Source: a virus
IMG/VR virus record: IMGVR_UViG_3300030331_005561
Location: 1-37,592 of that record
DNA length: 37,592 bases
Direction: 5' to 3' (one strand)
Under the pieces are notes generated by a model that saw only the letters and a program-made list of their open reading frames with translations, was not told the origin of the DNA and did no database searches. Shown here in pieces: positions 1 to 37,592 of the stretch. Made by a program: the position numbers and the translations under genes. Positions within the stretch are counted from its first letter, which is position 1. Every line of letters begins with the position of its first letter.

Positions 1-459
1 TCTTTCTTGTGCTGCATATGTATAATATCCACATGTGTCAGCCTTCCTATGATCAGCTTTAACTGATAATCTTCCAAAGTCCTCATACATCTGACGAGTC
101 AAACAAAATGCTGATGGTGCAACATAATTATGCTCATCATTATCTAAATGCATTCCTCTTTGTACATTACCAATCAACTTTCCTTTCTCTGCTTGCTCAA
201 AGGTATATTCAAATGCATAAGCATTCAAAGGAATACAATCAACATCCAATAGAAGAACAGTATCATATTTTTGTTCTACAAATAACTGATTAAATCCATA
301 GTCAACTGCGTCAGGATGAATAACCTCCTCTCCATGTGTCTGAGAACATAATGGAAGAAAGTCTGCTGTTGTATTAAATTTTTTTACCACTTCATCTTGC
401 AGTCTTACGATATCAGTATCTAGAGATAGATTGAAGAATGTAAATATTGCTCTCTTCAT
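1..459 (-). CDS. Glycosyltransferase-like protein, C-terminus cut by window edge
   Basis: This leftward reading frame starts with ATG at 459 and stays open to the first base of the window, so 153 residues are visible and the C-terminus is missing. The start is MKRAIFTFFN, and about residues 66-80 read as a hydrophobic strand followed by LLLDVDCIPLN. That DVD is a DXD-type motif of GT-A-fold glycosyltransferases, where it binds the metal and sugar nucleotide. The start codon overlaps the stop of the upstream oxygenase gene (ATGA), so the two are probably translationally coupled. I infer a role in sugar transfer to a phage or host surface molecule. The fold call rests on one motif and context. 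Donor and acceptor cannot be read from the sequence. Confidence 0.6.
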   Translation of the reverse strand, partial: MKRAIFTFFNLSLDTDIVRLQDEVVKKFNTTADFLPLCSQTHGEEVIHPDAVDYGFNQLFVEQKYDTVLLLDVDCIPLNAYAFEYTFEQAEKGKLIGNVQRGMHLDNDEHNYVAPSAFCLTRQMYEDFGRLSVKADHRKADTCGYYTYAAQER

Positions 460-1091
460 GGTTTTTTCCAGTAACCATCATTTACTTTTACATATAAGTT
501 ACCTGACACCACATATCTGGGTTCTTCTAATGGTAACTGCCTACTCCTATGAGCCAACCAACCAGGAAATATAATCCATGTATTTTCTATTGGTAATATC
601 TCCTGCATTCTGGTTCCATGTGCTGGTGCTGTTCTTGGATCATGAAACTCAGTTCCTCCACCAGTTCCATCACCAGGATCATGAAGATAATATACACCAG
701 CAAGGAATGCAGGATTATGATCGTGCCAAGGATTCGTTTCTTTCTGATCTATAGACTTCCATCCTTTATATACCCATCCCCCTGATCCAGTAAACTCCAA
801 ACACTCTTGATTCTGACAAAAATTTTCTGTAACTGTAAGATAATTTCTACAGGCCGTATAAAATTCTTCTCTTAACTTTTTCCAAATAGGTGGTGCATCA
901 TCTCTGAATAACATTACATGAGTTTGATACTTAGGTGTTAAGTCATTATCAGTATACATCTTCTGCTCTATCATCCAATCCGTACAAGCCATCATCTCTT
1001 GCTTGTCCTGAGGGGTGATGGATGGACATTTACTCCTTACTATATGAGTAGGGAATAAATCATATTTAATAGTTTCTACGTGATCTACCAT
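456..1091 (-). CDS. 2-oxoglutarate/Fe(II)-dependent oxygenase (2OG-FeII_Oxy_5 type)
   Basis: I start this at the ATG at 1091, giving 211 residues. The frame extends to a TTG at 1097, but the ATG has GGAG about 8 nt upstream. The pattern is that of the 2OG-Fe(II) oxygenase family seen often in cyanophages: WHDHNPAFLAGVYYL (His123-Asp-His125), an acidic FHDPR segment, IIFPGWLAHRS with the distal iron-ligand candidate His181, and a final RYVVSGNLYV strand whose Arg192 could bind 2-oxoglutarate. The family hydroxylates substrates using O2 and 2-oxoglutarate. The substrate is unknown. The gene overlaps the end of the glycosyltransferase gene upstream and the start of the next one, so all are likely on one transcript. 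Confidence 0.85.
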   Translation of the reverse strand: MVDHVETIKYDLFPTHIVRSKCPSITPQDKQEMMACTDWMIEQKMYTDNDLTPKYQTHVMLFRDDAPPIWKKLREEFYTACRNYLTVTENFCQNQECLEFTGSGGWVYKGWKSIDQKETNPWHDHNPAFLAGVYYLHDPGDGTGGGTEFHDPRTAPAHGTRMQEILPIENTWIIFPGWLAHRSRQLPLEEPRYVVSGNLYVKVNDGYWKKP

Positions 1092-2386
1092 TTCCAATTC
1101 TCCATAATTTCGTATAGTTTATCTATTGTCTTATCCCAACTATTATACTCCATTTGCTGCAATACCACAACATTATCAGGATACCATCTCATATCCTTTG
1201 TTTCCCATGTTATATATCCCATTAATGGAGGAAGAACTATGACTTTTGCTCCCATTGCACCAGCTAAATGAGCAACAGAGGTGCAAGAAGTAATAATTAA
1301 ATCAGACTCCTCAAAGATATCATAGGTATCATTCCATGTCTTAATACATGGTGCAAGATCCCAGACATTTGAATTTTTTGGTAAATCACTATCTTCAAGT
1401 TGAATAGAAAATAACTGTCCAAACCTTTCAAGCCCTAACATCTTCTCCACTGGAATACTCCTAAACTGCTCATGTTCAAACTGAGCACTTCCTTTCCAAC
1501 GAATACAAATCTTCTTACGGCCATTTGCTATCACATTCATTTCCGATACTGGTTGACTTTTTCTTTTAAAATAAGGAAAAGTCACACCTTCCATAGGATC
1601 ATTGAGTCCTAAGAAGTAAGGGGCTGACATTGCAGGAACATACTTATCCCACTGGGTCTTGTTTATTTGTTCTGGTTCAAATAAATTTTGAAATCCACAT
1701 TGACCTAATAAAGGCATCAATGCTTTAGGAGTAAAGATTTTTACCGTCTTACAATACTTCTTAAAGTGTTCTACATACCGAACAAATATCATCCCATCAC
1801 CCAATCCACCCTCAAGATAAAAAGCAATCGTATCTACTGTCTCACCATTCCATCTATACTGCTCGCCTATATTATAATCCTTCCGCAGTATCCACTCATG
1901 TCCCCATACTCTTAATTCATCTATCGCACCCGCACGAATATACTTATAACCCTCTTGAAACTTATCTTCTGCTAATAAATGCCATCCATAATTAAATGAA
2001 GCACGTACATTTGTATCTGCGATAGGTGCTAGTAATTTTCTGGTTTGATTTAACTTACCTTGGGCTGTCATATACAATCCCAAGTCTATAATATAAGCCT
2101 CATTATTTTTCCACTTTTTAGGAAGAGATCTAAGAATTGCCTCTGCCTCTGGTGCTCTTTCTAAGTAATAAAGAATCTTTGCTTTATGAATAAGAACATT
2201 CTCATTAGGAGTAACTCTCTCTATACATTCAAGTGCCTTGCTATATTTTTTTTCTTCATGAAAAATTCCTGCTAAAAGGAACATTATATTTTCATCTTTT
2301 TCTCTTTTCAAATACGCAATGGCAAGTTCTCGTGCAGCAGGAAATTCTTTTATATCAAAAAGTTCATTAATAAGTTGTGGAATCAT
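1085..2386 (-). CDS. TPR protein fused to a GT9-like glycosyltransferase domain
   Basis: This 433-residue protein has two parts. Residues about 5-150 are helical pairs spaced like tetratricopeptide repeats (ALECIERV, AEAILRSL, KLNQTRKLL). Residues about 185-430 look like a GT-B fold of the ADP-heptose:LPS heptosyltransferase (GT9) type. The N-lobe has LEGGLGDGMIFVRYVEHF (glycine-rich loop, 192-208). The C-lobe has SDLIITSCTSVAHLAGAMG (361-379), the usual sugar-nucleotide site, followed by KVIVLPP. TPR fused to such a domain is seen in protein O-glycosyltransferases and phage tail regions. The start is ATG at 2386, overlapping the stop of the upstream oxygenase by 4 nt. The acceptor could be a tail fibre or a host surface sugar; context slightly favours a virion protein. 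Confidence 0.75.
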   Translation of the reverse strand: MIPQLINELFDIKEFPAARELAIAYLKREKDENIMFLLAGIFHEEKKYSKALECIERVTPNENVLIHKAKILYYLERAPEAEAILRSLPKKWKNNEAYIIDLGLYMTAQGKLNQTRKLLAPIADTNVRASFNYGWHLLAEDKFQEGYKYIRAGAIDELRVWGHEWILRKDYNIGEQYRWNGETVDTIAFYLEGGLGDGMIFVRYVEHFKKYCKTVKIFTPKALMPLLGQCGFQNLFEPEQINKTQWDKYVPAMSAPYFLGLNDPMEGVTFPYFKRKSQPVSEMNVIANGRKKICIRWKGSAQFEHEQFRSIPVEKMLGLERFGQLFSIQLEDSDLPKNSNVWDLAPCIKTWNDTYDIFEESDLIITSCTSVAHLAGAMGAKVIVLPPLMGYITWETKDMRWYPDNVVVLQQMEYNSWDKTIDKLYEIMENWKW

Positions 2387-2940
2387 TTTTTCAATCCAAT
2401 ATTAGGTCTACCATCAAATACTCTATCCTTATATTCACCTTCTGAATCAACATAATGCATAAAGAGTTGATACTGTGTATTACCTTCAAACTTATCTCTC
2501 CAGTGTTCTAACTCAGTTCCATGATAGACCACACAGTCTCCTACGTCCAGTGGAACCTCATGACTCTTACCATCATAATCTTCTATCCATATAGGCCATG
2601 GTTTTTCATACTCTCCACCTAATGATAAAGTGACCGAATATTGACACTCTGGACGGTCACTATGTATTTTTAAATCAGACCCATTTTTATATATTCTTGC
2701 ATAGGTATATTGTGGTATCAAATTCTTACCAACTATCTTTCCTATATCTTCTGTGGACATTGCCATGACCATATCAAATGCAGGGTCTCCATAGACACAA
2801 TGAGAATTAGGAGCTTGTTCATCTCCTCCTAAGTTATCATTTTGAACTCTAAGAGTAAAATAATTTCTTAGATATAATGAAAAGAAAGAAGGAATAAACT
2901 TTTCAATTTTTTGGAATCCCCTCTCTTGGAATAGTGTCAT
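2383..2940 (-). CDS. 2OG-Fe(II) oxygenase, prolyl-4-hydroxylase-like
   Basis: I choose the ATG at 2940 (185 residues). The frame opens further to a TTG at 2961, but the ATG has a GAAGAA purine run about 6 nt upstream. Numbered from this ATG, the iron-binding HxD pair is His93-Ser-Asp95 (LKIHSDRPE). The core strand YSVTLSLGG follows, then a jelly-roll stretch with VPLDVGDCVVYHGTELEHW, where His146 is the distal ligand candidate, and YQLFMHYVD near the end. This fits the prolyl-4-hydroxylase-like branch of 2OG oxygenases. The gene overlaps the end of the upstream oxygenase by 38 nt in another frame, which is compact even for a phage. The substrate is unknown. Confidence 0.82.
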   Translation of the reverse strand: MTLFQERGFQKIEKFIPSFFSLYLRNYFTLRVQNDNLGGDEQAPNSHCVYGDPAFDMVMAMSTEDIGKIVGKNLIPQYTYARIYKNGSDLKIHSDRPECQYSVTLSLGGEYEKPWPIWIEDYDGKSHEVPLDVGDCVVYHGTELEHWRDKFEGNTQYQLFMHYVDSEGEYKDRVFDGRPNIGLKK

Positions 2941-3532
2941 AAAGATTCTTCTGCGTTGCAACCCAACTTACTAATGTATATCTATGTCCCCATGTAACTG
3001 GATGCACCTTATGTGCAAAATCTTTATATGATGGGAATGCTATCATCATACCCTTTTTTGGTTTAATAGTCAACCCAAGATCATAGAATTCTAACTCTCC
3101 TCCACCATACTGATCATTCAAATAGAAAAGAAATGAAACATCTCGATCCATTAATCTTTCCCATTGACGAGTTTCATAATTAAAATGTTCACCATCATTA
3201 TGTCCCACATAATGACCACCTGGTGGGTAACCTAAAAACTGAACAGGTTCATATGATTTAAACTCACAATTATATTTGGGAATTACAAATTTTACAAAAC
3301 AAGCAGCGACAGCCTGTTCAAGTTTATGACTCATTTCCTCCGTGATATGATACCATAAAGTATTACGGGTTTCTAAATTTGTCTCGTGACCATCTTCCTT
3401 CTTATCATTAATAATGGTTGCATGAGAAATATCTTTTGTATTATTCGTCAGTAACATTAATTCATCAATATCTTTTTGAGGAATTACATCCTTGTGGATA
3501 ATAATCAAATCGTATGGATTGTATAACATCAT
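2903..3532 (-). CDS. 2OG-Fe(II) oxygenase, prolyl hydroxylase (P4Hc) type
   Basis: This is a 209-residue protein and the third oxygenase of the cassette. Motifs in order are: YPPGGHYVGHNDGEHF with iron ligands His111 and Asp113; SFLFYLND, the conserved double-stranded helix strand; GGELEFYD; then KKGMMIAFPS and AHKVHPVTWGHRYTLVSW. In that last motif His174 is the distal ligand and Arg184 the likely 2-oxoglutarate anchor. This set is the classic P4Hc signature, so it probably hydroxylates prolyl or other side chains on a protein. The start is a double ATG at 3532/3529; I keep the first. It is the first gene of the oxygenase/glycosyltransferase run, 38 nt downstream of the RCC1 gene stop, so it may be read from tail-gene transcripts. 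Confidence 0.88.
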   Translation of the reverse strand: MMLYNPYDLIIIHKDVIPQKDIDELMLLTNNTKDISHATIINDKKEDGHETNLETRNTLWYHITEEMSHKLEQAVAACFVKFVIPKYNCEFKSYEPVQFLGYPPGGHYVGHNDGEHFNYETRQWERLMDRDVSFLFYLNDQYGGGELEFYDLGLTIKPKKGMMIAFPSYKDFAHKVHPVTWGHRYTLVSWVATQKNLYDTIPREGIPKN

Positions 3533-3570
3533 AATAAAAAATTGTTTAAAGTTTAAAAATTTATTCTTCT

Positions 3571-4773
3571 TTATAACTTTCCCATTGCATAGGAACTAAA
3601 GTATGCAGCAACAAATTTTCTCTCCCCAGTTCCCCATGAACCTGGTACTTGAATTGGTGATGAATAACTTGCACTTGGTCCTTCTTGATTTTGTCCTAAT
3701 TCTCCCTGTCCATTATATCCCCATGACCATAATGTTCCATCAGTTTTCTTTGCCATAGTATGGTACTGACCAGTGGAAACATATTCCCAATCCTGACCAC
3801 TTCCTACTTGAACTGGTGATGAATATCTTGTTTGATTATTTTGCCCTAATTGCCCATTAGAATTATATCCCCACATCCATAGAGTTCCGTCTTGTTTTAC
3901 TGCACCCATTCTATTTGATCCCACAGTTATTTTATTAAACTTCTCATAAGCCCAGTCAGTATCAGTTCCTATTTGTCTTGGAGATGAATATCTACCTGAG
4001 TATCCAGGTCCAGTAGGACCATTTTGTCCTAATTGTCCATTAGTATTACTTCCCCAGGCCCATAATGTCCCATCAGTTTTGACTGCTATAGATTCTCCTG
4101 GTCTACCTGCATGTGCAAAAGCCCAATTGGTATTAGTTCCTACTTGTCTTGGAGATGAATAATCTGTTCTGTTACCCTGTCCCAACATACCATAGTACTC
4201 GTTATATCCCCATGACCATAATGTTCCATCAGTTTTGACTGCTAACATATAGTCTGCACCCGCACTACCCATTTTCCAAGTTTCCTCACTTCCTACTGTT
4301 TTTGGTGAGGAATAATCTGTTTTATTATTTTGTCCTAATTGTCCATGATTATTACCACCCCAACACCATAATGTCCCATCAGTTTTGACTGCTATACAAG
4401 ATTTACCGTTATCTCCTCCCATACTGGCATTTGACCAAGTACCAGGAAGTTGAATTGGTGAGGAACGTTGTGTTGTATCATTATGTCCTAATTGTCCATC
4501 TCCATTTTTTCCCATTGTCCAGTAGCTTCCATCACTTTTGAATCCTCCAGAAAAATCTATTCCCATATTATCATGAACTGGGTTACTCCAAGTACCAGGT
4601 AGTTGAACTGGTGATGAATAGTCAACTTTATCATTTAGTCCCAATTGTCCATCATTGTCTCCCCATACAAAGAAGGCATCCGCACCCGTATAACTCCAGA
4701 TGTTACCCTCCATTATTTTATTGTAAACCTGATCGGTCTCCCAGACTCCTTGTTCCTTATCGGTTATAGCCAT
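3571..4773 (-). CDS. RCC1-type seven-bladed beta-propeller protein (A)
   Basis: This 400-residue protein consists almost wholly of seven RCC1-like repeats of about 50 residues, each near the pattern AVKTDGTLWSWGYNxxGQLG...YSSPxQVG...W. The N-terminal FFVWGDNDGQLG segment and the short C-terminal AYFSSYAMGKL strand look like complementary halves that would close the ring by the usual velcro arrangement. RCC1 propellers are protein- or ligand-binding platforms. In phages they occur next to tail fibres, so I infer a distal fibre or receptor-binding part. A paralogue of nearly equal length lies at 5528-6709, with the same repeat signatures and DNA-level similarity. The start ATG is 3 nt after the upstream stop with no strong ribosome site, suggesting coupling. 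Confidence 0.88.
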   Translation of the reverse strand: MAITDKEQGVWETDQVYNKIMEGNIWSYTGADAFFVWGDNDGQLGLNDKVDYSSPVQLPGTWSNPVHDNMGIDFSGGFKSDGSYWTMGKNGDGQLGHNDTTQRSSPIQLPGTWSNASMGGDNGKSCIAVKTDGTLWCWGGNNHGQLGQNNKTDYSSPKTVGSEETWKMGSAGADYMLAVKTDGTLWSWGYNEYYGMLGQGNRTDYSSPRQVGTNTNWAFAHAGRPGESIAVKTDGTLWAWGSNTNGQLGQNGPTGPGYSGRYSSPRQIGTDTDWAYEKFNKITVGSNRMGAVKQDGTLWMWGYNSNGQLGQNNQTRYSSPVQVGSGQDWEYVSTGQYHTMAKKTDGTLWSWGYNGQGELGQNQEGPSASYSSPIQVPGSWGTGERKFVAAYFSSYAMGKL

Positions 4774-4776
4774 GGT

Positions 4777-5478
4777 TTAAGAATACTCATAACGGTCTGA
4801 TAATCCACTTGGATTATAGTATCCTACGTTTATATCTTCTGTCACACCAATTCCTATAGTTATTTCTCCAATTTTTTCTTCAGTATGAATACCAACATAT
4901 GATTCAAGTGCTTTTGCCACAGTAGAAGTATCAATACCTGCCATTATACCATCTATTCTATCAGAGTACAACCCACGAAGTCCAGCAATCTTTGATTCTT
5001 TGGTGATATATGTCTCATGATTTGTTTTAATCTTATTTGCAAGAGTTCCTACAGTTGTTCCACGATAGAATGCCTCTGTAGTTAATCCTGCATTTGGTGT
5101 TGCACTACTAATAAAAGCCGTTGCAGCATCATACTTATAACCCGATGCTGATGCATAAACACTATCTGCATATGTTCCTAATTCTTTTTTACGAAGATCT
5201 ATTTCTTGTTCATATGCCACAACCTTCCATGTTCTTACAAACTCATCAATCTTACCTGTAATATCTGTAATATACTCTGCATCAGTAATCTCATGTATAT
5301 GATTACTATCATCAGTGCTCACACTATCATCAGCAGTTCCATAAAAATATTGACCCCAATCAAATTGCTGAGTTAAGCCACTTAGATTAGGATGAACAGC
5401 ACCATTGGTTGGTTTAGTAGTAGCTTCCGATACACCAGTCACGGAATCTACTTTTATCCACTTAATATTCTTGGCCAT
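4777..5478 (-). CDS. Conserved-looking protein of unknown function between two RCC1 genes
   Basis: I do not recognise this 233-residue protein with certainty. The N-terminus (MAKNIKWIKVDSVTG) and the acidic segment around residues 45-65 are followed by a likely helical region (about 85-180) with WKVVAYEQEIDLRKKELG and several Ala/Thr-rich stretches. It ends with a short beta-like region, ITIGIGVTEDINVGYY. There are no signal peptide, membrane segments or catalytic motifs. The middle is faintly like DUF4376-type phage tail-fibre-associated proteins, but I would not rely on that. It starts at ATG 5478, 23 nt after a NATAAATA late-promoter box, and runs directly into the RCC1 gene at 4773. It may be a fibre component or fibre-assembly partner of the RCC1 proteins. 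Confidence 0.7.
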   Translation of the reverse strand: MAKNIKWIKVDSVTGVSEATTKPTNGAVHPNLSGLTQQFDWGQYFYGTADDSVSTDDSNHIHEITDAEYITDITGKIDEFVRTWKVVAYEQEIDLRKKELGTYADSVYASASGYKYDAATAFISSATPNAGLTTEAFYRGTTVGTLANKIKTNHETYITKESKIAGLRGLYSDRIDGIMAGIDTSTVAKALESYVGIHTEEKIGEITIGIGVTEDINVGYYNPSGLSDRYEYS

Positions 5479-5500
5479 GCTCTCTCAATAACTTTTCTTT

Positions 5501-5508
5501 TATTTATT
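5501..5508 (-). promoter_or_regulatory. Candidate late promoter (AATAAATA)
   Basis: On the minus strand the box AATAAATA fits the NATAAATA form of T4-like late promoters reported for marine cyanophages. It lies in the 49-nt gap between two genes, 23 nt before the ATG at 5478, the spacing expected for a short late leader. The region is AT-rich, so one such box by chance is possible. Confidence 0.5.
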
Positions 5509-5527
5509 TAGGTGAAATTTTTATTGT

Positions 5528-6709
5528 TTAAGGGAACGATTCAACTATACCCATTGCTCCTGCGAAATATGATTTTGTTCTATAAAGTTCCCAACTCGTC
5601 CCACTTCCTACTTGAGTTGGTGATGAACGTTGTGTTTCATTATTATGTCCTAATTGTCCAGCATTATTTTTTCCCCATGCCCACAATGTTCCATCAGTTT
5701 TAGTTGCAAAAACTGCTTGCCTTGCCGAATCGACGTGCTCCCAAGTAGTTCCAGGTATTTGTTGAGGACTATAATATTGTGTTGCGTTATTATTTGTGTT
5801 TTTTCCACATTGTCCCTTAGTATTATATCCCCATGAAAATAATTCACCGTCAGTATTAATTACCAAACCTGTTCCATCTTCCATTGAACAACACCTGGTA
5901 ACAGTACCAAAAGGCCCAGCACCAGGAGATCCTGGAAGTTGTTTTGGTGATGAATATGATGTACCTGAACCTCCAGCAGCAGATTTTTCTCCCCATCCAC
6001 AAAAATATAGATTACCACCTTTGATTTGTAATGAACTTTGCCATCCAGCCGAAAAGTACGTCCAAGTACCTGGAACTTGTTTTGGTGATGAATAATCGGT
6101 TTTATTATTATGTCCTAATTGTCCCTTCTCATTATCTCCCCATCTCCAGAATGTTCCATCAGTTTTAATTGCTCCCACAGAATACTGTCCACCATCCAAC
6201 TGACCATGTGCTCCATTCCAAGTAGTATCACTTCCTACTTGTTTTGGTGATGAGTAATCTGTTTTGTTATTATGTCCCAACATACCATAATTATTATTTC
6301 CCCATGACCACAATGACCCATCAGTTTTGACTGCAAAACACGATCCTGGAGTCTGCATCATAACTTCATTCCAATCAGTACCCGAACCTACTTGAACTGG
6401 TGATGAATAGGATGTTGTAGATTCATCTCCAACTGATCCATTGGAATTCTGTCCCCATGACCACAATGTTCCATCAGTTTTTACTCCAGCCGCATTCTGA
6501 TAAGTCGCACTAAAAGATTGCCAACTACCTGGTAGTTGAGTTGGTGATGATCTTTTAGCATTAGGTCCAGCAATATTAATTCCCATTGATCCATTAGTAC
6601 CTACACCTGTCATGTACAAATTCCGAAGTTGTACATACTCCCACTCATCTTGAAGTTGCTTATCCCTTACATCTTGTAAGGACCATATACCTTTATCAGT
6701 TGCTGCCAT
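5528..6709 (-). CDS. RCC1-type seven-bladed beta-propeller protein (B)
   Basis: This is a 393-residue paralogue of the protein at 3571-4773. Seven RCC1-like repeats carry KTDGTLWSWG, GQLGHNN and YSSPxQVG signatures; the fifth (LYFCGWGEKSAAGGSG) and sixth are the most divergent. The N-terminal LYMTGVGTNGSMG and the C-terminal SYFAGAMG probably close the ring. The likely role is a propeller module in the tail fibre or receptor-binding apparatus. A strong ribosome site, AAGGAGGA, lies about 8 nt before the ATG at 6709, in the 13-nt gap after the long fibre gene. Two RCC1 paralogues this close suggest duplication followed by divergence of binding loops. Receptor binding is inferred, not seen. Confidence 0.87.
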   Translation of the reverse strand: MAATDKGIWSLQDVRDKQLQDEWEYVQLRNLYMTGVGTNGSMGINIAGPNAKRSSPTQLPGSWQSFSATYQNAAGVKTDGTLWSWGQNSNGSVGDESTTSYSSPVQVGSGTDWNEVMMQTPGSCFAVKTDGSLWSWGNNNYGMLGHNNKTDYSSPKQVGSDTTWNGAHGQLDGGQYSVGAIKTDGTFWRWGDNEKGQLGHNNKTDYSSPKQVPGTWTYFSAGWQSSLQIKGGNLYFCGWGEKSAAGGSGTSYSSPKQLPGSPGAGPFGTVTRCCSMEDGTGLVINTDGELFSWGYNTKGQCGKNTNNNATQYYSPQQIPGTTWEHVDSARQAVFATKTDGTLWAWGKNNAGQLGHNNETQRSSPTQVGSGTSWELYRTKSYFAGAMGIVESFP

Positions 6710-6722
6710 TAATCAGTCCTCC

Positions 6723-9700
6723 TTATGATACAATCTGTGAACCAGATGCAGTGACTTCTAATCTATCTGCTACGTTGGCATATACTCTTAACTTATAACC
6801 CGCAGCAAGGTACTTCGGTTGCTCGCATAGTTCAACAGTAGCATCAGCAGGAATCACCATATCATAACAGAGATATGATTGTAGACTATTACTTCCATCT
6901 GTCCATATGACTCTTGCTTTTACGTCATTGGCTCCATCATCATTCGCAAGAAGAATACTTTGAACCACAGAAGGATATGTAGTAGAAGTGTATAAATCGG
7001 TATATGTAGCAGCAGAAGTTACATCCACTTGAGCATCCCAAAGAGCCGTATCTTCTTTTTCTTCTAGAATAATAGTTGCATATAATGAACCACCAGCACT
7101 TGCTTGGAGTTCGATTGTTTCACTTGGGCCAAGAACCTTTGGTTGCTTGAGTAATTCAACTGCTGAACCTGCAGGAACAGGAATGGTATGAGCAAAGGAG
7201 AAACTAGATTGCATTTCTCCACTGACTGTTACCTCAGAACCACTGATATTAACAATATGAATTGAGTGAACTACTGTGCGAATTGAAGTACTTGCACTTG
7301 CAGTTGTTGCAACAGCCATTGAAGTGGTAAGAAGATATGCAGTGGCAGAACTAATACTAGTATTAAACTGACCAGATCCACCAGCAGCAATACCTGTTAA
7401 TGCACTACCATCACCACTGAAGGCAGTAGCAGTCATCAGACCAGTAGATGGATTATATGTCAATCCACTATCGGTTTCAATTCCTTGAGAACCTGTAGTT
7501 CCATCTACAAATGTAGGATATACAGTTTCGTTAGTTGTGTTGTTGGCTGTAGCAGTTACATTAGTTGCGACATTCGCTGTACCAGTACAAGAACCAGAGG
7601 ATCCCGTGCAATTTCCAGTTACATTACCAGTGACATTACCAGTGAAGGATGTGGCTGATAAGACATTAGTTGAAGGATTATATGTTATTCCTCCATCAAC
7701 CCTCATGGTCTCACCAGCAGTTGTTGATGAAGTATCCGCAAATACAACATAGTAAGTAGCGTCGGTGCTGGTAGCAGTTATGTCTACAGTGTCTGCACTA
7801 CCCGCATTACCAGTGGTGTTCTGGTTTAGAGTTGCGACCCTCGCAGCTGCAACAGTTCCTGAAGTTATATTTGAACCATTTATATCTGAAAGAGAAGAAC
7901 CATCTCCACTAAAACCAGAAGCAACTAAAAGACCAGTACTAGAATTAAAGGTAAGATTTGATCCACTCTTAACTGATAAATTTCCTGTTGAGGTATCAGC
8001 AAACAATACATTACATGATGTGTCACTTGATTCATCAGTAACAGTAACACTTGTTGCAACACTTGCAGTAGCAGCATTACCAGTACAAGATCCAGAAGAA
8101 CCAGTACAGTTACCCGTTACGTTACCAGTGACATTACCTGTAAAGGATGTAGCCGATAGAACGTTGGTTGAAGGATTATAAGTTATTCCTCCATCAACTC
8201 GCATGGTCTCACCAGCAGTTGTTGAAGAAGTATCCGCAAATACAACATAGTAAGTAGCGTCACTGCTGGTAGCAGTTATGTCTACTGTATCAGCAACACT
8301 GGCATTCGATGCCGTTGCAGCATTACCAGTACAAGATCCAGAAGAACCAGTACAGTTACCCGTTACGTTACCAGTTACATTACCAGTGAATGATCCAGCT
8401 GTTAAAACATTGGTTGAGGGGTTATAAGTCATCCCCGAATCATTATCCGCATAGATAGCCGCAGTGCCACTATTTGCACTTACGAAAGGAACACGATATG
8501 CAGTATTAGCAGTGTCAGAAGTAACAGTGACATTAGTTGCTTCCGTTGCTGTTGCAGCATTACCAGTACAAGAACCAGACGAACCAGTACAGTTACCCGT
8601 TACGTTACCAGTGACATTACCAGTAAACGTACCTGCAATTGCTCCTGTTCCAGTAATGGTAGGAGATGTAAGAGTTTTATTAGTAAGAGTATCAGTTGTA
8701 TCTCTACCCACCAGCGTGGTTGTAGATGCTGGTAGAGTTACTGTTGGATTACCAGAAAAAGCAGAGTGGGCAGGTGCTTGTAATGCAAGATAATGTGCGT
8801 TTGAACTCTCACAGTAGAGTCTAACCTGTGATTGAGATCCATCATTTTTTATACTAATCAAACCAGTGGACATGGTAATTCTGTCATTACCACCAAATGC
8901 AATATCAATTTGATCGTCTGTATCTGCAGTTATGGTAGTATCAGCGTCAGCATCAAGAGTTATAACACCACCATTTACATCAAGTGCTCCGATTGTTAAT
9001 TTATTACTTGAGGGGTTGATGGTGAAACCAGTGTTAACTCTAACTGGATTATTACCAGTAGAAGCTCCAAGAAAAGCTACAAACTGAGTTGCATCTGTAG
9101 AGTCAGCATTAGTTCCTACCTTACTTGCATTATCCACACTAGTGGTGTTAGCGTTAATCCATGCTAAAGCACTACCAGTAGAGGATAAAATAGAATTTGC
9201 CGTTCCTACTGATCCAGTTTGGTCAGCGATTGCAGTGGTAGTCGTAATACCAGTAATATTAACATTATTAGAAACAGTTGTAATACCACTAATGTTTACG
9301 TTATTAGTAATCGTGACTGCTGTTCCTGTGTTAATAAAATCTGTAGAAGCAACTCCTGTTATTAAAGATCCATCACCACTAAATTTGGTTGCGGTTAAGG
9401 TTCCTGAATTTGGATTATAAGTTAGTCCTGTATCAGACTCCGCACCTTGAGCACCTGTTGCTCCATCCACAAATATTGGAAAAACAGTCTCATCTGTACT
9501 ATTATTTGCTGTAACAGTAACGTTTGTTGCAGTAGTTGCAGTAGTTGCAGTCACAGAGTTTCCTGTACAAGATCCAGAAGAACCTGATACATCACCCGTC
9601 ACATCACCCGTAAGATCTCCAGCAAAAGCTGTAGCTGTTACGGTTCCTCCACTAAATGTAAACGTGGAAGCATCTTGCAATTCTCCACCAGTACCAACAG

Positions 9701-10295
9701 TTACAACTCTACCAGAAGTTAAATCTGAAACCTTAGCAGAGGCAAGAGTGGCAATACCAGTAATATTAAGGTTTCTACCTCCTATCTCATCATATGTAAT
9801 ATCTCCAACAACATTTAAATCTCCACCAACCGTCATAATACCAGCAATGGAAAGCCCACCGTGGGATTGAATGGTTACACCAGATCCAACTTTTATCGTA
9901 TTAGAAAAAGTGGAAAGTCCTGTTACGTTTAAATTACCAGCAGTCGTAACACCACTCGCATTACTTAGGAAATGAATATATGCCTCTGTTAGGATACCTA
10001 CCCTAACTGTTCCTATACCAGAAACACTTAAATCTTCAAATGATAACGCACCAGCAAGAGTTGATATACCCGTTACATTCAAAAAGTCACAAACCGCACT
10101 CGTTATTATACCTGTCGCAATCGTTGCTACACCACTTACTTGAATATCCGTACAAGCAATACCACCCTGAACATCGAGCAGCATACTAGGAATGGTACTA
10201 GCAATACCAACTCGGTTACTCGAAGGATCAGCAAAAATAAGATCGGTATTAACCTCTAAACCGTTCTTTACAACGAAATTCTTATTTACAGCCAT
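6723..10295 (-). CDS. Long repetitive tail fibre protein (1190 residues)
   Basis: The N-terminus (AVNKNFVVKNGLEVNTDL, then RVGIASTIPSMLLDVQG) is typical of large cyanophage fibre proteins. Residues about 40-200 are short beta repeats of the form LNVTGISTL/ATIATGI. The middle (about 220-980) is built from GNVTGNVTGNCTGSSGSCTG units joined to larger units containing TYYVVFADTSSTTAGE and GGITYNPSTNVLSATSF, consistent with a fibrous beta structure. The last 190 residues hold two related sandwich-like copies, each with a PAGSAVELLKQPK/PADATVELCEQPK motif. No intramolecular chaperone (S74) motif is seen. It starts at ATG 10295 behind a perfect TATAAATA late promoter. Ser/Thr/Gly/Val dominate the composition, and there are repeated Cys pairs. 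It probably forms the shaft of a fibre. Confidence 0.85.
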   Translation of the reverse strand: MAVNKNFVVKNGLEVNTDLIFADPSSNRVGIASTIPSMLLDVQGGIACTDIQVSGVATIATGIITSAVCDFLNVTGISTLAGALSFEDLSVSGIGTVRVGILTEAYIHFLSNASGVTTAGNLNVTGLSTFSNTIKVGSGVTIQSHGGLSIAGIMTVGGDLNVVGDITYDEIGGRNLNITGIATLASAKVSDLTSGRVVTVGTGGELQDASTFTFSGGTVTATAFAGDLTGDVTGDVSGSSGSCTGNSVTATTATTATNVTVTANNSTDETVFPIFVDGATGAQGAESDTGLTYNPNSGTLTATKFSGDGSLITGVASTDFINTGTAVTITNNVNISGITTVSNNVNITGITTTTAIADQTGSVGTANSILSSTGSALAWINANTTSVDNASKVGTNADSTDATQFVAFLGASTGNNPVRVNTGFTINPSSNKLTIGALDVNGGVITLDADADTTITADTDDQIDIAFGGNDRITMSTGLISIKNDGSQSQVRLYCESSNAHYLALQAPAHSAFSGNPTVTLPASTTTLVGRDTTDTLTNKTLTSPTITGTGAIAGTFTGNVTGNVTGNCTGSSGSCTGNAATATEATNVTVTSDTANTAYRVPFVSANSGTAAIYADNDSGMTYNPSTNVLTAGSFTGNVTGNVTGNCTGSSGSCTGNAATASNASVADTVDITATSSDATYYVVFADTSSTTAGETMRVDGGITYNPSTNVLSATSFTGNVTGNVTGNCTGSSGSCTGNAATASVATSVTVTDESSDTSCNVLFADTSTGNLSVKSGSNLTFNSSTGLLVASGFSGDGSSLSDINGSNITSGTVAAARVATLNQNTTGNAGSADTVDITATSTDATYYVVFADTSSTTAGETMRVDGGITYNPSTNVLSATSFTGNVTGNVTGNCTGSSGSCTGTANVATNVTATANNTTNETVYPTFVDGTTGSQGIETDSGLTYNPSTGLMTATAFSGDGSALTGIAAGGSGQFNTSISSATAYLLTTSMAVATTASASTSIRTVVHSIHIVNISGSEVTVSGEMQSSFSFAHTIPVPAGSAVELLKQPKVLGPSETIELQASAGGSLYATIILEEKEDTALWDAQVDVTSAATYTDLYTSTTYPSVVQSILLANDDGANDVKARVIWTDGSNSLQSYLCYDMVIPADATVELCEQPKYLAAGYKLRVYANVADRLEVTASGSQIVS
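7579..9620 (-). repeat. Intragenic DNA repeats in the long fibre gene
   Basis: A block of about 65-70 bp encoding GNVTGNVTGNCTGSSGSCTG recurs near 7579-7648, 8070-8150, 8319-8390 and 8555-8630, with a diverged copy near 9555-9620. A longer block of about 130 bp (TYNPSTNVLSATSF / TYYVVFADTSSTTAGE region) is nearly identical at about 7671-7800 and 8168-8295. Nucleotide identity is high, beyond what protein constraint requires, so recent duplication or recombination is likely. Boundaries are approximate and were read by eye. Confidence 0.75.
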
Positions 10296-10326
10296 TTTGG
10301 GTTCACTCTCCCCCGATATTTTTTAT

Positions 10327-10334
10327 TATTTATA
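10327..10334 (-). promoter_or_regulatory. Late promoter TATAAATA for the fibre gene
   Basis: The minus strand reads TATAAATA exactly, the T4 late consensus. It sits in the 45-nt gap between the stop of the adhesin-like gene (10341) and the ATG at 10295, leaving about 31 nt to the start codon. A GGGGGAG purine stretch lies in the leader and may serve as the ribosome site. Confidence 0.7.
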
Positions 10335-10340
10335 TAACTT

Positions 10341-12995
10341 TTACTCTATCCAACCTCCACCAGGTGCTTCAGCAACTATCTTCAGGTATCCCACTTTCAG
10401 TGTGTTACCTCCTACTGTATTAGAGACAATAGAAGATCCAGTAAATTCTCCACTATTATATCCTCCTCCACCACCTCCACCAATATTTCTCTCTAAACCA
10501 CCACCATTTCCACCTCTGGCTCCACCGCCACCGCCAGCAGAATATACGGAAGAACTATTTCCTTGACCATAACCACCATTCCACTGATAATTTAAACCTG
10601 CTTTATATCCTCTCTTCACAAGAACACCAAACGTAGAAGTTTGTGTTCCATCTGCACCTGTGAAAACTGTGGTCACACCCCCTATATCAGCACAAGGTGC
10701 GATTCCTTGAGTCTGCCAATAATCACCTATGGTACATCCCCCAACATATCCACCCACAAAATGTCCCCAGTCACCAAAAAAGGCGAGTCCAGGTGGTACT
10801 GTTGAAGTTGCTGCACGATCTATCCTACGAGCAAATGATCCAACTGATGGGTCACTACTATTAGGCGTAACAATAGCATCAAGCGGATTTAAATTCTCTG
10901 CTCCAGTAACTCCTTGTCCTCCTACACCAAATCCATTAAAGGCAAAAGGTGAACTAGTTCCATCCAAACCAGCACCACCACCATTTCCTTTTGCAAATCC
11001 AGCTGCACCACCTCCACCACATGCCATCAATAACTCTCCTCCTCTATAGAAGAATGATCCTCCACCACCAAACTGACCACGAGCACCCCATCCACCTGAA
11101 GGCCATATGGCAGCACCTAAGTTAACAACATACTCTTGTTGCTGTGCCAGATCCATAATCCAAGTGGTTACTCCACCTTCACCACCTGGTCCTGAAATAC
11201 CTTGAGTATCAACACCAGTACCAGCAGCACCTCCCATTGTGATCTTAACTTTAAAACTTCCTTCTGGTGCATAGAATGAATATATTCTATTCCAGTTAGA
11301 GGTAACACTCAATGCATCTGAAGGAGTAATTACTAAAGGTGTTGTGGTTAAATCAACCTGATCAGTATTATATAATGTAGCATTAACATCAAATTCTTCA
11401 AGATAAATTATTCTTCTTTCTCCACTATCAATAGAAGTATAGGTAACAACATCAGATAAAAGAGGAGAATTAGCTGCAGTTGGATGTGAAATAGAGGATC
11501 TGATTGTGTTAATTCCTGCCACATTAGATTTAACTGTAAGTGTAGGAGTTGTAGCACCACTAACGGTAAACTTACCTCCTTCATTTGCATTAGAGGGATA
11601 GAACCTACTATTAGGCCAAATAATTCTTACTGCTCCAGTTCCTCCTGCTCCACCATTACCACTACGAGTGTCTGGATGATAAACTGATCCACCACCACCT
11701 CCAAAGAGACCTCCATTTCCTCCACCTACAGGTTCAGAATATCTAAATCCTTCAGGTCTTGAACCATCAGATACTTTAGTAGCAGCTGTTACATTTTCTC
11801 CAGCAGTTCCACCTGAACCACCACCTCCACCGTTTATGACTGCACCATCTATCGTGCTTACATCTTCTCCATCAGAACCTGTATCACCATTTCCAAATAC
11901 TCCTGTACCACCACCTCCAGCTCCTCCACCTGTTACAGTGGCAGAACCACCAGTTCCCCCTCCACCACCTAAATCGGCAGAATATCCACCAGATCCACCT
12001 CCTCCACCAAAACTTCCACCGCTTCCACCACTTTGTCCACCATCACCCGCAAAACCTCCACCAAGAGCTTTTCCTCCACTTCCTCTTACCGTATCGCTAT
12101 CAATAAACCAACTATCCTTTCCATTATTAGCATCTCTTCTACGAGTGGGAGAACCAGCACCACCTTCACCCACAACTAAATTGTAAGTCTGACCTGGCAC
12201 CACGGTGATATTATTGTTCCAACCAAGGCCTCCTCCACCACCACCTGACATTGCTTCTCCACCATCTACTGCACCACCAGTTCCACCACCACCTCCACCA
12301 ATAGCAACTGCTGCTACTGCGGTAACTCCCTCTGGAGCAGTCCATGTGTGAGATCCTGGTTCAGTGAAAATAATATCTCCTTCTTCCTCTCCAGAACCAG
12401 AACTAGTATCAGTTACACCATCATTAATGGTAGTTCCATTAAGTAACCAACTATAAACAATATCTGCAGTTGTATTGTCAGTAACATCAGCTACCACAGT
12501 AAAGTCTGCATCGGTGTTTATATTAGCAGCGAGACTTACAGGTTGAGTAGTAAAGGAAAGTGTAGGTTCAACTAAAAGTCCAACAGTATTTGATTTTAAT
12601 GGAGCATTAACAGCATTACCCGTAGACCTTGCTGTACCTGCTGTGATAGGACTACTACCATAAGCTGAAGCAACATAACTTGCTTCGAGAAAAAATTGTC
12701 TTCCTGTGTCTTCAGGATTAGATAAATTAGATATGGTTAATGTTGATCCCCCACCAACAGCAGCAGTGGTTGCACTACCTGTTATATTTGCACCATCGGA
12801 AAGTTTACCAACACCAACCTCATACCATTGGTAGGAGAGATGTCCAGTGCCTGTTGGTTCTGATGTTACAACTGCTGTAAAAGTAGCAGTAGTGGCATTT
12901 GTAGTTATCCCAACTGGTTGTGTTGTATATGAAAGAAAAGGCCCGTTTAGGTCAATACTAGTTGGAATACTACGATGTATTTTAAATCCTATCAT
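10341..12995 (-). CDS. Ig-like / glycine-rich adhesin candidate (884 residues)
   Basis: An Ig-like domain is at about 20-140 (LSYQWYEVG ... STLTISNLSNPEDTG). A second begins at about 146 (LSFTTQPVSLAANI ... YSWLLNGTTINDG) and appears to resume at about 475 (KFTVSGATTPTLTVKS). Between them, residues about 207-470 form a glycine-rich domain that opens with FTEPGSHTWTAPEGVTAVAA and runs through many poly-Gly stretches to GAVRIIWP. A second glycine-rich domain (about 570-884) opens with RIYSFYAPEGSFKVKITMGG and ends LKVGYLKIVAEAPGGGW. Glycine-rich sandwiches of this type form polyglycine-II cores in T-even gp38 adhesins, so I infer receptor binding. The start ATG overlaps the upstream stop (ATGA). 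There is no signal peptide. Host receptor and exact fold are unknown. Confidence 0.75.
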   Translation of the reverse strand: MIGFKIHRSIPTSIDLNGPFLSYTTQPVGITTNATTATFTAVVTSEPTGTGHLSYQWYEVGVGKLSDGANITGSATTAAVGGGSTLTISNLSNPEDTGRQFFLEASYVASAYGSSPITAGTARSTGNAVNAPLKSNTVGLLVEPTLSFTTQPVSLAANINTDADFTVVADVTDNTTADIVYSWLLNGTTINDGVTDTSSGSGEEEGDIIFTEPGSHTWTAPEGVTAVAAVAIGGGGGGTGGAVDGGEAMSGGGGGGLGWNNNITVVPGQTYNLVVGEGGAGSPTRRRDANNGKDSWFIDSDTVRGSGGKALGGGFAGDGGQSGGSGGSFGGGGGSGGYSADLGGGGGTGGSATVTGGGAGGGGTGVFGNGDTGSDGEDVSTIDGAVINGGGGGSGGTAGENVTAATKVSDGSRPEGFRYSEPVGGGNGGLFGGGGGSVYHPDTRSGNGGAGGTGAVRIIWPNSRFYPSNANEGGKFTVSGATTPTLTVKSNVAGINTIRSSISHPTAANSPLLSDVVTYTSIDSGERRIIYLEEFDVNATLYNTDQVDLTTTPLVITPSDALSVTSNWNRIYSFYAPEGSFKVKITMGGAAGTGVDTQGISGPGGEGGVTTWIMDLAQQQEYVVNLGAAIWPSGGWGARGQFGGGGSFFYRGGELLMACGGGGAAGFAKGNGGGAGLDGTSSPFAFNGFGVGGQGVTGAENLNPLDAIVTPNSSDPSVGSFARRIDRAATSTVPPGLAFFGDWGHFVGGYVGGCTIGDYWQTQGIAPCADIGGVTTVFTGADGTQTSTFGVLVKRGYKAGLNYQWNGGYGQGNSSSVYSAGGGGGARGGNGGGLERNIGGGGGGGYNSGEFTGSSIVSNTVGGNTLKVGYLKIVAEAPGGGWIE

Positions 12996-15900
12996 GCGAA
13001 GTTTTGTCCTCCGACAACGCCATATAGTCCTGAAGAAGTAATATTAGATCCATCAAATGTCATAAATGAATACACATCTGTTTTTGATGCTGCTTGAGTT
13101 ACCTCTGGTATCACACCTCCTGCAGGCCAGTAAACTGGGATTGCCGTTCCACCTACATTCTTAAAGGTAGCAATGCCCACAGAATATCCAGTGGAATCTT
13201 GAACCACTTTAAGAGTAAAGGCTGTTGATCCTGCTGGTGCATTCTTCAAAGTAAAGGAGGTTACTGCTTCATCTACAGTTAGGGTAAATGATTGAGCAAC
13301 TGCAAGGTCAATAGTAACAACACCACTTGATATATCAAGATCCTCTACATTTTCAAAGTAAGTCTTAAATTTAGTAGAACCCTCTAAATCTATATCTGAT
13401 CTTGGAACTCCTGTTCCCAAACCAACGTTACCAGAGGAGGTAGTCACCGCACTTCCAACCATTAAGGTAGTAGCAGTTACAATTCCTGTGACAATATTAC
13501 TGGAGGAACTATTTAAATTATAAGTGGTTGCACTTAGTGCTCCTCCAACCTGAAGATCTTGAGTGGTCGTAAATCCAGCAAAGACTGCTGTATTCCTCAC
13601 ATATAAAGCTGTGGTTCCTATACCTGTGGTTCCCACATCCAACATATAATCAGGTTTGGAATTACCAATACCTATGCGTTTGGATGCAGCATTAATTGGA
13701 GCATATCCAGCAGAAGTTCCTGATCCAACAGACTCCCATAAACTATCGGTAGCAAGGTTACTTAGTAAAGAACCATCACCTTTAAAGCTAACTGCTGTTA
13801 CAATACCAGCAACATTAACATTACCCTCAATATTAAGTTTATATCCATTGGCAGTTGTTCCAATACCAACTCCAGTTCCATCAACAGCAAACTCAGAACT
13901 TCCTGATCCTACCTGTAAAGTATTCAAACCAGGTGAGGTAGTTCCAATACCTAGTTGATCAAAGACTCCGATATCAAGTGTCTTAGATAGACTAATGTTA
14001 CCAAAGCGATACCAATCATTATCTGTGGTATAAATCCAACCACTATATCCACCGCTAGTAGGATTAGCAAAGTAAGTTATGTCACCAGGATTACCTGCAA
14101 GGGATGGGGTACCAACTCCAATGGTTTGTTTTCTTGAGACCGTAGCATCACCTTGTAAAAACAAGGAGTTAGATTCAATACCTTTACTTGAGGTTGATGT
14201 AAGTTTATTGTTAAAGATTACAGGGCCATCAAACTCAGATATAATATTGGCATTCGGGCCACCCTCAACTCTTAATGATCTACTGATAGATGCTTCAAGT
14301 GGAGTAAGAACATCAAATCCAATGTTAATACCACCCTCAGATGCATCCTCACCAGTAATGGTAGGAATCGGAGCATCAAATACTTCTTCCTGACCTGTTG
14401 CAGAACTTACTTTCTTATTACCAATATAGAAGTCACCAGCATCATTCATACCAGTGTAAACATTAACACCACCATCTCTTCTAGTGGATTGTGCTAATAG
14501 TTCTTCTTGAGCAGTAAGACTTCTATCTTGCTTATCAGGAAGTGCAGTTGAGTAGTTACCTGGCCCAAATCCGACATATTCAAAGGTATGTCCTGATGCA
14601 CGAATGATAGAGTTTCTTCTAAATTCAACAGGACGGCAATTAATACGTGTTACTACAGTATTATTAACATGAGTAGCAGCTTTTGTTCCTTGAACCCCTC
14701 TGAATACAGTGATTGGATTACTAGTGACAGTTGATTTGACTCTTACAATTTCAGATTCAATTAAGAGGTAGTCACCAATGTTAACATCTAAATTATCAAC
14801 GTTAGTTAATTCAATATTGGTGGTAGTTTCTGTCAGAACAGCAGCAGATAAAGTAGTTGTAATACCCGCATACTCAGCAATTTGTCTACCTGATAGATTC
14901 TCCTCTTCAAAAGTAATGTTACCACCAGTTGCCGTGTATCCAAACTTATAGGCGAACATCGTACCTGTGGCATCAGGTGCAGTCGTTCCTATTCCTATGT
15001 TAATGTTAAATGATGTTTGATCATTAATCTTCTTAACAATGAAATCACCACGATAAAGTTCTCTTTGAGATCCACCTAATTTAACTTTATTATCTACAGT
15101 TAAACCATGTCTCTGTGCCGTAGTAACAATACCTGTACCAGTGTCCTTATTATAATTGAACGCTGATACATTCAATGTTTGACCACTAAGATAAGCAGTC
15201 GCAGCTGAAAGATCGGTTGTTCCTACACCTAAGGTAGTAGCAGAACCAACAGTGGACGCAGATGCTACTTGTATTTCCTTAGTGTTTTTGGTAATACTTG
15301 TTCCTATACCAACCGATCCTTCCGAAGAACCTACTTGAGTAATTCTATAAAGAGTGTTGAACTCATTATCACTGGCAGGAAGAACACCTTGAATCTGAAT
15401 AGTATCTCCTACGTTATCATAAATTTCAGTAACAGTAACCATACCCACAGTATGTGGAGCAGTGGTTCCTACACCAACAACATGAAGACTATTACCTATT
15501 CCATAGGCACTTCCTCCATCCATTATCTTCAGTGCAACTAAGTTACCAGCATCATTAACTTCCACTCTAGCAGTCGCATGAGCTCCAGTGACCGATGTAC
15601 CAATACCAACTAACTTAGCATCATAGAGGAATCCAGCAGATCCATCTCCATATCCCGTACCACTTTCTGCAATAGAAACATTAATAACACGATTTAAACC
15701 ATGATCAATGGTGGTAAAGATAGTATGAGCAGTACCAGCTGTATTAGAAGTAATCTCTGTAATTCCAAATCCAACATTCCAATCAAATATTCCTTCTTCT
15801 ATCGTCTCCTTAGTGATACTATGTTGAGGAGTATCAACAACCACTGCACCAATAGGATCTGGAAGAGCATATGATGTTGTTGCTCGTGGATCAGATTCAG

Positions 15901-18900
15901 GATTATCTCTATTTGTTTGAGGATATAATTTCTGAATGGGTTGAGAATATCTCTCTGTAGAGAATGGACTTGCAGTTGGTTCATTAGATGCATTAGTCAG
16001 TAATAAGTAGTAGATACCATCTTGCACTCCACCAATATACTCCTGAACCTGTTGAGCTCTATAAACTTGGAAAGTTCCAGGAAACTCCTTTTGAGTAAAT
16101 GTAGGAAGACTTGTTGTTCTAGAATCAATATTACTTGTGAAAGTTCCAGGTCCAGTAGTTCTTGGAAGAGATACTACAAATTCTCTTGCACTTGTTATTC
16201 CAGTGACATTGAATGTTCCATTAAATCCAGAATTAGCAGTTCCAACTGGGTTATTAGCACTCTTTACATTTTTAATTTCAACTTGAGCTCCTGATTTTAA
16301 ACCATGAGGCATTTCTGAAAGGAAATGACCAACATCACTACTCCAACGTGCATGAGATAGGAAACTAAAATTCCTTAACTCATCTTTATTACTTAAACTA
16401 ACAGTAGTGGGACTAAAGAAACTAGCAACCTCTGCATCTGTGGCTCCAGTTACATTACTTGATTCCTCTAAAATATAACCATCAACAGGAGGACGTGCAG
16501 AAGTAATTCCACTAGCAGCAGGAATTACATAACGAGCCCTATAGACTGTATCAATAGTATTCCTAGTATCTGGTTGTCTTTCAATGAATGTTCTAGGTGT
16601 TGCTTCTCCTAAGGATGTAGACCCTAGACCAACAATGGTAGAGAAAATATCATTATCGGTAGCAGCAGTTCCAACCGTCACATACCATTGAGTTTCATTA
16701 CTATCATATTGAATTGGATGTCCGATCTCTCCTGCAATTTTATCAGATACTCTACTTTCAATATGAAGAATACCACCTTTATTATTGATAGAAATTGCTT
16801 CTCCAGAAACTGCATCATTAAGTGTTTGACCAACTTTAACTTGATTGTCATTTATACCATCAGTTATCGCAAAATATACTGTATTGGAATCTAATCCATC
16901 AGGAAGATGTCCATTTTCAGCAATGACTCTAACTGTTTCACCTTCTAAGAAATTATGATCTGCTGTTAAAGTAAAGGTATTGTTTGTAATACTAGTAATA
17001 CCAGCTGCTGATCTTCCAACAGTAAATACTTTTTCAGATGAAACTTCAGTGGTTGAAAGTTCAGTATTAGGCATCACGATTCGTGCCTTATGCTGATTAG
17101 TATTTCCCGAAGAATCAGGGATGAGAACATTTAATTTATCATTGTTCTTTGCACCAACTCTATAACCTTCTATTACACTACTTGGTTTAACATCTTGGTT
17201 AGTTTGATTATAAAGATATAAACGACTAGTTGATCCAACACCTACTGCTGATCCTGTTTTATTAACATCAATCGCATCATACTCAATACCAATTGTAGAT
17301 GTTTCTAATTGTTTTGGTGGAATAATATGAGTGATATATCCAACATCATCTCTTGTAAAGGCATTTCTTTTAAATCCTATGGAAACTAATGATTTTGCAC
17401 CAAAGTTAGAGTTAGAGTTAGTGACAGATAAGTCACCACCAGACTCAGCTAATAAGTGTTGTGCATAACCAATAGCAAATACAGAAACTATCTGTATAAC
17501 AGAATCATTGCTAGCTCTGATGTGCCAGTTTTTATATGAAGGTTTATATATTGCTCTTGAATCTGAATTTATATTTTCATTACCCGCAAAGGAACTATCC
17601 TTATACTCTCCACTATCCTCATCATACTTAACGAATGCATTATTATCCTTCTGTAGACCAATACCCGTAAACTGAGCAACAACCATAGATTTGAATCCAG
17701 TTGCTCTTGCTCCATCGGCAAACATACCACACATACCAAATACAGATCTCAATGATATGTTGAAGATATATGGAGAGGCAGATGTAACAGTATCAACCTG
17801 AAGATTAACTGTTGAACCTGTTACAGAGGGAAGTGCATTTACAGGTGCATTTAATACTTGATACTTAAATTCTGTGATTCCATTTGAATCTGTGGTAACA
17901 ACATCACTGACCACAAAATTACCACTATATCCCTCTGCTGTAATTCCATCAACTTGGAATGCAGTATCTACATCTAATCCTTTTAATGCTTTAGTTAATT
18001 CAACTGTAATTTCAGTAGAAGTCGTAGATCCATCACCAGCCTTAATGCTAGAAATTCCAACAGATCCACTTACAGGTCCAACAATCCTAAATTCATCAAC
18101 TTTAGGTTGAATGTCAAGACCTGATGAAGGATAATCTGGTTCAATCTCTCTACCAGAGGAAGGGCCATACGCAAGACCTACTTTCTCATAGTAAATATCA
18201 AGATCAGTTCTTGCTGCATCAAAATCAGATATAAATGCATCGTTGATTTTTACATCATTAACACCATCAGCATACTCAAAAACTGTTAGTTTATTGTGAG
18301 AATAATTGGGAACGAACTCACTTCTTGAATAATCTCTATATACCGTTCCATTAGGATCTCCATCAAAAATACTGAACTGCCATAGGTAACAAGCACCAGT
18401 TACCCTAAAAATAGCAGTTCTTTCAATATTATCATTCTCAGGATTAGGAACATACTTAGGACGTATCTTTGTCTTTCTTAAATCTAAACCAACAAGAGAA
18501 GTACCACGAGGAAGAATAACACCCCCATAGACACTATTCATCTTATAAAGGGCATTATCTACGTCATTAAGATCATAATTGGTAGAGAGAGACCAAGCTG
18601 AAAAGTCTGTTGAATTACCACCATCCCTTAATCTAAACTCATTTGTTCCTAAACTACTATCAGGAATCCATCCAGGTCTATTATCTACAACATGCTCACC
18701 AGGATAAAGAAGAATGGTTGTCTTACCAAATCTATCATTATCTAACCCTTTTTGATATGAAAATCTCGCTGCTTCAATAAGAGCTCTTTGAATAGTCTTA
18801 AATGGACGAGTTAATGAATTTCCCTGATTCTCAATACTGTCTGTGGCATCCAAATCATTCGGATTAACATACAGAATATTACCACGAACATTCTTCAGGA

Positions 18901-18925
18901 AATTATCTAGACGACTGAGAGGCAT
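12992..18925 (-). CDS. Giant virion structural protein (1977 residues)
   Basis: This is the largest gene here, a conserved type of very long cyanophage structural protein. Residues 1-110 (MPLSRLDNFLKNVRGNILYV, then TRPFKTIQRALIEAARF and TTILLYPGEHVVDN) look like the entry to a pectate-lyase-like beta-helix. The middle has several beta modules sharing an HGL-x-x-G/V pattern (MPHGLKSGAQVEI, DHGLNRVINVSI, RHGLTVDNKVKL). From about residue 1640 there are fibre repeats (IGIGTT, LQVGGALSATTYNL, FKGDGSLLSNL) like those in the gene at 6723. The last 122 residues (from YFENVEDLDI) match the beta tip found at the end of many phage fibres, ending GLYGVVGGQNFA. It is probably a long fibre or baseplate-attached fibre. 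Its precise virion position is not readable from sequence. Confidence 0.78.
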   Translation of the reverse strand: MPLSRLDNFLKNVRGNILYVNPNDLDATDSIENQGNSLTRPFKTIQRALIEAARFSYQKGLDNDRFGKTTILLYPGEHVVDNRPGWIPDSSLGTNEFRLRDGGNSTDFSAWSLSTNYDLNDVDNALYKMNSVYGGVILPRGTSLVGLDLRKTKIRPKYVPNPENDNIERTAIFRVTGACYLWQFSIFDGDPNGTVYRDYSRSEFVPNYSHNKLTVFEYADGVNDVKINDAFISDFDAARTDLDIYYEKVGLAYGPSSGREIEPDYPSSGLDIQPKVDEFRIVGPVSGSVGISSIKAGDGSTTSTEITVELTKALKGLDVDTAFQVDGITAEGYSGNFVVSDVVTTDSNGITEFKYQVLNAPVNALPSVTGSTVNLQVDTVTSASPYIFNISLRSVFGMCGMFADGARATGFKSMVVAQFTGIGLQKDNNAFVKYDEDSGEYKDSSFAGNENINSDSRAIYKPSYKNWHIRASNDSVIQIVSVFAIGYAQHLLAESGGDLSVTNSNSNFGAKSLVSIGFKRNAFTRDDVGYITHIIPPKQLETSTIGIEYDAIDVNKTGSAVGVGSTSRLYLYNQTNQDVKPSSVIEGYRVGAKNNDKLNVLIPDSSGNTNQHKARIVMPNTELSTTEVSSEKVFTVGRSAAGITSITNNTFTLTADHNFLEGETVRVIAENGHLPDGLDSNTVYFAITDGINDNQVKVGQTLNDAVSGEAISINNKGGILHIESRVSDKIAGEIGHPIQYDSNETQWYVTVGTAATDNDIFSTIVGLGSTSLGEATPRTFIERQPDTRNTIDTVYRARYVIPAASGITSARPPVDGYILEESSNVTGATDAEVASFFSPTTVSLSNKDELRNFSFLSHARWSSDVGHFLSEMPHGLKSGAQVEIKNVKSANNPVGTANSGFNGTFNVTGITSAREFVVSLPRTTGPGTFTSNIDSRTTSLPTFTQKEFPGTFQVYRAQQVQEYIGGVQDGIYYLLLTNASNEPTASPFSTERYSQPIQKLYPQTNRDNPESDPRATTSYALPDPIGAVVVDTPQHSITKETIEEGIFDWNVGFGITEITSNTAGTAHTIFTTIDHGLNRVINVSIAESGTGYGDGSAGFLYDAKLVGIGTSVTGAHATARVEVNDAGNLVALKIMDGGSAYGIGNSLHVVGVGTTAPHTVGMVTVTEIYDNVGDTIQIQGVLPASDNEFNTLYRITQVGSSEGSVGIGTSITKNTKEIQVASASTVGSATTLGVGTTDLSAATAYLSGQTLNVSAFNYNKDTGTGIVTTAQRHGLTVDNKVKLGGSQRELYRGDFIVKKINDQTSFNINIGIGTTAPDATGTMFAYKFGYTATGGNITFEEENLSGRQIAEYAGITTTLSAAVLTETTTNIELTNVDNLDVNIGDYLLIESEIVRVKSTVTSNPITVFRGVQGTKAATHVNNTVVTRINCRPVEFRRNSIIRASGHTFEYVGFGPGNYSTALPDKQDRSLTAQEELLAQSTRRDGGVNVYTGMNDAGDFYIGNKKVSSATGQEEVFDAPIPTITGEDASEGGINIGFDVLTPLEASISRSLRVEGGPNANIISEFDGPVIFNNKLTSTSSKGIESNSLFLQGDATVSRKQTIGVGTPSLAGNPGDITYFANPTSGGYSGWIYTTDNDWYRFGNISLSKTLDIGVFDQLGIGTTSPGLNTLQVGSGSSEFAVDGTGVGIGTTANGYKLNIEGNVNVAGIVTAVSFKGDGSLLSNLATDSLWESVGSGTSAGYAPINAASKRIGIGNSKPDYMLDVGTTGIGTTALYVRNTAVFAGFTTTQDLQVGGALSATTYNLNSSSSNIVTGIVTATTLMVGSAVTTSSGNVGLGTGVPRSDIDLEGSTKFKTYFENVEDLDISSGVVTIDLAVAQSFTLTVDEAVTSFTLKNAPAGSTAFTLKVVQDSTGYSVGIATFKNVGGTAIPVYWPAGGVIPEVTQAASKTDVYSFMTFDGSNITSSGLYGVVGGQNFA

Positions 18926-18953
18926 CTTATTTGCACGGTAGTTCTATTATGAT

Positions 18954-19145
18954 TTATTTATCATCCAACGGATTGGTATATGTTAACATGTCCTCAGGAC
19001 AATTATCCCTCACAAAATGCAATACATTCATAAACTCTTCTACAGTCTCACACTCTACTGTTCTAGTCTCTCCTTCATCTGAATATAAGTGGACTTTTCG
19101 TAGAAGGGTATCCACAACACAACGGGAAAGGTAGTCATCTTCCAT
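18954..19145 (-). CDS. Small acidic protein of unknown function (63 residues)
   Basis: It starts at ATG 19145 with AAGG about 7 nt upstream and ends just before the giant structural gene. The protein is acidic, with a likely amphipathic helix at EEFMNVLHFVRDNCPEDM, two cysteines at either end of its middle section, and no membrane segment. I do not recognise a family with a known function. The case for a real gene is strong: good ribosome site, snug fit between neighbours, and a perfect consensus sigma-70 promoter directly upstream (19170-19198). That promoter suggests it is made early by the host polymerase, unlike the structural genes around it. A regulatory or host-takeover role is an inference from the promoter only. 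Confidence 0.75.
   Translation of the reverse strand: MEDDYLSRCVVDTLLRKVHLYSDEGETRTVECETVEEFMNVLHFVRDNCPEDMLTYTNPLDDK
18955..18962 (-). promoter_or_regulatory. Candidate late promoter (GATAAATA) for the 1977-residue gene
   Basis: The minus strand reads GATAAATA, a match to NATAAATA, overlapping the stop codon of the 63-residue gene. It is 30 nt before the ATG at 18925. It would give the giant structural gene its own late start, separate from the sigma-70 promoter further upstream. Confidence 0.5.
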
Positions 19146-19169
19146 TGTAAACCTTATATAGGTCTATGT

Positions 19170-19198
19170 ATTATATCATGACTAGTCTGTGCTGTCAA
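19170..19198 (-). promoter_or_regulatory. Perfect consensus sigma-70 promoter
   Basis: On the minus strand TTGACA (19198-19193) is followed by exactly 17 nt and then TATAAT (19175-19170): a full match to the bacterial housekeeping consensus at optimal spacing. Transcription would begin near 19163, leaving about 18 nt before the ATG at 19145. The -35 box lies 11-16 nt beyond the end of the 78-residue gene coding frame on the template side, partly inside that gene (its stop is at 19182-19184). Confidence 0.85.
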
Positions 19199-19418
19199 GT
19201 AGTTTACCTACTACCATATAATAGCAGTTTACTGGTATTCCCTGACTCTGCAAATGAATGTCTAAGCCTTGCACTCCTTTTACAATTAAATTTTGCTTCG
19301 CACCGATCTCAGTTAAGTGAACTGTTATCGTATCTAAATCCACTAACTCTTCCCATTTATCTGGTAAAGTAATTAAATTTTTTCTACATTTACCATGTTC
19401 AATTAAAAGATCAGTCAT
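19182..19418 (-). CDS. 78-residue stand-alone copy of a structural-protein C-terminal domain
   Basis: This small protein aligns by eye with residues about 249-310 of the 346-residue protein at 20940-21980. Shared pieces are LPDKWEELVDLDTITVHLT versus IPEYWQGLVDYDTITVNLT, then a conserved VK and a CYYMV/CFYQV strand near the end. It lacks the upstream HPT...EGPE...IRGKL half of that domain. It is probably a small virion or fibre-associated beta protein, produced by duplication or as a separately encoded subunit. The ATG at 19418 overlaps the stop of the upstream 509-residue gene by 8 nt. Its 3' end holds the -35 box of the sigma-70 promoter. The function of the domain itself is not known to me. 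Confidence 0.75.
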   Translation of the reverse strand: MTDLLIEHGKCRKNLITLPDKWEELVDLDTITVHLTEIGAKQNLIVKGVQGLDIHLQSQGIPVNCYYMVVGKLLDSTD

Positions 19419-20940
19419 CTAACAAATTCTGCACCGTGGTTATCCCTATATATGCTTGCAAAGCTTCCAATTCTTCAAATTCATCGTTTAATTTACTAAT
19501 TCCTTGTCTCATAGACCATATTCTAATACTAAGTTCATTTCTTTGAATTCTTAATCCATTTACTGCTAACACTTTATTTGCTCTATTAGTCCCCTGTCCC
19601 CTTATATCTTGTTCTTTAGTGCTTGAAATACCAATAAGAGTAGTTATTGTGGCATCTTCTGTAGCACAAGTGGGTAGATCTTGATATAAAGAACTAAAAT
19701 CACTTTCCTCTACACCATTTCTCACATCACCTTCATCGGCTGGAGTGCTTCCAGTCATCATAGGACGGGTAGAAAATCCAACAGGCCAAAAACATCTACC
19801 AGATCCTACATTTGGAGGTTCAACAGGGCCTGCGGCTGGTTCCCCCCTACTGTCATACTCTACTACAAAACCATGTAAATTAGGATTCCAGTCCTGTTCT
19901 GCATCAGGATTTCCCGTATTATCTAAAGCGATGGACACTCCAATTCCACAGGTATCAGTTTTCATTATCCCTACATCTTGCATTAGGAAAGGATCCTTAT
20001 TCCATCCACTCACCTGATAAGTTCCTATTCCCGATTCAGGAGTAATGGATACATCAGGGAATCTATATTTTTGCCTACCAGTATCAACTATATTAGCAGG
20101 ATCACCAATTACTCTAAAGGTCACAAAAGTTCCATCAGGTTCAGGAGATTCAACCGATGCTCCTGCTGCATTATCAACTGTAAGAATATTCACAAATTGA
20201 AGGGTGCTTGCTATCCCCACATTATTAGGAGAGTTTCTTAAATCTACTAGACCTGTCGTAATACCTGTAATCTTTGTCGTAGCAGTAAAGACTCCTTCTT
20301 TATTAGCACTAATTATATCTCCAACTTCCAATACATCAGAAGTTCCTGCACCCACTGGTTGCATGACAGTTACAGTGTTTCCTCCTAATGCCATCGTTCC
20401 AATAAAAGCAGTAATAAAAGTGTCTCCAATATCAAGAGCATATGGTTCATTATAATATCTTAGACCATAGAAATTTCTAGGATCAAATCCAAAAAAGGAA
20501 GCTTGTGGTCTTCCCTCTTGTTCAGAATTATATTCATTTAGAGGGAAATTAGCTAAGTTATCTGTGGCAGGATTTAATATAAGAACCGATGTTCCTACTC
20601 CTACTTGTGCATATCCTCCCGCAGCCAGTTTAGTGCATGTAAACTGATACGCATCATCATCATCATCAGTTCCTGCTGTAAAACCTGTCACCCTCCAAAA
20701 TAAATCAGTTCTACATCCCACTGTTATTCTATCTTGAAATGCATCTTTAACATCATCAAGTGCTCTATTTACAATCTGTATTTCTCCCAATAAATCTTTA
20801 TCTAATCTAAAAATAGCTTGATCAAAAAGAGATCTCTCATCATCTACAAGGACAATTTGATCTTGAAAAAAATCAATCTGTTCTAATTTATCCTGAATAG
20901 TTTTATTAGTTCTTCCAATTACTTCAGTTCCTATTGACAT
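19411..20940 (-). CDS. Structural protein of unknown function (509 residues)
   Basis: The N-terminal 75 residues are predicted helical and coiled-coil-like (KTIQDKLEQIDFFQDQI, LDDVKDAFQDR). A long beta-rich middle contains an aspartate run (about 95) and segments such as FYGLRYYNEPYALDIGDTFI and VLEVGDIISANKEGVF. The C-terminus is again helical (NKVLAVNGLRIQRNELSIRI, DEFEELEALQAYIG). Coil, beta body, coil suggests an elongated oligomeric virion protein. It lies in a tightly packed run: its ATG shares one base with the upstream stop (TAATG), it is preceded by a strong AAGGAGGA site, and it overlaps the next gene by 8 nt. I cannot name a T4 counterpart; a baseplate or short-fibre component is plausible. 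Confidence 0.7.
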   Translation of the reverse strand: MSIGTEVIGRTNKTIQDKLEQIDFFQDQIVLVDDERSLFDQAIFRLDKDLLGEIQIVNRALDDVKDAFQDRITVGCRTDLFWRVTGFTAGTDDDDDAYQFTCTKLAAGGYAQVGVGTSVLILNPATDNLANFPLNEYNSEQEGRPQASFFGFDPRNFYGLRYYNEPYALDIGDTFITAFIGTMALGGNTVTVMQPVGAGTSDVLEVGDIISANKEGVFTATTKITGITTGLVDLRNSPNNVGIASTLQFVNILTVDNAAGASVESPEPDGTFVTFRVIGDPANIVDTGRQKYRFPDVSITPESGIGTYQVSGWNKDPFLMQDVGIMKTDTCGIGVSIALDNTGNPDAEQDWNPNLHGFVVEYDSRGEPAAGPVEPPNVGSGRCFWPVGFSTRPMMTGSTPADEGDVRNGVEESDFSSLYQDLPTCATEDATITTLIGISSTKEQDIRGQGTNRANKVLAVNGLRIQRNELSIRIWSMRQGISKLNDEFEELEALQAYIGITTVQNLLDD

Positions 20941-21980
20941 TATGAGTCCTCCTTATCATAAGTATAACCAGCAATTGAATGACCTGATTGATCGCCTGGA
21001 TAATCTGCTGGAGATTCTCCATCATACTCTACCACCAACTCTGGGCCAATCCTATCAGCCCACACCTGATAAAAACATTCTACTTGTGTCAAATGATCTG
21101 AAGAAAGAATAATTTTATTATCTTTAATTTCTTTTACATATAAAGACAGATCAGGTTTTCCGCATGGTGTAAGATTTACTGTAATTGTATCATAATCTAC
21201 CAGTCCTTGCCAATACTCTGGTATATCAATGATGTGTGTTCCCTTTAATTTACCTCTTATATAGATGGCAGATTCGGGGCCTTCCACACAAATATGTCTT
21301 ACTCTCTTTCCTTCTCTTGTAGGATGTTGAATATCAAATCCTTTATTACCTAATGCTCTTCCAGTAAAAATTCTACCCACTGTTATAGGCCCTCTGACAA
21401 TGGGAGCATCAGTAGGACTTGCATTTGATGCTGGGCCTGCTTCTGTTCTCGCACCTGCATCACACTTAGCACCTGACTCCATCGCTACACCAGTTTTTAA
21501 CTTTGCCCCAACTTCATTTAAAGATCCAACGTGAAACTTATTAGCAAAGATGCTGATGGTAGGAGTTAAAATATTGATAAAAGTAGAATTAACCACGTTA
21601 ATCATCACAGAATTAACTGCTATACCCACTTGACCAATGGCAGGATCTCCAAACATCACATCAAATGGAGTAGGAGGACTTGGAGGAAAACCTTTATTGG
21701 TTACCTTTAATAGACCAATACATTTAGCAGCTAAAGGATTGGTTATTACATTTGGTCTAGCAATCATGACGGTTGCTTCAGGAATCTCAGGAATAGGATA
21801 TGCTGTAGGATTCCCTATAAGCACACATCCCGAAGCATAAATTGAACCAGGAATGGCAGATGGCCCTATTCCCAAACATGTAGGATCTCTTCCAGGCAGA
21901 ACAGGACTCTCATTCAATCCTGCTGTAGCTGAGGAAACAAATAATTGATTTCCTATATGTACGTCATTTTGTTCTGCCAT
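20940..21980 (-). CDS. Virion protein with C-terminal FDIxHP/EGPE domain (346 residues)
   Basis: Residues about 1-200 are rich in Gly, Pro, Ala and short beta segments (VMIARPNVITNPLAA, VMINVVNSTFINILTPTISI), consistent with a beta-helical or prism-like spike or fibre. From about residue 213 a distinct domain begins: FDIQHPTREGKRVRHICVEG, PESAIYIRGKL, then IIDIPEYWQGLVDYDTITV and a closing CFYQVWADR strand. Proteins with this HPT...EGPE...RGKL arrangement are common among marine phage structural proteins; the role is not established. A shorter paralogue of its second half is encoded at 19182-19418. The gene sits between the spike-like protein (TAATG overlap) and the 509-residue gene, so a baseplate-centre position is likely. 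Confidence 0.72.
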   Translation of the reverse strand: MAEQNDVHIGNQLFVSSATAGLNESPVLPGRDPTCLGIGPSAIPGSIYASGCVLIGNPTAYPIPEIPEATVMIARPNVITNPLAAKCIGLLKVTNKGFPPSPPTPFDVMFGDPAIGQVGIAVNSVMINVVNSTFINILTPTISIFANKFHVGSLNEVGAKLKTGVAMESGAKCDAGARTEAGPASNASPTDAPIVRGPITVGRIFTGRALGNKGFDIQHPTREGKRVRHICVEGPESAIYIRGKLKGTHIIDIPEYWQGLVDYDTITVNLTPCGKPDLSLYVKEIKDNKIILSSDHLTQVECFYQVWADRIGPELVVEYDGESPADYPGDQSGHSIAGYTYDKEDS

Positions 21981-22618
21981 TATGCTATACTCTTAATTAA
22001 TTTCATTACCCCTTTTAGGAATTTTACTGCTCCCATAGTTCCCTGTCCACCTCTAAGTAAAACAGGTATAGCCACGTCTGCACCTTCTGTGACAGAAAAA
22101 TCTCCGCAGTCAATCTCAGCTCTTCCCATACAAGTAATATTGTAATCTCTTTCTGCTTCAAAAGCAATGCTATCATCCACCACAGTTTTCATAGTATCAC
22201 TCATAACCTTAACTTCATTCGTGGCATCTAAGTAAATATTTCCAGATGGTTCACCACCATTTCCTATAAGAGCTATACTTTCAGCCTCTAATACTATTTT
22301 TCCATTCGGAGCAACAATACGAATGTCTCCATTCTCAGCATACCATAATCCTGCTACCTCCTGAACTGGTTTTTCTCCACATCTCATCTGCAACACAGAT
22401 GGAGCTCCCATAATAATACCCCCATCCAATTCACCATTCATCTGCAGACCAATATAATGATCTCTTTTAAAATTATTAGGACTAGGAAGAGTACGACGCA
22501 AAGCGGCCGCAAATTTAGCACCAGATAATTTATCTACCACATGACCAAGATATAATCCCCCCTCAGTCGTATTGAAATTTTGGGCTTTATATGATTTGGC
22601 TTCTCCTTTATCTGCCAT
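21980..22618 (-). CDS. Baseplate spike/needle-like beta protein (212 residues)
   Basis: After an N-terminal part with GGLYLGHVVDKLSG and YIGLQMNGELDGGIIMG, residues about 95-160 consist of short alternating beta strands: DIRIVAPNGKIVLEAESIAL, GNIYLDATNEVKVMSDTM, SIAFEAERDYNITC. This is the repeating pattern seen in the triple-stranded beta-helix of gp5 and VgrG spikes. It follows directly after the gp5-like gene, which itself lacks an obvious needle, so it may supply the membrane-piercing part as a separate trimer. AGGA lies about 8 nt before the ATG at 22618. The 3' end shares a base with the next start codon. The spike assignment is from pattern and position, not from a named homologue. Confidence 0.65.
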   Translation of the reverse strand: MADKGEAKSYKAQNFNTTEGGLYLGHVVDKLSGAKFAAALRRTLPSPNNFKRDHYIGLQMNGELDGGIIMGAPSVLQMRCGEKPVQEVAGLWYAENGDIRIVAPNGKIVLEAESIALIGNGGEPSGNIYLDATNEVKVMSDTMKTVVDDSIAFEAERDYNITCMGRAEIDCGDFSVTEGADVAIPVLLRGGQGTMGAVKFLKGVMKLIKSIA

Positions 22619-22620
22619 TA

Positions 22621-25600
22621 TTATATCCTCGTTCTTCTTAAACTACCCACATTACCAACACAATCGATTACTTGAAGTACATTAGTTCCCTCAGGAGTTT
22701 CTATGTCAGGTCGATGGAATTTCATAACAGGATAGAGCATTGCATTATAACCAGTATCAGTATTTATGAAGACATCAGGAATCTCATTATATCCAGATCC
22801 ACAATTAATAATCTTAATTTTTAAAATTCCACCATTCTCATCACACTCTTCAATAACAGCTTTTGCTCCATTTTCAGGAACAATACTGATGGTATCCTTA
22901 CTACAATCAAAACCAAATCCTGGATTTAAAGCATATATTGTATCAATACAAGCAATCACTGGATAAGTTCCTCCAATCTCTCCTCCTGAAACTGTATCCG
23001 TAGACTCAGGGACACATACACCATCCATACAAATATGATTTGGAGGACAATCAGCATCCACCCTACATTGTCCAACAGGTACGCATACACCATTCAGGCA
23101 AACATATCCTTCAGGGCAATCAGCATCCACCGTACATTCACCCCCACCATCATCAGGACATCCAGGTGCTGTGTATGATACACTATAATCAGGAGTTGCT
23201 CCCCAATTAGGATTAGCCAATCTTGATTTCATAAAATCATCTAATATGATGATATCAGATGTTGCAGAACCTGTTGCAGAATTTACCTCTAAGAAAGTTC
23301 TTATATCATAATCACTAAATCCCATTCTCTGAGCTTTAGTATATTCTTTAAATCCAAAAAATCTAGTATCATCTCCAAGTGATATATCACCCACCTCCTG
23401 AGTAATTACCTCATACATCTTAATAGAAAAACGAGATTTAGTAGGTTCGTCTATTCTTTGAGTTGTATTTGCAAATGGATCTAAAGAAGTTCTTACAATA
23501 TTACCACTTGGTCCTCTTAAAACAAATGCAAATGCTGCTGGATTTCTCTCCCATTCACTGTAACTATTATCTACGTTGGTGATAGTTCCTGTGATAGTAT
23601 GAGTTCCAGTCGTAACATTATCAACTGTAAAGAAGGTAGAACTATTATGAGAATCAAAAATTGTCGTAGATCCTAAGAATAATCCATCAAAATTAATGGA
23701 TCCTTGATTATCTGCTTGAACTTCAAACGTATAAGTTCCTGGTTCTGTAATTTCCACTTCCCACTCTCCTCTGTGAGGGGTATTAATGGATACATCATAA
23801 GAAGGATAAACTCCATAAGTCTGTAAGAAAGGTGACCATCCCTGAGGGTCAGTTAATACCCAATTATTGGCACTTGTACCATTTTTAGCTAATAACCACT
23901 CAGATGTATCTTGTTCTATGGTTGTGGAGACTCCCTCTTTATATTCACCTAAACGATATAAAATACCATCTATTTTAAATTGAGGAACTTGAGTAAACTC
24001 TTCTTGAATAAAAGTACCCAAATATTCCCCATCAGCATAGAACCACCATTGAGCAACACCTGCAGGATAAGAAGGATCTGTTCCATCAATTCTTTCTATA
24101 CCATATCCACCTTCCCAATCATATACTTCCCTAATAAAATTAAGATAATCTATATCTGAAAAAGTAAAATCTGTTTTCCCTCCAAATGGAAAATTACTCA
24201 TATCTTTTGCCGTTGGAGATCCACCTACAATGATACATCCTGGTAACATACTGGCATCAAAATCTTCATCAATATAAATTTCTGGTTTGGATGGAAGTTT
24301 AATAGAATCATCAGGATACAAAGTGATTATATCTCCTTCACTATAAGGGACATCCCAATTACCATTTGCTCTATGAACAGTGGTTTGACATCTTCCAGCC
24401 CAAGTTCTTCTCATCCCACCTTGAGATCCGTCTGGTTTTGATAGATAACCAAATCCTGTTTCTTTAACAATAACTTGAGTTACTCCGATGCCCGTGGTAG
24501 TGGAAGTGGGTTTTGAAGGTCTACAAATAATATTAACAACTTCACCAGGTACGTAACCTCTTCCTCCATTGTTAATAGAAAGCAGTGTGATAGTGCCCTC
24601 ATTAACGGCATCGACGTTAAGAGTGAAATCGGTTCCATTTCCACCTTGAGTTATTAAATTAGTGGATCCCGCACTATATCCTGTTCCTCCCTGAAGATTT
24701 CTAATCGCTATTACTTTACCATTACCATCAACTTCAGAAATCTCCACTGTAGCATCCCTACAATGCATGTTAACAGTTTGAGCATCAGCTGTTACAACAT
24801 TAATTAATCCACCCATTCCAGAGTGTTGATTGCAGTAATAGTATAAAGTATCAGGAGTATTATTATTAACTACAATTCTAGTGTATGCTCCAATCTGACC
24901 AGGCACTCCATCCACAGTGACTCCACGGGTATATTCAACTCCACAATTAGTGATGATTTCTTCTGTTTGAGGTGCAAAAGGATCTATGGATGATGCGACA
25001 ATGTTTCCAGAAGAATCTCTTAGAACCCATGCTAGAGCACCTGGATTTCTATCCCAATCCCTTGGTGCGGTTGTATCAGAATGAGGAGTATTTTCTATGG
25101 AAGCAGTAATAGTGTGTTTTCCTGTTTGAGTAACATTAACAGATAGAAATTTAGGTGTGTTATGAGGGCCTTTCAAATCAACTGCTACTCCTGCATAAGC
25201 GTCAGTGCTGCCTAAAAATACACCATCCCAAGTGATGGTTCCCACATTATCTGCTTGCATCTCAAAAGTATAATCTCCTGTTTCTTGAATCTCAACTTCC
25301 CAATTACCAACATGAGTTCCTGGTAAGACTTCATAAGATGGATAAACTCCATAGTTTTGTAAAAATGGAGACCACCCATCAGTGCTCAATACCCAGTCAT
25401 CAGGAGATAAACCATCCTTAGCTAAAAGCCAAGGATCAGGAGATGTGGTTTCATTAGTTCTATCACAATTCCAAATTCCATCAGATTTCTCAGAGAATCT
25501 TAAAGGATGCACCTTTCCAGCTTGAGCTTGTTGTTCAACAGTATATAAAGTATCTCCTAATGATATATTTGTAGTTGCCAAACCAACAGGTCCATTTGAA

Positions 25601-27468
25601 AAATGTTGTTGATCAAATATATAAGTTTTACCTCTTTCTAAGGTAAGAGTCCTTTGCTGTCTACCATCCACCACATACTTATTACCTGCAGGAGTTCCCT
25701 TTACTTTTATATTGAAAATAGCTCCTACTCCTAAACCTGCTCCTGTTCCAACATTAGTATCATCATAAGTAGGATCGGAAAGATCACTAAGACCACCCGT
25801 AGTACCAATACCTGTTCCATCACCAAAAGTAGTGGTTGCTATTCCCACACCTCCTATAACTGCTTCGCCAGTGAATCCTCCTCCATTACCACAATTATCC
25901 CTAAGACTTACAAAAGGTGCTTCAGAATAATTGCCAGGTAAAATAATATCAATCCCTAAAAGATCTCCTGTAGCGTTAACAACCGCATTTCCAGCCGCAC
26001 CAGAACCGTTTCCACCCCAGAATACCACTTGAGGGGCTCCACATATTTCAGGCCCAGAATAACAATCAGTTAAGACATCACTAATTGCAGATCCTGGATT
26101 GAAATCAAAATTAAAATTCCTAAGATTATCAGGAACATTAGTTAGTGCTTCAAAATCCTCTCCAACTTGTCTTGCTTTATCAAAAATATCTTTAATATTT
26201 AATGATTTGTTCTTAGGAGCACCACCTTCATTAAAATTCCACCTCTTTACTTCAGGATCTTCTCCACTATCACATTTTTTCTCTTTATCTCTTCTTTTTT
26301 TATAATCCATCAGACTCTCACCTTCTTGTTTTGCTTCACCTGGCCCTTCGTCTGTCTTTATACATCCACCTACTTCACATTCTAAAAGAGATAATATTGT
26401 TTTTAAAACACTTCCAATACTACCCATCAAACTTCCAATGCTTCCAAATAAATTAGAAACAGGCCCTAAAATACCATTAATTAAACCTGATAACTGTCCA
26501 ACAATCTGACCTATAAAATTACCAATAAAATTTTCTACAACACAGGTAGCAACATTTACAATCTTATCAATAAAAGAAGTAATTGCATTTCCAATCAGAT
26601 TACCAAGATTAGAAATCATTAATTTAAAAATACATGCAATCGCATCTATGATTTTCTTTTTTATACCATTAGCTGCAAATCTACCTGATAATGGATTAAC
26701 TGCCAACGCATTGTTTATTACCGCTTCTAACTTTCTGATGAACAATTTCTTCACCCTGTTCATCATCTTGGTGATCCATTTTGATATTTTTTTAGCATAC
26801 TCATTAATTGCTTCCTCAAAATCATCAATCCCCTCCTCTATATCCTTTATCAACTTCTCCAAATCATTCTGAACACCTTCAGCAGCATCTTCTAAATTAT
26901 CCACCCATGAAAATAATATAGGACTATCACCCTCTTTCCTTTTATCTTTATTCTGCTGTGTTTCTCCCTTAGGTCGTTGAGAAACAGTTTCACCCTGAAC
27001 ATCACTACCATATTGAGTTTTGGGTCTCATAAACAATGTGGAACCTGGTTGGAATCCACTTGCTATCTGAGGGCCTTTTCCTTGTTTTTTCTGAGAAAGT
27101 TTTCCTTTGCTGTTAGGGGCAACTCTATCAATATACCAATTACCCGTATCAATTTGTTTAATTACATAGACAAGAGTATTGATAGGAAATCTTGGTTCTC
27201 CAACAGATTCTCCTCGCAAACCTGAAGTGGGAAAAGGAGGATATGCCCAAGGAAGAGCCGCAGGAGCAATATCATCACCATGAATCCCAAATATACGAAT
27301 CTTATATCGAGGAAGATTATATTCAGGGTTATCTTTACCTGTAAATTGAGTCTGTTGTAAAGTCTCTACATGACTCATATCATCCGCAACCTGAGCCAGT
27401 CGAGGGGTTGTCCAACCCATCAACTCCTCATATTGTTTTTTAGTATATCTTTCAGTTTGAGACTTCAT
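22621..27468 (-). CDS. 5: gp5-like baseplate hub/spike carrier, giant multidomain form
   Basis: T4 gp5 is 575 residues; this protein has 1615. Residues about 50-115 (YKIRIFGIHGDDIAPAALPW, then INTLVYVIKQIDTGNWYID) resemble the gp5 N-terminal OB-fold that docks on gp27. I see no lysozyme domain. A charged helical stretch (190-245) and a hydrophobic region (255-365) follow. A cupredoxin-like domain (about 590-895) has ligand candidates His654, Cys879, His882 and Met885. It is interrupted by a module at about 680-830, of which a second copy lies at 1190-1335 (shared WSPFLQ, YPSY, GNWEVEI/GEWEVEI, FLGST, RNP). Two cysteine-rich repeats lie at 1445-1488. GxGY-type beta repeats are scattered through the protein. 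It is followed by the spike-like gene and preceded by the His-rich gene and gp27, as expected for the central hub. Confidence 0.78.
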   Translation of the reverse strand: MKSQTERYTKKQYEELMGWTTPRLAQVADDMSHVETLQQTQFTGKDNPEYNLPRYKIRIFGIHGDDIAPAALPWAYPPFPTSGLRGESVGEPRFPINTLVYVIKQIDTGNWYIDRVAPNSKGKLSQKKQGKGPQIASGFQPGSTLFMRPKTQYGSDVQGETVSQRPKGETQQNKDKRKEGDSPILFSWVDNLEDAAEGVQNDLEKLIKDIEEGIDDFEEAINEYAKKISKWITKMMNRVKKLFIRKLEAVINNALAVNPLSGRFAANGIKKKIIDAIACIFKLMISNLGNLIGNAITSFIDKIVNVATCVVENFIGNFIGQIVGQLSGLINGILGPVSNLFGSIGSLMGSIGSVLKTILSLLECEVGGCIKTDEGPGEAKQEGESLMDYKKRRDKEKKCDSGEDPEVKRWNFNEGGAPKNKSLNIKDIFDKARQVGEDFEALTNVPDNLRNFNFDFNPGSAISDVLTDCYSGPEICGAPQVVFWGGNGSGAAGNAVVNATGDLLGIDIILPGNYSEAPFVSLRDNCGNGGGFTGEAVIGGVGIATTTFGDGTGIGTTGGLSDLSDPTYDDTNVGTGAGLGVGAIFNIKVKGTPAGNKYVVDGRQQRTLTLERGKTYIFDQQHFSNGPVGLATTNISLGDTLYTVEQQAQAGKVHPLRFSEKSDGIWNCDRTNETTSPDPWLLAKDGLSPDDWVLSTDGWSPFLQNYGVYPSYEVLPGTHVGNWEVEIQETGDYTFEMQADNVGTITWDGVFLGSTDAYAGVAVDLKGPHNTPKFLSVNVTQTGKHTITASIENTPHSDTTAPRDWDRNPGALAWVLRDSSGNIVASSIDPFAPQTEEIITNCGVEYTRGVTVDGVPGQIGAYTRIVVNNNTPDTLYYYCNQHSGMGGLINVVTADAQTVNMHCRDATVEISEVDGNGKVIAIRNLQGGTGYSAGSTNLITQGGNGTDFTLNVDAVNEGTITLLSINNGGRGYVPGEVVNIICRPSKPTSTTTGIGVTQVIVKETGFGYLSKPDGSQGGMRRTWAGRCQTTVHRANGNWDVPYSEGDIITLYPDDSIKLPSKPEIYIDEDFDASMLPGCIIVGGSPTAKDMSNFPFGGKTDFTFSDIDYLNFIREVYDWEGGYGIERIDGTDPSYPAGVAQWWFYADGEYLGTFIQEEFTQVPQFKIDGILYRLGEYKEGVSTTIEQDTSEWLLAKNGTSANNWVLTDPQGWSPFLQTYGVYPSYDVSINTPHRGEWEVEITEPGTYTFEVQADNQGSINFDGLFLGSTTIFDSHNSSTFFTVDNVTTGTHTITGTITNVDNSYSEWERNPAAFAFVLRGPSGNIVRTSLDPFANTTQRIDEPTKSRFSIKMYEVITQEVGDISLGDDTRFFGFKEYTKAQRMGFSDYDIRTFLEVNSATGSATSDIIILDDFMKSRLANPNWGATPDYSVSYTAPGCPDDGGGECTVDADCPEGYVCLNGVCVPVGQCRVDADCPPNHICMDGVCVPESTDTVSGGEIGGTYPVIACIDTIYALNPGFGFDCSKDTISIVPENGAKAVIEECDENGGILKIKIINCGSGYNEIPDVFINTDTGYNAMLYPVMKFHRPDIETPEGTNVLQVIDCVGNVGSLRRTRI

Positions 27469-27474
27469 GCGTTT

Positions 27475-27744
27475 TTAATCGTCGTATACTCTACATTCCA
27501 ATGAATCTGGATGATTATCACAATACACTTCTAAGTGCTGATCCTCATGTCGTGTGTGCCAATCATTGATCTTTGCATCATTCTTATCCACTTCATCCTC
27601 GGAGTGGGAATGAAAGGCATCATTGTGCATCTTTAGATCTTCTTCAGTATATTCGATCATACCATGATTGATATGCTCTTTATGATCTTTAGGATCTATA
27701 TAAACCTCATGATTAAGGTCGTGTTCTGGAGTGTTAGATGTCAT
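27475..27744 (-). CDS. Small acidic His-rich protein (89 residues)
   Basis: The protein has 12 histidines and about 25 acidic residues in 89, with motifs such as DPKDHKEHINH and WHTRHEDQHLEVYCDNH and two cysteines near the C-terminus. It has no membrane or signal segment. The composition suggests metal binding, but there is no fixed ligand pattern that I recognise. It lies between gp27 and the gp5-like gene, 6 nt before the latter, and starts 22 nt after a NATAAATA box, so it is probably a late gene. A small hub-assembly factor or metal-bearing virion protein are both possible. The interest is that the neighbouring gp5-like protein has a copper-protein-like domain. Confidence 0.7.
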   Translation of the reverse strand: MTSNTPEHDLNHEVYIDPKDHKEHINHGMIEYTEEDLKMHNDAFHSHSEDEVDKNDAKINDWHTRHEDQHLEVYCDNHPDSLECRVYDD

Positions 27745-27765
27745 AAAAGTAATCCCTTACGTTGG

Positions 27766-27773
27766 TATTTATT
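27766..27773 (-). promoter_or_regulatory. Candidate late promoter (AATAAATA)
   Basis: On the minus strand the gap between gp27 and the His-rich gene contains TATAATAAATACC, which holds an exact AATAAATA match to the NATAAATA late motif 22 nt before the ATG at 27744. The same stretch has a TATAAT hexamer but no -35 partner, so the late reading is preferred. It would serve the His-rich gene and the gp5-like gene. Confidence 0.5.
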
Positions 27774-27788
27774 ATACACTGAATTCAT

Positions 27789-29216
27789 TTATTCTATCAC
27801 AGTTTCTACAGATCCACCACCAGCGATGACAGTTGCAGTAGCAAGAGTATAGCCGCTATCATCTGCTAATGCTTGTGCCTCTTCAGATACTTCAGTAGTT
27901 TTAACACCATAAGAATCTCTAACTAAATGTAATGCTGTAAAAGAATTAGATTTAGTTCCATAATGGCATAAATCCGCTATCATATAGAAACCGCTATCTC
28001 GCCTCCTACTTCCAATAGTGGTTTCTTTATTGGAAAGTTCTTCAAACTCACAATAAACTAAATCACCCGCATGTAAATCCAGATCAGCAGAGACAATAAT
28101 CTGCACTGACATGTTCATTTTTTGTCTATAATTTTGATGTGCTTGTTGAAAAATTTCCTCAACGACATATTTTGGTTGGTCAGTTTTTTCAACCTGTTGC
28201 TCTACATTATCTGTTCCCTTCACTGTTTGACCAGTAGCAGCTGTAGTAACTTGAAAACCTGTTAGTTTTCCTAAAAAATCTTTAGCTAGTTGAGGTAACT
28301 GTCTACCTGCCATCACAGTATTTTCACCAGAAACTAATTCAGTTTCTTTAGACTCACCAGTCACCTCATCAAAAGTATCTATTTTACTGCCCCATGCACC
28401 CGATTCAAATTGAGCTAATGCATTTGTACTTCTATCAACACATGACCATAGAATTTTAGCATCATAACTTGCAGGTACATTATCATCTGACTTTTTATTT
28501 TCAATAAATCTTTTAATTGTTTTACCCTTAGGATCAAATAATTCATCAAGAGATTTAAAATTATATCCTAATGAAGTTTCCCAAAAAAGATATCCAGCCG
28601 TTTTTCCCTTTGCACTTTTACCATCAGATACTTGTATATTAGGAATACCAAGTTTTTGAATATCTAAAAGTAGTTCAAACGGATATTTATTATCACCCCA
28701 TTCATGATACTCATTTATAGTCTCATCAATGTTCAATGTCTTATTTGATTTTAAGTTGGTTCTTATAATGGCAGCTGCGATATCAGATATTTTTCCTGAG
28801 TATTTGGATCTACATCTATTTTCCAATAAAGTATTATCAAATGCTTCTTTAGATACAGCCGTTAAAGTATATGTTTGATTTTGAAAGGATTGCTTCATAT
28901 TGGATATCTGTGCCAATCTTAAGTTTGGCAAGTCTATTCTTGTACCCTTTTCATCCTCTATGCTAAAGAAAACTTCTTCAGTGCCTTGAGCAATTTCGGC
29001 ATCTAGTAAACCAAGACGGGAATCCGTTCCATCATCTGCAGGAACCGCATTTCCTGTGTCCACAATAAAAGCCATTACTTCAACATAGGGCATGAAAACA
29101 CTTTCCCTATATTCAATAATAGGATTACCTGTACGAAGATCCACAAGTTCTTCATCACCAACATTTGCACGAATGGCTAAAGCATTATAAATGAAAGGAG
29201 TTTCTACAGTTGACAT
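27789..29216 (-). CDS. 27: Baseplate hub protein, gp27-like
   Basis: This is a 475-residue protein (T4 gp27 has 391). The order of features fits the hub family: an N-terminal half with YRESVFMPYVEVMAFIVDTG, IDLPNLRLAQI and FQNQTYTLTAVSKEAF; then a KISDIAAAIIRTNLKSNKTL segment; then PNIQVSDGKSAKGKTAGYLF followed by WETSLGYNF, the recognisable core; and a C-terminal barrel strand set with QIIVSADLDLHAGDLVYCEF. In T4 gp27 forms the trimeric torus that carries gp5 and connects to the tail tube. The gene lies just upstream of the gp5-like gene and just downstream of the tape measure genes, as expected. A likely added C-terminal tail ends in Ala/Val-rich sequence. Confidence 0.82.
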   Translation of the reverse strand: MSTVETPFIYNALAIRANVGDEELVDLRTGNPIIEYRESVFMPYVEVMAFIVDTGNAVPADDGTDSRLGLLDAEIAQGTEEVFFSIEDEKGTRIDLPNLRLAQISNMKQSFQNQTYTLTAVSKEAFDNTLLENRCRSKYSGKISDIAAAIIRTNLKSNKTLNIDETINEYHEWGDNKYPFELLLDIQKLGIPNIQVSDGKSAKGKTAGYLFWETSLGYNFKSLDELFDPKGKTIKRFIENKKSDDNVPASYDAKILWSCVDRSTNALAQFESGAWGSKIDTFDEVTGESKETELVSGENTVMAGRQLPQLAKDFLGKLTGFQVTTAATGQTVKGTDNVEQQVEKTDQPKYVVEEIFQQAHQNYRQKMNMSVQIIVSADLDLHAGDLVYCEFEELSNKETTIGSRRRDSGFYMIADLCHYGTKSNSFTALHLVRDSYGVKTTEVSEEAQALADDSGYTLATATVIAGGGSVETVIE

Positions 29217-29220
29217 GATT

Positions 29221-30792
29221 TTAAACTTCTTGAACTACAGGTTGAATAACAGTGGTATTATTGGTAATCACTCCATAACTACCATTAGAATAAGAGGTAT
29301 CCTGAGCAAGATCATCCACATTGATGACGTTCTTCATAAAATTAGGTTCATCCTCTAAATCCCACCACTGAGTGATTCTAGGAGTGTCTCTCTTTCCTAT
29401 TACTGTTATTTTCAGAGTGGGGGTATCATCATCAATTTCTTCGGCATTTACAGTTGCAAATCCACTGGATGCTGTCAATCCAGTTATTGCCATTCCTGAT
29501 GTTTTACCAATTTTTTGTAATTTTGGAAGCAGTTTGATAGGAATCGTTAGTTTTTTTGCATTAAGTAAAACACCAAGTCTAGCAGTTATCGCACTAAATC
29601 CTGCTATATCTCCAAAGGGTAGTGGCCCATCTAAAAGTGCAACAGCTCCACCAGCAACCATCGCTGCCATCAATAATTTATCTTGAAAAACATTAGCATT
29701 GACTATTTCATAGAAATCTTGAGGACTAAGACCTCTCCAATTAAACGCAGGTTGAGTAGGAGGAACAGAAACAAGATCCGTAACAGGATCCGTAACAGGA
29801 ACAGGATCCTTAACAGGAACCGTATCAGGAACTTTAACATCAGTCCCAGATATTTGCTCATTAGTTGGTACTAAACTTTCAAAGAGTTTCTGTAATAACC
29901 CCGCCGTACCTGGTATCAGCACTCCTCCAACTATTGTTTGTAAAGATGTTATTGTTGAAGTCACTAACTGTGGTATTGTTACAGGTACAGGAGGACATAC
30001 AGGTGTAACTCCTCCACCACCTCCACCACCTGGCCCTTTAGGCCCTCTGGGTCGCATAAATGGTTTAGCCACCAAAGCAATGGCAGCCATTATCAATGCT
30101 CCATTAATTACTTTCTTTAATAAATTAGAAACTTTGTCAAATTTGTCTAGTGCCTCTTTACCTCCAATTCTTTCAATAGATGCTCTTAATTCATCATACT
30201 TATCATAAGCATTTACAATAAATCCTATCACTCCTTCCCACATAAACTTACCAAATTGCATAATACCCTTAGCAATGGGTGCTAGTTTCTTTCCTATAGC
30301 CTCAAGCACAGGAAGATTATTTAAAAGTATATTAAGTAAAAATCCTCCTGCTAAAAATGCTAGAAAATTTTTGAGAGAGTCTAATATCCCTGTTTTAGGA
30401 AGTATACCTAAGAAAGATGATTTTTTCTTTTTTTCTTTCTTTTCTTCTAATTCCTTCTCTCTTTTTTTTCTCCTCTCCTCCCTCATATTTTTTATTTTTT
30501 GAGAGAAAGAGGATAATCTAAATTTCAATTGAAGTCCCAATAAATCTTTTATCATCAAAAGTTTATCTTTTACAGAATCCTCTTTCGTTGTTGTCAAATT
30601 GGCCGTGGGAATCGTAGTTGTCTTAATGGAAAGAGGAACTAAAGAACTCTGGGGTTTAATTGTTGGTTTTTCCTCTTCTTTATTAGAACGATTTAATACC
30701 TGCTGAGACATCTCTTTCCCAGACTTGGATTTTTTCTTCTTCCTTCCTGATAATAAGGATTTTCCTAAAGTTCCTAAAACAGATAATAACAT
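29221..30792 (-). CDS. Second tape-measure-like tail protein (523 residues)
   Basis: The N-terminal 130 residues are strongly basic and coiled (KKKKSKSGKEMS; REERRKKREKELEEKKEKKK). A hydrophobic stretch follows at about 135-160 (GILDSLKNFLAFLAGGFLLN), and another at 228-245 (VINGALIMAAIALVAKPF). Next come a Gly/Pro linker (RGPKGPGGGGGGG), a Pro-Val-Asp repeat region at about 310-345, and a C-terminal part with a third hydrophobic segment. The 135-157 stretch lines up with 175-197 of the tape measure protein upstream (NILDAIGRFFKFVLAGYLFN), so the two may be paralogues or two halves of one tape measure. AGGAG lies 7 nt before the ATG. The T4 counterpart is uncertain (gp29 part or gp28 position). 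Confidence 0.62.
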   Translation of the reverse strand: MLLSVLGTLGKSLLSGRKKKKSKSGKEMSQQVLNRSNKEEEKPTIKPQSSLVPLSIKTTTIPTANLTTTKEDSVKDKLLMIKDLLGLQLKFRLSSFSQKIKNMREERRKKREKELEEKKEKKKKSSFLGILPKTGILDSLKNFLAFLAGGFLLNILLNNLPVLEAIGKKLAPIAKGIMQFGKFMWEGVIGFIVNAYDKYDELRASIERIGGKEALDKFDKVSNLLKKVINGALIMAAIALVAKPFMRPRGPKGPGGGGGGGVTPVCPPVPVTIPQLVTSTITSLQTIVGGVLIPGTAGLLQKLFESLVPTNEQISGTDVKVPDTVPVKDPVPVTDPVTDLVSVPPTQPAFNWRGLSPQDFYEIVNANVFQDKLLMAAMVAGGAVALLDGPLPFGDIAGFSAITARLGVLLNAKKLTIPIKLLPKLQKIGKTSGMAITGLTASSGFATVNAEEIDDDTPTLKITVIGKRDTPRITQWWDLEDEPNFMKNVINVDDLAQDTSYSNGSYGVITNNTTVIQPVVQEV

Positions 30793-30793
30793 A

Positions 30794-32512
30794 TTATACT
30801 CCTACCAAATCATGAATACCCAAAGAGCGAGTGGTCATTTCTCTATAAGTAGATCTATTTACAATCATGATATCAGGAATAGTCTTACTTCCAATCTTAG
30901 TAGGAGTTTGATCTTGTTTACTTATTCTCTTCTCTGGTAATACAATTGTCTTATCCGATGTATGACTTACAGGAACTTCAATAGCAACTAATCCCACAGC
31001 CTTAGCAGGGAAAAATCCACTTTCCCCTCCATATGTACTAATTGACTTAGATGGATCATTTATATTTTTTACCATATCTTTCAAATTTCCAACTAAACCA
31101 CCACCTTCAAACTTTTGCACCGTATTTTTAATTAAACCGCCTTTATTAAACTTCATGATGTTATTAACACTAGCAGATGAGTTCATTCTCTTATTAAACT
31201 TCATGGTGTTATTAACACTAGCAGATGAGTTCATTCTCTTATTAAACTTCATGGTGTTATTAACCTTAGCAGATGCGTTTATTCCCTCAAAAATATTAGT
31301 ACCATATCGTTTGACTGCATCCTTGGTTATTACAAACTCACCAGGAGTTAGCATCGCAGGAACTGTATCTCTATTACTTTCACCAAAAACACTTGGACTG
31401 ACGAATCCACCTTTATTCATTGTTACAACTCCCTCACCCGTCTCATCACTATCATCTTGTCTCTGATTATTAACCCGACCTCCTAATTTATTGATCTGGT
31501 TTTGTAATTCGAGCAACTCATCATTTAACTTTGCTTTTTCAAAAGGATTGTTAGATTGTTGAAATTTAATTAATTTGTCGGTATATTCTTCAGATAGTAA
31601 CTGGCGAGTTGCCTCTACTCCTTTCTCACTTATACTTTTTTCAATATTCATCTGAGTCGGTGTTTTTCCTAAATTAGGGAAAACTTTAGTCAACCAAGCT
31701 GGGGCAGTAAAAAGAGCAACTCCTGCCAACCACGGATTTCTTGCTATGAGACCTACCAAAGCAGGAAGAGACCATGCTAAAAATCCAATCAATGCTCCAA
31801 GTATAGTTCCTAAAGGAGTTAAAAATGCAGCTGCAGCAAATGCCAGTGCAGGCCACCAATCACTAAAAAATCTAGTAAGAGTATCAATTTTCTTTTTATT
31901 TTCTGGATCAGTAAACCACTTAAACAGAACATTAAAAAGATAACCTGCAAGAACAAATTTAAAAAATCTACCTATTGCGTCTAAAATATTAGCAAAAGGA
32001 GAAACTATTTTACCCACTAAATTCTTTCCAACTTTAGCAATACCCTTTGTACTTTCTAATAAATTCTCTCGGACTTTTCTACTGCTTTTTTCTCTTTCTT
32101 TCTTGTCTATATCTGCTTCTTTTCTATTTTGCTTGTTACCTATTCTTAAGATCCCTATAATACTGTCCAATATAGAATTAATTTTTCCATCCATACCACC
32201 CTTCTTCTCATCATCAGCACTACCAGGCAATAATGCTTGAGGTTTAATTTTATTGGTGGGTATTACTTGTTTTCTCGCAAATAATTTATTAACATTTATT
32301 TTTCTTCTTTTTTCTCTGAGTCCCTTGAGTTCATCTCTTAATATTCTTGACCTTGGACTGTCTCCCTGATTGGCAATCTCAAGAGTATTAATACCCTCGA
32401 TCAACGCAGACATATATGTTTTCTCTGCATTATCAACAGCATAAACATCTACTGGTTCTATTCCAAGATCCAATAGAATTTTTGAAATTTCTGGTCTAGC
32501 TGTTACTGCCAT
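30794..32512 (-). CDS. Tail tape measure protein (gp29-equivalent)
   Basis: At 572 residues it is close to T4 gp29 (590). It has an N-terminal helical region with many charged residues (1-165) and a run of hydrophobic segments at about 175-275 (FKFVLAGYLFNVLFKWF, ALAFAAAAFLTPLGTILGAL, AWSLPALVGLIARNPW). It then has a coiled section at 290-345 and the glycine-rich tape measure signature MNKGGFVSPSVFGESN with RDTVPAMLTPGEFVITKDAV at about 365-400. Three tandem 16-residue repeats lie at about 412-457. Tape measure proteins set tail length and leave the tube with DNA, the hydrophobic part entering the host membrane. Its ATG overlaps the stop of the gp26 frameshift extension (TTAATG), the classic order chaperone then tape measure. 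Confidence 0.8.
   Translation of the reverse strand: MAVTARPEISKILLDLGIEPVDVYAVDNAEKTYMSALIEGINTLEIANQGDSPRSRILRDELKGLREKRRKINVNKLFARKQVIPTNKIKPQALLPGSADDEKKGGMDGKINSILDSIIGILRIGNKQNRKEADIDKKEREKSSRKVRENLLESTKGIAKVGKNLVGKIVSPFANILDAIGRFFKFVLAGYLFNVLFKWFTDPENKKKIDTLTRFFSDWWPALAFAAAAFLTPLGTILGALIGFLAWSLPALVGLIARNPWLAGVALFTAPAWLTKVFPNLGKTPTQMNIEKSISEKGVEATRQLLSEEYTDKLIKFQQSNNPFEKAKLNDELLELQNQINKLGGRVNNQRQDDSDETGEGVVTMNKGGFVSPSVFGESNRDTVPAMLTPGEFVITKDAVKRYGTNIFEGINASAKVNNTMKFNKRMNSSASVNNTMKFNKRMNSSASVNNIMKFNKGGLIKNTVQKFEGGGLVGNLKDMVKNINDPSKSISTYGGESGFFPAKAVGLVAIEVPVSHTSDKTIVLPEKRISKQDQTPTKIGSKTIPDIMIVNRSTYREMTTRSLGIHDLVGV
31143..31286 (-). repeat. Three tandem 48-bp repeats in the tape measure gene
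   Basis: Units begin at 31143, 31191 and 31239 and are 48 bp each. Copies one and two differ by one base by eye; the third has a few more changes. They encode three copies of a 16-residue unit near SASVNNTMKFNKRMNS. The phase is preserved (48 is a multiple of 3), so copy-number change would keep the gene intact. Confidence 0.9.
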
Positions 32513-32685
32513 TAAGATGATGCTTGCTTTTGTTGTTGCTTCAATTTCTCTTCTTCAAGATGTGCTCGAAGTAGTTCAACATAAATGTCTCTCTCCCAAG
32601 GGATTAAGTTTTCTATCTCAGTTAATGAATATTTATGATACTGAATTAAAGAAAAATTCAATTTATAATAATTCTCTAGATCCAT
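32512..32685 (-). CDS. -1-frame extension of gp26 (GT-like tail assembly chaperone part)
   Basis: As a stand-alone ORF this would be 57 residues from ATG 32685, with no ribosome site before that ATG. The frame is open further back and joins gp26 by a -1 shift at T TTT TTC (32709-32703). After the shift the reading is CGG TTA GCT CTA GTC CAT and then this ATG, with no stop. The fusion would be 302 residues, spanning 33419-32512. The peptide is helical and charged: MDLENYYKLNFSLIQYHKYS, then IENLIPWERDIYVELLRAHL and a Glu/Lys/Gln tail. Its stop overlaps the tape measure start. Length, position and charge match the T part of tail assembly chaperones such as lambda gpGT. Free translation by re-initiation is the alternative. 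Confidence 0.78.
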   Translation of the reverse strand: MDLENYYKLNFSLIQYHKYSLTEIENLIPWERDIYVELLRAHLEEEKLKQQQKQASS

Positions 32686-32724
32686 ATGGACTAGAGCTAA
32701 CCGAAAAAACTGGATAATCCCTCC
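32674..32724 (-). promoter_or_regulatory. Programmed -1 ribosomal frameshift signal at the end of gp26
   Basis: In mRNA order: GGAGGG (32724-32719), a 9-nt gap, slippery T TTT TTC in the gp26 frame (32709-32703), a 6-nt spacer that includes the gp26 stop UAG (32699-32697), then a hairpin at 32696-32674. The hairpin has CUCUAGUCC pairing with GGA(U)CUAGAG: 9 base pairs, one bulged U and an AUAU loop. An upstream Shine-Dalgarno element, the heptamer and a downstream hairpin at these spacings are the three known stimulators of bacterial -1 frameshifting (as in dnaX). Confidence 0.8.
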
Positions 32725-33419
32725 AATAATACAGTATTTTCTACTTTAGTATTAGGATTAGTGAATTTTACTTCATGAGAAAGTTTGGGCATTGTTTCAA
32801 AGAATGTTTCAATCTGTTTAAATTGAAAGGAATTCATTGAATCAAGAAAATCTCTTATTTCTTTTTTAGTGCAATCAGCTCCAACCCATACTTCTTCTTG
32901 CGAATAAATTTTATCAATGCAAGTTGCAATCAAATCAAAGGACTGATCCACCACTTTACCACCATCATTAAAATCAAAATTATTTTTAATAAACTCTGAA
33001 AGAGAAGGATACTTCATCTCCATCATCAAATCATTATCTAACTTAACTTTATTGGTATGATTATCATTCTTTTGAATTTGAATTTCATCAATCGGTATAT
33101 TTACAGAGACTTGAGTTTTTCCATCATCAGGACAAGTAATCTTAACTTCAATTTCCTCACCCACAGACTTCCCTCTAATATTAAGGAATAGATACTCAAT
33201 ATCAAAAGTAGGAAGAGTGTCAACTTTTATGCCCTTCGTTTGAATGCAAGATTTTATGACATTCTTGATAGCCGTCGTTATTTCTTTTGTATTTTCACTT
33301 TCTAAAGCTAGAACTAATAATTTCTCTTCTTTAACCAGAAAAGGTCTATATTCTATACTTTGTCCAGTGGAGGGTAATTCCAACTCATAAGTCGGTGTAG
33401 CAATCTTTGGTAAAGGCAT
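32697..33419 (-). CDS. 26: Baseplate hub assembly protein gp26 (T4_baseplate family)
   Basis: The 240 residues fit the T4_baseplate family (about 208-247 residues). Features are an N-terminal IATPTYELELPSTGQSIEYR, FLVKEEKLLVLALES, a helical AIKNVIKSCIQTKGIKVDTL with PTFDIEYLFLNIRGKSVGEE, a beta sub-domain with EIEVKITCPDDGKTQVSVNI, and a helical C-terminal half. In T4, gp26 is needed for hub assembly. Here it lies just before the tape measure gene, where other phages encode tail assembly chaperone G. A frameshift signal near its last codons would join it to a 63-residue extension. AGGA lies about 6 nt before ATG 33419. I see no clear late box in the 40-nt gap upstream. Confidence 0.82.
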   Translation of the reverse strand: MPLPKIATPTYELELPSTGQSIEYRPFLVKEEKLLVLALESENTKEITTAIKNVIKSCIQTKGIKVDTLPTFDIEYLFLNIRGKSVGEEIEVKITCPDDGKTQVSVNIPIDEIQIQKNDNHTNKVKLDNDLMMEMKYPSLSEFIKNNFDFNDGGKVVDQSFDLIATCIDKIYSQEEVWVGADCTKKEIRDFLDSMNSFQFKQIETFFETMPKLSHEVKFTNPNTKVENTVLLEGLSSFFG

Positions 33420-33459
33420 GATATCCTATAGAAATTTCAGTGTATTTTATTTAGCGTGG

Positions 33460-34164
33460 TTATTGTGAAGTGGTTACTACTAATCCATCATCGTTTATAA
33501 CAGGTAATCCAATCGTCGGATTGCCATCATTTATAGGGCCCATAGTAGGAGTATTAATTTTAGGAGATACCAAATAACGAGAGAAATTAAAGTTAACTGT
33601 GCATCTTAATAAGTCTGAAGCATTATAAGAAACAGGCATCGAATCAATACTTATTGGATATGCCTTTAGAAACTTATACTCTAATATTCTATTATAATCT
33701 CTTTCAAATTTTTTGATATAAATGGAAGTTTGATACTCCTTAGGAAAGTTGACTCTGTAAGAATAATTATCAGCACTAGAATTCTGTTGGTTAACAATAA
33801 ACCCAATCCATTTTTCAAAGGTAGTGATTATTTCATAGTCATGATCCACATAAAATGTAAAAGAGGAGGTTGGATTATATTGTCTCCTATATACATGCCT
33901 TTCAGTTACTCCCGTATGATCACTAGTCATTTCATGAGTTGCCAAAGAAGTTGCGGGTAGTGCTGCCTCCGCACAAGACAGAGAAGTAAACCTATCATCT
34001 GCCTCATCTCCTCTCAATAAAACTCTAACCCTTGGTGGTGGAAAAAACCAACATTGAAAGTGTGAAGTAAGAGCAGGATTTAAAATTGAAGCTTTTAAAT
34101 CTGATAATACCTTTTTATGAGGTTTAGGAGTGTTAGTTGTTGAACCGCCGATTACGACAGACAT
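33460..34164 (-). CDS. Tail-tube-fold protein, gp54-like tube initiator candidate
   Basis: This 234-residue protein has the strand order of T4 gp19-type tube proteins: SHFQCWFFPP (first strand), SLSCAEAALPATSLATHEM (the plug loop region), ERHVYRRQYNPTSSFTFYV, a helix with TTFEKWIGFIVNQQ, YQTSIYIKKFERDYNRILEY and a closing DLLRCTVNFNFSRYLVSP. Tube-fold proteins include gp19 itself, gp48 and gp54. Since gp48 is encoded nearby and gp19 normally sits with the sheath gene, I favour the gp54 role: first tube ring on the baseplate. An alternative is a hub adaptor of the same fold. It is divergent from gp4, 36 nt apart, and is the first gene of the leftward hub run. Confidence 0.65.
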   Translation of the reverse strand: MSVVIGGSTTNTPKPHKKVLSDLKASILNPALTSHFQCWFFPPPRVRVLLRGDEADDRFTSLSCAEAALPATSLATHEMTSDHTGVTERHVYRRQYNPTSSFTFYVDHDYEIITTFEKWIGFIVNQQNSSADNYSYRVNFPKEYQTSIYIKKFERDYNRILEYKFLKAYPISIDSMPVSYNASDLLRCTVNFNFSRYLVSPKINTPTMGPINDGNPTIGLPVINDDGLVVTTSQ

Positions 34165-34169
34165 GTTTC

Positions 34170-34177
34170 TATAAATA
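34170..34177 (+). promoter_or_regulatory. Late promoter TATAAATA for gp4
   Basis: An exact TATAAATA lies in the 36-nt gap between two divergent start codons, 24 nt before the gp4 ATG at 34201. No equally good box is seen for the leftward gene in the same gap. Confidence 0.7.
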
Positions 34178-34200
34178 TTACTACTGGTATATTATGTATA

Positions 34201-34653
34201 ATGGGAGAAAGCAAAAAGAGTTTCTTCAGACCCTCTTTTCCCAAAAAATACAAGGGAAATCCTAATAATATTATATGTCGTAGCACATGGGAGACCAAAT
34301 TCTGCAACTATTGTGATTTGAATGAGAATATTCTTGAGTGGGCAAGTGAAGAGTTTTATATTAAATATGTCTCCCCTGTTGATAATCGGACTCATCGTTA
34401 CTATCCAGACTTCCTTATCAAAGTCAAAGAAAACTCAGGTGAGATTAAAACTTATGTGATTGAGGTAAAACCCAAGAAGCAAACTCGACCTCCTAAAAAA
34501 AGAAAAAAGGTGACTCAATCATATCTCTATGAATGTAAAACCTATGCTGTTAATACGGCTAAATGGAAGGCAGCACAGGAGTTTTGTAATGATAGAAAAA
34601 TTGAATTTAAGATTATTACCGAACAAGAATTAGGAATATATCATGGTAGATAA
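34201..34653 (+). CDS. 4: Head completion protein gp4
   Basis: The 150 residues match T4 gp4 (150) from end to end. Shared features are PSFPKKYKGNPNNIICRSTW at the start, WASEEFYIKYVSP, the RYYPDFLI ... YVIEVKPKKQTRPP core, AVNTAKWKAAQEFCNDRKIE and the IITEQELG close. The core (PDFLI, then EVKPK) is the PD-(D/E)xK nuclease-like motif, and the Asp, Glu and Lys are present. In T4, gp4 is required to finish DNA-filled heads before tail joining. The protein has many basic residues after residue 95 (PPKKRKKV). It is the first gene of the rightward run, behind a TATAAATA promoter, and it overlaps the next gene by 11 nt. Confidence 0.93.
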   Translation: MGESKKSFFRPSFPKKYKGNPNNIICRSTWETKFCNYCDLNENILEWASEEFYIKYVSPVDNRTHRYYPDFLIKVKENSGEIKTYVIEVKPKKQTRPPKKRKKVTQSYLYECKTYAVNTAKWKAAQEFCNDRKIEFKIITEQELGIYHGR

Positions 34654-35041
34654 ATTAGAAGATTACTTTGAACAATATTCTCAACAGGTAGGTGATAACA
34701 GGATTGAACCTATCATGAATGAATTGAAGGAGATGAGTGATCCTGAAGATATGATGATCCTTATCATGGATACGTTAAAAGATGTAGAAGTGGTGCCTGA
34801 TGTTGGACAGTACTATACTTTTCTATATACTGCAAAAACTCCAAGAATTACATATGATCGTCATCCTTTGGTGGCTGTAACTGACATTCAAAGATGGGGA
34901 TTTAGAGGTCTAAATTATCACTGGGGTAAATTTAGAAACTACACATGGCAAGAGATTGATGGAGTCCTTTATGTTGTTCGACCCAGTGAAATAAATGACC
35001 TCAGGAACATCTCTTATGCATATTTCCTTACAACTCTATAA
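34643..35041 (+). CDS. Phage protein of unknown function between gp4 and gp48
   Basis: I do not recognise a function for this 132-residue protein. The first 60 residues are acidic and helical (LEDYFEQYSQQVG, EPIMNELKEMSDPEDMMILI). The rest is aromatic-rich and probably beta: QYYTFLYTAKTPRITYDRHP, WGFRGLNYHWGKFRNYTW, VLYVVRPSEIN. The clustered aromatic and basic residues would suit binding to another virion protein. It overlaps gp4 by 11 nt, and the stop codon lies inside the late promoter of gp48, so it belongs to the gp4 transcript. It could be a head or neck completion partner of gp4 or a baseplate assembly factor. Confidence 0.75.
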   Translation: MVDKLEDYFEQYSQQVGDNRIEPIMNELKEMSDPEDMMILIMDTLKDVEVVPDVGQYYTFLYTAKTPRITYDRHPLVAVTDIQRWGFRGLNYHWGKFRNYTWQEIDGVLYVVRPSEINDLRNISYAYFLTTL

Positions 35042-35044
35042 ATA
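35037..35044 (+). promoter_or_regulatory. Late promoter TATAAATA for gp48-gp53
   Basis: An exact TATAAATA overlaps the stop codon of the upstream gene (35039-35041) and lies 17 nt before the ATG at 35061. This would give gp48 and gp53 a late transcript of their own. Confidence 0.65.
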
Positions 35045-35060
35045 ACTAAAAAATAATATA

Positions 35061-36491
35061 ATGTCATCTCCTACTACCACAGCAATACCAATAACATGGG
35101 GGAGAGATACCCTTTTTAATTTAAATGATGATGTAACTTATTATTATAAATTACAAACAACTCAAACTAAAAACAATGATGGAGATACGATATTTAATAC
35201 AGTAGTTTTAAGAAGTGATTCAGCTGATTTTAGTATCTCACAGGAAATTGGATATAGAAATTCAAATACTGGAGAAATTATTATTACGACAGATGGAGAT
35301 GACGACATATCAGATATTGAAGCAGGAAAACTCAATACACTTACAAGAAAACTTGCTCCTCTGAGTGAGAGTTTACTAGATAGTTATCTGGCTGAGGGAA
35401 AGTTAAGTGCAGAGCAAATACAATCACTAAAGAACTCCTTGGGATTGAGCTCTGCAGCTAGTAGCGGTGATGGTGAAAATGGAAATAATGAAAGCATAAC
35501 AACTCTTGATGATAGAGTTTTTAATGAAGATATAGGCACCAATATATCTTTCAAAAGAAATGCCAGAACAATATATGGAGATTATTGCTATCCAGAGGAT
35601 ATAAAAAACGATAGAACTCAGGATAGAATTAAATTTACTATGAAATTTAGTAAAGGTTCTCGTGTAACCACATCTATTGATTCAGGAGTTAAAATTTTTG
35701 AGAGAAGGAAATTCAGCATCGGAGGATCAGTAACCCTCCCCATACAATCAGGAATTCAAGATCAAAATAGTGTAAAATGGAATGGAGGAACACTTAATGC
35801 TCTTCAAGCATTCGGTGCTAGTGCAGCAATCAATATTTTTGAGACAGCAGGGAATAGTAACCAACCAATACCAGATACTGTAACTCAACTTGGTTTAATC
35901 GCTAATCAGGCGAGAAGTGCATTACAAGGATCTGCTGGTAATGATACAAGAACAGCAATCAATGTATACTTAGCTCAACAAGCAGTCGGTGCTCAAAACT
36001 TACTTTCAAGAACTGCTGGTGCAATTATTAATCCTAATATTGAAATGCTCTTTGATGCTCCTGCATTAAGACCATTCTCATTTCAATTTAAAATGTCTCC
36101 CAGAGATGAGGATGAAGCAGCACAAGTAAGAAGTATTATTTCTTTCTTTAAACAAGGGATGTCAGTTAAAACTTCAAGTTCTAACATATTCCTCAAAGCT
36201 CCTAACATATTTGATATTCGATATATAACATTTAATAGAGGTGAAGATGGTGTTGAGAGGGAAGTAGATCATCCATCTATTAACCGTATTAAAACATGTG
36301 CTTTATTAGCTGCCTCAGTGGACTATACTCCTGATGGTTCATATATGACTTATGATGATCCGAGAAGATCAATGACTTCTTATGGTCTTACTCTTTCCTT
36401 CAATGAACTTGATCCTATCTATGAAGATGATTATATCGACGACTTAGGAATGAAAAATTCCGATAACACCGCAAACGAAATAGGTTTCTAA
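35061..36491 (+). CDS. 48: Baseplate tail tube cap protein gp48
   Basis: This 476-residue protein is longer than T4 gp48 (364). The diagnostic part is at about 330-375: NPNIEMLFDAPALRPFSFQF, then KMSPRDEDEAAQVRSIISFF and KQGMSVK, the tube-cap signature in which a tube-like strand is followed by a helix. The first 150 residues carry strands and an acidic low-complexity stretch (SSGDGENGNN). The middle has an Ala-rich helical region (AFGASAAINIFETA, ARSALQGSAGN). The C-terminus closes with a strand pattern (TSYGLTLSFNELDPIYEDDY) seen in tube-fold proteins. gp48 caps the hub and, with gp54, starts tube polymerisation. It is followed by gp53 after 1 nt. gp54 is the main alternative name. Confidence 0.75.
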   Translation: MSSPTTTAIPITWGRDTLFNLNDDVTYYYKLQTTQTKNNDGDTIFNTVVLRSDSADFSISQEIGYRNSNTGEIIITTDGDDDISDIEAGKLNTLTRKLAPLSESLLDSYLAEGKLSAEQIQSLKNSLGLSSAASSGDGENGNNESITTLDDRVFNEDIGTNISFKRNARTIYGDYCYPEDIKNDRTQDRIKFTMKFSKGSRVTTSIDSGVKIFERRKFSIGGSVTLPIQSGIQDQNSVKWNGGTLNALQAFGASAAINIFETAGNSNQPIPDTVTQLGLIANQARSALQGSAGNDTRTAINVYLAQQAVGAQNLLSRTAGAIINPNIEMLFDAPALRPFSFQFKMSPRDEDEAAQVRSIISFFKQGMSVKTSSSNIFLKAPNIFDIRYITFNRGEDGVEREVDHPSINRIKTCALLAASVDYTPDGSYMTYDDPRRSMTSYGLTLSFNELDPIYEDDYIDDLGMKNSDNTANEIGF

Positions 36492-36492
36492 A

Positions 36493-37161
36493 ATGCCATC
36501 TTACTTTCGACAAGTTCCAAATTTTGAATATGTCAATAGACTTCCTGACTCTAAAAACAGTTCGGAGTATATTGAAGTAAAAAATATTTTTAAAAGAGGA
36601 AAATTAAAAAAAGACGTTTTTAATAATTTAATGTATTTTACCCAATATAAAATTATTGGAGATGATCGCCCTGATAATGTCGCATTTCAAGTATATAATG
36701 ATGAAACCTTGGATTGGTTAGTTTTACTTTCAAATAATATTGTAAACATACAAACTGAGTGGCCTTTAGAACAACAATCTTTTTTAAATTATCTTTTAAA
36801 CAAATATGGGAGTCAAGCAAACCTCCTTCAACCTCATCATTATGAAACTGTAGAAACAAAAAATACTAAAGGATCTGTAATCGTTAAAAAAGGATTAGAA
36901 GTTCCTCAAGATTACTCCTTTGAATATTATGATGGTGTCCTTGGAGAATATGTAACAGCATCTGACATAACATCGGTGGTATCCAACTACGATTATGAAA
37001 TCAAAATTGAAAATGCAAAAAGAAACATATATGTGCTTAAACCTGAATATCTAAATGTTGTTCTTAATGATATGAATGACATAATGCCATATAAAAAAGG
37101 TTCCACCCAATATGTGAGTGAAACCTTAGTAAAAGGAGAAAATATTAGACTATATTCTTAA
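36493..37161 (+). CDS. 53: Baseplate wedge protein gp53
   Basis: The 222 residues match the T4 gp53 family (196 in T4): an N-terminal FEYVNRLPDSKNSSEYIEVK with NIFKRGKL, YFTQYKIIGDDRPDNVAFQV, the conserved DETLDWLVLLSNNIVNIQTE with WPL, then the SFLNYLLNKYGS helix, an LPHHYET/DYSFEYYDG beta part and a helical end with PEYLNVVLNDMNDIMPYKKG. In T4, gp53 joins neighbouring wedges around the hub. It starts 1 nt after gp48 stops. Its own stop abuts the stop of the convergent gp32 gene with no base between. No lysozyme-like domain of the extended type is present. Confidence 0.9.
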   Translation: MPSYFRQVPNFEYVNRLPDSKNSSEYIEVKNIFKRGKLKKDVFNNLMYFTQYKIIGDDRPDNVAFQVYNDETLDWLVLLSNNIVNIQTEWPLEQQSFLNYLLNKYGSQANLLQPHHYETVETKNTKGSVIVKKGLEVPQDYSFEYYDGVLGEYVTASDITSVVSNYDYEIKIENAKRNIYVLKPEYLNVVLNDMNDIMPYKKGSTQYVSETLVKGENIRLYS

Positions 37162-37592
37162 TTACTCCTCTGCAAGTTTTTGAAAATAAGAAAGAGCATC
37201 ATCCTCATCTGAACTAGCAGATGCTACAGCAGCCACTGGTTCTTTACGAGCATTGAAGTCTGGTGCATAAGAACCACGACTGTTATCCTCCTCTGCTACC
37301 TCCTCGTCTATACGACGCACAGGTTGCTTCTGTCCTAAAACATAGTCCAAACGCTTCTTCAGGTCATCATATGACTTGAATTGGTCTGGTGCGGTAACAG
37401 CAGCAAGTGAATACTGCTTCTTCCACAATGCTTCTAAAGCATCATCGTCATCAAGCAATGGGGATACTGCATCAAACTCTGACTTGTCATAGTTCCAGTA
37501 ACCATCTTTCTTGACGATCTTCAACTTGAAGTTTGCACCTTGCCAGAAGTCAAAAGGATTGATTGGTGTTTCATCCTCAAACTCAGGCTGCA
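37162..37592 (-). CDS. 32: Single-stranded DNA-binding protein gp32, N-terminus beyond window
   Basis: The frame is open to the window end; the visible 143 residues begin QPEFEDETPINPFDFWQGAN. This is the end of the OB-fold core of gp32 (T4 has PWEGANFVLKVK at this position), followed by KKDGYWNYDKSEFDAVSPL, a helical AVTAPDQFKSYDDLKKRLDY, then an acidic tail ending DEDDALSYFQKLAEE. The acidic tail is the known gp32 contact for other replication proteins. TTG at 37524 is internal (Leu), not a start. gp32 coats single-stranded DNA in replication and recombination. It is a replication gene placed against the baseplate run, as in other cyanomyoviruses. Confidence 0.92.
   Translation of the reverse strand, partial: QPEFEDETPINPFDFWQGANFKLKIVKKDGYWNYDKSEFDAVSPLLDDDDALEALWKKQYSLAAVTAPDQFKSYDDLKKRLDYVLGQKQPVRRIDEEVAEEDNSRGSYAPDFNARKEPVAAVASASSDEDDALSYFQKLAEE

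Follow-up and report, generated by a model that had tools for sequence, protein, structure and literature searches.

A -1 frameshift that makes two tail chaperones is standard in long-tailed phages. The tail assembly chaperone (TAC) genes of T4-type phages were identified by Vladimirov, Gautam and Davidson (2022; Virology 566:9-15, 10.1016/j.virol.2021.11.003), a study to which we refer here through the passages that cite it in two later papers (PMC10885494; PMC12846349). According to these passages, some T4-like phages possess one short and one fused long gene and do not use frameshifting (PRFect paper; PMC10885494), and poly-T slippery signals occur in the TAC-N genes of T4-like phages (PMC12846349). 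A preliminary description of the locus analysed here had taken a frameshift to be undescribed for the T4 gp26 family; this claim of a first description fails because the TAC class, and probably also the poly-T site in relatives, was already known from the work cited in these passages. What may be less known is how tightly U UUU UUY is conserved across T4-type phages and that it is lost where gp51 is a separate gene. Our comparisons suggest that a -1 frameshift in gene 26 very probably yields both TAC-N and TAC-NC, which is by far the best explanation of the locus.

Organisation of the locus

The window, that is, the whole stretch of 37,592 nucleotides that was analysed, carries the following features around the end of gene 26, all of them on the minus strand:

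32697..33419 (-): gp26 gene, candidate TAC-N; the 0-frame product has 240 aa and ends ...EGLSSFFG
32719..32724 (-): GGAGGG, Shine-Dalgarno-like, 9 nt 5' of the slippery heptamer
32703..32709 (-): slippery heptamer T TTT TTC, in the phase X XXY YYZ
32697..32699 (-): TAG, the 0-frame stop of gp26
32674..32696 (-): predicted stimulatory hairpin, 9 pairs and one bulged base
32512..32703 (-): -1 frame extension, candidate C-terminal domain of TAC-NC, starting RLALVHMDLENYY..., with phrog_634 and phrog_150 matches
32512..32685 (-): 57-codon ORF, usually annotated as a separate gene 51 and read here as part of the fusion
30794..32512 (-): next gene, probable tape measure protein of 572 aa, from its position and weak C-terminal PHROG matches

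Gene 26 ends in the codons AGT TTT TTC GGT TAG, with the heptamer one codon before the stop, in the phase needed for tandem -1 slippage, and separated from the predicted hairpin by a spacer of six bases (GGTTAG). The -1 frame is open from 5' of the heptamer, through the 57-codon ORF, up to a TAA that shares one base with the ATG of the following gene, and a -1 slip is predicted to give a fusion of 302 residues. A Shine-Dalgarno sequence was not found before the ATG of the 57-codon ORF. In all of this the preliminary description was accurate: the heptamer, GGAGGG, spacer and -1 frame lie where it had placed them, the small ORF lacks a ribosome site and its stop overlaps the next ATG as it had noted, and translation agrees with the length it gave for the fusion.

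The gp26 product matches PF12322 (T4_baseplate, the gp26/gp51 family) with an E-value of 4e-76 and 255.9 bits, against a curated cut-off of 24.5 bits, and phrog_150 with an E-value of 6e-81. For the small ORF, the matches are phrog_634 (gp51, 'baseplate hub assembly catalyst'; E 3e-26) and also positions 241-279 of phrog_150, which form the last part of the gp26 profile. From this second match it follows that in part of the gp26 family a single protein includes the small-ORF domain as well. The preliminary description had a tape measure gene follow directly. The position and size of the 572-aa gene favour this, as do weak matches to tape-measure PHROGs that are confined to its C-terminal part (best E 1.6e-4), whereas a Pfam match was not found, and the gene is therefore called a probable tape measure gene here. 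A CP12-domain gene also lies among the tail genes (window 27475..27744, minus strand; PF02672, E 1.2e-8); CP12 is a regulator of the Calvin cycle and typical of cyanophages.

Conservation of the slippery heptamer

Relatives were collected with gp26 queries, both by scans of IMG/VR (with the window, S-H34 and phiN3 proteins) and among isolate phages, and because they were found by gp26 queries only, the sample was not selected on the slip site. The comparison across gp26 loci that had been proposed in the preliminary description finds T TTT TTY in phase before the gp26 stop in 174 of the 177 loci with a readable stop, the last base being C in 158/174 and T in 16/174, and a -1 frame that is open in all relatives compared. 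The distance of the heptamer from the 0-frame stop varies (-7 to -31). Heptamer-bearing loci, among which there are 140 distinct sequences, include Kyanoviridae and Sinorhizobium phage phiN3, and the heptamer is also present in Stenotrophomonas phage Mendera, Aeromonas phage ZPAH1 and the Vibrio phages EniLVp02 and D525. Neither heptamer loss with both frames intact nor a conserved ribosome site belonging to the small ORF, the two sequence-level findings that had been set against a frameshift beforehand, was encountered in the T4-type relatives.

The codon before Phe-Phe specifies any of seven residues (S, D, N, A, G, T, H), yet it always ends in T. Under synonymous recoding the heptamer would be expected at a rate of 0.39 per locus (39%), compared with 140/140 distinct loci observed, in a set of loci that are akin, so that the occurrences of the heptamer are not independent events. 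Other Phe-Phe pairs in the same gp26 genes are coded by the heptamer in 2/148 cases only, and this within-gene contrast with the slip site is clear. Judged by these counts, retention of the heptamer is far beyond chance.

Counting against the frameshift reading, three distant relatives (the Ackermannviridae VAP7 and Kevin, and Vibrio phage K369) have the -1 ORF but lack TTTTTTY. In each of them gp26 is present once, the -1 ORF is open, and GTTTTTC, GTTTTC or CTTTTC stands in place of the heptamer (gp26 ends at L179 3118, L180 3127 and L084 3591, respectively).

Predicted stimulatory elements

The hairpin of the window folds with a z of -3.4 compared to synonymous recodings, and in 50 close relatives the folding energy of the mRNA at +6 nt after the heptamer, where the structure signal is strongest, has a mean z of -2.4 on the same comparison. 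Ten control windows upstream lie at about 0 (-0.6 to +0.2), and z is +0.2 to +0.4 at +45 to +75 downstream. The nine-pair hairpin of the preliminary description is thus present, with one bulge, and belongs to a structure signal that is general, but its exact 9-bp stem is common to near relatives only, the others folding differently, and a significant fold is absent from 35% of the close loci and from 67% of the divergent ones. A single conserved hairpin is not supported, as the energy is low downstream of the heptamer in most close relatives while the positions of the stem differ. Close relatives also have a second low-energy stretch inside the small ORF, about 90-126 nt past the heptamer (mean z -1.55), which corresponds to about 32577-32613 (-) in the window.

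Upstream, the Glu codon that lies about ten bases 5' of the heptamer is GAG in 96/118 counted loci, and GAG makes up 1218/3478 (35%) of all Glu codons in the gp26 genes; the upstream GAG gives GAGG(G). The general score for matches to a Shine-Dalgarno sequence is slightly above expectation (at least five matching bases in 54 loci vs 43 expected), and among the upstream Shine-Dalgarno-like signals it is the GAG codon bias alone that is clear. In dnaX, frameshifting has a Shine-Dalgarno-like stimulator, and by analogy GAGG(G) would fit an element of this kind.

A conserved run of six or seven T could also make RNA polymerase slip, giving the same fusion protein through transcriptional slippage. 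We consider this extremely unlikely, as the T run has precisely the X XXY YYZ phase and mostly ends in C, as the RNA structure downstream and the GAG bias upstream fit slippage of the ribosome instead, and as T runs this short seldom cause polymerase slippage.

Coding status of the small ORF

The region of the small ORF matched 523 phage records. In P-SSM2, phiN3, S-H34 and others the annotation treats it as a gene in its own right, gp51 ('baseplate hub assembly catalyst'), whose translation would start at an ATG of its own or come from reinitiation once gp26 has ended; for some distant relatives the annotation lets the small ORF start at the gp26 stop, where reinitiation would be possible. 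Against a separate gene, the first 15 codons of the -1 frame are without ATG in 41/140 distinct loci and without ATG, GTG or TTG in 18/140. P-SSM2 (L081), although annotated in this way, lacks an ATG where the start would lie by homology, which makes annotated gp51 starts doubtful, at least in this phage. Where codons within the 18 bases from the heptamer to the usual ATG differ by a single base, the amino acid stays the same in 57% of cases when the -1 frame is read, compared with 33% for the 0 frame and 2% for the +1 frame, and since synonymous differences are commonest in the -1 frame, this stretch evolves as a -1-frame protein; the encoded peptide is mostly R[LIV][AGS][LM].H. The codons 5' of the ATG are hence conserved in the -1 frame, and a separate gene would give no reason for keeping the heptamer together with a T-ending preceding codon. 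We therefore regard a separate gp51 gene as very unlikely. The -1 extension is a conserved domain for which an own start codon is not needed in relatives. An independent start of the small ORF was discarded in view of the missing start codons and of the -1-frame coding 5' of the ATG.

Proposed mechanism and function

Under the frameshift reading, gene 26 of this T4-type marine cyanophage would be a tail assembly chaperone gene. Most ribosomes would stop at the TAG and produce the 240-residue short form (TAC-N, gpG-like), and a minority would move back by one base on U UUU UUC, aided by the GAG-G element upstream and the folded mRNA downstream, to produce the 302-residue long form (TAC-NC, gpGT-like) with the domain that is annotated 'gp51'. 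If lambda is a guide, the two forms would coat the tape measure protein and deliver it to the tail tube protein as the tail is assembled. Comparison of sequences provides the heptamer, the -1 coding at the junction, the many relatives without a usable start and the homology to T4 gp26 and gp51, and we infer that the slip occurs, how efficient it is and that the proteins act as chaperones in cyanophages.

The gp26 protein is annotated 'baseplate hub', and earlier genetic work had assigned gp26 to the hub of T4 (PMC3004832), so it might instead be a structural part of the hub, with the frameshift serving a role other than that of a gpG/gpGT-type chaperone. This we think unlikely. The same review lists T4 gp26 and gp51 as hub assembly chaperones (PMC3004832), the place before a probable tape measure gene and the short/long architecture match those of TACs, and TAC genes of T4-type phages have been assigned in published work, as cited in PMC12846349 and PMC10885494. 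Structure prediction points in the same direction: when the AF2 model of gp26 (pLDDT 87) was compared by Foldseek with 350,542 PDB chains, the two top probabilities among the matches listed were those of 3fgx (0.66) and HK97 gp13 (2ob9; 0.51), with E-values that are not significant (1.9 and 1.1, respectively). Both are phage tail assembly chaperones (PMC9603447), and these ranks, while not significant alone, are suggestive of a TAC-like fold for the gp26 model. A fold search with a model of T4-type gp51, whose C-terminal domain is of low confidence, did not find a TAC match.

Comparison with T4 and other chaperone systems

T4 gene 26 (208 aa) and gene 51 (249 aa) both belong to PF12322 and phrog_150, the same families as the window gene. 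A profile derived from the predicted fusions of the frameshifting loci aligns collinearly with T4-type gp51 across the junction and on into the C-terminal domain, whereas against the same profile T4 gp26 comes to its end no more than a few residues from the slip site. T4 gp26 corresponds to the short form, and T4 gp51 to the short form plus the C-terminal domain that is coded by the -1 frame in the window. T4 differs in having two separate genes, on opposite strands and without the heptamer, where the window has one gene and a predicted frameshift. T4-type gp26 genes mostly keep Phe-Phe, coded TTC TTT and not as the heptamer, and T4 gp26 itself keeps Phe-Phe without the heptamer. T4 therefore uses the paralogues 26 (short) and 51 (long) and not a frameshift, and gp51 is the T4 counterpart of the long form. 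The preliminary description had proposed gp26 as the equivalent of gpG, and the comparisons give this strong support for the short form, with the qualification that in T4 the long form is gp51 and is made without a frameshift.

Two PF12322 genes are present in T4 and one in each of eleven other phage records; the arrangement of 26 plus 51 was not seen in the 37.6-kb window, a genome fragment with one PF12322 copy, and a second copy in this phage could lie outside it. In a tree that is unrooted and has long branches, T4-type gp26 and gp51 cluster together, with every single-copy gene outside the cluster (95/86 support), a grouping that fits a gene duplication in the T4 lineage. It is possible, though we put it forward tentatively, that the single frameshifting gene is the older state in T4-type phages and that the T4 lineage duplicated it, gp26 then losing the C-terminal part and the slippery codons and gp51 becoming fused in frame. 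In one IMG/VR record (L206, 3001-3746), the T4-type gp51 matches in one frame up to about residue 115 and in another beyond it, possibly through a sequencing error or a broken gene.

Frameshifting and gene duplication would offer a natural contrast, as two ways to the same pair of proteins, and if the cyanophage heptamer, its stimulators and its loss by duplication are absent from the 2022 paper, this would be a clear case of recoding swapped for duplication. The cyanophage 'gp51, baseplate hub assembly catalyst' would be the end of a frameshift product and not an independent gene, which would correct many annotations, and gp26 and gp51, known in T4 as hub assembly proteins, would be tied to the general tail assembly chaperone system.

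Lambda G/GT, HK97 gp13 and other TAC genes in which a -1 frameshift ahead of the tape measure is conserved have the order that is predicted for the window: a short form, a frameshift near its stop, a long form and then a (probable) tape measure gene, and the HK97 gp13 fold is among the best matches to the window gp26 model, with an E-value that is not significant. Lambda differs in its slippery heptamer, which is G GGA AAG, compared with U UUU UUY here. The solved TACs differ in that sequence similarity to the window gp26 is not detectable, and a sequence search of the PDB did not find a TAC. The TAC locus of the Vandenendeviridae and Andersonviridae is alike in its -1 frameshift and always-open -1 frame, and differs in belonging to other phage families and in having an invariant GTTTTT, compared with T TTT TTY in the T4-type relatives (PMC12846349); the Ackermannviridae phage VAP7 resembles the GTTTTT motif of these families.
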